From assembly GCF_001883705.2 (NCBI RefSeq), contig NZ_MDEQ02000013.1:186001-250000 (forward strand): a stretch of 64,000 nt of DNA. Direction: 5' to 3'. Below the pieces are notes generated by a model. That model did no database searches, was not told the origin of the DNA, and saw nothing but the letters and a program-made list of their open reading frames with translations. Shown piece by piece: positions 1 through 64,000 of this stretch; the stretch's first letter is position 1; every line of letters starts with the position of its first letter. Position numbers and translations under genes: made by a program. This DNA is from Burkholderia catarinensis. Lineage in GTDB: Bacteria; Pseudomonadota; Gammaproteobacteria; Burkholderiales; Burkholderiaceae.

Positions 1-631
1 CGAACGGCGCCAGCCGCCGTTCCTGCCCCGATCCATCGTCCCGCGCTGCTCATCCAACCGTACTCCCTCTTCTGCATTCTGCTTGTAGGAGAACTGCCGA
101 CCGATTTTCCCGACCGCACGGTCGGCGAAAGCCGAGTGTAACGGACGCGTTTCGCGCACGCCAACCGGGTAAGCCCGGACAGCCTGCGCGGGGTTGCGCG
201 CCGTGGGCGAGCGGATTGCGGGAAATGGAAAAACGGGAGGGACGCGGCGAAGCACGGAAGAGGCGCGGTGCGAACGCAAGCGCGCAATACGGCACTTGCG
301 CACGACGATGCACCATCGGTGGGATCCGTGCACGCAAATGAAAAAGCGCTGTTGGATTCCGTCCAACAGCGCTTTGGGTTCGGGCACTTTGTGCCTCGAT
401 TGTCTCCTCGTTCTCCACCTGCAAATTCGTTTCGCGGTGCACCAGAACTGAGACGAAGATTAAAGGACCTTTCACCCTGCGACAACTTAGCATTTACCCC
501 TATGGTGCATCGCCGCACGAAAATGGGGCACCAGCCTGCCGTGCGGTGCCTGCCGGAGCCTGCTGCGACGCGCTTCCGGAGCGCGCCGGATGGTGCTTCG
601 CATCAACATGTGCGGCGTGCGCGGCACGCGC
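1..631. other. Intergenic region downstream of the liv-type operon
   Basis: No convincing gene is seen in these 631 bases. The open frames on both strands lack ribosome-binding sites and look like shadows of GC-rich sequence. The stretch holds a strong leftward terminator-like hairpin (343-375) and several NtrC-half-site-like sequences: TGCACCA at 309-315, GGTGCACCA at 436-444 and TGGTGCA at 503-509. A short untranslated RNA running leftward to the hairpin is possible but not shown. Confidence 0.5.
341..375 (-). terminator. Rho-independent terminator, leftward
   Basis: A perfect 14-bp stem (arms 343-356 and 362-375) encloses a five-base loop. Reading leftward, the stem is followed by a run of T residues (the complement of the A-run at 341-345). 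It lies about 260 bases past the end of the permease gene at 632, so it could end the liv-type operon transcript or a separate small RNA. Confidence 0.7.
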
Positions 632-1609
632 TCAGGATGCCCTGAGCGGCTTGATCCGCGCGACCATCTCGCCGACGATGCCGCGCCGGAATGCGAGCAC
701 GCACGCGATGAAGATCAGCCCCGTGACGATCGTCGCCGATTCGCCGAGCGAATGGAACCACGCGACACCCGTCGTCGACGCTAGCCATTCGCCGATGTCG
801 CCGAGCCGGTCTTCCAGCGCAACGATCAGCGCCGCCCCCAGCAGCGGCCCGAACAGCGTGCCCATCCCGCCGACGAGCGTCATCAGCACGACGAGGCCCG
901 ACATCGTCCAGTACGCATCGGAGAGCGTCTCGAAGCCGAGCACGAGCACCTTCAGCGAGCCGGCCAGCCCCGCGAGCCCGGCCGACAGGATGAACGCGAG
1001 CAGCTTGAAGCGATCGGTGTCGTAACCGAGCGAGATCGTGCGCGCTTCGTTCTCCTTGATCGCGACGAGCACCTGGCCGAACGGCGAATGGACGACCCGC
1101 ACGATGAACGCGCACGCGGCGACGACCACCGCCAGCACGACGTAGTACAGCGCGACGTCGTTCGACAGGTCGAGCAGCCCGAACAGGTGGCCGCGCGGCA
1201 CGCCCTGCAAGCCGTCCTCGCCGTGCGTGAACGGCGCCTGCAGGTAGATGAAGTAGACCATCTGCGCGAACGCGAGCGTGATCATCGCGAAGTAGATGCC
1301 CTGCCGGCGGATCGCGAACAACCCGACGACGAGCCCGAGCAGCGTCGCGGCGACGGTGCCCGCGAGCACGCCGAGCTCCGGCGTGAAGCCGAGCGTCTGC
1401 ATCGAATAGCCGGTCGCGTAGCCGGCCGTCGCGAGGAACATCGCATGGCCGAACGACAGCAGCCCCGTATAGCCGATCAGCAGGTTGAATGCGGCCGCGA
1501 ACAGCGCGAACGTGAGCACCTTCATCACGAACACCGGATACGCGCCGATGAACGGCGCGGCGAGCAGTGCGGCGAGCAGCACGCCGTAGAGCACTTTTCT
1601 CTGCATCAT
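632..1609 (-). CDS. Branched-chain amino acid-type ABC transporter permease (LivM family)
   Basis: Inner-membrane permease of 325 residues, the second permease of a LivHM-type importer. The chain is a series of hydrophobic segments with the LivM-family core (loops around GYTGLLSFGHAMF and FGVLVAIKENEARTISLGYD-type sequence), which contacts the ATPases. The start is the ATG at 1609, preceded by AAGGAAAA. It overlaps the stop of the upstream permease by four bases (ATGA), so the two are translationally coupled. It is the last gene of the leftward operon. Substrate cannot be read from the sequence; this family moves branched-chain amino acids, urea or other small amides and acids. Confidence 0.9.
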   Translation of the reverse strand: MMQRKVLYGVLLAALLAAPFIGAYPVFVMKVLTFALFAAAFNLLIGYTGLLSFGHAMFLATAGYATGYSMQTLGFTPELGVLAGTVAATLLGLVVGLFAIRRQGIYFAMITLAFAQMVYFIYLQAPFTHGEDGLQGVPRGHLFGLLDLSNDVALYYVVLAVVVAACAFIVRVVHSPFGQVLVAIKENEARTISLGYDTDRFKLLAFILSAGLAGLAGSLKVLVLGFETLSDAYWTMSGLVVLMTLVGGMGTLFGPLLGAALIVALEDRLGDIGEWLASTTGVAWFHSLGESATIVTGLIFIACVLAFRRGIVGEMVARIKPLRAS

Positions 1610-2490
1610 TTTTCCTTGCCGAAGAGGCCCGCCGGGCGGAACAGCAGCACGATCGCCATGATCACGAACACGACCGTGGCCGACGCTTCGGGATAGAACA
1701 CGCGCGTGAAGCCCTCGATCACGCCGAGCAGCAGGCCCGTGACGATCGAGCCGAGGATCGAGCCCATCCCGCCGATCACGACCACCGCGAACACGGTGAT
1801 GATCATCGGCTGGCCCATCAGCGGCGATACCTGGATCACCGGCGCGGCCAGCACGCCCGCGAACGCGGCGAGCGCGACGCCGAAGCCGTAGGTGAGCGTG
1901 ATCATCATCGGCACGTTCACGCCGAACGCCTCGACGAGCTTCGGGTTCTCGGTACCCGCGCGCAGGTAGGCGCCGAGACGCGTCTTCTCGATCACGAACC
2001 ACGTCGCGAGACACACCGCGAGCGATGCGACGACCACCCACGCGCGGTAGTTCGGCAGGAACATGAAGCCGAGGTTGGTTGCGCCGGAAAGCTGCGACGG
2101 CACGTCGTACGGCTGGCCGGACGATCCGTAGATCGACCGGAACACGCCCTCGACGACCAGCGTGAGGCCGAACGTGAGCAACAGCCCGTACAGGTGATCG
2201 AGCTTGTACAGCCAGCGCAGCATCGAGCGCTCGATCACGATCCCGAACGCACCGACGACCAGCGGCGCCAGCACGAGCATCGCCCAGTACGGCAGCCCGA
2301 AATACGACAGGCCCATCCACGCGAGCATCGCGCCCAGCATGAACAGCGCGCCGTGCGCGAAATTGATCACGTTGAGCAGCCCGAAGATCACCGCGAGCCC
2401 GAGGCTCAGGATCGCGTAGAACGAGCCGTTGACGAGCCCGAGCAGCAACTGGCTCAGCATCGCCGGCAACGGAATGCCAAAGATTTCCAT
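1606..2490 (-). CDS. Branched-chain amino acid-type ABC transporter permease (LivH family)
   Basis: First permease of the importer, 294 residues, beginning MEIFGIPLPAMLSQLLLGLV and carrying the characteristic LivH stretch GLLNVINFAHGALFMLGA. A longer frame runs upstream to 2586, but the extra residues are polar and Cys/Arg-rich; the ATG at 2490 places the first membrane helix at the expected position. It ends in an ATGA overlap with the following LivM-type gene. The 139-base gap after the binding-protein gene is the widest inside the operon. Confidence 0.9.
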   Translation of the reverse strand: MEIFGIPLPAMLSQLLLGLVNGSFYAILSLGLAVIFGLLNVINFAHGALFMLGAMLAWMGLSYFGLPYWAMLVLAPLVVGAFGIVIERSMLRWLYKLDHLYGLLLTFGLTLVVEGVFRSIYGSSGQPYDVPSQLSGATNLGFMFLPNYRAWVVVASLAVCLATWFVIEKTRLGAYLRAGTENPKLVEAFGVNVPMMITLTYGFGVALAAFAGVLAAPVIQVSPLMGQPMIITVFAVVVIGGMGSILGSIVTGLLLGVIEGFTRVFYPEASATVVFVIMAIVLLFRPAGLFGKEK

Positions 2491-2629
2491 CGACTTAGCC
2501 GTCAGAATGAGTTTCGTTGCGTGCGCAACCTTCCCGCACCTTCCTGCGTTGGGCACGCGGGCGGTGCAGCGGGCACATCGCTGCAACCGCCGCCGCGCGG
2601 CGCGCCTCGCGCGCGCCGCTACGCCGCGC

Positions 2630-3829
2630 TTACTTCCACAGCGCGCAGCGCGATTCCTGCTTGGTCCCGAACGCCTGGTCGCCCGGAATCGTCGCGAGCA
2701 CCTTGTAGTAGTCCCACGGCTCCTTCGATTCCGATGGCTTCTTCACCTCCATCAGGTACATGTCGTGGATCATGCTGCCGTCCGTGCGGATGGTGCCCTT
2801 CGCGTAGAAGTCGTTGATCTTGATCTTCTTCAGCTCGGCCATCACCTTGTCGGAGTCGGTCGTGCCGGCGGCCTGGACGGCCTTCAGGTAGGTCGTCACC
2901 GACGAGTAGTCGGCCGCCTGCAGGCTCGACGGCATCTTCTTCATCTTGCCGAAGTAGCGCTGCGCCCACTGACGCGACGCCGCGTCGCGGTTCCAGTACC
3001 AGCTGTCGGTCAGCACGAGGCCCTGCGTCGTCTCGAGGCCCAGGCTGTGCACGTCGTCGATGAACATCAGCAGCGCGGCGAGCTTCATCGTCTTCGTGAT
3101 GCCGAACTCCTTCGCAGCCTTGATCGCGTTGATCGTGTCGCCGCCCGCGTTCGCGAGGCCGAGGATCTGCGCCTTCGACGCCTGCGCCTGCAGCAGGAAC
3201 GACGAGAAATCCGACGCGGACAGCGGATGGCGCACCGCGCCGAGCACCTGGCCGCCGTTCGCCTTCACGACATCCGACGTGTTCTTCTCGAGCGCCTTGC
3301 CGAATGCATAGTCGGCGGTCAGGAAGAACCACGTCTTGCCGCCCTGCTTCACCACCGCCGAACCGGTGCCCTTCGCGAGCGCCATCGTGTCGTACGCGTA
3401 GTGCACGGTGTACGGCGTGCACTGCTCGTTGGTCAGCGTGTCGGCGCCCGCACCGATGTTGATGTAGACCTTCTTCTTCTCGGCCGCGACCTGGTTCATC
3501 GACAGCGCGGTGGCCGAGTTCGTGCCGCCGACCAGCAGGTCGAGCCCGCCGCGGTCCATCCATTCGCGCGCCTTCGACGCGGCGATGTCGGCCTTGTTCT
3601 GGTGATCGGCATAGACGACCTCGATCGGCTTGCCGAGCACCTTGCCCCCGAAGTCGGCAACCGCCATGCGGATCGCCTCGAGGCCGCCCTGCCCGTCGAT
3701 GTCCGCGTAAAGCCCCGACATGTCGGTGATGAAGCCGATCTTCACGGTATCCGCGGCATGCGCGGCGCCGGCGGTGAACGCGGCGGTCGCGAGCGCGAGA
3801 CAGGCGTGTGCGAGGGTCTTCATTTTCAT
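2630..3829 (-). CDS. Periplasmic branched-chain amino acid-type substrate-binding protein
   Basis: 399-residue solute-binding protein of the type I periplasmic fold (LivK/Peripla_BP_6). An N-terminal signal peptide ends near AGAAHAA, followed by the family opening VKIGFITDMSGLYADIDGQG and the NSATALSMNQVAAEKK ligand-cleft region. The product would deliver substrate to the permeases encoded just downstream. The start at 3829 gives MKMKTL; an ATG two codons later is equally possible, and a GGAGACGTC sequence precedes both. Sequences of this kind are often annotated as amino acid or aromatic-compound binders, but ligand specificity is not inferable here. Confidence 0.9.
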   Translation of the reverse strand: MKMKTLAHACLALATAAFTAGAAHAADTVKIGFITDMSGLYADIDGQGGLEAIRMAVADFGGKVLGKPIEVVYADHQNKADIAASKAREWMDRGGLDLLVGGTNSATALSMNQVAAEKKKVYINIGAGADTLTNEQCTPYTVHYAYDTMALAKGTGSAVVKQGGKTWFFLTADYAFGKALEKNTSDVVKANGGQVLGAVRHPLSASDFSSFLLQAQASKAQILGLANAGGDTINAIKAAKEFGITKTMKLAALLMFIDDVHSLGLETTQGLVLTDSWYWNRDAASRQWAQRYFGKMKKMPSSLQAADYSSVTTYLKAVQAAGTTDSDKVMAELKKIKINDFYAKGTIRTDGSMIHDMYLMEVKKPSESKEPWDYYKVLATIPGDQAFGTKQESRCALWK

Positions 3830-3906
3830 TGACGTCTCCTGTTGTTCTGATGCGTTGTGGTTGTTCGAGGGCCGCCACGGCTAGCGGCAAGGGAAACGGG
3901 GCGGCG

Positions 3907-4662
3907 TCATACCCCCAGCAGGTCGTGCAGGGTCGGCATCTTGCCTTCCAGTTCGGACGCACGGAAATGCTCGACGATGCTGCCGTGCTCCATCACGTAG
4001 AACCGGTCGGCGAGCGGCGCGGCGAAGCGGAAATTCTGTTCGACCATCACGATCGTGTAGCCGCGCGCCTTCAGCGCGACGATCATTCGCGCAAGCGTCT
4101 GTACGATCACCGGCGCAAGGCCTTCGGAAATCTCGTCGAGCAGCAGCAGGTTCGCGCCGGTGCGCAGGATCCGCGCGACCGCGAGCATCTGCTGCTCGCC
4201 GCCGGACAGCCGCGTGCCCTGGCTCTGCCGGCGCGACGCGAGGTTCGGGAACATCGTGTAGATCTCGTCGAGCGACATCGCGTGCTCGCGCGGCCCGATC
4301 GGCGGCGGCAGCATCAGGTTCTCCTCGCACGACAGGCTCGAGAAGATCCCGCGCTCCTCCGGGCAGTAGCCGACGCCGAAATGCGCGATGCGGTGCGTCG
4401 CGAGGCCGATCGTCTCGTTGCCCGCGACCTTGATCGACCCGTTGCGGCGGCCCGTGAGGCCCATGATCGCGCGCAGCGTCGTCGTGCGGCCCGCGCCGTT
4501 GCGGCCGAGCAGCGTGACGACCTCGCCGCGATGCACCGTCAGGTCGACACCGTGCAATATGTGGGATTCCCCGTACCAGGCCTCCAGGCCCGTGATCTCC
4601 AGCGCGGGCGTACCGCTTTCGACGCCGCTCAATTCGCGTTCCTCCCGTTCGCTGTGCTTCAT
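3907..4662 (-). CDS. ABC transporter ATP-binding protein (LivF family) with Arg in the Walker A motif
   Basis: 251-residue cytoplasmic ATPase, the LivF-type subunit of the importer. It shows the LivF opening LEITGLEAWYGESHILHGV, a signature LSGGEQQMLAVARIL, Walker B LLLLDEISEGLAP and the switch histidine region VMVEQNF. The P-loop reads GRNGAGRTTT: the catalytic lysine of GxxGxGK(S/T) is arginine at residue 59 (codon 4488-4486). The LivG-type partner keeps the lysine. The start ATG at 4662 overlaps the stop of the upstream ATPase gene (ATGA). A 77-base gap separates it from the binding-protein gene. Confidence 0.9.
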   Translation of the reverse strand: MKHSEREERELSGVESGTPALEITGLEAWYGESHILHGVDLTVHRGEVVTLLGRNGAGRTTTLRAIMGLTGRRNGSIKVAGNETIGLATHRIAHFGVGYCPEERGIFSSLSCEENLMLPPPIGPREHAMSLDEIYTMFPNLASRRQSQGTRLSGGEQQMLAVARILRTGANLLLLDEISEGLAPVIVQTLARMIVALKARGYTIVMVEQNFRFAAPLADRFYVMEHGSIVEHFRASELEGKMPTLHDLLGV

Positions 4663-5438
4663 GCGTGCGCCCCCGCGAGCGCTGCGTCGGCGCTGCCCAT
4701 GTAGGCCTCGATGACGAGCGGATTCTTCGACACCTCCGCATACGAGCCTTCGGCCAGCACCTCGCCGCGTTGCAGGACGGTAATCGTGTCGGAGATGCCC
4801 GCGATCACGTTCATGTTGTGCTCGACCATCAGGATCGTGCGGCCGCTCGCGACCTTCTTGATCAGCGCGGTCACGCGATCGACGTCCTCGTGGCCCATCC
4901 CCTGCGTGGGCTCGTCGAGCAGCATCAGTTCGGGTTCCATCGCCAGCGTCGTCGCGATCTCGAGCGCGCGCTTGCGGCCGTAGGCGAGCTCGACGGTCGG
5001 CACCTGCGCGAAATCGGTGAGGCCGACCTGCGTGAGCAGGTCCATCGCGCGATCGTCGAGCCGCTTCAGCGTGCGTTCGCTGCGCCAGAAATGGAATTCG
5101 GTGCCGAGCGCGCGCTGCAGGCCGATGCGCACGTTCTGCAACGCGGTCAGGTGCGGGAACACGGCCGAGATCTGGAACGAGCGGATGATGCCGCGCCGCG
5201 CGACCTGCGCGGGCCGCTCGTCGGTGATGTCGATCCCGTTGAAGACGATCTGGCCGGCCGTCGGTGTCAGGAACTTGGTGAGGAGGTTGAAGCAGGTGGT
5301 CTTGCCCGCGCCGTTCGGCCCGATCAAAGCATGGATCGCGCCGCGCCGCACACGCAGGTTGACGCCGTTCACGGCGGTGAAACCCCTGAATTCCTTCGTC
5401 AGTCCGCGTGTTTCCAGAATCGTGTCGCCGAGAATCAT
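4659..5438 (-). CDS. ABC transporter ATP-binding protein (LivG family)
   Basis: 259-residue LivG-type ATPase and first gene of the leftward transport operon. It has a normal Walker A (GPNGAGKTTCFNLLT), the LivG-specific insertion region after ISAVFPHLTALQNV, Walker B LMLLDEPTQGMGHEDV and the VEHNMNVI switch region. The ABC signature is weak: the position of LSGGQ reads VELAYGRKRALEIA, a variant common in LivG proteins. It is translationally coupled by ATGA to the LivF-type gene. The 448-base gap upstream probably holds the operon promoter. Confidence 0.9.
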   Translation of the reverse strand: MILGDTILETRGLTKEFRGFTAVNGVNLRVRRGAIHALIGPNGAGKTTCFNLLTKFLTPTAGQIVFNGIDITDERPAQVARRGIIRSFQISAVFPHLTALQNVRIGLQRALGTEFHFWRSERTLKRLDDRAMDLLTQVGLTDFAQVPTVELAYGRKRALEIATTLAMEPELMLLDEPTQGMGHEDVDRVTALIKKVASGRTILMVEHNMNVIAGISDTITVLQRGEVLAEGSYAEVSKNPLVIEAYMGSADAALAGAHA

Positions 5439-5886
5439 GTTCCCTTCCGTACGAAGTCAGGCGAAGCACCGGGAAGCCTGGCGCAAGCGCCCGCGAACAG
5501 GTCAGCGGATCAGCGGTCTGCCCCCGGGTGCCATGGTACGCATCGAGGGTGGTCTCCCGCGCCGACGCGTCTGCACATTGCGCCACATTGTCTCGCCGTT
5601 GGTGCAGTGCAATCATCGGGATTTGCACTTATAGGGCTGGCCGCCATATCTATCGCTTGCGGCTGCTCGGGTTTTCTCGCCACGCTTTTTTTGACACGTG
5701 CATCATCGACCCTTGACCGCCCTCACGGCCCGCCACGCGCGCAGCAAAAAATCTGCGCGGCTTGCGCATGGATCCCGCCGTTCGAACCGACGCAAGCGGC
5801 ACGGCCGATGCTACGGCGGCTTGTTTCGCATAGCGAATCAGCGGACGCGTTAATGACGGCCCGCTGTCGCGCGTGTCAGCGTTCCT
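5439..5886. other. Intergenic region upstream of the liv-type operon
   Basis: A gap of 448 bases between the GMC oxidoreductase gene and the first transporter gene, both transcribed leftward. No gene is supported. It likely contains the operon promoter. The clearest structure is the inverted repeat at 5606-5629, listed separately. Confidence 0.5.
5606..5629. promoter_or_regulatory. Inverted repeat AGTGCAA-N10-TTGCACT, possible operator
   Basis: Perfect 7-bp arms (5606-5612 and 5623-5629) separated by ten bases, about 170 bases upstream of the LivG-type start. The spacing suits a dimeric helix-turn-helix regulator. No regulator gene is adjacent, so its owner is unknown. Confidence 0.35.
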
Positions 5887-7572
5887 TCACACGGCCGTCA
5901 CCGTCGCCTCCGTTCGCACCGGCGCGGCTTCTCGCGCCGCGCGGCGATCGGCACGGATCATGTCGCTCGCGCGCTCGGCGATCATCAGCGTCGGCGAATT
6001 GGTGTTGCCCGACGTGATGAACGGCATCACCGACGCATCGACGATCCGCAGCCCGGCGACGCCGCGCACGCGCAACCGGCTGTCGACCACCGCGCGTTCA
6101 TCGTCGGCACGCCCCATCCGGCAGGTGCCGACCGGATGGAAGATCGTCGTGCCGACGGCGCCGGCCGCCTCGATCAGCTCGGCTTCGCTCCGGTACTGCG
6201 TGCCCGGCAGGATTTCCTCGGGACGATAGCGCGCGAGCGCCGGCGCGGACGCGATCCGGCGCGTGAGGCGCAGTGCGTTCGCGGCGACATGGCGATCGTG
6301 GTCGGTCGACAGGTAGTTCGGCGCGATTGCGGGCGCCGCGCCCGGATCGGCGCTCGCGATATGCACGCTGCCGCGCGACGTCGGCCGCAGATGGCACACG
6401 GATGCGGTAAACGCGTTGAAGCCGTGCAGCGGCTCGCCGAAGCGTTCGAGCGACAACGGCTGCACGTGGTATTCGAGATCGGGGCGCGTGAGCGCGGGAT
6501 CGTCGGGATCGGATTTCGCGAACGCGCCGAGCTGCGACGGCGCCATCGACATCGGCCCACGCTGCAGCAATGCATATTCCGCGCCGATCATCAGCTTGCC
6601 CCACCAGTGCGCGGACAGCGTATTGAGCGTGCGCACGCCTTCGACGCGAAACGCCATCCGCAATTGCAGGTGATCCTGCAGGTTTTCGCCGACGCCCGGC
6701 AGATCGTGCACGACGTCGATGCCGAGCGCCTGCAGCCGTGCGCCGCAGCCGACCCCCGACAGTTCGAGCAGCTGCGGCGAATTCACGGCGCCGGACGTCA
6801 GCAGCACTTCCGCGCGCGCCCGCGCGACGTAATCGGTCCCGCCGCCGTGATACTCGACGCCGGCCGCGCGCCGCCCGTCGAAAATCACGCGCTGCGCCTG
6901 CGCGCCGGTGATCACGGTCAGGTTCGGACGCGCCATCGCGGGCCGCAGGAATGCCTTCGACGTATTCCAGCGCACGCCGCGCTTCTGGTTCACCTCGAAA
7001 TAGCCGACCCCGGAATTGTCGCCGCGGTTGAAATCGTCGGTTGCCGGGATGCCCGTCTGCTGCGCGGCCTGCGCGAACGATTCGAGAATCTCCCAGCGCA
7101 GCCGCTGCTTCTCGACGCGCCAGTAGCCGCCCGCGCCATGCGCGTCGCTCGCGCCCGCATGGTGATCCTCGCTGCGCTTGAAGATCGGCAGCACGCTGTC
7201 CCACGACCAGCCGGCGTCGCCGGTTTCCTGCGCCCAGCTGTCGTAATCCTCGCGCTGGCCGCGCATGTAGATCATGCCGTTGATCGACGAGCAGCCGCCG
7301 AGCACGCGGCCGCGCGGATACGACAGCGCGCGGCCGTTGAGCGCCGCTTCGGGCTGCGTCTTGTACAGCCAGTCGGTGCGCGGGTTGCCGATGCAATACA
7401 GATAGCCGACCGGGATATGGATCCAGTGATAGTCGTCCTTCCCGCCCGCTTCGAGCAGCAGCACGCGGATGTCGGGATCCTCGGTCAGGCGGTTCGCGAG
7501 CACGCAGCCCGCGGTGCCCGCGCCGACGATTACGTAATCGAATTCGCCTTCTAGCGTGCGTTGAGTGCTCAT
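5887..7572 (-). CDS. GMC-family FAD-dependent oxidoreductase (choline dehydrogenase-like)
   Basis: 561-residue flavoprotein of the glucose-methanol-choline family, which oxidises alcohols using FAD. Visible motifs are the dinucleotide fold VIVGAGTAGCVLANRL near residue 14, GMC signature 1 (PRGRVLGGCSSINGMIYMRG), GMC signature 2 (SGAVNSPQLLELSGVG), and the C-terminal catalytic His and Asn within TIFHPVGTCRMG and ITSGNTNSPTLMIAERASD. The start at 7572 follows GGAGACACACA. It resembles BetA-type dehydrogenases, but no betaine aldehyde dehydrogenase or betI is nearby, so choline is not a safe substrate call. It is co-directional with the downstream transporter operon. Confidence 0.9.
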   Translation of the reverse strand: MSTQRTLEGEFDYVIVGAGTAGCVLANRLTEDPDIRVLLLEAGGKDDYHWIHIPVGYLYCIGNPRTDWLYKTQPEAALNGRALSYPRGRVLGGCSSINGMIYMRGQREDYDSWAQETGDAGWSWDSVLPIFKRSEDHHAGASDAHGAGGYWRVEKQRLRWEILESFAQAAQQTGIPATDDFNRGDNSGVGYFEVNQKRGVRWNTSKAFLRPAMARPNLTVITGAQAQRVIFDGRRAAGVEYHGGGTDYVARARAEVLLTSGAVNSPQLLELSGVGCGARLQALGIDVVHDLPGVGENLQDHLQLRMAFRVEGVRTLNTLSAHWWGKLMIGAEYALLQRGPMSMAPSQLGAFAKSDPDDPALTRPDLEYHVQPLSLERFGEPLHGFNAFTASVCHLRPTSRGSVHIASADPGAAPAIAPNYLSTDHDRHVAANALRLTRRIASAPALARYRPEEILPGTQYRSEAELIEAAGAVGTTIFHPVGTCRMGRADDERAVVDSRLRVRGVAGLRIVDASVMPFITSGNTNSPTLMIAERASDMIRADRRAAREAAPVRTEATVTAV

Positions 7573-7934
7573 TGTGTGTCTCCTGTCGACCAGAGTTAGT
7601 GCTTCAGCACTTACTCTGGTCCCATGGCGGGGCTGGATGGAGTTAGCGCTTCAGCGCTTACTCCATCCCCACGGCGGTCGACCAGAGTTAGTGCTTCAGC
7701 GCTTACTCGGGTCCCATGGCGTGTTGGATGGAGTCAGCACTTACGCCAGCCCCATGTAAAGCTCGTTTGTTCTGCGCCGCACGGCGCGACGCCGCGCGTC
7801 ATTTCCAGCATAGTGCGTCGCGGCCCGCGCTTGCGGCCCCGCGCGCCACGACCGATGAAGCGTACTCCGGCCGCCGGCCGCCGATCCAATGAGTTATGCT
7901 GAACTGCGTTATAAGCTGCGCTCATATCACGACG
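7573..7934. other. Divergent intergenic region with palindromic repeats
   Basis: The 362 bases between the GMC gene and the divergent LysR gene. The part next to the GMC gene is filled by the tandem palindromes at 7586-7750; the rest should contain the LysR-gene promoter and possibly that of the GMC gene. No gene is supported here; short frames through the repeats give only a repetitive peptide. Confidence 0.6.
7586..7750. repeat. Tandem REP-like palindromic repeats (about 92-bp composite unit)
   Basis: Four hairpin units in a row. Units 1 (7589-7620) and 3 (7681-7712) start ACCAGAGTTAGTGC, have a TTCA loop and close on ACTCTGGT or a degenerate form. Unit 2 (7635-7668) has arms GGATGGAGT / ACTCCATCC around AGCGC-TTCA-GCGCT. 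Unit 4 (about 7726-7747) matches unit 2 but has lost its centre. Types alternate A-B-A-B, each A followed by CCCATGGCG, giving a repeat period of 92 bases. This organisation resembles BIME/REP clusters of other bacteria. Confidence 0.85.
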
Positions 7935-8834
7935 ATGGATCTCACCCTGCTCCGCGCGTTCGCGACGGTCGCGCGCGAAGGCAACCTGACGCGCGCCGCC
8001 GCGCAGCTGCACCTGACGCAACCGGCCGTCAGCCTGCAGATCAAGCATCTGCAGGAAACGCTCGGCGTCACGCTGTTCACGCGCACGTCGCGCGGGCTCG
8101 CGCTCACGCGCGACGGCCAGACGCTGCTGCCGCATGCGGAGCGCGCGCTCGCCGCGGCTGCCGACGTGCAGCGCGCCGCTGCTGCGCTGCGGCACGAGGT
8201 GCGCGGCCGGCTGCGGATCGGCACAATCCTCGATCCGGGCTTCCTGCGGCTCGGCGGCTTCCTGCGCGCGCTGGTCGAAACCCATCCGCAAATCGAGACG
8301 GCGCTGCGGCACGGGATGTCGGGCTGGGTGATCGAACAGGTGCGCACGCAGGCGCTCGACGTCGGCTACTACATCGGCCGGCCGGGCGAGGACGATCCGC
8401 TCGACGGCGCGCTGTTCCACACCGTCACGCTCACGCATTTCCAGTACCGCGTACTCGCGCCGGCCGGCTGGAAGGAGCGTGTGCAGCGCGCGCACGACTG
8501 GCGCGCGCTCGCCGCGCTGCCGTGGATCTGGACGCCGCCGGCGTCCGCGCATCACCGGCTGCTGTCGCGGCGCTTCGCGAACGCCGGCGCGCAGCCCGTG
8601 AAAGTCGCCGAGGTCGACCAGGAGCAGTCGATGCTCGATCTCGTCAAATCGGGCATCGGGTTGACGCTCGCGCGCGACTCGACCGCGCTGGCCGAAGCGC
8701 ACGCGCATGCGCTGACGATCGTCGAGCGCGTGACGGTGCCGACCGAACTGACGTTCGTGACCCTCGCCGAGCGGCGCGACGAACCGGCGATCGCGGCCGC
8801 GCTGCGGCTGATCGAAGCCCAGTGGGCGATATGA
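7935..8834 (+). CDS. LysR-family transcriptional regulator
   Basis: 299-residue LysR-type regulator. The N-terminal winged helix-turn-helix is clear (MDLTLLRAFATVAREGNLTR, then AAAQLHLTQPAVSLQIKHLQ), and a periplasmic-binding-like effector domain follows. Thirteen extra codons upstream are open (to 7896), but the ATG at 7935 gives the standard family N-terminus. The gene is divergent from the GMC oxidoreductase, the usual arrangement for a LysR protein and its target, so it may control that gene; this is inference from position only. Confidence 0.9.
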   Translation: MDLTLLRAFATVAREGNLTRAAAQLHLTQPAVSLQIKHLQETLGVTLFTRTSRGLALTRDGQTLLPHAERALAAAADVQRAAAALRHEVRGRLRIGTILDPGFLRLGGFLRALVETHPQIETALRHGMSGWVIEQVRTQALDVGYYIGRPGEDDPLDGALFHTVTLTHFQYRVLAPAGWKERVQRAHDWRALAALPWIWTPPASAHHRLLSRRFANAGAQPVKVAEVDQEQSMLDLVKSGIGLTLARDSTALAEAHAHALTIVERVTVPTELTFVTLAERRDEPAIAAALRLIEAQWAI

Positions 8835-8971
8835 GCGGCGCTGATGACGGCGCGGCCGGGCCCGCACGCGTCATCTCGCCACGCCCCCCGCCCGTCGTCA
8901 CGCCACCATCGCAGGCTTTTTGCTAGATTGTGCGTTCGCACACCGCGAGACCCCGATTGAAGGAGACCCGC

Positions 8972-9505
8972 ATGGCCCGCAACATCGAGATCAAAGCCCG
9001 CGCCCGCGAATTCGACCGGCTGCGCGAGCAGGCGGCGACGCTCGCGACCGAAGCGCCGCTGTTCTACCGCCAGCAGGATTTCTTCTATGACGTGCCGCGC
9101 GGCCGGCTGAAGCTGCGCCGCTTCGAGGACGGCACGCCGGCCGAACTGATCTTCTACCAGCGCGACGACCGCGACGGCCCGAAGGCGTCGTACTACACGC
9201 GCAGCCCGGTGACGAACCCCGACGCGATGCATTCGCTGCTCGCGACCGCGCTGACCACGCGCGGGATCGTGACGAAGGAACGGCACGTCTACCTCGTGGG
9301 CCGCACGCGCATCCATCTCGACCGCGTCGACGGCCTCGGCGATTTCATCGAGCTGGAAGTCGTGCTCGGCCCCGACGACGACGAAGCGGGCGGCGAAGCC
9401 GAAGCGCACGACGTGTTCGCGAAGCTCGGCGTGTCGCAGGACGACCTCGTCGCGGTTGCGTACGTCGACCTGCTGAACGCCGACACGCAGCCCGCAGCGG
9501 CCTGA
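8972..9505 (+). CDS. CYTH-domain protein (class IV adenylate cyclase/triphosphatase-like)
   Basis: 177-residue protein of the CYTH superfamily, whose tunnel-fold members bind triphosphates with divalent metals. The N-terminal acidic/lysine signature appears as RNIEIKARA, and the tunnel's charged residues are seen in GRLKLRRFEDG, SYYTRSPV and FIELEVVLG. The start at 8972 has AAGGAGA eight bases upstream; an ATG-like start 14 codons earlier lacks one. The length fits the CyaB-like group. Whether it makes cAMP or hydrolyses a triphosphate such as thiamine triphosphate cannot be told from the sequence. Confidence 0.85.
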   Translation: MARNIEIKARAREFDRLREQAATLATEAPLFYRQQDFFYDVPRGRLKLRRFEDGTPAELIFYQRDDRDGPKASYYTRSPVTNPDAMHSLLATALTTRGIVTKERHVYLVGRTRIHLDRVDGLGDFIELEVVLGPDDDEAGGEAEAHDVFAKLGVSQDDLVAVAYVDLLNADTQPAAA

Positions 9506-9537
9506 TCCGGCCCTGCCCCGCCGGCGCTGCCGCCTCG

Positions 9538-10023
9538 TTACGCGGCGCCGGGCGCCAGGTGCGCGAGCGGCAGCGCGCCGTTGCGCTTGAAGGTGGTCAG
9601 CACGATGTTCGAGCGCACGCTGTCGACGCCCGGCACGCGCATCAGCTTCTTCATCACGAACTGCGACAGCGCGTTCAGGTCGGGCGCGACGATCCGCAGC
9701 AGGTAGTCGGCATCGCCCACCACCGCATGGCATTCAAGCACTTCCGGCAGCACGTCGATCTGCTGCTGGAACTGCTCGATGATTGAATCGCCGTGGTGCT
9801 TGAGCTTCAGGCTCGTGAACGCGGTGACGCCGAGCCCGAGCTTTTCCGGGCGCAGCATCACGCGATAGCCTTCGATCACGCCCGCCGCCTCGAGCCGCTG
9901 CAGCCGCCGGCCGATCTGCGACGGCGACAGCGGCACCTCCTCGCCGAGCTGCTGATGCGTCGCGCGACCGAAGCGCTGCAGCACGTCCAGCAGCGCGAGA
10001 TCGAAGTGATCGAGTTCCAGCAT
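9538..10023 (-). CDS. Lrp/AsnC-family regulator, divergent from phhA
   Basis: 161-residue feast/famine regulator: an N-terminal helix-turn-helix (LDVLQRFGRATHQQLGEEV then SPSQIGRRLQRLEAAGVIEG) and a C-terminal RAM effector domain (VLECHAVVGDADYLLRIV). It is transcribed away from phhA across a 139-base gap containing a 21-bp palindrome, so control of phenylalanine hydroxylase with an aromatic amino acid as ligand is likely. The start at 10023 gives the usual N-terminus; ATGs at 10029 and 10038 are possible alternatives. Confidence 0.9.
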   Translation of the reverse strand: MLELDHFDLALLDVLQRFGRATHQQLGEEVPLSPSQIGRRLQRLEAAGVIEGYRVMLRPEKLGLGVTAFTSLKLKHHGDSIIEQFQQQIDVLPEVLECHAVVGDADYLLRIVAPDLNALSQFVMKKLMRVPGVDSVRSNIVLTTFKRNGALPLAHLAPGAA

Positions 10024-10050
10024 GAGCATTCTCCGCATCGATTCAATGTT

Positions 10051-10071
10051 TGATGCGCGATTATCGCATCA
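10051..10071. promoter_or_regulatory. Palindrome TGATGCG-N7-CGCATCA between the Lrp-type gene and phhA
   Basis: Perfect 7-bp arms (10051-10057 and 10065-10071) in the divergent intergenic region, close to the regulator's own start and about 90-110 bases upstream of phhA. Its symmetry and place make it a good candidate operator for the Lrp/AsnC protein. A -10-like TACACT lies at 10121-10126 on the phhA side, without a convincing -35. Confidence 0.5.
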
Positions 10072-10162
10072 TCAAGCGAATCAACGCCAATATTGCGCCC
10101 ATTCCGCGCGTGGGCCGCTCTACACTTGCATGGTTCCCAACCACAGCGTGCAGAGCCTGATC

Positions 10163-11056
10163 ATGTCCACCGTCGACACCGCGAAACTGCAGGAGCAGTT
10201 CGACGCGGGCCTCGAAACCCGCGCGGATTTCACCATCGACCAGCCGCTGGAGCGTTACGGCCAGGTCGACCATGCGGTGTGGAAGCAGCTCTATGCGCGC
10301 CAGTCGGCGCTGCTGCGCGGGCGCGCCTGCGACGCATTCGTCGCGGGACTCGGGAAGATCGACCTGCCGGCCGACCGCGTGCCGTCGTTCGCCGACGTAA
10401 ACCGCCAGTTGAAGCCCGCGACGGGCTGGGAGATCGTCGCGGTGCCGGGCCTCGTGCCCGACCGCGTGTTCTTCGGGCACCTCGCGAACCGGCGCTTTCC
10501 GGTCACCTGGTGGATGCGCCGCCCCGACCAGCTCGACTACCTGCAGGAACCCGACTGCTTCCACGACCTGTTCGGCCACGTGCCGCTGCTGATCGACCCG
10601 GTGTTCGCCGACTACATGCAGGCATACGGCCGCACCGCGCTCGCGGTCGCAGACGACGAAGCCGCGCTTGCGCGGCTCGCGCGGCTCTACTGGTATACGG
10701 TCGAATTCGGGCTGATCCGCGACCCGCGCGGCACGAACGGGCTGTCGATCTACGGCGCCGGGATCGTGTCGAGCAAGGGCGAAAGCCTGTACAGCCTCGA
10801 AAGCGCGGCGCCGAACCGGCTCGGCTTCGACCTCGAGCGCGTGATGCGCACGAAGTACCGGATCGACACATTCCAGAAGACCTACTTCGTGATCGACGAT
10901 TTCGCGCAACTGTTCGCGCTCGCCGACGTCGACGGCCGCGCGCTGGCCGACCGGCTGGCAGCGCTGCCCGAATTCGCGGCCGGCGCGGTGCTCGATACCG
11001 ATCGCGTGCTGCATCGCGGCACGGGCGAAGGCTGGCCCGACGACGCCGACGCGTAA
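10163..11056 (+). CDS. phhA: Phenylalanine 4-monooxygenase
   Basis: 297-residue bacterial phenylalanine hydroxylase: a non-haem iron, tetrahydropterin-dependent enzyme converting phenylalanine to tyrosine. The iron site is recognisable: two histidines in FHDLFGHVPLL and the downstream glutamate in RLYWYTVEFGLI. The conserved IYGAGIVSSKGE stretch is also present. The enzyme has only the catalytic domain, as in other bacteria. The chosen start (ATG 10163, MSTVDTAKLQ) has a weak ribosome-binding site; an in-frame ATG at 10130 is possible. phhB follows 132 bases downstream, supplying pterin recycling. Confidence 0.95.
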   Translation: MSTVDTAKLQEQFDAGLETRADFTIDQPLERYGQVDHAVWKQLYARQSALLRGRACDAFVAGLGKIDLPADRVPSFADVNRQLKPATGWEIVAVPGLVPDRVFFGHLANRRFPVTWWMRRPDQLDYLQEPDCFHDLFGHVPLLIDPVFADYMQAYGRTALAVADDEAALARLARLYWYTVEFGLIRDPRGTNGLSIYGAGIVSSKGESLYSLESAAPNRLGFDLERVMRTKYRIDTFQKTYFVIDDFAQLFALADVDGRALADRLAALPEFAAGAVLDTDRVLHRGTGEGWPDDADA

Positions 11057-11188
11057 CGTACGACGGCACGACGGCGCACCAATGCCGCCCGCCCGTCGCC
11101 CGTCCCGCAACTATGAAACAATAAACGGCACCGGCTTCGCCGCGCGGCCTCTGCCGTGCGCGGGCGCCGTTACCGAACGAGGTGCAAC

Positions 11189-11497
11189 ATGATCCACAAG
11201 CTCACATCAGAAGAACGCAAGACCCGGCTCGAAGGCCTGCCGCTCTGGACGGCCGTGCCGGGCCGCGACGCGATCCAGCGCAGCCTGCGCTTCGCCGATT
11301 TCAACGAAGCCTTCGGCTTCATGACGCGCGTCGCGATCAAGGCGCAGGAAATGAACCACCATCCGGAATGGTTCAACGTGTACAACCGCGTCGACGTCAC
11401 GCTGTCGACCCACGACGCCGACGGCCTGACCGAACGCGACATCGAACTGGCGCTGTTCGTCGACCGCGCCGGCGCGCACGCGCAACCGGCCGCCTGA
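11189..11497 (+). CDS. phhB: Pterin-4a-carbinolamine dehydratase
   Basis: 102-residue PCD/DCoH-family enzyme that dehydrates 4a-hydroxytetrahydropterin, the product of the PhhA reaction, so that the cofactor can be reduced again. The signature is visible in the core: [20 protein letters not shown], then the catalytic histidines in [21 protein letters not shown] and STHDADGLT. The start at 11189 follows GAGGTGC; an upstream open extension to 11156 is Arg-rich and unlike the family. The position directly after phhA supports a joint phenylalanine-degradation role. Confidence 0.95.
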
Positions 11498-11589
11498 GGC
11501 CTGCCTCTACCGCCGTGCATCTTTCGATGCACGGCGCGTCAACTTTTCATTTTGATGAACGTTTTCTAGGATGTAGTCAGCGAAAGCCT

Positions 11590-11820
11590 TCAGCTTTCCA
11601 AGCCATCCTTAAGGCGGACGTAAGTCTCGTAGGCTTTCCGCGCCTTGGGGTCCAAACCTTCCAGTTGCAGCGCGCCTCCGCGCTGTACAATCAGCAGCGC
11701 ATACGGCTTGGAGAGCGCGCTGGCCTCTTCGCAGAGTTTGAGTTCGTCGCCGCTCGACGGCGAGCGGGCGCGCCAGAAATTGATCGCGGCTTCAAGGTCG
11801 TTGATCGAAATATCGGACAT
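11590..11820 (-). CDS. DUF3717-like small protein
   Basis: 76-residue acidic protein beginning MSDISINDLEAAINFWRARS. From memory it matches the small DUF3717 family found in Burkholderiales, which has no known function. The frame runs open to 11919, but the ATG at 11820 gives the conserved N-terminus. There is no signal peptide or membrane segment; the predicted secondary structure is mostly helical. It lies between phhB and the divergent response regulator gene. Confidence 0.75.
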   Translation of the reverse strand: MSDISINDLEAAINFWRARSPSSGDELKLCEEASALSKPYALLIVQRGGALQLEGLDPKARKAYETYVRLKDGLES

Positions 11821-11942
11821 GATTGGATTTAATCGTTCGCTGGCCGCCATGCTTGATGTCAGGTGAGGCGGCGCCCCTGTGGAAACGGCGTCGTGCTGTC
11901 CGCGTGCCTGAACCGCCAACCCATTGTACTTGAGCGAACTTC

Positions 11943-12635
11943 ATGCGACTCCTTCTGATCGAAGACGACCGCCCCATCGCACGCGGTATCCAGAGCAGCC
12001 TCGAGCAGGCTGGCTTCACCGTCGACATGGTGCATGACGGCATTTTTGCCGAACAGGCGCTGGCCCAAAACCGCCACGAACTCGTGATCCTCGACCTCGG
12101 CCTGCCGGGCATCGACGGGATGACGCTGCTCACGCGCTTCCGCCAGACCAACCGCCATACGCCCGTGATCGTGCTGACCGCACGCGACGAGCTGAACGAC
12201 CGGATCCAGGGCCTGAACTCGGGCGCCGACGACTACATGCTCAAGCCGTTCGAACCGGCCGAGCTCGAAGCGCGCATCCGCGCGGTGATGCGCCGCAGCG
12301 GCCCGCATAGCGACATGCCGCGTCCGGAAGTGTCGCTCGGCGGCGTCCGCCTGTCGGGCGTCGATCGCCGCATCTTCAACGACGACAAGCCGCTCGAACT
12401 GTCCCCGCGCGAATTCGCGGTGCTCGAGATGCTGCTGCTGCGTCACGGCCGTGTCGTCAGCAAGGCCCAGTTGCAGGATCACCTCACGCACTTCGGCGGC
12501 GATCTCGGCGACACCGCGATCGAAGTCTACGTGCACCGCGTGCGCAAGAAACTCGAGCAGTGCCGTGTCGAAATCGTCACGGTGCGCGGCTTCGGCTACC
12601 TGCTGCAGGAAATCCGCCAGACGGCGAGCGTCTGA
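11943..12635 (+). CDS. OmpR-family response regulator
   Basis: 230-residue two-component response regulator. The receiver domain shows the acidic pocket (IEDDRPIA), phospho-acceptor Asp51 in LVILDLGLPG, and the conserved Thr (VIVLTARDE) and Lys (DDYMLKPFEP). A winged-helix OmpR/PhoB DNA-binding domain follows, ending YVHRVRKKLEQCRVEIVTVR and GFGYLL. It resembles the QseB/PmrA/TctD group. The histidine kinase gene follows 118 bases downstream on the same strand and is the obvious partner. Confidence 0.93.
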   Translation: MRLLLIEDDRPIARGIQSSLEQAGFTVDMVHDGIFAEQALAQNRHELVILDLGLPGIDGMTLLTRFRQTNRHTPVIVLTARDELNDRIQGLNSGADDYMLKPFEPAELEARIRAVMRRSGPHSDMPRPEVSLGGVRLSGVDRRIFNDDKPLELSPREFAVLEMLLLRHGRVVSKAQLQDHLTHFGGDLGDTAIEVYVHRVRKKLEQCRVEIVTVRGFGYLLQEIRQTASV

Positions 12636-12753
12636 GCGGCGCCGCGCGCCGGCCGGCCGCGTGCCGCCGGCGTGTGTGCCCTGCTCCGCGTCGCCGCCCG
12701 GCGTACGACCGCGCCGCTCCCCGTGAGCGGCGCTTATCCATTTGCCCGTCGAA

Positions 12754-14238
12754 ATGTCTCCTGATTCGGCTGTGACCACCAGCCTGCGCCGCTCGCTGCT
12801 CCGGCGCCTCGCCGCGCCGCTGTCGATGCTCGCGCTGATGAGCGGCCTGATCGCCTACTGGCTCGCGTGGCAATACACGCAGCACGTGATCGACCGCTCG
12901 CTCGCCGATCTCGCGACCGCCATCTCGAAACAGATCCAGATCGCCGGCCCCGACGCGCCGTTCACGGTGCCGCCGCTCGCACAGGCGATGTTCTCCGATC
13001 CCGCCGAAGCGCTGATCTACCGGATCAGCGACGGCGAACAGGAACTCGCCGGCGATCCGAAGCTGCCGCTGCAAGGCATCAACGTGCGCCGCATGCATCA
13101 CGCGTACGTGTTCGAGGCCGAGTACGACAACCGCGCGGTACGGGTCGCGCAGGTGCGCGTCGACAACGTCGAGGGCGGCAAGCCGATGGTCGTCGAGGTC
13201 GCGCAGCCGGTGCGGCACCGCTACCGGATCGCGGCCGAATTCCTCGTCGCGATCATGATGCCGCTGCTGCTGCTGCTGCTCGCGGGCTGGGGCATCGTCT
13301 GGCGCGTCGTCAACCAGCAGTTGGGCCCGCTCACGCATCTCGCCGATTCGCTGAACCGGCAGACCCACACGTCGCTGGAGCCGGTCGACGAAACCGAAGT
13401 GCCGCTGGAGATCCGGCCGCTGACGAGCGCGATGAACGCGCTGCTCGGCCGCCTGAAAACCGCGCTCGACGCGCAGCGCAAATTCATCGCCGATGCCGCG
13501 CACCAGTTGCGCACGCCGCTCACGGCCGTGAAGCTGCACGCGGAGCAGGCCGCCGTCGCGCGCGACCCGCACCAGACCTACGCCGCGGTGCGCGAGCTGC
13601 GTGCGGCCGCCGACCGCGCAGTGCGGCTGTCGAACCAGCTGCTGTCGCTCGCCCGCGCGGAGCCGGGCGAACAGGCCGCGCGGTTCGTCGACGTCGACCT
13701 CGCGGCGATGGCGTTCGAGACGGGCGCCGAATGGGTGCCGCGCGCACTCGCGTCGCATGTCGACCTCGGCTTCCAGCGCAGCGACGACCCAGGCGACGAC
13801 CCAAAGCTGACCGTGCGCGGCAACCCCGTGCTGCTGCGCGAGGTGATCGCGAACCTGCTCGACAATGCGCTGAAATACGTGCCGCTCGCGCGGCCGAACG
13901 GCGCGCGGATCACGGTGAACGTCGCGCGCAGCGCACTCGAAGGCGGCGAGCCGGCCGCCGAGATCGTCGTCGAGGACAACGGCCCGGGCGTCCCTGCGAA
14001 CCAGCAGGCCGACCTGTTCAAGCGCTTCTTCCGCGGCGACGCGCAAAGCGGCAATGGCGTCGAGACCGGCGCCGGGCTCGGTCTCGCGATCGTGCACGAC
14101 ATCATCGCGATGCACGGCGGCACGGTGTCGTACGAGGATGCGGCGGAAGGCGGCTCGCGCTTCGTGGTGAGGGTGCCGCTGGCCGCGCGTACGGAGAAGC
14201 CGGCCAGCGAAACGCCGGCCGACGCGTCGGCGCACTGA
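12754..14238 (+). CDS. Sensor histidine kinase (TctE/2CSK-like)
   Basis: 494-residue inner-membrane sensor kinase. A first membrane helix lies at about residues 20-40, a periplasmic sensor of the 2CSK_N type follows, and the second helix is near residues 160-185 (AEFLVAIMMPLLLLLLAGWG). Then come HAMP-like sequence, the H-box FIADAAHQLRTPLTAVKLHA with the phospho-accepting His250, and the N and G boxes (ANLLDNALKYVP, VEDNGPGVP, GAGLGLAIV). A TTG start four codons upstream (12742) is open; the ATG at 12754 is preferred. It pairs with the response regulator immediately upstream. Confidence 0.9.
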   Translation: MSPDSAVTTSLRRSLLRRLAAPLSMLALMSGLIAYWLAWQYTQHVIDRSLADLATAISKQIQIAGPDAPFTVPPLAQAMFSDPAEALIYRISDGEQELAGDPKLPLQGINVRRMHHAYVFEAEYDNRAVRVAQVRVDNVEGGKPMVVEVAQPVRHRYRIAAEFLVAIMMPLLLLLLAGWGIVWRVVNQQLGPLTHLADSLNRQTHTSLEPVDETEVPLEIRPLTSAMNALLGRLKTALDAQRKFIADAAHQLRTPLTAVKLHAEQAAVARDPHQTYAAVRELRAAADRAVRLSNQLLSLARAEPGEQAARFVDVDLAAMAFETGAEWVPRALASHVDLGFQRSDDPGDDPKLTVRGNPVLLREVIANLLDNALKYVPLARPNGARITVNVARSALEGGEPAAEIVVEDNGPGVPANQQADLFKRFFRGDAQSGNGVETGAGLGLAIVHDIIAMHGGTVSYEDAAEGGSRFVVRVPLAARTEKPASETPADASAH

Positions 14239-14367
14239 GCGATTCGCGGCGGGGGCCGGCCGTCGGCAGGACTGCCCGCCGGACAAGGAAGCACGAAGGA
14301 CGGCTGCACGACGCGGCAACCGTCCGCTGAAACGGCAGCGGCAGCGCACGATGCGCCGCCGCCTGCA

Positions 14368-14862
14368 TCACTTCTTGTTTTTCTTGTCCTTCTTCTTTTT
14401 CTTCTTCCCGCCGTCGTCCGACGTCGCGAGCAGCGTGCCGCGGCACGATGCCGCGCCGCAATGGCACGCGTATTCGCGCTTGAGCGTCTTCGTCAGCTTC
14501 GCGTCGATCACGAGGCCGTAGTCGTAGAACAGTTCCTCTTCCGGCCCGATGTCGCGCAACGCGTGGATGAACACGCGGCCTTTGACCTCCTCGGCTTCGC
14601 AGTTCGGCGCGCACGAATGGTTGATCCAGCGCGCGCTGTTGCCGTCGATCTTGCCGTCGATCACGCCGCCCTCGTCCAGTGCGAAGTAGAACGTATGGTT
14701 CGGCTCGCTCGGGTCGTGCGGATGGCGGCGCAACGCTTCCTTCCACGAAATTCGCTCGCCCTTGTATTCCACTACGCGCTCGCCGGCCTTGATCGGCGCC
14801 ACGGCGAACACGCCCTTGCCGTGTACTCCCGAGCGGCGCACCGCGATCCTGCGTGAACTCAT
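14368..14862 (-). CDS. SET-domain protein (putative protein-lysine methyltransferase)
   Basis: 164-residue SET-domain protein, a fold that transfers methyl groups from S-adenosylmethionine to lysine and is mostly known from eukaryotic histone methyltransferases. Motifs seen: GVHGKGVFAVAPIKAGERVV, the pseudoknot NHSCAPNCEAEEVKGRVFIH, the catalytic Tyr region EEELFYDYGLVI, and a post-SET cysteine cluster (CHCGAASCRG), which with the earlier NHSC cysteine can bind zinc. The last 15 residues are almost all lysine. The start at 14862 gives MSSRRIAVRRSGVHGKG. The protein substrate is unknown; lysine-rich DNA-binding proteins are a reasonable guess. Confidence 0.85.
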   Translation of the reverse strand: MSSRRIAVRRSGVHGKGVFAVAPIKAGERVVEYKGERISWKEALRRHPHDPSEPNHTFYFALDEGGVIDGKIDGNSARWINHSCAPNCEAEEVKGRVFIHALRDIGPEEELFYDYGLVIDAKLTKTLKREYACHCGAASCRGTLLATSDDGGKKKKKKDKKNKK

Positions 14863-14930
14863 CGAACCAATCCTTGTGAAGACGACTTGAATGGAAGACG
14901 GCCGCGAGCGCGGCCCGGCGCCGCGCAAAA

Positions 14931-14960
14931 CGAAAAACGCGGCACCGGTCGGTGCCGCGT
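14931..14960 (-). terminator. Rho-independent terminator after the OYE-family gene
   Basis: A perfect 10-bp stem, ACGCGGCACC / GGTGCCGCGT, with a GGTC loop (14937-14960). Read leftward it is followed by a T-rich tract. It ends transcription from the old-yellow-enzyme gene before the SET-domain gene. Confidence 0.8.
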
Positions 14961-15043
14961 CGGGGCATGCGGCGAATCACCCGCATCCTACACGTTCACG
15001 ATTGCTTCGTTCAACATCGCGCTCAATATTGCGCGCTTGATGT

Positions 15044-16156
15044 TCAACGCTGGCCGAATGCGATGTCGCCGAACAACGCCTTGTGCTCGCGCGGCTGCGA
15101 GCGCCAGTACTGCGGCGGCGCCGTCACCTGCGCACCGAGCTCGGCCGCCGCGTGCCACGGCCAGCGCGGGTCGTACAGCATCGCGCGCGCCATCGCGACG
15201 AAATCGGCATCACCGGCCTCGATGAGCCGGTTCGCATGCGCCGGCTCGTCGATCAGGCCGACCGCCATCGTCGGCATGCCGACCGCGCGCTTCACCGCCT
15301 GCGCAAACGGCACCTGGTAGCCGGGCGACAGCGGAATCTTCTGCAGCGGCGATACGCCGCCGGACGACACGTCGATCCAGTCGCAGCCGCGGCGCTTCAG
15401 TTCGTGCGCGAATGCGATCGTGTCGTCGAGCTCCCAGCCGCCTTCGACCCAGTCGGTCGCGGACACGCGCACGCCGACCGGCCGATCCTCCGGAAACGCC
15501 GCGCGCACGATCTCGAAGATCTCGAGCGGAAAACGCATCCGGTTTTCGAGCGAGCCGCCGTATTCGTCGGTGCGCCGGTTCGCGAGCGGCGACAGGAACT
15601 GGTGCAGCAGGTAGCCGTGCGCCGCGTGCACTTCGATTGCGTCGATGCCGAGCCGCGCGGCGCGCTTTGCCGAGGCCGCGAACGCTTCGCGGATCCGGTT
15701 CAGGCCCGCCGTATCGAGCTCGAGCGGCGGCGTCTCGCCGTCCTTGTGCGGCACGGCCGACGGCGCATGCGGCAACCAGCCGCCGTCGGCGACCGACACC
15801 AGCTGGCCGCCCTGCCACGGCACCGCGCTCGATGCCTTGCGCCCCGCATGCGACAACTGCATCGCGACGCGGATCGGCGAATGCTTGCGGATCGCGGCCA
15901 GCACGGGCTTCAGCGCGGCTTCGGTCACGTCGTCCCAGAGGCCGAGGTCGCCGTGCGTGATGCGTCCGTCGGGTTCCACCGCGGTCGCCTCGATGCAGAG
16001 CAGGCCCGCACCCGACAGCGCGAGATGGCCGAGGTGAATCATGTGCCAGTCGGTCGCTTCACCGCGGTCGGCCGAGTACTGGCACATCGGGGAGATCACG
16101 ATCCGGTTCGGAAGGGTCACGCCGCGCAGCGTGAACGGGGAAAACAGCGCAGTCAT
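15044..16156 (-). CDS. NADH:flavin oxidoreductase, old yellow enzyme family (YqjM/NamA-like)
   Basis: 370-residue FMN-dependent ene-reductase with the YqjM/XenA-type pattern. It shows LFSPFTLRGVTLPNRIVISP, the short CQYSADRGEATDWH segment (the cysteine tunes the flavin in this subgroup), the substrate-binding HAAHGYLLHQFLSPLANRRT, and DEYGGSLENRMRFPLEI. Such enzymes reduce activated C=C bonds of enones and some nitro compounds. The start at 16156 (MTALFSPF) matches the family; the frame is open upstream to 16339 but without family character. Physiological substrate is unknown. Confidence 0.92.
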   Translation of the reverse strand: MTALFSPFTLRGVTLPNRIVISPMCQYSADRGEATDWHMIHLGHLALSGAGLLCIEATAVEPDGRITHGDLGLWDDVTEAALKPVLAAIRKHSPIRVAMQLSHAGRKASSAVPWQGGQLVSVADGGWLPHAPSAVPHKDGETPPLELDTAGLNRIREAFAASAKRAARLGIDAIEVHAAHGYLLHQFLSPLANRRTDEYGGSLENRMRFPLEIFEIVRAAFPEDRPVGVRVSATDWVEGGWELDDTIAFAHELKRRGCDWIDVSSGGVSPLQKIPLSPGYQVPFAQAVKRAVGMPTMAVGLIDEPAHANRLIEAGDADFVAMARAMLYDPRWPWHAAAELGAQVTAPPQYWRSQPREHKALFGDIAFGQR

Positions 16157-16369
16157 GGAGGCCGCTCGCCAGGAAAGGAAAAGAGCGGACGAGCGTAGCA
16201 CGCAGGCCGGAAGCGTGCAGATGGCGCGGCCGGCAGTAAGCGGATGGTCAGGTACGGCCGGCAGCAGGTTGCCGGCGATGCGGGAAAAGCGTGGCACGCG
16301 GTGATGCGCCGGCCCGCAACGGATGCAGGCCGGGCCCAACCTTCACGGCAAGCGGCGCCGCGTGCGGCG

Positions 16370-17083
16370 TCACAGCCCGACGCTGTCGAGCCACTCCGTG
16401 AACATGTGCCGCGCGGCCGTCTCGAGCGCGGGGCCGTGCTGCGCGGTATCGGCGCGCAACTGGCGCGCATCGACGCCCGGCGTCGACGCGATTTCGCCGG
16501 CGTTCGCGATCAGCCACGGTTCGAAGCGGTCGGTGCGGATTTCCGGATGGCATTGCAGCGCCAGCACGTGCTGCCCCCACGCGAATGCCTGGTGGCGGCA
16601 GGCTGGTGTCGACGCGAGATGAATCGCGCCGCCCGGCAGGTCGAACGTATCGCCGTGCCAGTGCAGCATCGACGTCGCCGCGCCATCCAGATGGCGCAGC
16701 GGCGACGCGCGGCCGGCGTCGGTGAGCGTCAGCGGCGCCCAGCCGAGTTCGTGCTGCGCGGCCGGATAGACGCGCGCGCCGAGCGCACGGGCGATGAACT
16801 GCGCGCCGAGGCAGATGCCGAGGATCGGCAGCCCCGCGTCGATGCGCTCGCGCACGAGCGCCGCGAGCGGCGCGATCGTCGGATACTGCGCATCGTCGTA
16901 CACGCTGAGCGGCCCGCCGAGCACGACGAACAGCGACGGCTCGAGCACGTCGAGCACCTCGACCCGCGACGATCCGACATCGACGTAGCGCACCCGCCGG
17001 CCCCGTTCGCCGAGCACCTGCTCGAAGCTCCCGAGATCCTCGAAATGCACGTGGCGGATCGCCACGACTTCACCGTTCATCAT
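16370..17083 (-). CDS. Class I glutamine amidotransferase-like protein
   Basis: 237-residue single-domain class I amidotransferase (GuaA N-domain/GATase1 type). The catalytic triad can be placed: the nucleophile Cys in LPILGICLGAQFIARALG, and the His-Glu pair in LALQCHPEIRTDR. No synthase domain is attached, so it resembles the stand-alone GMP-synthase-like proteins, which often cleave small gamma-glutamyl or amide substrates. The start at 17083 (MMNGEV) is one codon before a second ATG. It lies 25 bases after the Cys-rich MarR gene and is probably co-transcribed with it. Confidence 0.88.
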   Translation of the reverse strand: MMNGEVVAIRHVHFEDLGSFEQVLGERGRRVRYVDVGSSRVEVLDVLEPSLFVVLGGPLSVYDDAQYPTIAPLAALVRERIDAGLPILGICLGAQFIARALGARVYPAAQHELGWAPLTLTDAGRASPLRHLDGAATSMLHWHGDTFDLPGGAIHLASTPACRHQAFAWGQHVLALQCHPEIRTDRFEPWLIANAGEIASTPGVDARQLRADTAQHGPALETAARHMFTEWLDSVGL

Positions 17084-17108
17084 CGGCCTCCCGGTCGATC
17101 GACGGACG

Positions 17109-17747
17109 TCAGCCTGCGAAAATCTTCCAGGTCTTCTTCTGCGTCGCCGCGTCGGCTTCTTCCTGCACCGAGCAGTCAAGACGCAGATCGCTGTCGGACA
17201 TCGTGATGTCGAGCGCCGCGCAGTAATGCACGGTCTTCTTCGACAGCTTGCCCGGCTGGAAGTGGGCGCACGTCACGCACATGCGCTGCGGTGGCGTCGC
17301 ACCGGCCACCTGCAGCTCGCGCAGCGTCTTCAGCAGCGCGCGATACAGTGCGCCCTGCTCGTCCGCGCCGAGCTTGCCGACCGCTTTCGTCAGGAATTCA
17401 GGCCATTGCAGTGCCTTCTTCGCGGCCGTGCGGCCACGGGCCGACAGGCGCACCGCCAGCGCGCGGCCGTCGTCCAGCGCACGGCGCTTCTCGACGAGCC
17501 CCTTCGTCTCGAGCGTGCTCACCGCATCGCTCGTGGTCGCCGCGGTGAGCTGCGTCTCGCGCGCGATCTCGCCGAGCCGCATCGGGCCCTTGCGCTGCAG
17601 CAGCAGCACGAGAATCTCGCCCTGCGTCGGCGTGAGGCCGGCGCCTTCCGCCCAATCCCATGCCTGGCTTCGCATGGCCGTACTCAACCGCAGCAGGCTG
17701 TGGGTCACACGTCCCGAAGCCTGATTCCCGTAAACGCCTTCGCTCAT
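17109..17747 (-). CDS. MarR-family regulator with a C-terminal four-cysteine cluster
   Basis: 212-residue winged-helix regulator, longer than a typical MarR protein (about 140-160). Residues 15-145 form the MarR fold (RLGEIARETQLTAATTSDAV, then STLETKGLVEKRRALDDGRA). The C-terminal extension carries cysteines at 157, 160, 176 and 192 (MCVTCAHF, HYCAAL, LDCSVQEE), with histidines at 162 and 175. This spacing could bind zinc or an Fe-S cluster and make the protein metal- or redox-responsive. It probably heads an operon with the amidotransferase gene. Confidence 0.88.
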   Translation of the reverse strand: MSEGVYGNQASGRVTHSLLRLSTAMRSQAWDWAEGAGLTPTQGEILVLLLQRKGPMRLGEIARETQLTAATTSDAVSTLETKGLVEKRRALDDGRALAVRLSARGRTAAKKALQWPEFLTKAVGKLGADEQGALYRALLKTLRELQVAGATPPQRMCVTCAHFQPGKLSKKTVHYCAALDITMSDSDLRLDCSVQEEADAATQKKTWKIFAG

Positions 17748-18254
17748 AGTCTTTTCGCTTTGCCGCCGCCCGGTTTGCCGAGCGGCCGTAGTGTGGAGAT
17801 CGAATGTCTATCTCAAAACAGACACCCTCTTGCGAGTGCGTCAGCACGGCCGTCGCGAGGCACACGCGGCGGTCGCGTTCGCGGCGACCGGTGAGATACG
17901 CGTCGTTCCGGTGTCCGCAAAGCCGATATTCTAAGCGAGAGCGGAAAATCGCACAGCTAAGTTATCCCCTGCATTCTGTGGAAAATCGCTGGATAACTAC
18001 AATTTTTCGTTGTGCCTGCAATGCCGTGTGCCCGCAGAACGGGGCAGGCAGGCATTTTCCTGTTCGGATCGGCCACCGGGCCGACGGCAATGATCCACCG
18101 GGTTATCCCGCCCGCAGACCGTTGACTTTGCAGCGGAATATCGGGTTATCCACAGATTTTCAGGACGACTGGCAACGATTTCGGCCCGAAACGGCGCCGA
18201 CCGCCGTTCAGTGAATCGCAACGCGGTCGAGCCTGTAATCCGCAAAACATTTTT
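17748..18254. other. Intergenic region with DnaA-box-like sequences
   Basis: 507 bases with no supported gene, between the MarR gene and the end of the ybdK-like gene. Base composition is less GC-rich than the flanks. It includes a perfect TTATCCACA at 18146-18154, related sequences TTATCCCCT (17962-17970) and TTATCCCGC near 18112, and an inverted pair AGTTATCC ... GGATAACT at about 17960-17998. The promoter of the MarR operon should lie near 17748-17850. Confidence 0.5.
18146..18154 (+). promoter_or_regulatory. DnaA-box match TTATCCACA
   Basis: Exact match to the high-affinity DnaA-box consensus in an intergenic region. It is one of several such sites between 17.9 and 21.3 kb; see the palindrome at 21199-21230. 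Confidence 0.5.
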
Positions 18255-20599
<2,345 letters not shown>

Positions 20600-21021
20600 C
20601 GTGGTGACTTCTCCTTTGGAAGCAACCGCCAGCGACGCGGGGTCAAGCGTCAGAAAATGGATGCGCGCCGGCTGGGTGTCGCCCCGAATGTGATTGTTGT
20701 GGTCGACGACGGCGGGACATGGGATCCGCCTTCTCCGCCACTCGGCGGAAAGTCGCTCAGGTTGCCGATCTGGATTGTCGGCCTGGTGTGTGAACGGACA
20801 GCGCAGCTTCGAAGATTCAGATTCGAAATCTTGCCGACCGTTCCATTGAAGCATGTCCGGCGCCTGGCCAGACGAACGCGAAGGACACCGATTGTGCCAC
20901 AGCTTTTTCGGTCTGGAACCCATTGGATCGACTCGCGGCGCTGTGCGGCACTGCAGGCCTTTGGTTTCAAAGGTTTACCTGTATATATACATAGTAGAAG
21001 TTAACAAAGGACGCACAGTTC

Positions 21022-21030
21022 TGTGGATAA
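21022..21030 (-). promoter_or_regulatory. DnaA-box match (TTATCCACA on the minus strand)
   Basis: Exact consensus DnaA box within 30 bases of an AT-rich stretch (TATATATACATA). It is about 170 bases from the DnaA-box palindrome at 21199-21230. Confidence 0.5.
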
Positions 21031-21198
21031 CTTCGGTTTACGCTGACGGATCAAGGGGTTGAAGAATCCATAACCTGTTGCACAGGCTGTTCGCGCACAG
21101 AAGTTTGCGTTGAGCAACTTTGGGGCCGTCTCACAGCTGTGTCGAGTTACCCAGTTTACGTCCACTGTGATTACACACGAAGCGCGCGCGGATTTCGC

Positions 21199-21230
21199 AA
21201 GGTTATCCACAGTATCGAGTGGATAACCTT
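21199..21230. repeat. Perfect 12-bp inverted repeat containing facing DnaA-box-like sequences
   Basis: The arms AAGGTTATCCAC (21199-21210) and GTGGATAACCTT (21219-21230) are exact reverse complements around an eight-base spacer. The left arm plus one spacer base makes TTATCCACA; the right arm, read on the minus strand, makes TTATCCACT. It lies about 45 bases past the mnmC stop. No T-run follows on either strand, so it is not an ordinary terminator. Confidence 0.8.
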
Positions 21231-21272
21231 CCACAGGAAAATCGGGAAACTGTGCGCGATTCGCGTGACCGG

Positions 21273-23219
21273 TCAGCCGGCCTGGCCAACGCGGCGCGCG
21301 CGCAATGCGCGGATCAGGAAGCGTGCGGGGTCGACGGCTTCGGCGAGTTCGCGCTCGAGCGGCCACGGTTCCCCTTCGAGTTGCGATGCGATCAGTTCGG
21401 CGCCGAGCGCGGCCCACACGAGGCCGCGCGAGCCAAAGCCGAATGCGCCGTAGAGGCCGGGCGTGCGCGGCAGGTCGCGTGCCTTCGCGCCGCTCAGCGC
21501 GCGTGCGTTCGCGACGGCCTGCGTTTCGTCCGCGAGCGGGCCGATCAGCGGCAGGCGGTCGCCGACGACCCAGCGGAACGCCACGCGGCCGCGCAGTGTG
21601 TCGAGGTCCGGCAGGTCGCCGATCAGACCGGGCAGCAGGCGCCGCACGCGGTCGAGGTTTTCGACGTGGCCGGTTGCGCGCATCGCGGGATCGACGTCGT
21701 CGGGTTCGAACGTCGCGCCGATCAGCAGCGAGCCGTCGTCGAGCGGCACCGCGTAACCATCGCCGATCGCCGGGCACGGCAGCGGCGCCGCACTGCCGGG
21801 CGGCAGCAGCGTGAGCTGGCCGCGCACCGGTTGCAGCACGACGTGCCGGAGGCCCGCGAGACGCACGGCGTCACCCGCGTTCGCGAGCACGACGACGGGG
21901 GCTTCGGCGAGCATGCCGCCCGCGTCGTCAAGCGCATGCCATGTGTCGCCTTGCCGTTCGAGCCGGGCGACGCCGGTGGACGCAAGCAAGCGCACGTGCT
22001 CGCCGGCCGCCGCGCATTGCGCCGCGCAAAGCCCGGCCGGCCAGACGGCGCCGCCCTGCGGAAACAGCAGGCCACCCTGCGCGACCGGCAGGTTCAGATG
22101 GGCACGCGCGGCCTCCGCATCGAGCAGCGACGCATAGTCGGACGGCGCACCGAACGTATCGAAGGCGTCGCGCATCCGCGCGAAGTCGTCGGCCGATTCG
22201 GCGAGATGGATCATCCCGTGCGTGCTGCGCGCGAACGCATGACCCGCGCGTTCGAGTGCGCGCCAGCGTGCGATCGCGTGCAGGAAGCCGCTGCGCGTGA
22301 GCCGGCTCGCGACGTTGTCGTCGCGCGTCATCAGCGGATGGAATACGCCGGCCGGATTGCCCGACGCTTCGCTCGCGATCCGGTCGTGTCGTTCGATCAG
22401 CGTGACGTCCCAGCCGCGCGCGGCCAGGCGCTCGACGACCGCACAGCCAGCCAGGCCCGCGCCGATCACGATTGCGCGGCGCGTTGCAACGGGCAGTGCG
22501 CGCGGCGGCTCGTGCCGGCGCGTGCGCCAGCGCGGCGCATAGTCGCCGACGAGCAGACCGTCGATCTCGCGATACGTGAAACCTGCTTCGCCGAGTGCGT
22601 GTTTCACGACGTCGGAATCGGCATGCGTCGCAAACGTTGCGCGTTCGCCGGCGATTTTCGCGAGTGCGCGGACCACGTGGGTCTCGTGAAGATCCGTGTC
22701 GTTCGATGACGTGAAGCGATCGAGATAGAACGCATCGGCGCGCGCGACGAGCTTCGCCAACATGTCGAGCGTGTTGCCGAACGCGAGCGTGAGCACCACG
22801 CGCCCTTCGTCGAATTCGAGCCGGTGCAGGCCCGGCACGAGCATCGGCCATGCATCGGCAAGTGCGTCGACGTTCGCCGATATGGTTGTGTTGGCAACGA
22901 TGTGAGAAGCCGCGCGGCGCAGGTCGTCGCGCGAGAACGGGTGCGGTTCGACCGCGACGAAATGCAGCCGCTCGCAACGCGCGGGATCGTCGCGCCACGC
23001 GGCCCGGGTCGCGAGGAAGCTGCCGCCCGCGCCGAATCCCGTCGCGACGATCGTGAACGTGCGGCGGCCCTGCCAGCGCGTCGGCAGCCCGTTGCCCGCG
23101 ACGAACGCGTGATGCGCATGCGCGCGTGACGCGCCGCGATGGAGCTCGCCGAACTCGGGCGAGACGAGCGTGCCGTCGTCGCGAAGCGCGAGCGTGGCGG
23201 GAACAAGTCGGTCTGGCAT
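21273..23219 (-). CDS. mnmC: MnmC bifunctional tRNA modification enzyme with degenerate methyltransferase half
   Basis: 648-residue two-domain enzyme acting on the wobble uridine-34 of certain tRNAs. The C-terminal FAD oxidoreductase half (from about residue 235, AIVIGAGLAGCAVVERLAAR; also EASGNPAGVFHPLM and YGAFGFGSRGLVWAALG) removes the carboxymethyl group and looks intact. The N-terminal methyltransferase half is eroded: the usual FGTGLNFL-type SAM motif reads FGAGGSFL, the LDGF.P....DMW-type segment reads LDRFTSSNDTDLH, and the conserved GF.xKREM-type motif before the domain junction is missing (IDGLLVGDY). The frame is unbroken. The start at 23219 (MPDRLVPATL) follows family practice. 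Confidence 0.88.
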   Translation of the reverse strand: MPDRLVPATLALRDDGTLVSPEFGELHRGASRAHAHHAFVAGNGLPTRWQGRRTFTIVATGFGAGGSFLATRAAWRDDPARCERLHFVAVEPHPFSRDDLRRAASHIVANTTISANVDALADAWPMLVPGLHRLEFDEGRVVLTLAFGNTLDMLAKLVARADAFYLDRFTSSNDTDLHETHVVRALAKIAGERATFATHADSDVVKHALGEAGFTYREIDGLLVGDYAPRWRTRRHEPPRALPVATRRAIVIGAGLAGCAVVERLAARGWDVTLIERHDRIASEASGNPAGVFHPLMTRDDNVASRLTRSGFLHAIARWRALERAGHAFARSTHGMIHLAESADDFARMRDAFDTFGAPSDYASLLDAEAARAHLNLPVAQGGLLFPQGGAVWPAGLCAAQCAAAGEHVRLLASTGVARLERQGDTWHALDDAGGMLAEAPVVVLANAGDAVRLAGLRHVVLQPVRGQLTLLPPGSAAPLPCPAIGDGYAVPLDDGSLLIGATFEPDDVDPAMRATGHVENLDRVRRLLPGLIGDLPDLDTLRGRVAFRWVVGDRLPLIGPLADETQAVANARALSGAKARDLPRTPGLYGAFGFGSRGLVWAALGAELIASQLEGEPWPLERELAEAVDPARFLIRALRARRVGQAG

Positions 23220-23607
23220 GCGAAACAAAAAACGTGGCAGCCAAGCCTGGCAAGGGATTACGCGGGGCCGTCCGACCGGTCGTTGGAAAAATCCAACGGG
23301 GCGGCGCACGGGCGGAGCGCGCTGTGTACCCTGCCCGGTTGGCGCAGGTCAAAAAATGGGCAATCGACGATTCATTCGGCGAAATACCGATGAAAATCTT
23401 TGAAACCCTTGTCGTTATTGGGTTTGCGCTGCGCTATCATAGCAACGCCGTACCGCGGGGTGGCCGCCGGCAAGCCGGAGGGCGCGTCGCGCGGGCCAGG
23501 ATTCGGCGCTGTGCCGTCGGAGTCTGACTCTCGACGGCACGGTTCGCGCACGTATAATCGGCGCGTTCGCGCTGTTCGTGTCAACCTAACCTGATAAAGG
23601 AACCTTA
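23220..23607. other. Divergent intergenic region upstream of hupB
   Basis: 388 bases between the divergent mnmC and hupB genes. It holds the hupB promoter elements (listed separately) and a hairpin at about 23511-23541 with outer arms GTGCCGTCG / CGACGGCAC, which overlaps the -35 region and might act as an operator or upstream terminator. No gene is supported. Confidence 0.5.
23531..23558 (+). promoter_or_regulatory. hupB promoter (-10 TATAAT)
   Basis: A perfect -10 hexamer, TATAAT at 23553-23558, with a partial -35 (TCGACG, 23531-23536) at a 16-base spacing. Initiation about seven bases downstream would give a short leader of some 40 bases before hupB. A second candidate -10, TATCAT, lies at 23435-23440. 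Confidence 0.6.
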
Positions 23608-23886
23608 ATGAACAAACAGGAACTGATCGACGCCGTCGCCGGCCAAACGGGCGCCAGCAAGGCTCAAACCGGCGAAACGCTGGACACGCTGCTCGAAGTC
23701 ATCAAGAAGGCCGTGTCGAAGGGTGATGCGGTTCAGCTGATCGGCTTCGGCAGCTTCGGTTCGGGCAAGCGCGCAGCACGTACGGGCCGCAACCCGAAGA
23801 CCGGCGAAACCATCAAGATCCCGGCAGCCAAGACGGTCAAGTTCACGGCTGGCAAGGCGTTCAAGGACGCCGTCAACAAGCGTTAA
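23608..23886 (+). CDS. hupB: DNA-binding protein HU
   Basis: 92-residue histone-like HU protein, a dimer that bends and compacts DNA. It carries the family signature [20 protein letters not shown] in the DNA-binding arm and the C-terminal [15 protein letters not shown]. The start has a good AAAGGAAC ribosome-binding site, and an efficient terminator follows. There is no long Lys/Ala-rich N-terminal extension such as occurs in one of the other HU-type proteins of Burkholderia. Its codon usage is notably biased (CGT, AAG, GGC), as expected for an abundant protein. Confidence 0.95.
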
Positions 23887-23904
23887 ACCAGCGCCTGTTC
23901 CAGG

Positions 23905-23931
23905 AAAAACCCGCCTCTCGGCGGGTTTTTT
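23905..23931 (+). terminator. Rho-independent terminator of hupB
   Basis: An 11-bp stem, AAAAACCCGCC / GGCGGGTTTTT, with a TCTC loop and a T-run, 19 bases after the hupB stop. The A-run before the stem also allows it to work leftward for the convergent CobW-type gene, which ends at 24016. Confidence 0.92.
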
Positions 23932-24015
23932 GTTGGGCGCGCGCGGCATTTTCGCCACAGTCCGCGCCGCTCTTGCAAGATTTAACGGTTGTTTTTACAA
24001 GCCGTTACGACGCCA

Positions 24016-25329
24016 TTACGCGTGCACGATCTGCGTGTCGCCATGATCGTCGTCGTCGTGCGAATCGACATCCCACGCCGGGAACGGATCGTCGAACGCG
24101 GTCCATCCCGCTGCGCCGATTGTAAACTCCGCATCGGTCAGCAGGCACGCGTCGAGTTTCGCGCGCCATGCATCGGCGTCGAGCGCGATGCCGATCAGCA
24201 CGAGCTCCTGCCGGCGATCGCCGACCGCGCGATCGTCGAGGTCGCCCAGCCATTCGGCGCGGATTTCACCGAGCAACTCGTCGTCGTCCGGCCATTCCGC
24301 ACGATCCTGCGCCGCCCACCACAGACCGGCCGGACCATGCCGGCATACGCCGCCCGCTTGCGACAGCGAGCCCGCGATGTCGTTGCGCGTCGCGAGCCAG
24401 AAGAAGCCCTTGCTGCGCAGCACGCCCGGCCACTCCTGGTGCAGCAGCGCCCAGAGTCGCGCCGGATGAAACGGCCGCCGCGCGCGGTAAACAAAATTGC
24501 CGATCCCGAATTCGTCGGCTTCGCCGTGCACGTGCGCATGATGCGGATCGTTGCAGTCGGGGTCGTCGCAATGCGTGTGATCGCGATCGAGCGACGCCAG
24601 CCAGCCCGGCGCGTTCGCGGCCTCGTCGAAATCGAAGCGGCCGGTGTTCAGCACTTCGCCGAGCGGCACGTTGCCGAACGTCGACACGACCTGGTGCGCG
24701 CGCGGATTGAGCCGCGCGAGGATGTGCTGCAGGCGCGCGAGTTCGTCGGCGCCGACGAGATCGGCCTTGTTGATCACCAGCACATCGCAGAATTCGATCT
24801 GCTCGATCAGCAGCTCGACGAGCGTGCGGTCGTCGCTTTCCGACGCGGCGATGCCGCGCGTCGCGAGCGCGTCGTCGGACCCGTAGTCGCGCAGGAAGTT
24901 GTATGCATCGACCACGGTGACGAGCGTGTCGAGCCGCGCGGTTTCGCCGAGCGACGTGCCGTCGTCGTCGACGAACGTGAAGGTTTCGGCGATCGGCATC
25001 GGTTCCGCGATACCGGTCGATTCGATCACGATCGCGTCGAAGCGGCCTTCGGACGCGAGGTTGCGGATCTCGACGAGCAGATCGTCGCGCAGCGTGCAGC
25101 AGATGCAGCCGTTCGACATTTCGACGAGACGCTCCTCGACATGCGACAGCGCCTGCGCGTCGCGCACGAGCGACGCGTCGATGTTGACCGCCGCGAGATC
25201 GTTGACGATCACGGCGACTTTCAGGCCCGCGCGGTTCGCGAGAATGTGGTTGAGCAGCGTGGTCTTGCCGGCGCCGAGGAAGCCGGACAGCACGGTGACG
25301 GGCAACGGCTGGTTCATTGCCGGATTCAT
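24016..25329 (-). CDS. CobW/COG0523-family GTPase (putative zinc metallochaperone)
   Basis: 437-residue G3E-family GTPase. Walker A is VTVLSGFLGAGKTTLLNHIL near the N-terminus; the diagnostic CxCC metal motif appears in MSNGCICCTLRDDLL; IESTGIAEPMPI and the NKADLV base-recognition motif follow. A His/Asp/Cys-rich loop (HTHCDDPDCNDPHHAHVHGE) precedes the CobW C-terminal domain, and the C-terminus ends in another acidic/His run. These features point to zinc handling (ZigA/YciC-like), the usual role proposed for the group. ATG codons at 25329 and 25317 are both possible starts. Confidence 0.9.
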   Translation of the reverse strand: MNPAMNQPLPVTVLSGFLGAGKTTLLNHILANRAGLKVAVIVNDLAAVNIDASLVRDAQALSHVEERLVEMSNGCICCTLRDDLLVEIRNLASEGRFDAIVIESTGIAEPMPIAETFTFVDDDGTSLGETARLDTLVTVVDAYNFLRDYGSDDALATRGIAASESDDRTLVELLIEQIEFCDVLVINKADLVGADELARLQHILARLNPRAHQVVSTFGNVPLGEVLNTGRFDFDEAANAPGWLASLDRDHTHCDDPDCNDPHHAHVHGEADEFGIGNFVYRARRPFHPARLWALLHQEWPGVLRSKGFFWLATRNDIAGSLSQAGGVCRHGPAGLWWAAQDRAEWPDDDELLGEIRAEWLGDLDDRAVGDRRQELVLIGIALDADAWRAKLDACLLTDAEFTIGAAGWTAFDDPFPAWDVDSHDDDDHGDTQIVHA

Positions 25330-25487
25330 AACGATATGCACCAACGGAAAAATTGAAAAAGCGGCCGCGGCGCCCTTCCGGGGCGCGATCGGCCCGCGCA
25401 CGGGCGAAGTTGCGGCGTGAGCCCGCATTGTGCATCAAACCCGCGCCGGCTGGCCGGCACGGCGTCAGGCCGCGATGCGGCGCAGCG

Positions 25488-25937
25488 TCATTGCACGGGC
25501 GGCAGCAGCTTCCACTGCGACAGGATGCCGGCGATCTGCCGCGCGTACTTGTCGCGCAGCGACGGTGTTTCCGAATGATAGGCGCCGACGGCCTGCCACG
25601 TGTTGCCGTAGCGGTTCATCTTCTGCTTGAGATGCCACGCGGCGATGTAGACGTTCTTGCACGGTTCCATCAGCGTGTCGCGGCCAATCCCGTAGCGCGA
25701 CAGTGCCGGCAGATGGATCGAATTGATCTGCATCAGGCCGTAGTCGATCGAACCGTTCGTGTTCTTGTTCAGCGCACCGGGACGGTTGCGCGACTCCTGC
25801 CACGCGATCGCGCGCAGGATCAGCGGATTGACCTGCTGGTATCTGGCCGCCTCGTCGAAACAGTCCGCGCGTGCGTCGGCGCTGGCGAACCACGCGCCGG
25901 CGGCGATCAACGCGATCGAAGCGAACCGTCTGTTCAT
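25488..25937 (-). CDS. Lytic transglycosylase (IagB/VirB1-like)
   Basis: 149-residue exported lytic transglycosylase that cuts glycan strands of peptidoglycan. The N-terminal signal peptide ends near SADARAD; the SLT domain shows the catalytic glutamate in AIAWQESRNRPGALNKN, the GLMQINS motif and the YGIGRDTLMEPCKNVYIAAW helix region. Its small size and the Cys pair match enzymes that open the wall for secretion systems or pili. It lies divergent from gspD across a 362-base gap, so a role in type II secretion assembly is plausible but unproven. Confidence 0.9.
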   Translation of the reverse strand: MNRRFASIALIAAGAWFASADARADCFDEAARYQQVNPLILRAIAWQESRNRPGALNKNTNGSIDYGLMQINSIHLPALSRYGIGRDTLMEPCKNVYIAAWHLKQKMNRYGNTWQAVGAYHSETPSLRDKYARQIAGILSQWKLLPPVQ

Positions 25938-26299
25938 GGGCGGAAAAAAAGATTGCGCGCGGGTCGGGAAAACCCGTGCCTGTTATTCGTACGACGAGAA
26001 ACGCGCCGCCCGTATCATACCGGCAGTCCGTCAGGTTGAGACATGCTGGAATACGGCAGCCCGGTTATACCGCATTTCCGTGTCGGTTCATCGTAAAAAC
26101 GGGGACGATGGCCGGCATGCCGGGGCAGCTCGGAATATTACAGATTGCATACGGCTCGCCGGATACATGTCGTATGTGAGACAGTCCTCGGATCAATGTG
26201 ATATTTCGGACATGAAAAACTGCTAATGTCGCCTCTTTCGGACTTGGATCCCAGCACTACCGCCGGAAGTGGCCTGAGCCGGCATCGACCCATTCATCC
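25938..26299. other. Divergent intergenic region upstream of gspD
   Basis: 362 bases between the transglycosylase gene and gspD. Composition is less GC-rich than in the coding flanks, especially 26040-26230. It should contain the promoter of the gspDEF genes, but I see no pair of hexamers strong enough to name, and no gene. Confidence 0.45.
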
Positions 26300-28624
26300 A
26301 TGACAAGAAATCGCTTCGTTATGCGGCGCATTGCCACGACCCTGATCGTCGCCGGCATTATCGTCTCGCAGGCCGCCTACGCTCAGGTCACGCTCAACTT
26401 CGTGAATGCGGATATCGACCAGGTCGCCAAGGCGATCGGCGCCGCAACCGGCAAGACCATCATCGTCGACCCCCGTGTGAAGGGGCAGCTCAACCTCGTG
26501 GCCGAACGTCCGGTGCCGGAAGACCAGGCACTGAAGACGCTGCAGTCGGCGCTGCGTATGCAGGGCTTCGCGCTCGTGCAGGATCACGGCGTGCTGAAGG
26601 TCGTGCCCGAGGCCGACGCGAAGCTGCAGGGCGTGCCGACCTATGTCGGCAATGCACCGCAGGCGCGCGGCGACCAGGTGATCACGCAGGTGTTCGAGCT
26701 GCACAACGAATCGGCGAACAACCTGCTGCCCGTGCTGCGCCCGCTGATCTCGCCGAACAACACGGTGACGGCCTACCCGGCGAACAACACGATCGTCGTG
26801 ACCGACTATGCGGACAACGTGCGCCGCATCGCGCAGATCATCTCCGGCGTGGACAGCGCCGCGGGTGCGCAGGTGCAGGTCGTCCCGCTGCGCAACGCGA
26901 ACGCGATCGACCTCGCCGCGCAGTTGCAGAAAATGCTCGACCCGGGCGCGATCGGCAACAGCGACGCGACCTTGAAGGTGTCGGTCACGGCCGACCCGCG
27001 TACCAACTCGCTGATGCTGCGCGCGTCGAACGGGTCGCGCCTCGCGGCCGCCAAGCGGCTCGTGCAGCAGCTCGACGCGCCGAGCGGGGTGCCCGGCAAC
27101 ATGCACGTCGTGGCGCTGCGCAACGCCGACGCGGTGAAGCTCGCGAAGACGCTGCGCGGGATGCTCGGCAAGGGCGGCGGCAACGACAGCGGCTCGTCGG
27201 CGTCGTCCAACGATGCGAACAGCTTCAACCAGAGCGGCGGCTCGTCGTCGAGCGGCAACTTCTCGACCGGCACGTCCGGCACCCCGCCGCTGCCGTCCGG
27301 CGGCCTGGGCGGCTCGTCCTCGTCCTCGTCGTCGTATGGCGGCGGCGCATCGGGCGGCGGCAGCCTCGGCAATGCCGGCCTGCTCGGCGGCGACAAGGAC
27401 AAGGGCGACGACAACCAGCCGGGCGGGATGATCCAGGCCGACGCGGCGACCAACTCGCTGATCATCACGGCATCCGAGCCGGTCTACCGGAACCTGCGCT
27501 CGGTGATCGACCAGCTCGACCGGCGCCGCGCGCAGGTCTACATCGAGGCGCTGATCGTCGAGCTGAACTCGACGACGGCCGGCCAGCTCGGGATCCAGTG
27601 GCAGGTCGCGAGCGGCGCGCTGCTCGCCGGCACGAACCTCGCGGCCACCGCCGGCACCGTGGCCGGCAACAGCATCATCAACCTGACGACGGGCACCGCG
27701 GGCAGCACCGCGACCGGGCTGCCGGGGAACCTCGCGAATCTGAACCAGGGCCTCAACATCGGCTGGCTGCACAACATGTTCGGTGTGCAGGGGCTCGGTG
27801 CGCTGCTGCAGTACTTCGCGGGCGTGAGCGACGCGAACGTGCTGTCGACGCCGAACCTGATCACGCTCGACAACGAAGAGGCGAAGATCGTCGTCGGCGA
27901 GAACGTGCCGATCCCGACCGGTTCGTATTCGAACCTGACGAGCGGCACGACGAGCAACGCGTTCAACACCTACGATCGCCGCGACGTCGGCCTCACGCTG
28001 CACGTGAAACCGCAGATCACCGACGGCGGGATCCTGAAGCTGCAGTTGTATACCGAGGATTCGGCGGTCGACACCGCGACGTCGAATGCGCAGACGGGCC
28101 CGTCGTTCACGAAGCGCTCGATCCAGTCGACGATCCTGGCCGACAACGGCGAAGTCATCGTGCTCGGCGGCCTGATGCAGGACGCGTACAACGTGTCCAA
28201 CAGCAAGGTGCCGCTGCTTGGCGACATCCCGTGGATCGGCCAGCTGTTCCGTTCCGAAAGCAAGCAGCGCAAGAAGACCAACCTGATGGTGTTCCTGCGC
28301 CCGGTGATCATCGCCGATCGCGGCACCGCGCAGGAAGTCACGTCCAACCGCTACGACTACATCCAGGGCGTGACGGGTGCGTACAAGTCGGACAACAACG
28401 TGATCCGCGACAAGGACGATCCGATCGTCCCGCCGATGCCGCTGGGCCCGAGCCAGGGCGGCACGGCGGCCGGCAACCTGTTCGACCTCGACAAGATGCG
28501 ACGCCAGCAGATGCAGCGTCAGGTGGCGCCGCCGGTCGAACCGGCACCGGTGCAGCCGCAGAGCGTGCCGCAGCAGACGGTGCCGCAACAACCGCTGACC
28601 GCCACGCCGGGAGCGTCGCAGTGA
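26300..28624 (+). CDS. gspD: Type II secretion outer-membrane secretin
   Basis: 774-residue secretin, forming the outer-membrane channel of the type II secretion system. A signal peptide ends at SQAAYA; the N0 domain (VTLNFVNADIDQVAKAIGAA) and repeated N domains follow. There is a Gly/Ser/Asn-rich low-complexity linker at about residues 293-375, inside the N3 region. The C-terminal secretin core includes VLSTPNLITLDNEEAKIVVG and VPLLGDIPWIGQLFRSESKQ. The tail is Pro/Gln-rich. There is no lipobox. Its stop overlaps the GTG start of gspE. Confidence 0.95.
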   Translation: MTRNRFVMRRIATTLIVAGIIVSQAAYAQVTLNFVNADIDQVAKAIGAATGKTIIVDPRVKGQLNLVAERPVPEDQALKTLQSALRMQGFALVQDHGVLKVVPEADAKLQGVPTYVGNAPQARGDQVITQVFELHNESANNLLPVLRPLISPNNTVTAYPANNTIVVTDYADNVRRIAQIISGVDSAAGAQVQVVPLRNANAIDLAAQLQKMLDPGAIGNSDATLKVSVTADPRTNSLMLRASNGSRLAAAKRLVQQLDAPSGVPGNMHVVALRNADAVKLAKTLRGMLGKGGGNDSGSSASSNDANSFNQSGGSSSSGNFSTGTSGTPPLPSGGLGGSSSSSSSYGGGASGGGSLGNAGLLGGDKDKGDDNQPGGMIQADAATNSLIITASEPVYRNLRSVIDQLDRRRAQVYIEALIVELNSTTAGQLGIQWQVASGALLAGTNLAATAGTVAGNSIINLTTGTAGSTATGLPGNLANLNQGLNIGWLHNMFGVQGLGALLQYFAGVSDANVLSTPNLITLDNEEAKIVVGENVPIPTGSYSNLTSGTTSNAFNTYDRRDVGLTLHVKPQITDGGILKLQLYTEDSAVDTATSNAQTGPSFTKRSIQSTILADNGEVIVLGGLMQDAYNVSNSKVPLLGDIPWIGQLFRSESKQRKKTNLMVFLRPVIIADRGTAQEVTSNRYDYIQGVTGAYKSDNNVIRDKDDPIVPPMPLGPSQGGTAAGNLFDLDKMRRQQMQRQVAPPVEPAPVQPQSVPQQTVPQQPLTATPGASQ

Positions 28625-30120
28625 GTGACGTGCTCGCGTCTTCCGCCCACGACGGCGCGCCGGACGAACGGCAGCCGCCGTCGCCGCTCGCCGCGCGCCT
28701 GTTGCCGTACGGTTTCGCGAAGAGCGGCCAGGTGCTGATCGCGCACCAGCTCGACGACACGCTCGAGGTGTGGATCAGCGAACGCACGAGCGATGCCGCG
28801 CTCGCGGAAATCGCGCGCAACTTCGGCTCGATTTCCGTGCACCGCGTGCCGGCCGACGAGCTCGCGCAGGCGATCAACCACGCCTACTCGCGTCATGACG
28901 GCAGCGCCGCGCAGGTGGTCGGCGAGGTCGAGGGCGAAGTCGACCTGTCGCGGCTGATGCAGGACATTCCTGAAGTCGAGGATCTGCTCGAATCGGAAGA
29001 CGACGCGCCGATCATCCGGATGATCAACGCGCTGCTCACGCAAGCGGCGCGCGAACAGGCGTCGGACATTCACATCGAGCCGTTCGAGAATGCGTCGGTC
29101 GTGCGCTTTCGCGTCGACGGCACGCTGCGCGACGTCGTGCGCCCGAAGAAGGCGCTGCACGGCGCACTGATCTCGCGGATCAAGATCATGGCGCAGCTCG
29201 ACATCGCCGAGAAACGCCTGCCGCAAGACGGCCGCATCACGCTGCGCGTCGGCGGCCGGCCGGTCGACGTGCGCGTGTCGACGCTGCCGACCGGGCACGG
29301 CGAGCGCGCGGTGCTGCGTCTGCTGGAAAAGGATGCGCAGCGGCTGAATCTCGAGGCGCTCGGGATGGGCCGCGACACGCTCGTCCAGTTCGACAAGCTG
29401 ATCGCGCGCCCGCACGGCATCGTGCTCGTCACGGGCCCGACGGGGTCGGGCAAGACGACGACGCTGTATGCGTCGATGTCGCGGCTCGAAACCGCGACGA
29501 CCAACATCATGACCGTCGAGGACCCGATCGAATACGACCTCGGCGGCATCGGCCAGACGCAGGTGAACGAGCGGATCGGGATGACCTTTGCCCGTGCGCT
29601 GCGCTCGATCCTGCGCCAGGATCCGGACGTGATCATGATCGGCGAAATCCGCGACCTCGAAACCGCGCAGATCGCGGTGCAGGCATCGCTGACGGGCCAC
29701 CTCGTGCTCGCGACGCTGCACACCAACGACGCGGCATCGGCCGTCACGCGTCTGACCGACATGGGCGTCGAGCCCTACCTGCTCGCGTCGTCGCTGCTCG
29801 GCGTGCTCGCGCAGCGGCTCGTGCGGCAGCTCTGCCCCGCCTGCAAGGAAGAGCGGCACGAGGACGGCCGCACCGTGTGGCATCCGGTCGGCTGCGACAA
29901 GTGCGGGCATTCGGGCTACGCGGGCCGGCGCGGCGTATACGAACTGCTGCTGGTCGACGAGTCGATCCGCGCGCTGATCCACCGCAATGCGGCCGACGCG
30001 GAGATCCTGGCCGCCAGCCGCGCGGAAGGGATGCGCACGCTGCGCGATGACGCCGAGCGCTGGCTCGCGTCCGGCGCGACGTCGCTCGAGGAAGTGCTGC
30101 GCGTGACGGGAGGCGCATAG
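28621..30120 (+). CDS. gspE: Type II secretion ATPase
   Basis: 499-residue cytoplasmic ATPase that powers pseudopilus assembly. It has Walker A GPTGSGKTTTLYAS (Lys278), the Asp box TVEDPIEYDLGGIGQ, Walker B DVIMIGEIRDLETA, the His box LATLHTNDA, and a zinc-binding tetracysteine (CPAC ... CDKC). It uses a GTG start at 28621 that overlaps the gspD stop (GTGA), so translation is coupled. A much longer open frame upstream lies antiphase to gspD and is not part of the protein. Confidence 0.95.
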   Translation: MSDVLASSAHDGAPDERQPPSPLAARLLPYGFAKSGQVLIAHQLDDTLEVWISERTSDAALAEIARNFGSISVHRVPADELAQAINHAYSRHDGSAAQVVGEVEGEVDLSRLMQDIPEVEDLLESEDDAPIIRMINALLTQAAREQASDIHIEPFENASVVRFRVDGTLRDVVRPKKALHGALISRIKIMAQLDIAEKRLPQDGRITLRVGGRPVDVRVSTLPTGHGERAVLRLLEKDAQRLNLEALGMGRDTLVQFDKLIARPHGIVLVTGPTGSGKTTTLYASMSRLETATTNIMTVEDPIEYDLGGIGQTQVNERIGMTFARALRSILRQDPDVIMIGEIRDLETAQIAVQASLTGHLVLATLHTNDAASAVTRLTDMGVEPYLLASSLLGVLAQRLVRQLCPACKEERHEDGRTVWHPVGCDKCGHSGYAGRRGVYELLLVDESIRALIHRNAADAEILAASRAEGMRTLRDDAERWLASGATSLEEVLRVTGGA

Positions 30121-30124
30121 CGCG

Positions 30125-31342
30125 ATGCCGGCATTCCGTTTCGAAGCAATCGATTCGGCGGGACGCGCGCAGAAAGGCGTCATCGACGCCGATAGCGCGC
30201 GCGCCGCACGCGGCCAGTTGCGCACGCAGGGGCTCACGCCGCTCGTCGTCGAGCCGGCCGCGAGCGCGACGCGCGGCGCGCGTTCGCAACGGCTCTCGCT
30301 GGGCCGCAAGCTGTCGCAGCGCGAGCAGGCGATCCTCACGCGCCAGCTCGCGAGCCTGCTGATCGCGGGGCTGCCGCTCGACGAGGCGCTCGGCGTGCTG
30401 ACCGAGCAGGCCGAACGCGACTACATCCGCGAGCTGATGGCCGCGATCCGCGCCGAGGTGCTTGGCGGCCATTCGCTCGCGAATGCGCTGGGCCAGCATC
30501 CGCGCGATTTTCCGGAAATCTATCGCGCGCTCGTCGCGGCGGGCGAGCACACCGGCAAGCTCGGCCTCGTGCTGTCGCGCCTGGCCGACTACATCGAGCA
30601 GAGCAACGCGCTGAAGCAGAAGATCCTGCTGGCGTTCACGTATCCGGGGATCGTCACGCTGATCGCGTTCGGCATCGTCACGTTCCTGCTGAGCTATGTC
30701 GTGCCGCAGGTCGTCAACGTGTTCGCGAGTACGAAGCAACAGTTGCCCGTGCTGACGATCGTGATGATGGCGCTGTCGGATTTCGTGCGGCACTGGTGGT
30801 GGGCGATCCTGATCGCGGTCGTGCTCGTCGTGTGGGTCGTGAAGGCGACGCTGTCGCGCGACGGGCCCAGGCTCGCGTTCGACCGCTGGGTGCTGACCGC
30901 GCCGCTCGCGGGCAAGCTCGTGCGCGGCTACAACACGGTGCGCTTCGCGAGCACGCTCGGCATCCTGACCGCGGCCGGCGTGCCGATCCTGCGTGCGTTG
31001 CAGGCGGCCGGCGAGACGCTGTCGAACCGCGCGATGCGCGCGAACATCGACGACGCGATCGTGCGCGTGCGCGAAGGCTCCGCGCTGTCGCGTGCGCTGA
31101 ACAACGTGAAGACGTTTCCGCCGGTGCTCGTGCACCTGATCCGTTCCGGCGAAGCGACGGGCGACGTGACGACGATGCTGGATCGCGCGGCCGAAGGCGA
31201 AGCGCGCGAGCTCGAGCGTCGCACGATGTTCCTGACGAGCCTGCTGGAGCCGCTGTTGATCCTGGCGATGGGCGGCATCGTGCTCGTGATCGTGCTGGCC
31301 GTGATGCTGCCGATCATCGAGCTGAACAACATGGTGCAGTAA
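30125..31342 (+). CDS. gspF: Type II secretion inner-membrane platform protein
   Basis: 405-residue polytopic platform protein. It has two repeated T2SSF domains, each ending in membrane helices (QKILLAFTYPGIVTLIAFGI and LEPLLILAMGGIVLVIVLAV), and the family sequence LTRQLASLLIAGLPLDEALG. It organises the pseudopilus base with GspE and GspL. It starts four bases after the gspE stop and ends the gspDEF block; gspC follows on the opposite strand after only 30 bases. Confidence 0.95.
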   Translation: MPAFRFEAIDSAGRAQKGVIDADSARAARGQLRTQGLTPLVVEPAASATRGARSQRLSLGRKLSQREQAILTRQLASLLIAGLPLDEALGVLTEQAERDYIRELMAAIRAEVLGGHSLANALGQHPRDFPEIYRALVAAGEHTGKLGLVLSRLADYIEQSNALKQKILLAFTYPGIVTLIAFGIVTFLLSYVVPQVVNVFASTKQQLPVLTIVMMALSDFVRHWWWAILIAVVLVVWVVKATLSRDGPRLAFDRWVLTAPLAGKLVRGYNTVRFASTLGILTAAGVPILRALQAAGETLSNRAMRANIDDAIVRVREGSALSRALNNVKTFPPVLVHLIRSGEATGDVTTMLDRAAEGEARELERRTMFLTSLLEPLLILAMGGIVLVIVLAVMLPIIELNNMVQ

Positions 31343-31372
31343 CGGCCTGACCGTCGGCGAGGCCGTTACCGT

Positions 31373-31783
31373 TCAGCGCATGTAGATCGCGGGGGACGGC
31401 GTGTTCGCCGGGAGCTGGATTTCGGCGCGGGCGCCGTTGCGGTCGACGATGATCGAGCGGGGGCGGACTTCGGCGAGCTTCGCGCCGGGCGTGACGTCCG
31501 CGCCGAGCGACACGGCGCGCGGCGGTTCGCCGCCGATGCCGACGATCGCGGCGGCGCCGTGGTCGAGCGCGAGGATGCCGAACAGGTGGATGTCCTGCAC
31601 GGGATTCTTGTCGAGCTGACCGCCGAAGAGCGCCGCGGCGTCTTCGGTGCGGATCGGCAGCCGCGCGGCGGCGGCGGGCAGCGGCGCTTCGCGGGCCGAC
31701 AGCGTGACGACCCAGTAGGTGGCCGTCGCGCACAAACCCGCGAAGAGGGCTAGGGAAAGGATCCGGATCGAGAGCGGGTTCAT
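31373..31783 (-). CDS. gspC: Short GspC-like protein, opposite strand to the other gsp genes
   Basis: 136-residue protein with one N-terminal membrane helix (ILSLALFAGLCATATYWVVT) followed by a periplasmic HR-type domain (DIHLFGILALDHGAAAIVGI, then GGEPPRAVSLGADV). This matches the homology region of GspC, which links the inner platform to the secretin. Classical GspC is about 270-300 residues with a C-terminal PDZ or coiled-coil domain; that part is absent. It is convergent with gspF and divergent from gspG, an arrangement I recall in Burkholderia. Confidence 0.8.
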   Translation of the reverse strand: MNPLSIRILSLALFAGLCATATYWVVTLSAREAPLPAAAARLPIRTEDAAALFGGQLDKNPVQDIHLFGILALDHGAAAIVGIGGEPPRAVSLGADVTPGAKLAEVRPRSIIVDRNGARAEIQLPANTPSPAIYMR

Positions 31784-31960
31784 GCGCGCTATTGTACGGA
31801 TGTATATGAAATTTGCGTTGGGTGAAAGCCCTCGGCAATGCGCGCCTTACAATGCGTGCTCCGCGCCCGCGGGTTCGGAAGGTTGCCGTCAGGCAATCGT
31901 CCGGGTGCGCCGGGTGCGTCACTCAACCAACGACATTTTTTTGGAAAGAGGTAGTCAGTC

Positions 31961-32413
31961 ATGCAAACGTGGATCACTCGCCGCAACGCGGCCGTGCGTC
32001 GCCAGCGCGGTTTCACGCTGATCGAGATCATGGTGGTGGTCGCGATCCTCGGGATCCTCGCGGCGCTGATCGTGCCGAAGATCATGAGCCGCCCGGACGA
32101 GGCGCGTCGCATCGCCGCGAAGCAGGATATCGGCACGATCATGCAGGGCCTCAAGCTGTACCGTCTCGACAACGGCCGCTATCCGACCCAGGAGCAGGGT
32201 CTGAACGCATTGATCCAGAAGCCGTCCACCGATCCGATCCCGAACAACTGGAAGGACGGCGGCTATCTCGAGCGCCTGCCGAACGATCCGTGGGGCAACG
32301 GGTACAAGTACCTGAACCCGGGCGTGCACGGCGAGATCGATGTATTCAGCTACGGCGCCGACGGCAAGGAAGGCGGCGAGAACAACGACTCCGACATCGG
32401 CTCGTGGCAGTAA
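31961..32413 (+). CDS. gspG: Type II secretion major pseudopilin
   Basis: 150-residue major pseudopilin. A short basic leader is followed by the prepilin-peptidase site [17 protein letters not shown] and the hydrophobic helix. The C-terminal domain has the GspG hallmark [31 protein letters not shown], and the calcium-site loop [20 protein letters not shown]. The ribosome-binding site GGAAAGAGG is strong, as suits the most abundant pseudopilin. It is the first gene of the gspG-N run. Confidence 0.95.
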
Positions 32414-32549
32414 GCCGTCGCTGACCGGCCCGACGCTTCGTTCCCCGTTCTTCATGCTCGCCATTCGCACGACCTCCCGCTGCGGCCGCGATTGCCGCGT
32501 GCGTCGCGGCACGGCGCCGTCCGTACCGGCGCGGGCCGGCGGCGAGCCG

Positions 32550-33023
32550 ATGAAGCACGGTGCGCGGCGTCATCGCGCGCGCGGCTTCACGCTGCTCGAA
32601 ATGCTGGTCGTGCTCGTGATCGCGGGGTTGCTCGTGTCGCTCGCGTCTCTGTCGCTGACGCGCAATCCGCGCACCGACCTGCGCGAGGAAGCGCAGCGCG
32701 TCGCGCTGCTGTTCGAGACCGCCGGCGACGAAGCGCAGGTGCGCGCCCGGCCGATCGCGTGGCAACCGACCGCGCACGGCTTCCGTTTCGACGTGAGCTC
32801 GCCTGACGGCTGGCGCACGCTGCGCGACGACCTGCTGCGCCCGCGCGACTGGGACGGCGGCGTCACGAGCGCCGACATCGACTACCCGGGTTCCGACACG
32901 CATGCGAACCGTGTCGTGTTCGGCACCGAGAGCATCGACACGCCGGTGCGCGTGACGCTGCATTCGGCCGTCGGCAGCGCGACGATCGTCGGCACCGGCA
33001 ACGGCCGCTACGAGGTGCAATGA
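32550..33023 (+). CDS. gspH: Type II secretion minor pseudopilin
   Basis: 157-residue minor pseudopilin with leader MKHGARRHRARG and peptidase site G|FTLLEMLVVLVIAGLLVSL. The ATG at 32550 gives a leader of normal length; an upstream ATG at 32454 would add 32 residues including cysteines and is less likely, though the ribosome-binding site at 32550 is weak. The stop overlaps the gspI start (ATGA). Confidence 0.88.
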   Translation: MKHGARRHRARGFTLLEMLVVLVIAGLLVSLASLSLTRNPRTDLREEAQRVALLFETAGDEAQVRARPIAWQPTAHGFRFDVSSPDGWRTLRDDLLRPRDWDGGVTSADIDYPGSDTHANRVVFGTESIDTPVRVTLHSAVGSATIVGTGNGRYEVQ

Positions 33024-33508
33024 CGATGCGTCGTCGCCTGCCCTTCCCCGTTTTTTCATCGCCCTCCAGGAGCACTTCCTCCGGAGCCCGGCCTGCGGCC
33101 GGCCTCGTCGGGGCGTGCCCCCCAAGGGGACTTCGTGCGGCGCGCGGCTTCACGATGATCGAGGTGCTCGTCGCGCTCGCGATCATCGCGGTCGCGCTCG
33201 CCGCGTCGATCCGCGCGGTCGGCACGATGGCGACCAATGCATCCGAGCTCCATCGCCGGCTGCTCGCCGGCTGGAGCGCCGACAACGCGCTCGCGCAGTT
33301 GCGGCTCACGCATGCATGGCCGGAGGTCGGCGAGCAGAGTTTCGACTGCTCGCAAGGCAACGTGCAGCTCGTCTGCACGCAGCGCGTAAGCACGACGCCC
33401 AACCCCGTGTTCCGGCGCGTCCGGATTTCGGTGAGCATGCCCGGGCGTTCCGGCGTGCTCGCGCAAATGGTGACGGTGGTCGCGAATGAAACCAGCCGTC
33501 CGCTCTGA
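33020..33508 (+). CDS. gspI: Type II secretion minor pseudopilin with an unusually long leader
   Basis: 162-residue minor pseudopilin; the helix G|FTMIEVLVALAIIAVALAAS and the downstream ANASELHRRLLAGWSADNAL-type region are typical. The start ATG overlaps the gspH stop. The leader before the cleavage site is about 43 residues instead of the usual 6-20, and is Pro/Gly/Arg-rich. The corresponding DNA (about 33045-33140) is full of GC-rich palindromes and looks like an inserted repeat. No in-frame ATG or GTG lies between the insertion and the cleavage site. Confidence 0.88.
   Translation: MTMRRRLPFPVFSSPSRSTSSGARPAAGLVGACPPRGLRAARGFTMIEVLVALAIIAVALAASIRAVGTMATNASELHRRLLAGWSADNALAQLRLTHAWPEVGEQSFDCSQGNVQLVCTQRVSTTPNPVFRRVRISVSMPGRSGVLAQMVTVVANETSRPL
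33045..33140. repeat. GC-rich palindromic insert inside the gspI leader
   Basis: This stretch contains short nested inverted repeats (CCGGCC...GGCCGG around 33087-33102, GGGGC...GCCCC around 33110-33121, CCCC-AA-GGGG near 33121-33129). It encodes the abnormal part of the GspI leader. I infer an intergenic-type repeat element that has inserted in frame; copy number in the genome was not checked. Confidence 0.5.
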
Positions 33509-34175
33509 CGCGCCGATGCGACGCCCGCCCGCCCGCCCCGCCCGCGGCTTCACGCTGATCGAGCTGATGATCGCGATCGCGATCCTCGCGGTGGTCGCGA
33601 TCCTCGCGTGGCGCGGGCTCGACCAGATCATGCGCGGCCGCGACAAGGTCGCATCCGCGATGGAAGACGAGCGCGTCTTCGCGCAGATGTTCGACCAGAT
33701 GCGCATCGACGCACGACTGGCCGCGACCGACGACGAGGCCGGCCAGCCGGCGATCGGCGTCGCCGGCAATACGCTGCAGATCGTTCGCGAACTCGACGTG
33801 CCGGGCGTCGCGCCGCGGCTGCAGGTGGTCCGCTACCGGATCGCCGGTGGGCGCGTCGTGCGTTATGCGTCGCCGCCGCTCGACGACGCGAACCGGCTGC
33901 GCAACGTGCTGAAGGACAGCAGCGTCGAAGGCTGGAGCTGGGTCGCGCTGATGGGCGGCGTCGGCGCGATCGACGCGAAGCTGTACGTGCCGCGCGTGGG
34001 CTGGACCATCAACCTGCAGACGGCCAACGACGCACTCGCGCTGAACAACGATGCGCTCAAGGTGCCGCAGATCGGCAACGCGCCGCCGGCCCGCGCGGTG
34101 ACCGGGCTGCAGGTCAGCATCGGCGCGACGTCGCTGCGCGTGCCGGTCACGCGCATCTTCCTCGTCGGGGAATGA
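33486..34175 (+). CDS. gspJ: Type II secretion minor pseudopilin
   Basis: 229-residue minor pseudopilin with peptidase site RG|FTLIELMIAIAILAVVAILA and the GspJ-type sequence GLDQIMRGRDKVASAMEDER. The frame overlaps the end of gspI by 23 bases if the ATG at 33486 is used; an ATG at 33516 (MRRPPARPARG) gives a shorter, more typical leader. It ends in an ATGA overlap with gspK. Confidence 0.92.
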   Translation: MKPAVRSDAPMRRPPARPARGFTLIELMIAIAILAVVAILAWRGLDQIMRGRDKVASAMEDERVFAQMFDQMRIDARLAATDDEAGQPAIGVAGNTLQIVRELDVPGVAPRLQVVRYRIAGGRVVRYASPPLDDANRLRNVLKDSSVEGWSWVALMGGVGAIDAKLYVPRVGWTINLQTANDALALNNDALKVPQIGNAPPARAVTGLQVSIGATSLRVPVTRIFLVGE

Positions 34176-35314
34176 CGATGCGCGCGCGCCCTCACCGCTC
34201 ATTGTCGGCCGCCCGCGCGCAGGCACGCGGCCGCCAGCGCGGTGCCGCGATCATCACCGCGCTGCTCGTCGTCGCGCTGTCGGCGATCCTCGTATCGGGG
34301 ATGCTGTGGCGCCAGCAGGTGCAGATCCGCCGCATCGAGAACCAGCGCGTGATCGCGCAGGCGCAGTGGGTCGCGCGCGGCGCGCTCGACTGGACGCGAA
34401 TGATCCTGCGCTCCGAGGGCGACACGGCGCCCGGCATCACGTATCTCGGCGGGATCTGGGGCGTGCCGATCGCGAAGACGAAGCTGTCGGACTTCCTCGG
34501 CCGGATCGGCGCGCCCAACGACACGAGCAGCGAAGACACCTATATCTCCGGCTCGATCGAGGACGCGCAGGCGAAGTTCAACCTGCGCAACCTCGTTGCG
34601 TCGCCGGCGCCCGGCGTGCTGCAGCTGAACGTCACGCAGCTCCAGGCGTTCCAGCGCCTGCTGACGACGCTCGGCTACGACGGCGCGTTCGCGAAGCGCA
34701 TCGCGCTGCAGGTGCGCGCGGGCCTGCTGCATTCGGCGACACGTTTCCAGATGCCGACACTGCCGGGCGGCGGCACGGCGCCGCCGATCACCGCGCCGGT
34801 GACGACCGATCAGCAGGGCGGCGGCGGCTTCACGGACGATCCGGGGGCCGGCGCTTCGGGCATGACGGACGGCGACCGCGGGCCCGCGCCGCTGATGATG
34901 ACGAGTGTCGACAGCCTGCTCGACGTCGACGGCGTGACGCCCGAGATGGTCGCGCGCCTGCGCCCGTTCGTCACCGTGCTGCCGACCACGACGCCCGTGA
35001 ACATGAACACGGCGCCGGCCGAGGTGATCGCGGCGCTCGTGCCGGGGATGGGCGTGTCGTCCGCGCAGGCGCTCGTGTCGCGCCGCGAGACCGTGTTTTT
35101 CCGCAACGTCGGCGACGTGCAGCTTGCGCTGCGCGGCGCCGGCGCGCCGCCGAACGTGACGATCGACTCGAGCCTTGTCGACGTCAATTCGAGCTATTTC
35201 ATCGTGCATGGCCGGATCCAGCACGAACGCGCGGAGGTCGACCGCACCTCGCTCGTGTATCGTGATCCGACCACGCACTCGACGCGGGTCGTGCGCATCC
35301 GCGACCAGCTATAA
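34172..35314 (+). CDS. gspK: Type II secretion minor pseudopilin (tip)
   Basis: 380-residue GspK, the large minor pseudopilin at the pseudopilus tip. The leader ends RQRG|AAIITALLVVALSAILVSG; unlike the other pseudopilins, GspK lacks the glutamate at +5, and this one has Thr there, as the family does. The globular part includes GSIEDAQAKFNLRNL and the helix-hairpin-like VNMNTAPAEVIAALVPGMGV. A Gly-rich loop (about residues 205-230) separates two subdomains. It starts inside the gspJ stop. Confidence 0.93.
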   Translation: MTMRARPHRSLSAARAQARGRQRGAAIITALLVVALSAILVSGMLWRQQVQIRRIENQRVIAQAQWVARGALDWTRMILRSEGDTAPGITYLGGIWGVPIAKTKLSDFLGRIGAPNDTSSEDTYISGSIEDAQAKFNLRNLVASPAPGVLQLNVTQLQAFQRLLTTLGYDGAFAKRIALQVRAGLLHSATRFQMPTLPGGGTAPPITAPVTTDQQGGGGFTDDPGAGASGMTDGDRGPAPLMMTSVDSLLDVDGVTPEMVARLRPFVTVLPTTTPVNMNTAPAEVIAALVPGMGVSSAQALVSRRETVFFRNVGDVQLALRGAGAPPNVTIDSSLVDVNSSYFIVHGRIQHERAEVDRTSLVYRDPTTHSTRVVRIRDQL

Positions 35315-35340
35315 CGACGCCATTCGGGAGAGGAGCTCTT

Positions 35341-36711
35341 GTGAGCACGTTGATTGTTTCTTTGCCGCCGCGCGAGCCTGCCGTGCCGTTGCAGGAATGG
35401 CAGTGGCCCGAGCTGCCGTTCACGCTCGTCGACAAGGCCGGCCATGTGCAGCGCGCCGGCCGCGCCGCGCTCGCGCTGCTGCCGCGCGCGAATGCGACGG
35501 TGCTGATCGTCGCCGCGCGCGACGTGCTGCTGCTGGCCGCGACCGTGCCGCCGCTGAAGGGACCGAAGCTGCGCCAGGCACTGCCCAACATCGTCGAGGA
35601 TCAGCTGATCCAGGATCCGCTCGGCTGCCACATTGCGCTCGATCCGGACGCGCTGCCCGACGGGCGCCGCGTGCTGGCCGTCGTCGATCGCGCATGGTTC
35701 CGCACGATCTGCGAAGCGTTCACGGCGGCCGGCCACCGGCACCTGAGCGCGGTGCCCGCGACCCGCTGCCTGCCGGCGCCGCGCGCGTCGGCCGAAGCGG
35801 CATCCGTCCCTGCCGACGGTGAAACCATCGACGCCGCCGCGCTAGCCGCGGACCCGATCGAGCCGGCCGCCCGCCCGGCGACGGTGGCCGCGGTGCTCGG
35901 GCTCGCGACGTCGGTCGAACCGGTGCTCGTCGAAGCCGGCGCGCAGCTGGCCGCGGCCGGTGCGCCGCGCCTCGAACTCGCGGTCGCGCGCGGTGCGCTC
36001 GGCGAAGGCTTCGCGGCGCCCGCGTCGCGCGCGGCCGGCACGCTTGCCGCACTCGCGGGCGGCGGCGCCGTCGAACTGTACGAACTCGGCGAACCGGGCG
36101 CGGAGCCGCGGCTCGCATCGGTCGGCCGCACCGACGGCCCGCTGCTGCCGGGCGCCGCGCCGCTGTCGTTCGATGCGTTCGCGCGGCGCGCGCTGGCCGA
36201 GAAGTTCGATCTGTGCCAGTTCGAATTCGAGTCGCAGCCGTGGCGCTTCGACCGCGCGACGGTGAAGCGCCTGCGCGTGCCGCTCGCACTCGTCGCAGTG
36301 ACGCTCGGCGTCGCGGTGATCGGGATGAACCTGCACTGGTGGAAGCTGTCGCGCGAGCGCGATGCGCTGTCCGCGCAGGTCACCGAGACGCTGCTGTCCG
36401 CGTTCCCGAAGACGACGACGGTGCTCGATCCGCCCGCGCAGATGCAGCGCCAGCTCGACCAGTTGCGCCTGGCGGCCGGCGAGCTGTCGCCGAACGATTT
36501 CCTCGCGCTGGCGAGCGGGCTGTCGCGTTCGATGGGCGCGCTGCCGCTGAACGGCATCGCGTCGCTCGACTATCACGACCGGCGGCTCGACGTCGGCTTC
36601 AAGCCGGAGGTCAAGGTCGATCCCGATTTCACGCAGCGTCTCGCGCGCAACGGACTGTCCGGCGAAGTCGACAGCAACACGGGCAAATGGACCATCCGGA
36701 GCCGCTCATGA
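35341..36711 (+). CDS. gspL: Type II secretion inner-membrane protein GspL
   Basis: 456-residue bitopic protein: a cytoplasmic actin-like domain that holds GspE (LPNIVEDQLIQDPLGCHIAL), one membrane helix at about residues 318-335 (VPLALVAVTLGVAVIGMNLH), and a periplasmic ferredoxin-like domain ending SGEVDSNTGKWTIRSRS. The central cytoplasmic portion is Ala-rich. The start is GTG at 35341, behind a strong GGGAGAGGAGC site. The stop overlaps the gspM start (ATGA). Confidence 0.93.
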   Translation: MSTLIVSLPPREPAVPLQEWQWPELPFTLVDKAGHVQRAGRAALALLPRANATVLIVAARDVLLLAATVPPLKGPKLRQALPNIVEDQLIQDPLGCHIALDPDALPDGRRVLAVVDRAWFRTICEAFTAAGHRHLSAVPATRCLPAPRASAEAASVPADGETIDAAALAADPIEPAARPATVAAVLGLATSVEPVLVEAGAQLAAAGAPRLELAVARGALGEGFAAPASRAAGTLAALAGGGAVELYELGEPGAEPRLASVGRTDGPLLPGAAPLSFDAFARRALAEKFDLCQFEFESQPWRFDRATVKRLRVPLALVAVTLGVAVIGMNLHWWKLSRERDALSAQVTETLLSAFPKTTTVLDPPAQMQRQLDQLRLAAGELSPNDFLALASGLSRSMGALPLNGIASLDYHDRRLDVGFKPEVKVDPDFTQRLARNGLSGEVDSNTGKWTIRSRS

Positions 36712-37214
36712 AAACGGAACAACTGAACCAGGCGCTGGCCCAGTTCTGGGGTGAGCGCTCGCCGCGCGAGAAGACGCTGCTCGGCTGGGGGGGCGCCCTG
36801 CTGGCGATCGTGATCGCGTATTCGGTGCTGTGGTCGCCCGCGCAGGAAGGCCGTGCGCGGATCCAGCGCGAGCTGCCGACGTTGCGTCGCGAGCTCGCGC
36901 AGATGACCGCGCAGGCGAACGAGGCGAAGTCGCTGGCGGCCGCCGCGCAGGGCGTCGCGCCGACCGGCCTGGCGCTGAAGGATGCGCTGACCGCGTCGCT
37001 GTCCGATCACGGGCTGCAAGGTGCGCAGGTGCAGATCGTCGGCAACGGCGTGCAGGTCCAGATGAAGAACGTGTCGTTCCCGGCGTGGACGCAGTGGCTC
37101 GACGATGCGCGCCGGCAGTTCAAGGTGCAGGTCGGCGAGGCGCACGCGACCGCGCTGAAGGAAGACGGCCAGGTCGACCTGACGGCCGTGATGCAACCTT
37201 CGACGCAGAAATGA
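36708..37214 (+). CDS. gspM: Type II secretion inner-membrane protein GspM
   Basis: 168-residue partner of GspL: a short cytoplasmic N-terminus (QFWGERSPREKTLLGWG), a single membrane helix (ALLAIVIAYSVLWSPA), a coiled-coil-like segment, and a small periplasmic domain with FPAWTQWLDDARRQFKVQV. Its start is coupled to the gspL stop. Confidence 0.92.
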   Translation: MKTEQLNQALAQFWGERSPREKTLLGWGGALLAIVIAYSVLWSPAQEGRARIQRELPTLRRELAQMTAQANEAKSLAAAAQGVAPTGLALKDALTASLSDHGLQGAQVQIVGNGVQVQMKNVSFPAWTQWLDDARRQFKVQVGEAHATALKEDGQVDLTAVMQPSTQK

Positions 37215-37245
37215 CGCAGTGGATGATGCAAGTGGCGGTCGGCCG

Positions 37246-38034
37246 ATGAGGCCGTGGACGATGCGGCTCGCCACCGTATTGCCGTGGGTCCTGGCGGGCG
37301 GGCTCGCGACGGCGGTGACGCTCGTCGCGCTCGCGCCGGCCGCGTGGATCGCGCCGCAGTTCGCGCGCGCGACCGGCGGGCACCTGAATCTCGTCGATCC
37401 GGAAGGGTCGCTGTGGCACGGTTCGGGCACGCTGATGCTCGCGCCGGGCGCCGACCAGAGCGCGGCGACGCTGCTGCCGGGCCGGGTCGAATGGGCCACG
37501 CGCTTCTGGCCGCTCTTGACCGGGCGCGTGCAGATGCGCATGCGGCAGACCGAGGCGATGCCCGATGCCGTCACGCTCGATGCGACGTGGCGCGGCGCGG
37601 TGCTGTCGGCGGGCACGATGGCCGTGCCCGCGTCGCTGCTCGCGGGGCTCGGCACGCCGTTCAACACGCTCGACCTGCAGGGTGACGTGCGGCTCGGCTG
37701 GAGCGACTGGCGCCTGTTCGGCAACAACGCGTTCGGCCAGTTGACGGTGACGATCGACTCGATGAGTTCGCGCGTGTCGCGCGTGAAGCCGCTCGGTTCT
37801 TACCGCGCGGTGCTGCAGGCGAAGGGGGCCGGCGCCGATCTCGACCTGTCGACGACTCAGGGCCCGCTGTTCCTCGACGGGCACGGCAACTTCGGCGCCG
37901 GCCAGGGATCGTTCCGCGGCACCGCGCATGCGGCGCCCGAGCAGCAGGCGAACCTCGCGGGGCTGCTGAACCTGCTCGGCCACCCGATCGGGAACAACGA
38001 GGTTTCGCTGATCTTCGGCGACGCGCAGCGCTGA
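37246..38034 (+). CDS. gspN: Type II secretion protein GspN
   Basis: 262-residue GspN: an N-terminal membrane anchor (VLPWVLAGGLATAVTLVALA) followed by a periplasmic domain with the family sequences GHLNLVDPEGSLWHGSGTL and FGQLTVTIDSMSSRVSRV, and a C-terminal LAGLLNLLGHPIGNNEVSL. GspN is dispensable in several systems and missing from many. The start at 37246 is preferred to a GTG at 37219. It closes the gsp cluster. Confidence 0.9.
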   Translation: MRPWTMRLATVLPWVLAGGLATAVTLVALAPAAWIAPQFARATGGHLNLVDPEGSLWHGSGTLMLAPGADQSAATLLPGRVEWATRFWPLLTGRVQMRMRQTEAMPDAVTLDATWRGAVLSAGTMAVPASLLAGLGTPFNTLDLQGDVRLGWSDWRLFGNNAFGQLTVTIDSMSSRVSRVKPLGSYRAVLQAKGAGADLDLSTTQGPLFLDGHGNFGAGQGSFRGTAHAAPEQQANLAGLLNLLGHPIGNNEVSLIFGDAQR

Positions 38035-38170
38035 CGCGCGCGTCGCAGGAGAAACGTGCTGTCGGGTGGAATTAATTTCTTCCGATAGACGACTGATATT
38101 GCCGGGAGAGAGGCAATGCACCAAAAAATTCCTCGCCGCTGAGAGCGGGAGGTCAGGTAATGGAATGAAA

Positions 38171-38187
38171 GGCCGGCAAAGCCGGCC
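38171..38187 (-). terminator. Terminator of the small YjzC-like gene
   Basis: A stem GGCCGGC / GCCGGCC with a three-base loop lies ten bases after the stop of the small leftward gene. In the leftward direction it is followed by TTTCATT, a weak T-tract. Confidence 0.6.
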
Positions 38188-38196
38188 CCACGCAAC

Positions 38197-38355
38197 TTAC
38201 CTGTCGCCCGTTGGCGTTTTCAGAACCCAATGCGTTTCGCCGTTAGGGGTAGGAGGCATGATATTGCCGATACCGATGGAGCGAGTGTCATTCGGGTTTC
38301 CGACAGGATGCCACGTGCCGCCCTGTGGGCATTTTTCTCCGATATGCGCGATCAT
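38197..38355 (-). CDS. Small YjzC-like protein (52 residues)
   Basis: 52-residue protein beginning MIAHIGEKCPQGGTWHPVG and containing IGNIMPPTPNGETHWVLK. The pattern GExCPxSGxW...MPP...W resembles the tiny YjzC-type proteins, which have no known function. Evidence for a real gene is good: an AAGGAGA ribosome-binding site eight bases upstream, a near-consensus promoter 50 bases upstream, and a hairpin after the stop. It stands in AT-rich DNA unlike its neighbours, suggesting recent acquisition. Confidence 0.75.
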   Translation of the reverse strand: MIAHIGEKCPQGGTWHPVGNPNDTRSIGIGNIMPPTPNGETHWVLKTPTGDR

Positions 38356-38402
38356 TTTCGTATCTCCTTATTAATGACGGAATATGCATCATGGTGCTGA
38401 CG

Positions 38403-38438
38403 CAGCGAATTTATAAGGCACATCATTAATAATATCAA
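38403..38438 (-). promoter_or_regulatory. Strong sigma70-type promoter for the small YjzC-like gene
   Basis: On the minus strand TTGATA (38438-38433) and TATAAA (38415-38410) are spaced by exactly 17 bases. Transcription would begin near 38403, giving a leader of about 48 bases before the ATG at 38355. Confidence 0.75.
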
Positions 38439-38439
38439 T

Positions 38440-38463
38440 GATTTATTATTGAGATAATAAATC
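38440..38463. promoter_or_regulatory. Perfect palindrome upstream of the small-gene promoter
   Basis: The arms GATTTATTAT (38440-38449) and ATAATAAATC (38454-38463) are exact reverse complements around TGAG. The palindrome touches the upstream side of the -35 hexamer, so it is a candidate operator or upstream activating element. Confidence 0.5.
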
Positions 38464-38675
38464 GAGATAGAAAATCAACCTGAATATTGTTATTTATCAA
38501 AATCCGCATGTCCGTATTTAGGACGTTAACTAAATGTCTCGCTGTCCGCCATTTCGCTGAACGACATAGGTATGCAGTCGTTCAGCAAAAGGATTCGCGG
38601 TCCGCGTCGCCATTCCACTCAAGCGCAAACCAGCCGATTTGATAACCAAGGCGTCATGCGCGTGGCGCGCGATTT

Positions 38676-40211
38676 TCACTTCTGCGCGATCGGCGCGGCT
38701 ACCGCACTACTCGCGGGTATCGGTGCCGGCGCAGCCATGTCGCCGTTCTCGCGCGCCATGTCCGACGCATCCCAGCCGCCGCCGAGCGCCTTCACGAGCC
38801 CGACCGACGACACCATCCGCTGCCCGCCGATCGTCGCGAGCTTCTGCTGCGCGGTGAATGCGGTGGTCTGCGCGGTCAGCACGTTCAGGTAGGCGACCGT
38901 GCCGGCCTTGTACTGGTTCGTGACGATCGCGAGCGCGTGCTCGGCGCTGTCCACGGCCTGCCGCTGCACGTCGATTTCCTGCGCGAGGATGCGTTGCGAT
39001 GCGAGGTTGTCCTCGACGTCCTGGAACGCGGTGAGCACCGCGAGGCGATACGCGGCGACGTCCTGGTCGTAGGTCGCGCGCGCGGCGTCGGTCTGCGCGG
39101 CGCGCAGCCCCGCGTCGAACAGCGTGGCCGCGAGCTGCGGGCCGACCGTCCAGAAACGCGCCGGCAGCGTGAACAGCTGCGACCACACCGAGCTCTGGAC
39201 GCCGCCGGTGGCCGACAGCGTGAGCGTCGGGAAGAACGCGGCGATCGCGACGCCGATCTGCTCGTTCGCGGCGGCCGCGCGGCGCTCGGCCGCCGCGATG
39301 TCGGGCCGGCGTTCGAGTATCGCGGACGGTACGTCGACCGGCGTGATCGGCGGCTCGGCCGTGAGCGGGTTCGGCGGCAGCGAGAAGGTCGACGCCGGTT
39401 CGCCGATCAGCGTCGCGATCGCATGCTCGTACTGCGCGCGCGCGACGCCGTTGTCGATCGACGCCGCCTGCGCGCTTTGCAGTTGCGTCTGCGCCTGGAT
39501 CACGTCCGCGCGCGCGGCGACGCCCTGCGCGTACTGGTTCTGCGTGAGCGTCAGCGACCGTTCGTACGACTTCACGGTGTCGTCGAGCAGCTTTTGCAGC
39601 GCATCGGACGTGCGCAGCTGGAAATAGGTTTGCGCGAGCAGCGCTTGCTGCGACAGCCGCGCGTTCGCGAGATCGGCCGCGGCCGCCGCTTCGCCGGCGC
39701 GCTGCGCGCTGACGGTGCGGCTCACCTTGCCCCACAGGTCGGGCTCCCAGCTCGCGTCGAGGCCGACGCTGTAGCTGTTGTTGATCGATCCGGACGAACC
39801 GCTGCCGAAACTCGACGACGAGCCCGACGTGCGCGGCGTGCGGGCGCGCGAGCCCGATGCGGTCAGCCCGACGGTCGGGAAATACGCGGCGCGCGCCTCG
39901 GTGACGAGCGCGCGCGCCTGCCGGTACGCGGCCGCCGATTGCGCGATGGTCTGGTTCGATGCGTTGAGCTTGCCGATCAGCGCATCGAGCTGCGGATCGT
40001 TGTAGACCGTCCACCATGCGCCGCGGTCGGTGCGGTCGGCGGGCTGAGCGACCTTCCAGCCGGCCGGCGCTTCCTTGAACGCGGCGGGGATCGACGTGTC
40101 GGGCCGGTGATAGTCGGGCCCGACGGCGCAGCCGGCGAGCAGCACGGCCGTCGCAATGGCGACGGCGGCGCTCAGCGGGCGAAGGGCGCGCGGGAGGGGG
40201 GCGTACGGCAT
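38676..40211 (-). CDS. RND/MFS efflux outer-membrane factor lipoprotein (NodT family)
   Basis: 511-residue TolC-type outer-membrane channel of the NodT/OprM group. The signal peptide ends in the lipobox LLAGC, followed by the family opening AVGPDYHRPDTSIPAAFKEA. Two outer_membrane_efflux repeats follow (ASWEPDLWGKVSRTVSAQRA; LERRPDIAAAERRAAAANEQ). A Ser/Gly-rich insertion lies at residues 122-145. No membrane fusion protein or RND pump adjoins it; the nearest transporter is the EmrB-type gene on the other strand 1.4 kb away, with which it may work. Confidence 0.92.
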   Translation of the reverse strand: MPYAPLPRALRPLSAAVAIATAVLLAGCAVGPDYHRPDTSIPAAFKEAPAGWKVAQPADRTDRGAWWTVYNDPQLDALIGKLNASNQTIAQSAAAYRQARALVTEARAAYFPTVGLTASGSRARTPRTSGSSSSFGSGSSGSINNSYSVGLDASWEPDLWGKVSRTVSAQRAGEAAAAADLANARLSQQALLAQTYFQLRTSDALQKLLDDTVKSYERSLTLTQNQYAQGVAARADVIQAQTQLQSAQAASIDNGVARAQYEHAIATLIGEPASTFSLPPNPLTAEPPITPVDVPSAILERRPDIAAAERRAAAANEQIGVAIAAFFPTLTLSATGGVQSSVWSQLFTLPARFWTVGPQLAATLFDAGLRAAQTDAARATYDQDVAAYRLAVLTAFQDVEDNLASQRILAQEIDVQRQAVDSAEHALAIVTNQYKAGTVAYLNVLTAQTTAFTAQQKLATIGGQRMVSSVGLVKALGGGWDASDMARENGDMAAPAPIPASSAVAAPIAQK

Positions 40212-40464
40212 GGTGGTTTTCCTGTCTGGGCGCGACGGCCGGCGAGCGGGCGTCGCACGATGCGGTCGTCATGCCGCTGGCGGACAAATGGTAACTGACG
40301 GCTGGAGAGCTGCGCAGCCCCAAGGGTACGGCGCGCGGCGGCACGAATGTGTTACCGGCGCGGGCGGCCGGTTTACCGGCCATTACGGGGCGCTTGCGGG
40401 AAGATGGGCGTGCGACGCCGGCCGCGCGTGGCGCAATCGGAACAGGAGGAAGGCGGGAGCGGCG

Positions 40465-40758
40465 TCAGTGGCAGCGCACGGGCACCGGGACGGGTTCGGC
40501 GGCGGACCGCCATGTCGACGGCTCCGTCGCGGCCGGCCGGCTCGTGCCGCGTGCGCCGCCTTTCGCGTTGCGCTGCCGGCGATGATCGAACCATGCGAAC
40601 CCGAGCGCCGCGAGCGAGCCGCCCGGCACGACCAGCATCGTCACGTACAGCGCGATCTTCCAGCCGCGGTGCGGCCCGGAAAACACATGATGAGCGGTAT
40701 CGGTTAGGTTGCGGCGCAGCGCGCCGGCGGCATTTTTCAGGAACAGCATCGCGAACAT
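40465..40758 (-). CDS. Putative small membrane protein
   Basis: 97-residue protein starting MFAMLFLKNAAGALRRNLTD, with one clear membrane helix (WKIALYVTMLVVPGGSLAAL) and a basic, low-complexity C-terminus. The coding character up to residue 60 looks genuine; the tail is less convincing. It lies between the outer-membrane factor gene and the divergent marR gene. I do not recognise a family. A start three codons later (40749) is also possible. Confidence 0.55.
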   Translation of the reverse strand: MFAMLFLKNAAGALRRNLTDTAHHVFSGPHRGWKIALYVTMLVVPGGSLAALGFAWFDHRRQRNAKGGARGTSRPAATEPSTWRSAAEPVPVPVRCH

Positions 40759-40848
40759 CCTCGGGTACCCGGCAGCGCGGGCGAATCGGTCAGAACATCG
40801 TCTCCGGCAGTGCAACATGCACGTCGTAACTGGTTGCCTCAAATAATA

Positions 40849-40877
40849 TTGACTAAGCAATCATTTTTCAAGATACT
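40849..40877 (+). promoter_or_regulatory. Promoter of the marR-emrB unit
   Basis: TTGACT (40849-40854) and GATACT (40872-40877) with a 17-base spacing, upstream of the MarR gene. The imperfect inverted repeat ATTG-N6-CAAT (40848-40861) overlaps the -35 and is a plausible site for autoregulation by the MarR protein. Confidence 0.7.
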
Positions 40878-40923
40878 GGGCGCGTTTTAACCTGAAACGC
40901 ACTATTGCTGCGTGCGCAATCGC

Positions 40924-41409
40924 ATGACCGGCGGCCTCTACGATCCCGAGAACATCGCGCTGGAAACGAGCCTCGGCTATTACCTGTCGAAGGCGAGGCA
41001 GGCGCTCGTCGAGCGGATGGACCGCGCGCTCGAGCCGCTCGACCTCACCGCGCAGCAGATCGGCGTGATCCTGCTGCTGTCGCGCGGCTATGCGCGCACG
41101 CCGTTCGAGCTGTCCCGCAAGATGTCGTACGACAGCGGTTCGATGACGCGGATGCTCGACCGGCTCGAACGCAAGGGGCTGGTCGCGCGCTCGCGCAGCG
41201 AGCAGGACCGCCGGATGATCGAGCTGACGCTGACCGAGCGCGGCGTCGATGCGGCCCGCGCGCTGCCGTCGCTGGTCGCGACCGTGCTCAACGCGCAGCT
41301 CGACGGTTTCTCGGCCGACGAGCTCGCGACGCTCACCGGCCTGCTCCAGCGCTTCATCGCCAACGGGCCCGGCACGACCGGTTGCCCGAAGCCCGACGAA
41401 GCCGACTGA
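40924..41409 (+). CDS. MarR-family regulator of the EmrB-type pump
   Basis: 161-residue MarR/EmrR-type repressor: SLGYYLSKARQALVERMDRA, the helix-turn-helix ARTPFELSRKMSYDSGSMTR and the wing MLDRLERKGLVARSRSEQDR. A GTG at 40912 would add four residues. It lies 180 bases upstream of the EmrB-type pump gene on the same strand, the usual arrangement of an efflux pump with its ligand-sensing repressor; the gap has another AT-rich motif (TTAAGCATTCGTTTA) that may be a second operator. Confidence 0.9.
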   Translation: MTGGLYDPENIALETSLGYYLSKARQALVERMDRALEPLDLTAQQIGVILLLSRGYARTPFELSRKMSYDSGSMTRMLDRLERKGLVARSRSEQDRRMIELTLTERGVDAARALPSLVATVLNAQLDGFSADELATLTGLLQRFIANGPGTTGCPKPDEAD

Positions 41410-41589
41410 TGATGCGCGCGGCGGCCCCATGTCTAGGTTAAGCATTCGTTTATTTATCTGTCTGGGCAGAAGATGACAGGACACATGCTCCGCTTTTCCC
41501 CTGATCCATTCCACCCGGCCGGGCTGCGCCGTGTCGCGCCCCCGTGCGTTGTGCCGGCGCGTCGCGCGCGCCGCGTCTAGGAGATTCCG

Positions 41590-43152
41590 ATGTCCGCCAC
41601 CACGGCATCCGCCGCCTCCCCCGCCGCTTCACCCGCGCCGTTGACCGGCGGGGCGCTCGCGCTGCTCACCGTCGGGCTCGCGCTCGGCACCTTCATGGAG
41701 GTGCTCGACACGTCGATCGCGAACGTCGCGGTGCCGACCATCTCGGGCAGCCTCGGCGTCGCGACGAGCGAAGGCACCTGGGTGATCTCGTCATACTCGG
41801 TCGCGTCCGCGATCGCGGTGCCGCTCACCGGCTGGCTCGCGCGGCGCGTCGGCGAGGTGCGCCTCTTCACGCTGTCGGTGCTCGCGTTCACGATCGCGTC
41901 GGCGCTGTGCGGCCTCGCGACCAACTTCGAGACGCTGATCGCGTTCCGGCTGCTGCAGGGGCTCGTGTCGGGGCCGATGGTGCCGCTGTCGCAGACGATC
42001 CTGATGCGCAGCTACCCGCCCGCGAAGCGCGGGCTCGCGCTCGGGCTATGGGCGATGACGGTGATCGTCGCGCCGATCTTCGGCCCGTTGCTGGGCGGCT
42101 GGATCAGCGACAACTACACGTGGCCGTGGATCTTCTACATCAACCTGCCGATCGGCATCTTCTCGGCGGCCTGCGCGTACTTCCTGCTGCGCGGCCGCGA
42201 AACGAAGACGTCGAAGCAGCGGATCGACGCGATCGGCCTCGCGCTGCTCGTGATCGGCGTGTCGTGCCTGCAGATGATGCTCGACCTCGGCAAGGACCGC
42301 GACTGGTTCAACTCGTCGTTCATCGTCGCGCTCGCGCTGATCGCGGTCGTGTCGCTCGCGTTCATGCTCGTGTGGGAGGCGACCGAGAAGGAGCCGGTGG
42401 TCGACCTGTCGCTCTTCAAGGATCGCAACTTCGCGCTCGGCGCGCTGATCATCTCGTTCGGCTTCATGGCGTTCTTCGGCTCGGTCGTGATCTTCCCGCT
42501 GTGGCTGCAGACGGTGATGGGCTACACGGCCGGCAAGGCCGGCCTCGCGACCGCGCCGGTCGGGCTGCTCGCGCTGGTGCTGTCGCCGCTGATCGGCCGC
42601 AACATGCACCGGCTCGACCTGCGGATGGTCGCGAGCTTCGCGTTCATCGTGTTCGCGGGCGTGTCGATCTGGAACTCGACGTTCACGCTCGACGTGCCGT
42701 TCAGCCACGTGATCCTGCCGCGGCTCGTGCAGGGGATCGGCGTCGCGTGCTTCTTCGTGCCGATGACGACGATCACGCTGTCGAGCATCTCCGACGAGCG
42801 GCTCGCGAGCGCGTCCGGGCTGTCGAACTTCCTGCGCACGCTGTCCGGCGCGATCGGCACCGCGGCCAGCTCGACGTTCTGGGAGAACGACGCGATCTAC
42901 CACCATGCGCGGCTGTCGGAATCGGTGAGCGTGTATGCGCAGAGCACGACCGACTACCAGGGCGCGCTGGCGCAGCTCGGCATCGTCGGCCAGACGGCCA
43001 ACGCGCAGCTCAACCAGCTCGTCACGCAGCAGGGCTTCATGATGGCGACCAACGACTTCTTCCTCCTGTCGGCGTTCATGTTCGGCGCGCTCGCGGTGCT
43101 CGTGTGGATCACGAAGCCGAAGAAGGGGGCGGGGCCGGCGATGGGGCATTGA
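41590..43152 (+). CDS. emrB: EmrB/QacA-type MFS drug efflux pump (DHA2 family)
   Basis: 520-residue transporter with about 14 membrane segments, of the DHA2 family. Motifs include the antiporter-like LDTSIANVAVPTISGSLGVA at the first helix, and RLLQGLVSGPMVPLSQTIL with the long DHA2 loop NQLVTQQGFMMATNDFFL near the end. It exports hydrophobic drugs by proton antiport, normally with an EmrA membrane fusion protein and a TolC-type channel. No EmrA gene occurs here; the channel may be the NodT-type gene at 38676. AGGAG precedes the start. Confidence 0.93.
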   Translation: MSATTASAASPAASPAPLTGGALALLTVGLALGTFMEVLDTSIANVAVPTISGSLGVATSEGTWVISSYSVASAIAVPLTGWLARRVGEVRLFTLSVLAFTIASALCGLATNFETLIAFRLLQGLVSGPMVPLSQTILMRSYPPAKRGLALGLWAMTVIVAPIFGPLLGGWISDNYTWPWIFYINLPIGIFSAACAYFLLRGRETKTSKQRIDAIGLALLVIGVSCLQMMLDLGKDRDWFNSSFIVALALIAVVSLAFMLVWEATEKEPVVDLSLFKDRNFALGALIISFGFMAFFGSVVIFPLWLQTVMGYTAGKAGLATAPVGLLALVLSPLIGRNMHRLDLRMVASFAFIVFAGVSIWNSTFTLDVPFSHVILPRLVQGIGVACFFVPMTTITLSSISDERLASASGLSNFLRTLSGAIGTAASSTFWENDAIYHHARLSESVSVYAQSTTDYQGALAQLGIVGQTANAQLNQLVTQQGFMMATNDFFLLSAFMFGALAVLVWITKPKKGAGPAMGH

Positions 43153-43238
43153 AGCCGGCAGGATGTTTGAATTCGACCGATTTTGGGGGGCGATGCAGAC
43201 TTACGACATGTGTGACGTAAAGACGAGCTTGTCGCGCG

Positions 43239-44165
43239 TCACTCCCGCGCCCGCAACCCGCCGAATGCGAGATCGTCGCCGGGCGCGACCGGCAGCGTCG
43301 CCCGCGCGACCTCGAGCCACGCGCGTGCCGCGTGCGACAGATACCCCTTCTTCAGCCAGCCGAGCGCGATCGCCCACGTGATTTCCGGCTCGACGATCGG
43401 CCGGCACGTGAACTGGCCCTCGTCGAGCCGCCGGCAATACGGCTCGGGCAGCAGCGCAATGCCGACGCCCGCATGCACGAGCGCGGCCATGAAATCCCAG
43501 TGGCCGCTGCGGCTCACGATCGACGGCGTGAAGCCGGCCTGCCGGCACGCATCGAGCACCGCGTCATGCAGCGCGAGGCTTTCCGCGTAGAACACGAACG
43601 ATTCGCGCGCGAGATCCGCGAGCGGCACGGTCGCCTGATCCTCCCAGCGCGACTCGCGCGGCGCGACGAGCCATAGCGGCGCGCGCACCATCGGCAGCCG
43701 CTCGAACGTGCCGGGATCGACCGGCTCCAGGAGTCCGCCAAGTTCCAGTTCGCCCGACGTCAGCGCGGCCTCGATCATCCGCGCGCCCTGCTCGAACAGC
43801 TTCAGCTCGATGTTCGGATAGCGCTGCTTGTACGCGGCGATGATCGGCGTGAACAGCGACCCGCCGAGCGGCGGGATGCCGATCGTCAGCTCGCCGCGAC
43901 CGAGCGTGCCGAGATCGTTCAGCTCCGACTGCAACTGCGCCTGTGCGGCGAGCACGTCCTGGCCGCGCTGGAACACGATCCGCCCCGCGTCGGTCAGCAC
44001 CATCTGCCGCCCGTCGCGCAGCAACAGCGGCGAACCGATCTCGTCCTCGAGCGCCTTCACCATCTTGCTGATGGTCGGCTGGGTCACGAACAGCTTGTCG
44101 GCCGCCGCGGTGAAGCTCTGCTGGCGGACCACCTCGACGAAGTACCGCAGCGCGCGCAATTCCAT
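43239..44165 (-). CDS. LysR-family regulator of the cidAB-like operon (CidR-like)
   Basis: 308-residue LysR regulator: helix-turn-helix MELRALRYFVEVVRQQSFTA then ADKLFVTQPTISKMVKALED, and an effector domain with LGRGELTIGIPPLGGSLFTP. It is divergent from cidA and cidB, the standard arrangement of CidR, which activates its operon in response to weak-acid stress in other bacteria; the regulatory ligand here is not known. The intergenic region contains several short palindromes. Confidence 0.9.
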   Translation of the reverse strand: MELRALRYFVEVVRQQSFTAAADKLFVTQPTISKMVKALEDEIGSPLLLRDGRQMVLTDAGRIVFQRGQDVLAAQAQLQSELNDLGTLGRGELTIGIPPLGGSLFTPIIAAYKQRYPNIELKLFEQGARMIEAALTSGELELGGLLEPVDPGTFERLPMVRAPLWLVAPRESRWEDQATVPLADLARESFVFYAESLALHDAVLDACRQAGFTPSIVSRSGHWDFMAALVHAGVGIALLPEPYCRRLDEGQFTCRPIVEPEITWAIALGWLKKGYLSHAARAWLEVARATLPVAPGDDLAFGGLRARE

Positions 44166-44215
44166 CGATGACTCCCCAAACTGGTGCGGCGATCAAAAAG
44201 TGAATTCCGAATTGG

Positions 44216-44270
44216 AATGACAAGGATAGAGACAAGTCATTTTATTTATGGTTAGGGGAAACCCTATACT
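44216..44270 (+). promoter_or_regulatory. cidAB promoter region with LysR-type operator candidates
   Basis: There are two inverted repeats: AATGAC-N14-GTCATT (44216-44241) and TAGGG-GAAA-CCCTA (44253-44266), the latter overlapping a good -10, TATACT (44265-44270). No clear -35 is present, which suits activator-dependent transcription by the divergent LysR protein. Confidence 0.5.
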
Positions 44271-44305
44271 CACACCATCAACGAAATATCTGTATGGAGC
44301 CCGCC

Positions 44306-44779
44306 ATGACCAAGCCGACCGCTGCTGCTGCCCGCCCCGCCGCTTCGGGCAACGTTGCGCACACGGGCCGGATCGTGCTGCAGGCCACGGCGCTCGGCGT
44401 GCTGTGGATGGCGGTCGACTGGGCCGTGCGCGCGGTCGGGCTGCCGGTGCCGTCCGGCGTGATCGGCCTCGCGGTGCTGCTCGTGCTGCTGTTCTCGGGC
44501 CGCGTCGCGCCCGCGTGGGTGAAGGACGGCGCGAACTGGCTGCTGTCCGACATGCTGCTGTTCTTCGTGCCGGCCGCCGTCGCGGCGGTCCAGTACGGCG
44601 GGCTGTTCCGCGAGGACGGCTGGCGCATCGCGCTGGTGATGCTCGCCGGCACCGCGTTCGTGATGGTCGCGGTGGCCGTCGCGGTCGACCTCGCCGCGAA
44701 GCTCGAACGCCGGCTCGCCGCGCAACGCGTGTTCGCCGAACGCCGCCGCGCGCGCCTCGCCACCGTGTCTGTCCACTGA
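44306..44779 (+). CDS. cidA: CidA/LrgA-family holin-like protein
   Basis: 157-residue membrane protein of the CidA/LrgA family, with four hydrophobic segments and the family core GLPVPSGVIGLAVLLVLLFS, and VKDGANWLLSDMLLFFVPAA. Such proteins are compared with holins and linked to cell death control and to export of overflow metabolites. The ATG at 44306 has GGAG at proper distance; an upstream ATG (44294) does not. It forms an operon with the following cidB-like gene (13-base gap). Confidence 0.85.
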   Translation: MTKPTAAAARPAASGNVAHTGRIVLQATALGVLWMAVDWAVRAVGLPVPSGVIGLAVLLVLLFSGRVAPAWVKDGANWLLSDMLLFFVPAAVAAVQYGGLFREDGWRIALVMLAGTAFVMVAVAVAVDLAAKLERRLAAQRVFAERRRARLATVSVH

Positions 44780-44792
44780 GCCGGGGCCCGCG

Positions 44793-45515
44793 ATGCATGC
44801 GCTGCTGTCGAACCTGTCCGCCGACCACGTGAATACCGCGATCTCCGTCGGCTGCTTCGTGCTGACGGTCGTGCTGTATTTCGCGTCGAAGCGGCTCTAT
44901 GCGTACAAGAAGACGCTGCTGTTCTCGCCGCTCGTGTTCGTGCCGGGCGTGCTGGTGCTGCTCGTCCTGCTGACCGGCATCCCGTATTCGGTCTACTTCC
45001 GCGACACGCGCTGGCTGATGTGGCTGCTCGGCCCGGCGACGATCGCGTTCGCGGTGCCGATCTACGAATATCGCGACCTGATCCGCCGCCACTGGCTGTC
45101 GCTGTCGGTCGGCGTCGCGGTCGGGATCGGCGCGGGCGTGTCCGGGTCGCTGCTGCTCGCGAAGCTGCTGCACCTGTCGCCCGAGCTGCAGCGCTCGCTG
45201 ATGACGCGCTCGGTGTCGACGCCGTTCGCGCTCGCCGTGTCGGACAAGATCCACGCGCCGAAGGATCTCACCGCGCTGTTCGTGATCGCGACCGGTATCT
45301 GCGGGATGCTGCTCGGCGAGATCGTGCTCGCGCTGGTGCCGATGCGCACGCGGCTCGCGCGCGGCGCGCTGTTCGGCGCGGCCGCCCACGGCGTGGGCAC
45401 CGCGAAGGCGCGCGAGATCGGCAACGAGGAAGGCGTCGTGTCGAGCCTCACGATGATGATCGCGGGCGTCGCGATGGTGCTGATCGCGCCGCTGCTGAGC
45501 CTGCTGCCGATCTGA
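44793..45515 (+). CDS. cidB: CidB/LrgB-family membrane protein
   Basis: 240-residue polytopic membrane protein of the LrgB/CidB family, partner of the CidA-like protein. Conserved stretches: WLLGPATIAFAVPIYEYRDL, the LMTRSVSTPFALAVSDKIHA region and the FGAAAHGVGTAKAREIGNEE signature, characteristic of this family. It closes the two-gene operon; fliL begins about 290 bases downstream and is probably transcribed separately. Confidence 0.92.
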   Translation: MHALLSNLSADHVNTAISVGCFVLTVVLYFASKRLYAYKKTLLFSPLVFVPGVLVLLVLLTGIPYSVYFRDTRWLMWLLGPATIAFAVPIYEYRDLIRRHWLSLSVGVAVGIGAGVSGSLLLAKLLHLSPELQRSLMTRSVSTPFALAVSDKIHAPKDLTALFVIATGICGMLLGEIVLALVPMRTRLARGALFGAAAHGVGTAKAREIGNEEGVVSSLTMMIAGVAMVLIAPLLSLLPI

Positions 45516-45806
45516 CGGTGCGGCCGGCAGCGCGCGGGGGCCGGCCCGGCGCGATCGCGTCTGCCGCCGCCGGCATGACCTGCCCCGCGCGGCGGGCGTG
45601 GTGCCGCCGCCTGTTCCCTTGCCGCCTTCCGGCCAGGCTCGCCCCGGCCGCCGGCGCGCCTTCCTTTTCTGTCTCCGCCACCCGGCATCGGGCCGCGCCG
45701 GCCGACCATCGGCTGAGATAGCCGCAAATCCCCCCTCTTTTCCGCCCATCGGGATTGGCCCGGATGCCGAACAATGCATGCTACGAGACATCACGCACGC
45801 ATTCAC

Positions 45807-46310
45807 ATGGCCTCCACGACCGCAAACCCGACCGCCGACAAGCCGGCTTCGTCCGGCAAGTTCAAGCGCATCGCGCTCATCGCCGTCATCGCGCTGGGCG
45901 CGGCCGCTGCCGCAGCCGGCGGCATGTACGTGTTCCTGAGCAAGGAAGGCGTCGGCCATGCGAGCGCGCCCGCCGAGCCGGCGCCGCTTGCTGCGCCGGT
46001 GTTCTTCCCGCTCGACCCGCTGACCGTGAACCTGCAGTCCGACGACGGCGCGCAGCACTACCTGCGCGTCGGCCTGTCGCTGAAGCTCACCGACCCGAAG
46101 GCGCAGGAGCAACTGACCGCGCGGATGCCGGAGATCCGCAGCCGGATCCTGCTCGCGCTGTCGAACAAGCATCCCGAGGAACTCGCGACGCCGGAAGGCA
46201 AACGTTCGCTCGCGAAGGAACTGCGGGAACTGATCGAGCAGCCGACGCAGCCGGGCAACCAGCGCGCGAAGGTCGACGACGTGCTGTTCACCGAGTTCGT
46301 CGTCCAGTAA
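45807..46310 (+). CDS. fliL: Flagellar basal body-associated protein FliL
   Basis: 167-residue FliL: a short cytoplasmic N-terminus, one membrane helix (ALIAVIALGAAAAAAGGMYV), and a periplasmic stomatin-like domain containing FFPLDPLTVNLQSDDGAQHY. It stabilises the motor and stator under load. The ATG at 45807 is preferred; one 11 codons earlier (45774) is open, neither with a strong ribosome-binding site. First gene of the fliL-M-N-O-P-Q-R operon. Confidence 0.92.
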   Translation: MASTTANPTADKPASSGKFKRIALIAVIALGAAAAAAGGMYVFLSKEGVGHASAPAEPAPLAAPVFFPLDPLTVNLQSDDGAQHYLRVGLSLKLTDPKAQEQLTARMPEIRSRILLALSNKHPEELATPEGKRSLAKELRELIEQPTQPGNQRAKVDDVLFTEFVVQ

Positions 46311-46332
46311 CGCGGCCGAGAAAGGAGCGCGT

Positions 46333-47331
46333 ATGGGTCACCAGGAGTTCATGTCCCAGGAGGAGGTCGATGCCCTCCTCAAGGGCGTCACGGGCGAAGC
46401 CGATGCAGTCGACGAGCAGCGCGACACATCGGGCGTCCGCCCCTACAACATCGCGACGCAGGAGCGGATCGTCCGCGGCCGGATGCCCGGCCTCGAGATC
46501 ATCAACGACCGCTTCGCGCGCCTGCTGCGGATCGGCATCTTCAACTTCATGCGGCGCACGGCGGAAATCTCCGTCAGCCAGGTGAAGGTGCAGAAGTACA
46601 GCGAGTTCACCCGCAACCTGCCGATCCCGACGAACCTGAACCTGGTGCACGTGAAGCCGCTGCGCGGCACGTCGCTGTTCGTGTTCGACCCGAACCTCGT
46701 GTTCTTCGTCGTCGACAACCTGTTCGGCGGCGACGGGCGCTTTCACACGCGCGTCGAGGGCCGCGATTTCACGGCCACCGAGCAGCGGATCATCGGCAAG
46801 CTGCTGAACCTCGTGTTCGAGCACTACATGACCGCGTGGAAGAGCGTGCGGTCGCTGCAGTTCGAATTCGTGCGCTCGGAGATGCATACGCAGTTCGCGA
46901 ACGTCGCGACGCCGAACGAGATCGTGATCGTCACGCAGTTCTCGATCGAGTTCGGGCCGACGGGCGGCACGCTGCACATCTGCATGCCGTACTCGATGAT
47001 CGAGCCGATCCGCGACGTGCTGAGTTCGCCGATCCAGGGCGAGGCGCTCGAAGTCGACCGCCGCTGGGTGCGCGTGCTGTCGCAGCAGGTGCAGGCCGCC
47101 GAGGTCGAGCTGAGCGCGAATCTCGCCGAGATCTCGTCGACCTTCGAGAAGATCCTGAACCTGCGCGCGGGCGACGTGCTGCCGCTGGAGATCGCCGACA
47201 CGATCACCGCGAAGGTCGACGGCGTGCCGGTGATGGAATGCGGCTACGGAATTTTCAATGGTCAATATGCGTTGCGCGTGCAGAAGATGATCAGCGCGGG
47301 CGATACGACGAAGGAAGGTGGATATGAGTGA
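46333..47331 (+). CDS. fliM: Flagellar motor switch protein FliM
   Basis: 332-residue C-ring protein. The N-terminal EFMSQEEVDALLKGVTGEAD peptide binds phospho-CheY; the central GGXG-type FDPNLVFFVVDNLFGGDGRF binds FliG; the C-terminal SpoA domain ends with the Lys-rich MISAGDTTKE region. AAGGAG precedes the start. It overlaps fliN by eight bases. Confidence 0.95.
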   Translation: MGHQEFMSQEEVDALLKGVTGEADAVDEQRDTSGVRPYNIATQERIVRGRMPGLEIINDRFARLLRIGIFNFMRRTAEISVSQVKVQKYSEFTRNLPIPTNLNLVHVKPLRGTSLFVFDPNLVFFVVDNLFGGDGRFHTRVEGRDFTATEQRIIGKLLNLVFEHYMTAWKSVRSLQFEFVRSEMHTQFANVATPNEIVIVTQFSIEFGPTGGTLHICMPYSMIEPIRDVLSSPIQGEALEVDRRWVRVLSQQVQAAEVELSANLAEISSTFEKILNLRAGDVLPLEIADTITAKVDGVPVMECGYGIFNGQYALRVQKMISAGDTTKEGGYE

Positions 47332-47815
47332 GCTGAACCAGACGCCCGAGGACGACGTGCAAGCGATGGCCGATGCGGCCCTCGCGGCATCGGCCGCCGC
47401 CGCGCAGGCGGCACCGGCCGCGGCGGAAGAGGATCCGGGCATCGACGACTGGGCGGCCGCGCTCGCCGAGCAGAACCAGCAGCCGGTGCAGCCGGGCGCG
47501 ACGGGCGCCGGCGTGTTCCAGCCGCTGTCGAAAGCCGCGGCGAGCTCGACGCACAACGACATCGAGATGATCCTCGACATCCCGGTCAAGATGACCGTGG
47601 AGCTCGGCCGCACGAAGATCGCGATCCGCAACCTGCTGCAGCTCGCGCAGGGCTCGGTGGTCGAGCTGGACGGCATGGCCGGCGAGCCGATGGACGTGCT
47701 CGTGAACGGCTGCCTGATCGCGCAGGGCGAGGTCGTGGTCGTCAACGACAAGTTCGGCATCCGCCTGACCGACATCATCACGCCGGCCGAACGCATCCGG
47801 AAGCTGAACCGATGA
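47324..47815 (+). CDS. fliN: Flagellar motor switch protein FliN
   Basis: 163-residue C-ring component. An Ala/Gln-rich N-terminal half is followed by the SpoA domain DIPVKMTVELGRTKIAIRNL with DKFGIRLTDIITPAERIRKL at the C-terminus. The longer N-terminus relative to E. coli FliN (137) is low in complexity. It overlaps both fliM and, by four bases (ATGA), fliO. Confidence 0.95.
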   Translation: MSELNQTPEDDVQAMADAALAASAAAAQAAPAAAEEDPGIDDWAAALAEQNQQPVQPGATGAGVFQPLSKAAASSTHNDIEMILDIPVKMTVELGRTKIAIRNLLQLAQGSVVELDGMAGEPMDVLVNGCLIAQGEVVVVNDKFGIRLTDIITPAERIRKLNR

Positions 47816-48369
47816 ACGTCGTGGAGCCCGGCCGCCGCGTGCGCCTCGCGATCGCGGCGGCGGCTGCCGTCGCCATGGCGGCGTCGCTTGCCTGCGCGCC
47901 GGCAGGTGCCGCCGACATGAACGCGGTGAACCACGCCGGTTCGATCGCGTCGAGCGTGATGGTCGGCTCGGCCGCGCCGTCGCTCGGCATCGGCGCGGTG
48001 CTGCAGACGCTCGTCGGGCTCGCGGTCGTGATCGGTCTCGTATTCGCTTGCGCATGGCTCGCGCGCCGCTTCGGCTTCCAGCCCGCGCGGCGCGGCGGCC
48101 CGCTGAAGGTCGTGTCGAGCGTCGGGCTCGGCGCGAAGGAAAGCGCGACGATCGTCGAGATCGGCGACACCTGGCTCGTGCTCGGCGTCGCGCCGGGCAA
48201 CGTGCGGCTGCTGCATACGCTGCCGGCCGCCGCGACGACGGCCTCGGCCGACGTACCCGCCGGCACCGCACCGTTCGAAGGCGGCCTGCCCGGCACGTTC
48301 GGCTCGCGGTTTCGCGACGCGCTCGCGGGCGAAGCCGCGAAACGCCTCGGTCGCGGCAAGGACCGCTGA
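47812..48369 (+). CDS. fliO: Flagellar biosynthesis protein FliO
   Basis: 185-residue protein with a signal-like N-terminus and one strong membrane helix (LGIGAVLQTLVGLAVVIGLV), followed by a cytoplasmic part with LKVVSSVGLGAKESATIVEI and LVLGVAPGNVRLLHTL. FliO helps assemble the FliPQR export gate and is the least conserved gene of the operon. Its start is coupled to the fliN stop. Confidence 0.92.
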   Translation: MNVVEPGRRVRLAIAAAAAVAMAASLACAPAGAADMNAVNHAGSIASSVMVGSAAPSLGIGAVLQTLVGLAVVIGLVFACAWLARRFGFQPARRGGPLKVVSSVGLGAKESATIVEIGDTWLVLGVAPGNVRLLHTLPAAATTASADVPAGTAPFEGGLPGTFGSRFRDALAGEAAKRLGRGKDR

Positions 48370-48405
48370 CATGGCGCTGCGCCCTCTTTCCGTACCCGCA
48401 TTCCG

Positions 48406-49167
48406 ATGAAACACGAATTCCTGCGTCGCGCGGCGCGCTTCGCGCCCGTGCTGATCCTCTGCCTCGCCCCCGCGCTCGCGTGCGCGCAGGCGAACGGCCT
48501 GCCCGCGCTCAACGCGAGCCCGGGCCCGCACGGCGGCACCACCTATTCGCTGAGCGTGCAGACGATGCTGCTGCTCACGATGCTGTCGTTCCTGCCGGCG
48601 ATGCTGTTGATGATGACGAGTTTCACGCGCATCATCATCGTGCTGTCGCTGCTGCGCCAGGCGCTCGGCACCGCGACGACGCCGCCGAACCAGGTGCTCG
48701 TCGGCCTTGCGATGTTCCTGACCTTCTTCGTGATGTCGCCGGTGCTCGACCGTGCGTACAACGACGGCTACAAGCCGTTTTCCGACGGCACGATGCCGAT
48801 GGAGCAGGCCGTGCAGCGCGGCGTCGCGCCGTTCAAGACCTTCATGCTGAAGCAGACCCGCGAGACCGATCTCGCGCTGTTCGCGAAGATCTCGAAGGCC
48901 CCGCCGATGCAGGGCCCCGAGGACGTGCCGCTGTCGCTGCTGGTGCCCGCATTCGTCACGAGCGAGCTGAAGACCGGCTTCCAGATCGGCTTCACGGTCT
49001 TCATCCCGTTCCTGATCATCGACATGGTCGTCGCGAGCGTGCTGATGTCGATGGGGATGATGATGGTGTCGCCGTCCACCGTGTCGCTGCCGTTCAAGCT
49101 GATGCTGTTCGTGCTGGTCGACGGCTGGCAACTGCTGATCGGCTCGCTCGCGCAGAGCTTTACGTAA
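48406..49167 (+). CDS. fliP: Flagellar export gate protein FliP
   Basis: 253-residue core of the flagellar type III export gate. A cleavable signal peptide (ending ALACAQ) is followed by the family signature regions [40 protein letters not shown] and the C-terminal [20 protein letters not shown]. It follows fliO by 36 bases. Confidence 0.95.
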
Positions 49168-49187
49168 GCGGCGGAGGAAAACGCGCG

Positions 49188-49460
49188 ATGACGCCCGAAC
49201 AAGTGATGACGCTTGCGCACCAGGCGATGATGGTCGGCCTGCTGCTCGCCGCCCCGCTGCTGCTGGTCGCGCTCGCGGTCGGCCTCGTCGTGAGCCTGTT
49301 CCAGGCCGCGACGCAGATCAACGAGGCGACGCTGTCGTTCATCCCGAAGCTGCTCGCGGTCGCCGCGACGCTCGTGATCGCCGGCCCGTGGATGCTGACG
49401 ACGATGCTCGACTACCTGCGGCAGACGCTGCTGCACGTCGCGACGCTCGGCGCCGGCTGA
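49188..49460 (+). CDS. fliQ: Flagellar export gate protein FliQ
   Basis: 90-residue protein with two membrane helices: MTPEQVMTLAHQAMMVGLLL and the core SLFQAATQINEATLSFIPKL. It packs around FliP in the export gate. The start at 49188 has GGAGGAAA upstream; the frame is also open through fliP, so the ORF alone overstates its length. Confidence 0.95.
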   Translation: MTPEQVMTLAHQAMMVGLLLAAPLLLVALAVGLVVSLFQAATQINEATLSFIPKLLAVAATLVIAGPWMLTTMLDYLRQTLLHVATLGAG

Positions 49461-49483
49461 GCCGCGCGCACCATCCGGCGGCG

Positions 49484-50266
49484 ATGTTCTCGGTTACCTA
49501 CGCGCAGCTCAACGGCTGGCTCACGGCTTTCCTCTGGCCGTTCGTGCGGATGCTCGCGCTGGTCGCGACCGCGCCCGTCGTGGGCCACGCGGCGGTGCCC
49601 GTGCGCGTGAAGATCGGCCTCGCCGCGTTCATGGCGCTGGTCGTCGCGCCGACGCTCGGCGCGATGCCGGACGTCACCGTGTTCTCCGCGCCGGGCATCT
49701 GGATCCTCGTCATGCAGTTCCTGATCGGCGTCGCGATGGGCTTCACGATGCAGATCGTGTTCGCGGCCGTCGAGGCGGCCGGCGACTTCATCGGGCTGTC
49801 GATGGGTCTCGGCTTCGCCACCTTCTTCGATCCGCATACGAGCGGCGCGACGCCCGTGATGGGCCGCTTCCTGAATGCGATCGCGATGCTCGCGTTCCTC
49901 GCGATGGACGGCCACCTGCAGGTGTTCGCCGCGCTCGCCGCGTCGTTCCAGTCGCTGCCGGTGTCGGCCGACCTGCTGCATGCGCCCGGCTGGCGCACGC
50001 TCGCCGGGTTCGGCGCGACCGTGTTCGAGATGGGGCTGCTGCTGGCGCTGCCGGTGGTTGCGGCGCTGCTGATCGCGAACCTCGCGCTCGGCATCCTGAA
50101 CCGCGCGGCGCCGCAGATCGGCGTGTTCCAGATCGGCTTTCCCGTCACGATGCTCGTCGGGCTGTTGCTCGTGCAACTGATGGTGCCGAACCTCGTGCCG
50201 TTCGTGTCGCACCTGTTCGACATGGGGCTCGATGCGATGGGCCGCGTGCTGATCGGCTGGCGCTAG
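49484..50266 (+). CDS. fliR: Flagellar export gate protein FliR
   Basis: 260-residue membrane protein completing the FliPQR gate. Family features: MFSVTYAQLNGWLTAFLWPF, RVKIGLAAFMALVVAPTLGA, EAAGDFIGLSMGLGFATFFD and the C-terminal VGLLLVQLMVPNLVPFVSHL. The ATG at 49484 is 23 bases after the fliQ stop. It is the last gene of this operon. Confidence 0.95.
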   Translation: MFSVTYAQLNGWLTAFLWPFVRMLALVATAPVVGHAAVPVRVKIGLAAFMALVVAPTLGAMPDVTVFSAPGIWILVMQFLIGVAMGFTMQIVFAAVEAAGDFIGLSMGLGFATFFDPHTSGATPVMGRFLNAIAMLAFLAMDGHLQVFAALAASFQSLPVSADLLHAPGWRTLAGFGATVFEMGLLLALPVVAALLIANLALGILNRAAPQIGVFQIGFPVTMLVGLLLVQLMVPNLVPFVSHLFDMGLDAMGRVLIGWR

Positions 50267-50432
50267 CCCGCGTCCGGCCCCGTTCCCCGCCTGTTCCGGC
50301 CCCCCGTTGCTGGAAAACCCCTAAAGGAATCGCCGGCCCGCGAAAGGTAGCGGAAGGCTTCGCGTCCCTATACTCGTCGTGACGATGCAGCAAGCATCGC
50401 GCCACACGAATACAACGAACGGAGACGACCCG

Positions 50433-51437
50433 ATGCGACCCATTCTGCGCACCCTCGCCGTTGCAGCCAGCCTGAGCTGCGCGCTTGCCGCTCACCCCGC
50501 GCTCGCCGAAGACGGCGGCAAGATCACGATCATGGTCGGCGGGATCGCGAAGCTGATCTACCTGCCCGCGCGGCTCACGCAGGAGCTCGGCAACTTCAAG
50601 GCCGAAGGGCTCGACGTCGAGCTGCTGTCGCAGCCGGCCGGCGTCGACGCCGAGAACGAGCTGCTCGCGGGCGCCGTGCAGGGCGTCGTCGGCTTCTACG
50701 ACCATACGATCGACCTGCAGAGCAAGGGCAAGGACGTGAAGGCGATCGCGGTGTTCGGCCAGGTGCCGGGCGAAGTCGAGATGGTGTCGACCAAGGCCGC
50801 GCCGACCTTCAAGTCGATGGCCGACGCGAAGGGCAAGACGCTCGGCGTGACGGGCCTCGGCTCGTCGACGAGCTTCCTCACCCAATACCTCGCACTGCAG
50901 CAAGGCGTGCCGTCGACCCAGTACACGATGCTGCCGGTCGGCGCCGACGCGAGCTTCATCGCCGCGATCAAGCAGGGCCGCATCGACGCCGGGATGACGA
51001 CCGAGCCGACGGTGTCCGCGCTCGAGAAGATGGGCGACGCGAAGGTGCTGGTCGACTTGCGCACGCTCGAAGGCACGCGCGCCGCGCTCGGCGGCACCTA
51101 CCCGGCCGCGAGCCTGTACGTGCAGTCGGCCTGGGCGGATTCGCACAAGGCGGACGCGATCAAGCTCGCGCACGCATTCGCGAAGACGATGCAGTTCATC
51201 CACACGCACAGCGCCGAGGAGATCGCCGCGAAGATGCCGGCCGACTACCAGAAGGACAAGGCGCTGTACGTGAGCGCGCTGAAGGCGTCGCTGCCGATGT
51301 ACACCGCCGACGCGAAGATGCCGGCCGACGGCCCGGCGACCGTGCTGAAGGTGCTGTCGGCGTTCAACCCGTCGGTGAAGGGCAAGCACATCGACCTGGC
51401 GCGCACCTATACGAACGATTTCGTGAACGCGAAGTAA
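50433..51437 (+). CDS. NMT1/SsuA-type ABC transporter substrate-binding protein
   Basis: 334-residue periplasmic binding protein of the nitrate/taurine/thiamine-precursor superfamily. The signal peptide ends AAHPALAED; then ITIMVGGIAKLIYLPARLTQ and LGVTGLGSSTSFLTQYLALQ, typical of NMT1-like proteins that bind sulfonates, aromatic acids or pyrimidines. The ATG at 50433 has GGAGACGA before it. It heads an operon with the ATPase and permease genes; substrate is not predictable. Confidence 0.9.
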   Translation: MRPILRTLAVAASLSCALAAHPALAEDGGKITIMVGGIAKLIYLPARLTQELGNFKAEGLDVELLSQPAGVDAENELLAGAVQGVVGFYDHTIDLQSKGKDVKAIAVFGQVPGEVEMVSTKAAPTFKSMADAKGKTLGVTGLGSSTSFLTQYLALQQGVPSTQYTMLPVGADASFIAAIKQGRIDAGMTTEPTVSALEKMGDAKVLVDLRTLEGTRAALGGTYPAASLYVQSAWADSHKADAIKLAHAFAKTMQFIHTHSAEEIAAKMPADYQKDKALYVSALKASLPMYTADAKMPADGPATVLKVLSAFNPSVKGKHIDLARTYTNDFVNAK

Positions 51438-51551
51438 GCAGAGGCGCCGGCGGCGGCGATCCCGCCGCCGTGCGTTCCCCGTTCCGGCCCGGTTGACCGG
51501 CCCGGCGTTGCGTCACGATGCGACGCCCTCCTCACCCGCAGGACGAATGCG

Positions 51552-52349
51552 ATGAATCAGGCAGTTTCCCCGAGCACACCGGCGATCGAGTTTCGCAATG
51601 TGTCGTGCCGCTTCATTTCGCCGGAAGGCAAGGCCACCGTCGCGCTGCGCGACTTCAGCATGAGCGTCGGGCGCGGCGAGTTCATCGCGATCGTCGGGCC
51701 GACCGGCTGCGGCAAGTCGACGACGCTCAACATGATCACCGGGCTGCTCAAGCCGGTGTCGGGCGAAGTGCGCGTAATGGGCCGCCCGGTCGACGGGATC
51801 GATCCGCGCATCGGCTTCGTGTTCCAGGCCGACGCCGTGTTCCCGTGGCGCAACGTGATCGACAACGTCGCGGCGGGCCCGCTGTTTCGCGGCCGCTCGA
51901 AGGACGTCGCGTATACGCAGGCCGAGGAATGGATCCGCAAGGTCGGCCTCGACAAGTTCTCCAAGCACTACCCGCATCAACTTTCCGGCGGGATGAGGAA
52001 GCGCGTCGCACTGGCGCAGACCTTCATCAACCAGCCGGAAATCCTGCTGATGGACGAGCCGTTCTCCGCGCTCGACATGCAGACGCGCACGCTGATGCAG
52101 GACGAGCTGCTGCAGCTGTGGTCCGCGAACAAGGGCTCGGTCGTGTTCGTCACGCACGATCTCGAGGAGGCAATCGCGCTCGCCGACCGCGTGTTCGTGC
52201 TGACCGCGCGCCCCGCGACGCTCAAGAACGTGTACGAGATCGACCTGCCGCGCCCGCGCGTCACGTCGGAGATTCGCTACGACCCGCGCTTCATCGAAAT
52301 TTCCAAGGACATCTGGCACGACCTGCGCGAAGAAGTGCAGATCGGCTGA
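51552..52349 (+). CDS. ABC transporter ATPase (SsuB/TauB-like)
   Basis: 265-residue ATPase of the nitrate/sulfonate/taurine group. Walker A VGPTGCGKSTTLNMITGLL, Q-loop FQADAVFPWRNVIDNVAAGP, signature LSGGMRKRVALAQTFINQPE, Walker B LLMDEPFSALD and the H-switch VTHDLEEAIALADR. It partners the permease gene that starts 38 bases downstream. Confidence 0.93.
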   Translation: MNQAVSPSTPAIEFRNVSCRFISPEGKATVALRDFSMSVGRGEFIAIVGPTGCGKSTTLNMITGLLKPVSGEVRVMGRPVDGIDPRIGFVFQADAVFPWRNVIDNVAAGPLFRGRSKDVAYTQAEEWIRKVGLDKFSKHYPHQLSGGMRKRVALAQTFINQPEILLMDEPFSALDMQTRTLMQDELLQLWSANKGSVVFVTHDLEEAIALADRVFVLTARPATLKNVYEIDLPRPRVTSEIRYDPRFIEISKDIWHDLREEVQIG

Positions 52350-52387
52350 CGCATACGCCGCACGGCAAGGACAGCAAGGACAGGAGC

Positions 52388-53245
52388 ATGACCGACATGA
52401 CGCTTTCCACCACCGCCATTCCGGCGACGACGCTCGAGGACGACGAGCGCGCCGCGCAACGCCGGCTGCGCCGCCGGCGCAACCTGATCGTCACGCTGCG
52501 GATCGCCGTGCTTGTCATCGTGCTGGGCGGGTGGGAACTCGCCGCACGACTCAAGTGGATCGATCCGTTCTTCTTCTCGATGCCGTCGCTGATCTTCGCA
52601 CAGATCCAGGACTGGTTCGTGAACGGCACGTCGCAGGGCCCGCTGCTCACGCAGGTGTGGGTCACGCTCGAGGAAACCGGGATCGGCTTCCTGATCGGCT
52701 CGGTCGCCGGCGTGATCTGCGGGATCGTGCTCGGCCGCAACAAGCTGATGGCCGACGTGTTCGGCCTGTATATCCAGATCGCGAACTCGATCCCGCGCGT
52801 CGTGCTCGGCTCGATCTTCGTGATCGCGCTCGGCCTCGGGATGGCGTCGAAGATCGCGCTGGCCGTCGTGATGGTGTTCTTCGTCGTGTTCGGCAACGCG
52901 TTCCAGGGCGTGCGCGAAGCCGATCGCTACCTGATCGCGAACGCGCAGATCCTCGGCGCGTCGCGCCGGCAGATCACCACGGCCGTCGTGATCCCGTCCG
53001 CGCTGAGCTGGATTCTCGCGAGCCTGCACGTGAGCTTCGGCTTCGCGCTGGTCGGCGCGGTCGTCGGCGAATTCCTGGGTTCCAAGCAGGGCATCGGCCT
53101 GTTAATCTCCACCGCCCAGGGCGCGTTCAACGCGAGCGGCGTGTTCGCGGCGATGATCGTGCTGGCCGTGGTCGCGCTGGCCGCCGACTACCTGCTGACC
53201 TGGCTCGAGAAGCGGCTCTTGAAGTGGCGCCCCGCGGCGTTCTGA
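52388..53245 (+). CDS. ABC transporter permease (SsuC/TauC-like)
   Basis: 285-residue permease with the BPD_transp_1 fold: about six membrane segments and the EAA-type cytoplasmic loop (ADRYLIANAQILGASRRQIT) that contacts the ATPase. The N-terminus is charged (RAAQRRLRRRRN). AGGAGC lies just upstream of the start. The histidine kinase gene follows after 22 bases, making one transcription unit likely. Confidence 0.92.
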   Translation: MTDMTLSTTAIPATTLEDDERAAQRRLRRRRNLIVTLRIAVLVIVLGGWELAARLKWIDPFFFSMPSLIFAQIQDWFVNGTSQGPLLTQVWVTLEETGIGFLIGSVAGVICGIVLGRNKLMADVFGLYIQIANSIPRVVLGSIFVIALGLGMASKIALAVVMVFFVVFGNAFQGVREADRYLIANAQILGASRRQITTAVVIPSALSWILASLHVSFGFALVGAVVGEFLGSKQGIGLLISTAQGAFNASGVFAAMIVLAVVALAADYLLTWLEKRLLKWRPAAF

Positions 53246-53267
53246 ACGCCGCTGACGGACGCCTGAC

Positions 53268-54701
53268 ATGACACTCCCGACCGCGCCGGCGACCCCGGCG
53301 CGGTTCGGCATTTCGGAGAAGGAGCGCAACAGGATGGCGCACAGCCTGCGCGGACGGCTGCTGTGGTGGCTGCTGCTGCCGCTCGCGGTGTTCGTGCTGA
53401 TCGCGGGCGCGATGTCGTACGACACCGCGCGGACCACGGCCGGGCTCGTGCAGGACAGCGCGCTCGTCGCGTCCGCGCGCACGATCGGCGAGGACGTCGA
53501 ATGGCGCAACGGGCTGCCGGTCGCCGACGTGCCGCCGGCCGCGCTGGAGATCTTCGAATCGCCGTCGCGCGATTCGGTGTTCTACAAGGTGATCGACGGC
53601 CACGACCGCCTGCTCGCCGGCACGCCCGCGCTCGACCTGCCCGCGCGGCACGGCGTCGAGCCCGCGCTGTACGACACGTCGCTCGACGGCGTGCCGCTGC
53701 GCGCGGTGGTCTACGATCGCCAGCTTTACGACGCGGGGCAGGTCGAGACGGTCACGGTGGTCGTCGCGAAGACGACGCGCTCGCACGGCGCGATGGTCGC
53801 CACGATCTGGCGGCCGCAGCTCGTGCGCCTGTCGCTGATGCTGATGCTCGCGGTGGTGCTCGTCTACCTCGGCCTGACGCTGGAGCTGCGCCCGCTGATG
53901 AAGCTGAAGGACGACGTCGCCGACCGCGGGCCGATGGAGCTGGAGCCGATCCGCCCCGAACGGCTGCAGCATGAGTTGCGGCCGATCGTCGATGCGATCA
54001 ACCAGTGCATCGCGCGGCTCAGCATGCACACGGCCACGCAGCGCCGCTTCATCGCGGATGCCGCGCACCAGTTGCGCACGCCGATCGCGGTGCTCGACAC
54101 GCAGATCCAGTACGCGCAGCGGCGCGAGCACGACGATCCGGAGCTCGCGTCGGTGCTCGACAGCATGCAGCGCAGCAGCCGCAAGATGGCCGACGTGACC
54201 GACAAGCTGCTGCTGCTCGCGCATGCGGAGGCCACGCCGTCGACGCTCCTGACCCATCGCGTCGATCTCGCGGCCGTGGTGTCGAGCGTGCTGGAGGAGA
54301 CGATCGTGCTCGCGCAGCGGCGCGATATCGACCTCGGCGCCGATCTCGGCGAGCGGCTCGACGTCGCGGGCAGCGACAGCCTGCTGACCGCGCTGGTGAT
54401 GAACCTCGTCGACAACGCGGTGCGCTACACGCAGCCGGGCGGCTGCGTGACGGTGGCCGCACGGCGCGACGGCAGCGAGGTCGTGCTCGACGTGGTCGAC
54501 AACGGCCCGGGCATTCCGGCCGAAGCGCGGCCACACGTGTTCAAGCGGTTCTACCGCGTGTCGGCCGATACCGAGGGCTCGGGCTTGGGCCTCGCGATCG
54601 TCCGCGAGATCGCGCAGGCGCACGGCGGCAGCGCGTCGCTTGCGCCGGGGCCCGGCAATCGCGGTATCGTTGTGACCGTGCGGCTGCCCGCCTATGCTTG
54701 A
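53268..54701 (+). CDS. Sensor histidine kinase (TctE-like)
   Basis: 477-residue sensor kinase: first membrane helix WWLLLPLAVFVLIAGAMSYD, a periplasmic 2CSK_N-type domain, second helix RLSLMLMLAVVLVYLGLTLE, then the H-box FIADAAHQLRTPIAVLDTQI with His267 (numbered from 53268), and the N/G boxes LVDNAVRYTQPGG, VDNGPGIP, GSGLGLAIVREIAQ. An ATG at 53334 with AAGGAG upstream is a strong alternative start. Members of this group sense organic anions and control their transporters, which fits the ABC importer before it and the porin after it. Confidence 0.9.
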   Translation: MTLPTAPATPARFGISEKERNRMAHSLRGRLLWWLLLPLAVFVLIAGAMSYDTARTTAGLVQDSALVASARTIGEDVEWRNGLPVADVPPAALEIFESPSRDSVFYKVIDGHDRLLAGTPALDLPARHGVEPALYDTSLDGVPLRAVVYDRQLYDAGQVETVTVVVAKTTRSHGAMVATIWRPQLVRLSLMLMLAVVLVYLGLTLELRPLMKLKDDVADRGPMELEPIRPERLQHELRPIVDAINQCIARLSMHTATQRRFIADAAHQLRTPIAVLDTQIQYAQRREHDDPELASVLDSMQRSSRKMADVTDKLLLLAHAEATPSTLLTHRVDLAAVVSSVLEETIVLAQRRDIDLGADLGERLDVAGSDSLLTALVMNLVDNAVRYTQPGGCVTVAARRDGSEVVLDVVDNGPGIPAEARPHVFKRFYRVSADTEGSGLGLAIVREIAQAHGGSASLAPGPGNRGIVVTVRLPAYA

Positions 54702-54713
54702 AGAGATGTCGCC

Positions 54714-55391
54714 ATGAAACTCCTGCTGGTCGAAGACAACGCTGAACTCGCGCACTGGATCGTGAATCTGCTGCGCGGCGAGGATTTCGCGGTCGACTCC
54801 GTCGGCGACGGCGAGCGCGCCGACACGGTGCTGAAGACCGAGCGCTACGACGCGGTGCTGCTCGACATGCGCCTGCCCGGCATCAGCGGCAAGGAGGTGC
54901 TCGCGCGGCTGCGGCGCCGCAACGACAACGTGCCGGTGCTGATGCTGACCGCGCACGGCTCGGTCGACGACAAGGTCGACTGCTTCGGCGCGGGCGCCGA
55001 CGATTACGTCGTGAAGCCATTCGAATCGCGCGAGCTGGTGGCGCGGATCCGTGCGCTGATCCGCCGGCAGGCCGGCGTCGGCACGACGCAGCTGGTGTGC
55101 GGCGATCTCGTCTATGCGTTCGGCACGCGCGAATTCCGCTGCGGCGAAGCGGTGCTCGCGCTGCGCCGCCGCGAGCATGCGATCCTCGAAACGCTGATGC
55201 TGCAGCAGAACAAGACGGTGTCGAAGGCGCGGCTGATGGACAGCGTGTTCGCGCTCGACGACGAACCGAGCGCCGACGCGATCGACATCTACATCCACCG
55301 GCTGCGCAAGCATCTCGCGACCAGCACGGCCGAGATCATCACGCTGCGCGGGCTCGGTTACATCCTGCGCATGAAGAGCACGCAGGACTGA
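54714..55391 (+). CDS. OmpR-family response regulator (TctD-like)
   Basis: 225-residue response regulator: acidic pocket VEDNAELA, phospho-acceptor Asp51 in AVLLDMRLPGISG, conserved Thr in VLMLTAHGS and Lys in DDYVVKPFE; then an OmpR-type winged helix ending YIHRLRKKHLATSTAEIITL-like sequence and GLGYIL. It follows the kinase by 12 bases and should be its partner; the porin and ABC operon are the natural targets. Confidence 0.92.
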   Translation: MKLLLVEDNAELAHWIVNLLRGEDFAVDSVGDGERADTVLKTERYDAVLLDMRLPGISGKEVLARLRRRNDNVPVLMLTAHGSVDDKVDCFGAGADDYVVKPFESRELVARIRALIRRQAGVGTTQLVCGDLVYAFGTREFRCGEAVLALRRREHAILETLMLQQNKTVSKARLMDSVFALDDEPSADAIDIYIHRLRKHLATSTAEIITLRGLGYILRMKSTQD

Positions 55392-55670
55392 CGCTCGCGC
55401 TCCCGCATCCCGGAATACCGATTCGCAGCACGAAACGTTTCAGAAGCCTGCCGGCCGCCCGGCGGGCTCGCATCCGCGCCTGCACGATTCTCGATTATTG
55501 CGCGTTCGGTGTTTTCACCGATCCGATTCTTGCGTCCGGGAAAGCGTCGTGAAGGATTGCACCTTCTACGATGCTATGCGTCGGCCCCCTCGCTGTGGCC
55601 GGCAAGAGTCGGCATACATGACGTACTGCCAACGACCAGATTTCAATGCGGCAGCTCGGAGGAGACGATC

Positions 55671-56801
55671 TTGAAACGAAAAACCCTTGCCCTTTCCATC
55701 GCGGCGGCTGGCCTGTGCGCCGGCACCCAGGCGCACGCGCAGTCGAGCGTGCAGCTCTACGGCCTGATGGACCTGAGCTTTCCGACCTACCGGACCCACG
55801 CCGACGCGAACGGCAAACACGTGATCGGGATGGGCAACGCAGGCGAGCCGTGGTTCAGCGGCAGCCGCTGGGGCCTGAAAGGCGCCGAAGACATCGGCGG
55901 CGGCACGAAGATCATCTTCCGCCTCGAAAGCGAATTCGTGGTCGCGAACGGCCAGATGGAAGACGAAGGCCAGATCTTCGACCGCGACGCGTGGGTCGGC
56001 GTCGAGGACGAACGTTTCGGCAAGCTGACAGCCGGCTTCCAGAACACGATCGCGCGCGACGCGGCGACGATCTACGGCGACGCATACGGCTCCGCGAAGC
56101 TGACGACCGAGGAAGGCGGCTGGACCAACTCGAACAACTTCAAGCAGATGATCTTCTACGCAGCCGGCCCGACCGGTACGCGCTACAACAACGGCATCGC
56201 GTGGAAGAAGCTGTTCAGCAACGGCATCTTCGCGAGCGCCGGCTACCAGTTCAGCAACTCGACCTCATTCGCGACCGGCTCCGCGTACCAGGCCGCGCTC
56301 GGTTACAACGGCGGGCCGTTCAACGTGTCGGGCTTCTACAACCACGTGAACCACAACGGCTTCAGGAACCAGACGTTCTCGGTGGGCGGCAACTACACGT
56401 TCAGCATCGTGCGCCTGAACGCCGGCTACTTCCGCTACAACGGCGACCAGGGCTCGCTCGGCCAGCGTCATGACGATTCGTGGACCGTGTCGGTGAAAGT
56501 CGCGCCGAAGGGCGCGCTCGACTACGAGCTCGGCTACCAGCAGATGCGCATCAAGAACGCCGCGAACAACGCCGACGGCTTCACGCCGAACGCGAACCTC
56601 GGCGCGTTCAGCCTGACCAACGGCGTCGCCAACGGCTTCAAGGAGACGCTGTACGGTTCGGTGTTCTATCACCTGAGCAAGCGCACCGAGCTGTACCTGG
56701 CCGGCGACTACATGAAGCTGCACGGCGGCTACACGGTGTCGTCGACGTTCGGCGCGAAGAACCAGCTCGAACTGACGACGGGCATCCGCACGCGTTTCTG
56801 A
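55671..56801 (+). CDS. Gram-negative porin
   Basis: 376-residue general porin of the Burkholderiales type: signal peptide KTLALSIAAAGLCAGTQAHA, then SSVQLYGLMDLSFPTY, many alternating beta-strands with WGLKGAEDIGGGTKIIFRLE and RDAWVGVEDERFGKLTAGFQ, and the terminal ELTTGIRTRF ending in Phe for outer-membrane insertion. The start is a TTG at 55671, chosen because GGAGGAG stands at the right distance and the signal peptide begins there. Coupling with the preceding two-component system suggests regulated uptake. Confidence 0.9.
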   Translation: MKRKTLALSIAAAGLCAGTQAHAQSSVQLYGLMDLSFPTYRTHADANGKHVIGMGNAGEPWFSGSRWGLKGAEDIGGGTKIIFRLESEFVVANGQMEDEGQIFDRDAWVGVEDERFGKLTAGFQNTIARDAATIYGDAYGSAKLTTEEGGWTNSNNFKQMIFYAAGPTGTRYNNGIAWKKLFSNGIFASAGYQFSNSTSFATGSAYQAALGYNGGPFNVSGFYNHVNHNGFRNQTFSVGGNYTFSIVRLNAGYFRYNGDQGSLGQRHDDSWTVSVKVAPKGALDYELGYQQMRIKNAANNADGFTPNANLGAFSLTNGVANGFKETLYGSVFYHLSKRTELYLAGDYMKLHGGYTVSSTFGAKNQLELTTGIRTRF

Positions 56802-57150
56802 CCTCGGGTACAGCCATCCGGGCGGGGCCCATCGGGCCCCGCCATTCCCTCTGTCCGGGACTCTCCATGCGGGCACGCCGGCGCTTTGCGCCGACCGTGC
56901 CCTTTTTTTCGTCCTTTCCGGGGCGCCCCGCGATGCCCGGAACCCGGCCGCCGGCCGGCCGTGCGAGAACCGGCCCGAAGCCGCTTGCGGCCCGCCGGGC
57001 GGGCGATCGCGGCCGATGCACGCACGCTCGGCTCGCATCGGCGCTTGACCTGCGCCGACCGACTCGCTAGCGTTTCGGGTTTGCCCGGGCGGCCATTGCC
57101 GCCGGTGCCGTGAGCGCGCCCGACGTCCTGGCGCGCGCGGCCGGGCTCCG
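56802..57150. other. Intergenic region before the type III R-M genes
   Basis: 349 bases between the porin and mod. It opens with a perfect 10-bp hairpin (56821-56843, arms GGCGGGGCCC / GGGCCCCGCC) about 20 bases after the porin stop, which may terminate or stabilise that transcript; it lacks a proper T-run. The rest is GC-rich and shows no gene or clear promoter. Confidence 0.5.
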
Positions 57151-59169
57151 ATGGAAAAGACGATGCAGAAACTCGATGCGGCCAGCCCGCAGGCGATGTC
57201 GACGGATTTCACCGCCGACAACGTCGCGCGCCTGAAGGCGCTGTTCCCCGAACTCGTGACCGAAGGCCCCGGCGGCGCGTCGGTCGACGTCGACGTGCTG
57301 AAGGCGCTGATCGGCGAGCGCACGGTCGGCGACGCCGACGAGCGCTACGGCTTCCACTGGCACGGCAAGCGCAGCGCGCGCCAGGCCGCGCTCACGCCGT
57401 CGACGGGCACGCTGCGGCCCTGCCCCGACGACAGCGTCGCGTGGGACGACACGCGCCATCTCGTGATCGAGGGCGACAACCTCGACGTGATGAAGCTGCT
57501 GCACAAGAGCTACGCGGGCAAGGTGAAGCTCGTCTATATCGACCCGCCGTACAACACCGGCAGCGATTTCGTCTATCCGGACGACTTCAGCGACAGCATC
57601 CGCCACTACCTGGCGATGACCGGGCAGACCCAGGGCGGCGTGAAGCGCAGCACCAACACCGAGGCGAACGGCCGGTTCCACACCGACTGGCTGAACATGA
57701 TGTATCCGCGCCTGAAGCTCGCGCACGCGCTGCTGTCCGACGAAGGGCTGATCGCCGTGCACATCGACGAGCACGAAGTGCATGCGCTGGTGCTGATGCT
57801 GCGCGAGATCTTCGGCGAGGAGAACGAGCTCGGCGTGGCCGTGTGGGACAAGCGCAACCCGAAGGGCGACGCGCGCGGCGTCGCGTACCAGCACGAATCG
57901 CTGGTGCTGTTCGCGCGCAACGCCGAGACGCTGCTCGAACAGGCGCCGCTCAAGCGCCCGAAGCGCAATGCGCAGCGCATGCTCGACGCCGCGCGCGACG
58001 CCGTGTACCGTAGCGGCAACCCGAAGGACGCGCAGAAAGCGTACCGCGCGTGGATGAAGGCGCAGACCAACCTGTCGGGCGGCGAGGTGATGTACGACCG
58101 GCTGTCGGAAGAAGGCCGCGTGTACCGCCTCGTGTCGATGGCCTGGCCGAACAAGAAGAAGGCGCCGGAAGAGTATTTCACGCCGCTGATCCACCCGGTC
58201 ACCGGCAAGCCGTGCGCGATGCCGGCGCGCGGCTGGCGCAACCCGCCCGCGACGATGCAGGCGCTGATCGAGCGCGGCCAGATCGAATTCGGCGCGGATG
58301 AAAGCACGCAGCCGCAGCGGATCTACTACCTCGACGAGAACATGTACGAGAACGTGCCGTCGGTGCTGCCGTTCGCCGGCTCCGACGACGCGCTGCTGAA
58401 GACGCTCGGGATCCCGTTCGACCAGCCGAAGCCGGTCGACTTCGCGGCGGCCGTGATCGGCTGGTGCACGCGCGGCGACGACATCGTGCTCGACTGCTTC
58501 GCGGGCTCCGGCTCGACCGGCCACGCGGTGATGCAGGTGAACGCGACCGACGGCGGCGCGCGCCGCTACGTGCTCGTGCAACTGCCCGAAGCGCTCGACC
58601 GCCGCGACAAGACGCAGCAGGGCGCGGCCGATTTCTGCACGAAGCTGAAAAAGCCCGCGACCCTCGCCGAAATCACCAAGGAACGCCTGCGCCGCGCCGC
58701 GCAGCAGGTCGCGCGCGACTATCCGGAAAGCTATGGCGACCTCGGCTTCCGCGTGTACCGGCTCGACACGACCAACGTGATCGAGTGGGACCCGCGCCGC
58801 GACGATTTCGACCACGCCCTCTTCGCCTCCGTCGAGCACGTGAAGACCGGCCGCACCGAGGACGACCTGCTCGCCGAGCTGACGCTGAAGCTCGGCCTCG
58901 ACCTGTGCACGCCGGTCGAGCATCACACGGTGGCGGGCAAGACCGTGCACCTGATCGGGCGCTCGATCGTCGCGTGCTTCGACGCGCGCATCTCGCGCGA
59001 CGACGCGGGCCCGCTCGCCGACGGCATCGTCGCGCTGCTCGACGCGAGCGGCGCGACGCGCGACGTCACGTGCCTGTTCCGCGACAGCGGCTTCGTCGAC
59101 GACGTCGCGAAGCTCAATCTCGCCGCGCTGCTCGAACAGCACGGCGTGAAGCGCGTGCGGAGCCTGTGA
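57151..59169 (+). CDS. mod: Type III DNA methyltransferase (Mod)
   Basis: 672-residue adenine methyltransferase of the beta class, with the order seen in type III Mod proteins: DPPYNTG catalytic motif at residue 131, then the central target-recognition region, then the SAM-binding FAGSGSTGHAV at about residue 450. It marks one strand of a short asymmetric site. From memory, a related type III enzyme of B. cenocepacia and B. pseudomallei modifies CACAG; the target here is therefore a guess. Its stop overlaps the Res start by one base (TGATG). Confidence 0.92.
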   Translation: MEKTMQKLDAASPQAMSTDFTADNVARLKALFPELVTEGPGGASVDVDVLKALIGERTVGDADERYGFHWHGKRSARQAALTPSTGTLRPCPDDSVAWDDTRHLVIEGDNLDVMKLLHKSYAGKVKLVYIDPPYNTGSDFVYPDDFSDSIRHYLAMTGQTQGGVKRSTNTEANGRFHTDWLNMMYPRLKLAHALLSDEGLIAVHIDEHEVHALVLMLREIFGEENELGVAVWDKRNPKGDARGVAYQHESLVLFARNAETLLEQAPLKRPKRNAQRMLDAARDAVYRSGNPKDAQKAYRAWMKAQTNLSGGEVMYDRLSEEGRVYRLVSMAWPNKKKAPEEYFTPLIHPVTGKPCAMPARGWRNPPATMQALIERGQIEFGADESTQPQRIYYLDENMYENVPSVLPFAGSDDALLKTLGIPFDQPKPVDFAAAVIGWCTRGDDIVLDCFAGSGSTGHAVMQVNATDGGARRYVLVQLPEALDRRDKTQQGAADFCTKLKKPATLAEITKERLRRAAQQVARDYPESYGDLGFRVYRLDTTNVIEWDPRRDDFDHALFASVEHVKTGRTEDDLLAELTLKLGLDLCTPVEHHTVAGKTVHLIGRSIVACFDARISRDDAGPLADGIVALLDASGATRDVTCLFRDSGFVDDVAKLNLAALLEQHGVKRVRSL

Positions 59170-62100
59170 TGCGGCTGCATTTCGAAGCGGATCTCGACTA
59201 CCAGCGCGACGCGATCGACGCCGTCTGCGACCTGTTTCGCGGCCAGGAATCGTATCGCGGCGACTTCAGCGTGCTCGCGAACGCCGCGCCCGGCACCACG
59301 GCCGCAGCTCAAGGCTCGCTCGGCTTCGCGGTGTCGGAACAGGGCGTCGGCAATCGGCTGTCGCTGACCGACGACGCGCTCGCGCGCAATCTTGCCGACG
59401 TGCAGCTGCGCGGCGGGCTGCCGCCGTCCGGCCTGCCCGGCTCGCGCGACTTCACCGTCGAGATGGAAACCGGCACCGGCAAGACCTACGTGTACCTGCG
59501 CACGATCTTCGAGCTGAACCGCCGTTACGGCTTCACGAAGTTCGTGATCGTCGTGCCGTCGATCGCGATCAAGGAAGGCGTGCACAAGACGCTCGCGATC
59601 ACCGAGGACCATTTCCGCGCGCTTTATGCGGGCGTGCCGTACGACTACTTCCTGTACGACTCCGCGAAGCTCGGCCAGGTGCGCCACTTCGCGGCGAGCG
59701 CGGCGATCCAGGTGATGGTGATGACGGTTGCCGCGATCAACAAGAAGGAAATCAACAACCTCTACAAGGACAGCGAGAAGACCGGCGGCGAAAAGCCGAT
59801 CGACCTGATCCGCGCGACGCGGCCGATCGTGATCGTCGACGAGCCGCAGAGCGTCGACGGCGGGCTCGAAGGCCGCGGCCGTGAAGCGCTCGCCGCGATG
59901 GCGCCGCTCTGCACGCTGCGCTATTCGGCCACGCACGCCGACCGTCACCACATGGTGTACCGGCTCGATGCGGTCGACGCGTACGAGCGCAAGCTCGTCA
60001 AGCAGATCGAGATCGCGTCGGCGATCGTCGAGGATGCGCACAACAAGCCGTACGTGCGGCTCGTCGGCGTGTCGAACCGGCGCGGCGCGATCAGCGCGCG
60101 CGTCGAGCTCGACGTCGCGACGGCGGCCGGCGTGAAGCGCCAGATCGTGTCGGCCACCGACGGCGACGATCTCGAACGCCTGACCAGGCGTGCGCTGTAC
60201 GCGGGGCTGCGGGTCGGCGAGGTCCACGCGGTGAAGGGTGCCGAATACGTCGAGCTGCGCCATCCGGAGGGCGAGGCGTTCCTGTCGCTCGGCGAGGCAT
60301 TCGGCGACATCGACACGCTCGCCGTGCAGCGCGAGATGATCCGCCGCACGATCCGTGAGCACCTCGACAAGGAGCTGCGCCTCGCCGAACGCGGCGTGAA
60401 GGTGCTGTCGCTGTTCTTCGTCGATTCGGTCGAGCGCTACCGCCGGTACGACGAGAACGGGATGCCCGTGAAGGGCGACTACGCGCTGATCTTCGAAGAG
60501 GAATATGCACGTGCGGCGCGCGTGCCGGCCTACCGCGCGCTGTTCGACGGCGTCGACGTGGCGCTGGAAGTCGGGCGCGCGCACAACGGCTACTTCTCGA
60601 TCGACCGCAAGGGCGGCTGGACCGACACGAGCGAAAGCAGCGCCGCGGCCCGCGAGAACGCGGAGCGCGCATACGGCCTCATCATGCGCGAGAAGGAAGC
60701 GCTGCTGTCGTTCGACACGCCGCTGAAGTTCATCTTCTCGCACTCGGCGCTGAAGGAAGGCTGGGACAACCCGAACGTGTTCCAGATCTGCACGCTGCGC
60801 GACATCCAGACCGAACGCGAGCGTCGCCAGACGCTCGGCCGCGGGCTGCGCCTCGCCGTCGACCAGGACGGCGAACGCGTGCGCGACGCGGGCGTGAACA
60901 CGCTCACCGTGATCGCGACCGAGCGCTACGAGTCGTTCGCGGAAAACCTGCAGAAGGAAATCGAGGCCGATACGGGCATCCGTTTCGGGATCGTCGAGGA
61001 ACACCAGTTCGCGGCGCTGCCCGTGCAGGAAGGCGACGGGCCCGCGCATGCGCTCGGCACCGAGCTGTCGCGCGTGCTGTGGACCCATCTGCATGAGCAG
61101 GGCTACGTCGACGCACAGGGCAAGGTGCTCGACCGGCTGAAGGATGCGCTGCGCCAGAGCGCGCTCGTGCTGCCGGATGCGTTCGAGATGCTGCGCGCGT
61201 CGATCGTCGCGACGCTGCGCAAGCTGTCCGGCCGCTTCGCGGTGCGCAACGCGGACGAGCGTCGCGCGATCGCATTGCGGCGCGATGCGTCGGGCAAGGC
61301 CGTCGTGTTCGGCGAGGATTTCCGCGCGCTGTGGGACCGTATCCGACATCGCACCGTGTACCGCGTCGAATTCGACAACGCGAAGCTCGTGCGCGACTGC
61401 GCGGCCGCGTTGCACGACGCGCCGGATATCGCGCGCGCACGGCTGCAGTGGCGCAAGGCCGAGATCGACATCGGCAAGGCCGGCATCGAGGCGATCGAGG
61501 TGGCCGGCGCCGGCACGGTGCTGATCGACGAAGGCGAGTTGCCGCTGCCCGACCTGCTCACCGAGCTGCAGGACCGCACGCAGCTCACGCGCCGTTCGCT
61601 CGCGACGATCCTGGCCGACAGCGGCCGGCTCGACGATTTCCGCGTGAACCCGCAGCAGTTCATCGCGGTCGCGGCCGACGCGATCAACCGCTGCAAGCGG
61701 CTCGCGCTCGTCGCGGGCATCGCGTACCGCAAGCTCGGCGAGCGCCACGTGCATACGCTCGAATCGTTCGAGAGCGAGGCGCTGACCGGCTATCTGCGCA
61801 ACCTGCGGCCCGATGCACGGAAGTCGATCCACGAAGCGGTCGTGTGCGAGACGGACGCGGAGCGCGCGTTCGCCGATGCGCTCGAAGCGCACGACGGCGT
61901 GAAGCTGTACGCGAAGCTGCCCGCGTGGTTCCGCGTGCCGACGCCGCTCGGCAGCTATCACCCGGACTGGGCCGTGCTCGCGGAACAGGACGGCGGCGAG
62001 CGGCTGTACTTCGTCGTCGATACGCCGAATGCGGACGGCAACGTGCCGAGCGAGCACGAGCGCGCGAAGCTCGCGTGCGGCGAAGCGCATTTCCGTGCGC

Positions 62101-62195
62101 TGGTGGACGGCGACGGTGCGGCGCGCTTCGTGCGCGTCAGGCAGGCGGACGCGTTGTTCGAACCCGCGGCGCCGCTGGCGGGCGCCGGGCGCTGA
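59169..62195 (+). CDS. res: Type III restriction enzyme Res subunit with altered nuclease motif
   Basis: 1008-residue helicase-nuclease subunit. The SF2 motor is complete by eye: motif I METGTGKTYV (Lys105), motif II DEPQ at Asp224, motif III SAT, and the later QTLGRGLRLAVDQ (motif VI). The C-terminal PD-(D/E)xK nuclease normally reads PD ... (E)TK; here Asp933 of HPDWAVL is kept, but the second half is VVDTPN (Asp951-Thr-Pro953), with proline in place of the catalytic lysine. Cleavage is therefore probably lost while ATP-driven movement may remain. A terminator follows. Confidence 0.9.
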   Translation: MRLHFEADLDYQRDAIDAVCDLFRGQESYRGDFSVLANAAPGTTAAAQGSLGFAVSEQGVGNRLSLTDDALARNLADVQLRGGLPPSGLPGSRDFTVEMETGTGKTYVYLRTIFELNRRYGFTKFVIVVPSIAIKEGVHKTLAITEDHFRALYAGVPYDYFLYDSAKLGQVRHFAASAAIQVMVMTVAAINKKEINNLYKDSEKTGGEKPIDLIRATRPIVIVDEPQSVDGGLEGRGREALAAMAPLCTLRYSATHADRHHMVYRLDAVDAYERKLVKQIEIASAIVEDAHNKPYVRLVGVSNRRGAISARVELDVATAAGVKRQIVSATDGDDLERLTRRALYAGLRVGEVHAVKGAEYVELRHPEGEAFLSLGEAFGDIDTLAVQREMIRRTIREHLDKELRLAERGVKVLSLFFVDSVERYRRYDENGMPVKGDYALIFEEEYARAARVPAYRALFDGVDVALEVGRAHNGYFSIDRKGGWTDTSESSAAARENAERAYGLIMREKEALLSFDTPLKFIFSHSALKEGWDNPNVFQICTLRDIQTERERRQTLGRGLRLAVDQDGERVRDAGVNTLTVIATERYESFAENLQKEIEADTGIRFGIVEEHQFAALPVQEGDGPAHALGTELSRVLWTHLHEQGYVDAQGKVLDRLKDALRQSALVLPDAFEMLRASIVATLRKLSGRFAVRNADERRAIALRRDASGKAVVFGEDFRALWDRIRHRTVYRVEFDNAKLVRDCAAALHDAPDIARARLQWRKAEIDIGKAGIEAIEVAGAGTVLIDEGELPLPDLLTELQDRTQLTRRSLATILADSGRLDDFRVNPQQFIAVAADAINRCKRLALVAGIAYRKLGERHVHTLESFESEALTGYLRNLRPDARKSIHEAVVCETDAERAFADALEAHDGVKLYAKLPAWFRVPTPLGSYHPDWAVLAEQDGGERLYFVVDTPNADGNVPSEHERAKLACGEAHFRALVDGDGAARFVRVRQADALFEPAAPLAGAGR

Positions 62196-62200
62196 AACGA

Positions 62201-62225
62201 AGGGCGGCGAGAGCCGCCCTTTTTT
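62201..62225 (+). terminator. Rho-independent terminator after res
   Basis: Stem AGGGCGGC / GCCGCCCT with a GAGA loop (62201-62220) and a T-run directly after, six bases past the res stop. Efficient by appearance. Confidence 0.9.
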
Positions 62226-62406
62226 CATCGGCCTTGATCGATCGTGCCGGGACCCTCGCGACGGCCGCTCCACGCGTCGGTTTCCCGTCTATCGTCCGCA
62301 TGAAAGCGATTCGTATTCCCGCGCGTTCGCTGCGCGGTTACCGCTGGTTGCAAATCGGGTCGGCACGATGTTTTCGCGCGACGGCGGGCGTTGCGTTGCC
62401 GCGATA

Positions 62407-62430
62407 AAAAAGGGCGCCGGAGCGCCCTTT
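62407..62430 (-). terminator. Rho-independent terminator for the leftward Gly/His-rich gene
   Basis: Stem AAAGGGCGC / GCGCCCTTT (62409-62417 and 62422-62430) with a four-base loop. Leftward it is followed by TTTTTT (the complement of the A-run at 62406-62411). It lies about 20 bases after the stop of the gene at 62452. Confidence 0.9.
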
Positions 62431-62451
62431 CGTCGCCTACATGCACCGTGC

Positions 62452-62808
62452 TTACAGCGTGCGGCCGAATGCGTTGTGATGCGAATGATGCGTGGACGTC
62501 GACGCATGCGCGGTATGGCCATGCGCGTGCGTGTGACCGCGGCCCGGCTGCGCGCCTGCGCGATCGGCGATCGTATCGGAGCGGTCGGCTGCGCGCGACA
62601 GGCCCTTGTCGCGGTCGCCCGAGCGGAAGCCGTTCGAGTTGCTCAGCGCCTGACCGCTCATATGGCCGCCTGACATGCCGCCGGAACCGCCTGCGCCATG
62701 ACCGCCACCGTTGCCGCCGCCATTACCGCCGGCGGCCGCATACGCGGAAGCCGTGCCCAGCGCGAGCAGCGCGGCCGTCAGTACGGACAGATATCGTTGA
62801 TGTTTCAT
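62452..62808 (-). CDS. Secreted Gly/His-rich protein of unknown function
   Basis: 118-residue protein. A signal peptide (SVLTAALLALGTASAYAA) is followed by a Gly/Asn-rich stretch (residues 27-52), a middle segment SGDRDKGLSRAADRSDTIAD and a His-rich C-terminus (HTHAHGHTAH ... HHSHHNAFG). The His clusters suggest possible metal binding. I recognise no family. It is followed by a strong terminator, and the ribosome-binding site GGGAGCACAAG precedes the start. Confidence 0.75.
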   Translation of the reverse strand: MKHQRYLSVLTAALLALGTASAYAAAGGNGGGNGGGHGAGGSGGMSGGHMSGQALSNSNGFRSGDRDKGLSRAADRSDTIADRAGAQPGRGHTHAHGHTAHASTSTHHSHHNAFGRTL

Positions 62809-62998
62809 CTTGTGCTCCCTGGAGCGCGTTCGTGTGACTGCATTCTATGAACGCGCGAAATTCGCGCCACACGACGTTGTAAATGATCGTAACGATGCGC
62901 GCGGCGCGCATTCGTCGGATCAATCCGGGTCATGCCTGAACGGGGGGAACGAAGCAAGCGGGTGCGGCGCCGCAGCACCGCCCCGGTGATGATGGCGC

Positions 62999-63253
62999 TT
63001 ACTGCGCCGGCTGCATGCCCTGCGCGGCGGCCTTGTGCTGCGCGGCCTGCTCTTGCGCTTGTTTCTTCGCCATGTGGTGGCCGACGATACAGCCGCCGAC
63101 CGCGCCGACGACGGCGTGGTGCCCGGCGTAGTGGCCGGCAACACCGCCGACCACCGCGCCCTTCATGCAGCCCGCCGCGTGCGCGCTGCCGATCGTTGCG
63201 AGCGCAACGATGGCGGCGGTGGCGCAGATTCTGACGTGTCGATCGAGCATCAT
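62999..63253 (-). CDS. Small glycine-zipper protein, exported
   Basis: 84-residue protein: a signal peptide (ICATAAIVALATIGSAHAAG) then a glycine-zipper-like hydrophobic repeat (GAVVGGVAGHYAGHHAVVGA, VGGCIVGHHMAKKQAQ) typical of small outer-membrane-associated proteins, and a Gln/Ala-rich tail. The start at 63253 has GAGGAG upstream. The two cysteines flank the zipper (residues 29 and 55). Function unknown; related small proteins associate with the envelope. Confidence 0.78.
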   Translation of the reverse strand: MMLDRHVRICATAAIVALATIGSAHAAGCMKGAVVGGVAGHYAGHHAVVGAVGGCIVGHHMAKKQAQEQAAQHKAAAQGMQPAQ

Positions 63254-63290
63254 GCGATCACTCTCCTCTTGTCGTGATCAGTCGAACCGC

Positions 63291-63596
63291 TTAATGCCAG
63301 CGGTCGCCCCGCCAGTCGCCGCGATCGCGCCACTCGTGCTCGCGCCATTCACGGCGGCGCCACTCGTGTTCGCGCCATTCGCGCCGACGCCAGCCGTCGT
63401 CGCGCCAACCGTCGTCGCGATAGCCGACCGGCGCGTACATGACGGGCGGAGGCGGAGCGACGTAGACAGGCTCCGGCGCCGCGTAGACGCCCGGCACGCC
63501 GATGCCGACCGACAGGTCGACGTGGGCCGATGCGACGCCCGAGGCTACCAGCGCCGCTACACCGAGAACTGCACCGAGAATAAGTTTCTTGCTCAT
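63291..63596 (-). CDS. Exported protein with tandem Trp/Arg-rich C-terminal repeats
   Basis: 101-residue protein: signal peptide (LGAVLGVAALVASGVASA), a Pro/Val-rich middle (YAAPEPVYVAPPPPVMYAPV), then short tandem repeats: two RDDGW units followed by two RREWREHEW units and a degenerate end. The DNA repeats (period 30 bases) are nearly identical, so the array probably varies in copy number between strains. PXPPV...Arg/Trp-type small exported proteins are common in Burkholderia; the role is not known. Confidence 0.75.
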   Translation of the reverse strand: MSKKLILGAVLGVAALVASGVASAHVDLSVGIGVPGVYAAPEPVYVAPPPPVMYAPVGYRDDGWRDDGWRRREWREHEWRRREWREHEWRDRGDWRGDRWH

Positions 63597-63895
63597 CTCG
63601 CGACTCCCTGCACGTGTCGTGCTTCATGTGAATACGGTTCGGAGTCTAGGCACCGGACGCAGACACAGGTGAAACGGGTATGCGAGACCGGTAACGGACG
63701 TTTACGGCCGTCCGCAAAGCCTTGCTGGGCAAGGAAGAGGCGACCTTCTACGCACCGTTGCAACGGCACATCGGGTCGGTAAAAAAGGGATTTTCGGCAC
63801 GAAACCGGGCGATCGCGGGCAATCGGAGGGCGCCGATGTGCACGGAAAGCGGACCGCCCGCACCGTGTGCGAGCGGTTCGCAAGCGGTGCAGGCG
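63597..63895. other. Intergenic region before egtD
   Basis: About 300 bases without a supported gene; open frames here lack ribosome-binding sites. The promoter of the Trp/Arg-repeat gene should be near 63600-63680. Confidence 0.45.
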
Positions 63896-64000
63896 CTACG
63901 CGCGGATATCGTCGACGCTGCGCAGCCAGTGCACGCTGAACAGGTTGTCCGCGTCGGTCCACACCGTATCGGGCTCGAATCCTGCGCGGCGCGCGATCGC
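63896..64000 (-). CDS. L-histidine N-alpha-methyltransferase, C-terminal fragment (EgtD-like)
   Basis: The last 34 codons of a leftward gene cut by the window edge: translation gives AIARRAGFEPDTVWTDADNL, then FSVHWLRSVDDIRA and TAG at 63898-63896. The ending GFEP..VWTD....FSVHWL matches the C-terminus of EgtD-type methyltransferases, which make hercynine in ergothioneine biosynthesis. Only 34 residues are visible, so the call rests on this motif. Confidence 0.65.
   Translation of the reverse strand, partial: AIARRAGFEPDTVWTDADNLFSVHWLRSVDDIRA

What the first reader, a model, noticed from the sequence alone, without database searches (positions are those of the whole stretch)
61956..62027. 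Type III Res with a broken PD-(D/E)xK nuclease: likely methylation-only system
The helicase motifs are intact (Lys105, DEPQ at 224, SAT) but the nuclease reads PD...DTP: Pro953 replaces the catalytic lysine of the usual ETK, and the following residues diverge from the family. The frame is intact for all 1008 codons and mod is normal, so the pair has not decayed. That fits selection for methylation, or for a motor function, without cleavage. If so, the 'restriction' gene is a regulator or translocase in an epigenetic system.
Basis: partly seen in the sequence, partly recalled or inferred. Interest (0 to 1): 0.72.

Follow-up and report, generated by a model that had tools for sequence, protein, structure and literature searches.

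The report
Restriction subunit missing its catalytic lysine
A DNA-cutting defence enzyme of Burkholderia bacteria appears to have lost its ability to cut while its DNA-marking partner and its motor were kept, which suggests that a former defence system now serves the cell by marking its own DNA.

Summary
Res (59169-62195) reads PD(x)17-D-T-P where active Type III enzymes, EcoP15I included, have (D/E)xK. It is not a strain accident. All 65 Burkholderia species genomes searched carry a full-length ortholog, and 58 lack the lysine (52 DTP, 4 EMD, 1 ETR, 1 ETQ). All 67 closest outside homologs examined keep it, as do 27 of 27 readable motifs in a class-wide sample. Trees built without the nuclease columns give three losses (one fork is open, so two or three) and reject a single one. 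ATPase motifs are invariant, no frame is broken, and the nuclease fold is still under purifying selection.

Mod's recognition domain is frozen across the genus, whereas outside homologs mostly differ in it. Its B. cenocepacia ortholog is published as the CACAG methylase. The window also holds what looks like the chromosome-1 origin (GC-skew minimum 18.8 kb, DnaA boxes 18.1-21.2 kb), about 36 kb from mod. CACAG sites crowd there: 8-14 per 500 bp in 29 Burkholderia origins, against 1-5 in 37 of 38 related origins.

Best reading: a domesticated, cleavage-dead Type III system kept for CACAG methylation, with Res as motor or clamp. Loss of cleavage and the role of Res are inferred; seven species keep the lysine.

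The parts
57151..59169 (+). mod, Type III m6A methyltransferase (672 aa); ortholog of the published CACAG methylase BCAL3494 by inference
   Evidence: motif and phenotype from PMC7364216 (passages)
57799..58440 (+). Mod target-recognition region (codons 217-430 as I set them), conserved across the genus and different in outside homologs
59169..62195 (+). res, Type III Res subunit (1008 aa), full length
59469..59486 (+). helicase motif I TGTGKT (K105)
   Evidence: invariant in 58 of 58 K-less rows
59838..59849 (+). helicase motif II DEPQ
   Evidence: invariant in 58 of 58 K-less rows
61821..62105 (+). RE_endonuc (PD-(D/E)xK-type) domain, codons 885-979
   Evidence: AlphaFold model of codons 846-1000
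61962..61967 (+). PD of the nuclease motif (P932-D933), intact
62019..62027 (+). DTP (951-953) in place of (D/E)xK; P953 replaces the catalytic lysine
62067..62069 (+). K967, ancestral lysine of the following helix; the one candidate for a substitute
   Evidence: 66 of 67 outsiders K; helix
20851..21350 (.). origin-like cluster: 12 CACAG sites (both strands) and an inverted pair of DnaA boxes TTATCCACAG
21021..21030 (-). DnaA box TTATCCACAG
21203..21212 (+). DnaA box TTATCCACAG
18146..18155 (+). DnaA box TTATCCACAG beside the GC-skew minimum (window 18816)

Best explanation
A Type III restriction-modification pair that entered the ancestor of Burkholderia has been domesticated. Mod keeps methylating one fixed sequence (CACAG by the published ortholog). 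Cleavage has been lost in most of the genus, here by replacement of the catalytic lysine by proline. Res persists as the ATP-driven partner of Mod: its motor and the nuclease-shaped domain still bind and slide on DNA (the domain as a clamp rather than a cutter), perhaps tuning how and when Mod leaves or reaches its sites. A main target is the replication origin about 36-38 kb away, where CACAG sites, DnaA boxes among them, have accumulated. Shown: the lysine loss, its repetition, conservation of motor and frame, the frozen recognition region, site crowding at the origin. Published for orthologs: CACAG methylation and phenotypes. Inferred: no cleavage, the motor or clamp role, and the benefit at the origin.
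For: 65 of 65 genus genomes carry full-length Res, stops none, against 31 of 274 class genomes with any RE_endonuc match, the window's own included. K absent in 58 of 65, present in 67 of 67 outsiders and in 27 of 27 readable class-sample motifs (read by eye; the own copy and two without a complete motif set aside). Losses: 3 changes on the 31-row careful tree, one clade for all K-less rows rejected, p-AU 1.2e-97; Burkholderia holds 15% of total branch length, so three events all there has chance 0.0035. Motor w 0.079 and nuclease w 0.139 in the 52 DTP rows, both far below 1. E898, D933, D951, P953, K967 invariant in 52 of 52. Mod recognition region: Burkholderia pairs with catalytic-core identity 0.7-0.8 share it (>=0.6) in 237 of 237, outside pairs in 2% of 532. 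HK-RR-porin-mod-res order shared by DTP and some K lineages; res lies 27.8-51.6 kb from the origin boxes in the 27 genomes with both on one contig, of 31 read (positions, subtracted by hand). Origin counts; site turnover between lineages with the number kept. Clamp idea: PMC11142916, section on the nuclease lobe. SMRT: CACAG methylated in B. cenocepacia (PMC7364216) and B. ambifaria, 6,265 of 6,327 sites (PMC11925244).
Against: Seven species keep the lysine, and origin crowding is the same in them (8, 8, 9, 13 sites in the four read), so it does not track nuclease loss. The nuclease-to-motor ratio of w in DTP, 1.76, has interval 0.99-2.81, and one lysine-keeping group is as high (2.08) while another is 0.84. 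The remaining active-site residues are invariant in DTP, which could also mean a residual or changed activity. Mod alone restored the tested phenotypes in B. cenocepacia, so a use for Res is undemonstrated. Origin counts are from related sequences, so 29 is not 29 independent cases. The domain model is of middling confidence (mean pLDDT 69.9).
Confidence: 0.66

Rival explanations
1. The nuclease still cuts, with another residue (K967 on the following helix, K916, or water held by the acidic residues) doing the lysine's work.
For: E898, D933, D951, K916 (51 of 52) and K967 are conserved in DTP rows. From memory, some Type II enzymes work with E or Q in the lysine position (BamHI, BglII), so ETQ and EMD rows are less surely dead than DTP.
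Against: No lysine is new in the K-less clades relative to outsiders; K967 stands beside the normal lysine in nearly all outsiders, so it is not a moved lysine. Proline offers no side chain, and three different replacements occur. The loop after the motif has diverged and N931 is lost.
Confidence: 0.15
2. Res is a passenger in early decay: only mod is selected, and res will be lost in time.
For: Mod alone complemented the B. cenocepacia mutant (PMC7364216). Loss of a catalytic residue is a usual first step. The tail of Res evolves fast (w 0.314).
Against: 58 K-less species genomes, no broken frame, about 85 stop-prone sites per copy, motor w 0.079, motifs I and II invariant in 58 of 58. The loss is old enough to predate the split of the 52 DTP species.
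Confidence: 0.1
3. Res still defends, without cutting: the ATP-driven holoenzyme on unmethylated incoming DNA acts as a roadblock or recruits another nuclease.
For: Motor intact, PADLOC still files both genes as Type III defence proteins.
Against: No nuclease gene conserved beside it: downstream are small secreted-looking or unknown ORFs. A frozen recognition region in all species is unlike a defence locus.
Confidence: 0.09

Closest known systems
EcoP15I (Type III Mod2Res1, PDB 4ZCF)
   Same: Mod-Res pair, SF2 motor, RE_endonuc-type C-terminal domain; E 4.8e-56 by sequence; asymmetric adenine methylation by the published ortholog
   Different: ETK is DTP; core gene of a genus rather than plasmid or phage borne; recognition region fixed
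Phase-variable Type III systems (phasevarions: modA/modH of Haemophilus, Neisseria, Helicobacter) with inactive res
   Same: restriction lost, methylation kept and tied to gene regulation (PMC3311624 and PMC3874151, passages)
   Different: no simple-repeat tract for switching in mod or res; res is full length; recognition region does not vary
Core cell-cycle or origin adenine methylases (Dam with SeqA, CcrM)
   Same: works like: sites crowded at the origin and in DnaA boxes; core gene
   Different: not the same family (Type III Mod with a Res partner; CcrM model far below cut-off, 29.5 of 830 bits); one-strand methylation of an asymmetric site

Membership tests
Type III restriction-modification system | mod and res adjacent, Mod with DPPY and FxGxG | tested here: met
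Type III restriction-modification system | Res with SF2 ATPase motifs and homology to EcoP15I Res | tested here: met
Type III restriction-modification system | PD(x)17(D/E)xK in Res | tested here: not met
   D-T-P at 951-953
Type III restriction-modification system | ATP-dependent cleavage at two head-to-head sites | not testable with these tools
   needs an assay; so filed as a Type III descendant, not as an active restriction system
Phase-variable Type III (phasevarion) | simple-sequence repeat tract in or before mod | tested here: not met
   only four rows of at most 4 copies with period 7-12, scores 31-36, in 56700-62300
PD-(D/E)xK fold | alpha-beta-beta-alpha core | tested here: met
Origin-acting methylase (works like Dam/CcrM) | target sites concentrated at the origin | tested here: met
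Origin-acting methylase (works like Dam/CcrM) | methylation state changes initiation | not tested
   published hint only: larger nucleoid fraction in the mutant, 49.7% against 33.8% (PMC7364216)

The most novel reading that the evidence does not exclude
A whole bacterial genus has turned a Type III restriction system into a replication-origin mark: Mod methylates CACAG in and around the DnaA boxes, the sites were gathered at the origin after the system became fixed, and the cutting-dead Res is an ATP-driven clamp that times Mod at newly replicated origins, where one daughter duplex bears no methyl group at a given site. Cleavage was then a liability and was lost more than once.
Probability: 0.28. 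Interest if true: 0.87.

Novelty: new variant of a known kind. Interest (0 to 1): 0.69.

Why it matters
Databases and papers call this Res a restriction enzyme (PMC7364216; PADLOC); it probably restricts nothing. It offers a natural set of cutting-dead and lysine-keeping orthologs of one enzyme in one genus, so the long-asked question of what a Type III motor does apart from cleavage becomes testable. It also gives a concrete link between a former defence system and the replication origin in a genus with several replicons. Searches for this in the held papers listed none that reports the missing lysine; the methylome paper most likely to (Mannweiler 2021, PMC8316024) is not held.

Tried and rejected
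Another lysine moved in: none new in the domain. A sequencing or strain artefact: excluded by 52 species. A single ancient loss: rejected, though the fork joining the ETR/ETQ, EMD and five-K groups is unresolved, so two losses remain possible. Horizontal replacement of the locus: order and origin distance are shared across states, but the flanks of the EMD and ETR/ETQ loci did not match the window's genes within 12 kb. Global avoidance of CACAG: observed/expected by maximal-order Markov 0.87-0.93 in two DTP genomes, 0.99 in a K genome, 1.00-1.04 outside; against dinucleotide shuffles the window is short of it, 56 against 95.85, so the shortage lies in shorter words. A phase-variation tract: none.

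Not run: Foldseek search of the model, and a model of a lysine-bearing homolog for comparison. No structure of the nuclease domain of EcoP15I exists to superpose; PMC4490356 (passages) says it was disordered.

Rows dropped: of 80 loci (the best 80 of 549), 12 are Burkholderia and one (L108) is split in two frames, leaving 67. Mod comparison used 50 of those 67 loci (an ORF over 500 aa and a hit), 22 of 52 DTP and 13 of 13 other Burkholderia (shorter loci held part of mod). Origins: 29 Burkholderia loci counted of 32 fetched, three dropped because the locus held only a second box pair 178 bp wide (counts 8, 5, 3); G038 and G040 had no match to the pattern. The 38 outside origins are 16 the tool chose, 20 I picked from its list, and two genomes holding a Res homolog; the outlier with 9 is AT-rich. 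Two outside dN/dS groups gave no value (saturated).

Full report
What is there. The window's res gene (59169-62195) follows mod (57151-59169) with overlapping stop and start. Res is a Type III subunit by sequence: ResIII, DEAD and RE_endonuc in Pfam, EcoP15I Res in the PDB at 4.8e-56, PADLOC REase_III at 1692.7 bits. The nuclease motif reads PD(x)17-D-T-P. All else in the motor is normal.

It is a genus trait. Searching 65 species genomes of the genus found a full-length ortholog without internal stops in 65 of 65. By contrast, a search for the endonuclease family in 274 genomes across the class matched 31, the window's own included, and in 398 family genomes the only close homologs outside the genus (66-69% identity) were in G288, G294 and G318. 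The motif in the 65: DTP 52, EMD 4, ETK 3, ESK 2, DTK 2, ETR 1, ETQ 1. Named members that read DTP include B. cenocepacia, B. metallica, B. anthina, B. latens, B. stagnalis, B. paludis and B. pseudomultivorans; Burkholderia sp. Ac-20379 reads EMD (titles, motifs).

The lysine is otherwise kept. Of the 67 outside homologs taken from the best 80 matches in GTDB genomes, 66 read ETK and one ENK. In the class-wide family sample, 30 loci were read by eye: the window's own reads DTP, two have no complete motif, and 27 of 27 others have K. Two Burkholderia species also hold a distant second Type III Res (36% identity) that reads ETK. So the loss is peculiar to this orthologous group, not to the family or the genus at large.

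It happened more than once. A tree of 132 Res rows built from columns before the nuclease domain makes the 65 Burkholderia rows one clade with full SH-aLRT support; DTP, EMD and ETR/ETQ fall on separate branches beside lysine-bearing ones. A careful 31-row tree needs three changes between K and not-K, and holding all K-less rows together is rejected with p-AU 1.2e-97. The fork joining ETR/ETQ, EMD and the five K rows is unresolved, so two events are possible. The Burkholderia part is 15% of the tree length; three events all there would be a 0.0035 chance if losses were spread evenly.

Selection. In the 52 DTP rows dN/dS is 0.079 in the motor, 0.127 in the spacer, 0.139 in the nuclease domain and 0.314 in the tail. 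The nuclease/motor ratio is 1.76 (0.99-2.81) in DTP, 1.96 (1.09-3.40) in EMD, 1.46 (0.22-8.07) in ETR/ETQ, but also 2.08 (1.21-3.62) in one lysine-keeping Burkholderia group and 0.84 (0.40-1.83) in the other; in four outside groups it is 0.60-1.31 with intervals that include 1. I read this as a nuclease domain somewhat relaxed across much of the genus, even before lysine loss, yet far from free. Residues that never change in the 52 include E898, D933, D951, T952, P953 and K967. In the K-less rows the only lysines most DTP rows share (855, 885, 912, 916, 967) are lysine or arginine positions in outsiders too. The residue before PD, N in 65 of 67 outsiders, has drifted in every Burkholderia group (N is kept in L053).

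Mod. Regions of Mod compared with the window: in the 13 other Burkholderia the recognition region is 0.76-0.83 identical although the catalytic core averages 0.75, while in 50 outside Mods it is 0.14-0.28 against a core of 0.62. Among outside pairs with core identity 0.7-0.8 only 2% of 532 share the region at 0.6 or more; among Burkholderia pairs 237 of 237 do. Pairs are not independent, but the contrast is between swapping and fixed specificity. The published ortholog in B. cenocepacia, BCAL3494, methylates CACAG; the authors call BCAL3493 a restriction enzyme (PMC7364216, passages). That the window's Mod has the same target is inference from the frozen region and from B. ambifaria and B. pseudomallei, where CACAG is methylated too (PMC11925244 and PMC12714287, passages).

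The origin. CACAG occurs 56 times in the window, 12 of them within 20851-21350, which also has an inverted pair of TTATCCACAG boxes. Cumulative GC skew over 260 kb of the contig has its minimum at window 18816. In 29 Burkholderia origins with the same box pair the count is 8-14 per 500 bp (DTP 9-12, K 8-13, EMD 10-14, ETR/ETQ 10 and 10); in 38 related origins of other genera it is 1-5 in 37 and 9 in one AT-rich genome; two of the 38 come from genomes with a Res homolog and have 1 and 2. Individual sites differ between lineages while the number holds, which speaks for selection on the number. CACAG at B. cenocepacia origins and DnaA boxes is published (PMC7364216); the contrast with related genera and the turnover are new here as far as my searches go. 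Res lies 27.8-51.6 kb from the boxes in 27 of 31 genomes read, the other four having the two on different contigs (by hand).

How it may work. In EcoP15I, ATP hydrolysis starts sliding, downstream DNA where the nuclease lobe would sit is needed, and the predicted lobe looks like a clamp (PMC11142916, section 14 and passages). A lobe kept for clamping explains why a nuclease without its lysine is neither lost nor free to drift. Type III methylation marks one strand, so after replication one daughter has no methyl group at a given site (established knowledge of Type III systems). With cutting gone, such sites can stay bare for a while without danger, which is what a replication timer would need. 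This last step is speculation.

Limits. Cleavage was not measured. From memory, BamHI and BglII work without lysine in that position, so the D, R and Q forms are less surely dead than the proline form. Mod alone restored the published mutant, in which seven genes had been removed (BCAL3488-3494), so a function of Res is still to be found.

Noticed in passing
window 17952-21254: Likely chromosome-1 origin: GC-skew minimum at 18816, DnaA boxes, the densest CACAG cluster in 400 kb read of this genome.
   Followed up: yes
L259-L260 and L263 (contig C5:179967-180441 and 255206-255507, outside the window): Two further clusters of 8 CACAG per 500 bp, one upstream of an mnmG/gidA-like gene (named from its sequence, not from a family search), one with DnaA-box-like words.
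   Followed up: partly
res 3' end; L043 with L050, L045 with L049: Tails of Res are nearly the same between otherwise diverged species, which suggests recombination between species at the end of the gene.
   Followed up: no
L066, L067: Two species carry a second, distant Type III pair with a normal ETKG motif.
   Followed up: no
window 53268-56801: A sensor kinase, response regulator and porin precede mod in most of the loci read, in DTP and some lysine-keeping species.
   Followed up: partly
window, whole: CACAG is short against dinucleotide shuffles (56 against 95.85), while maximal-order Markov gives about 0.93.
   Followed up: partly
L053-L065 nuclease domain: Lysine-keeping Burkholderia also drift at residues fixed outside the genus (for example Q864 and E871, and N931 in most), as if cleavage mattered less there too.
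   Followed up: partly
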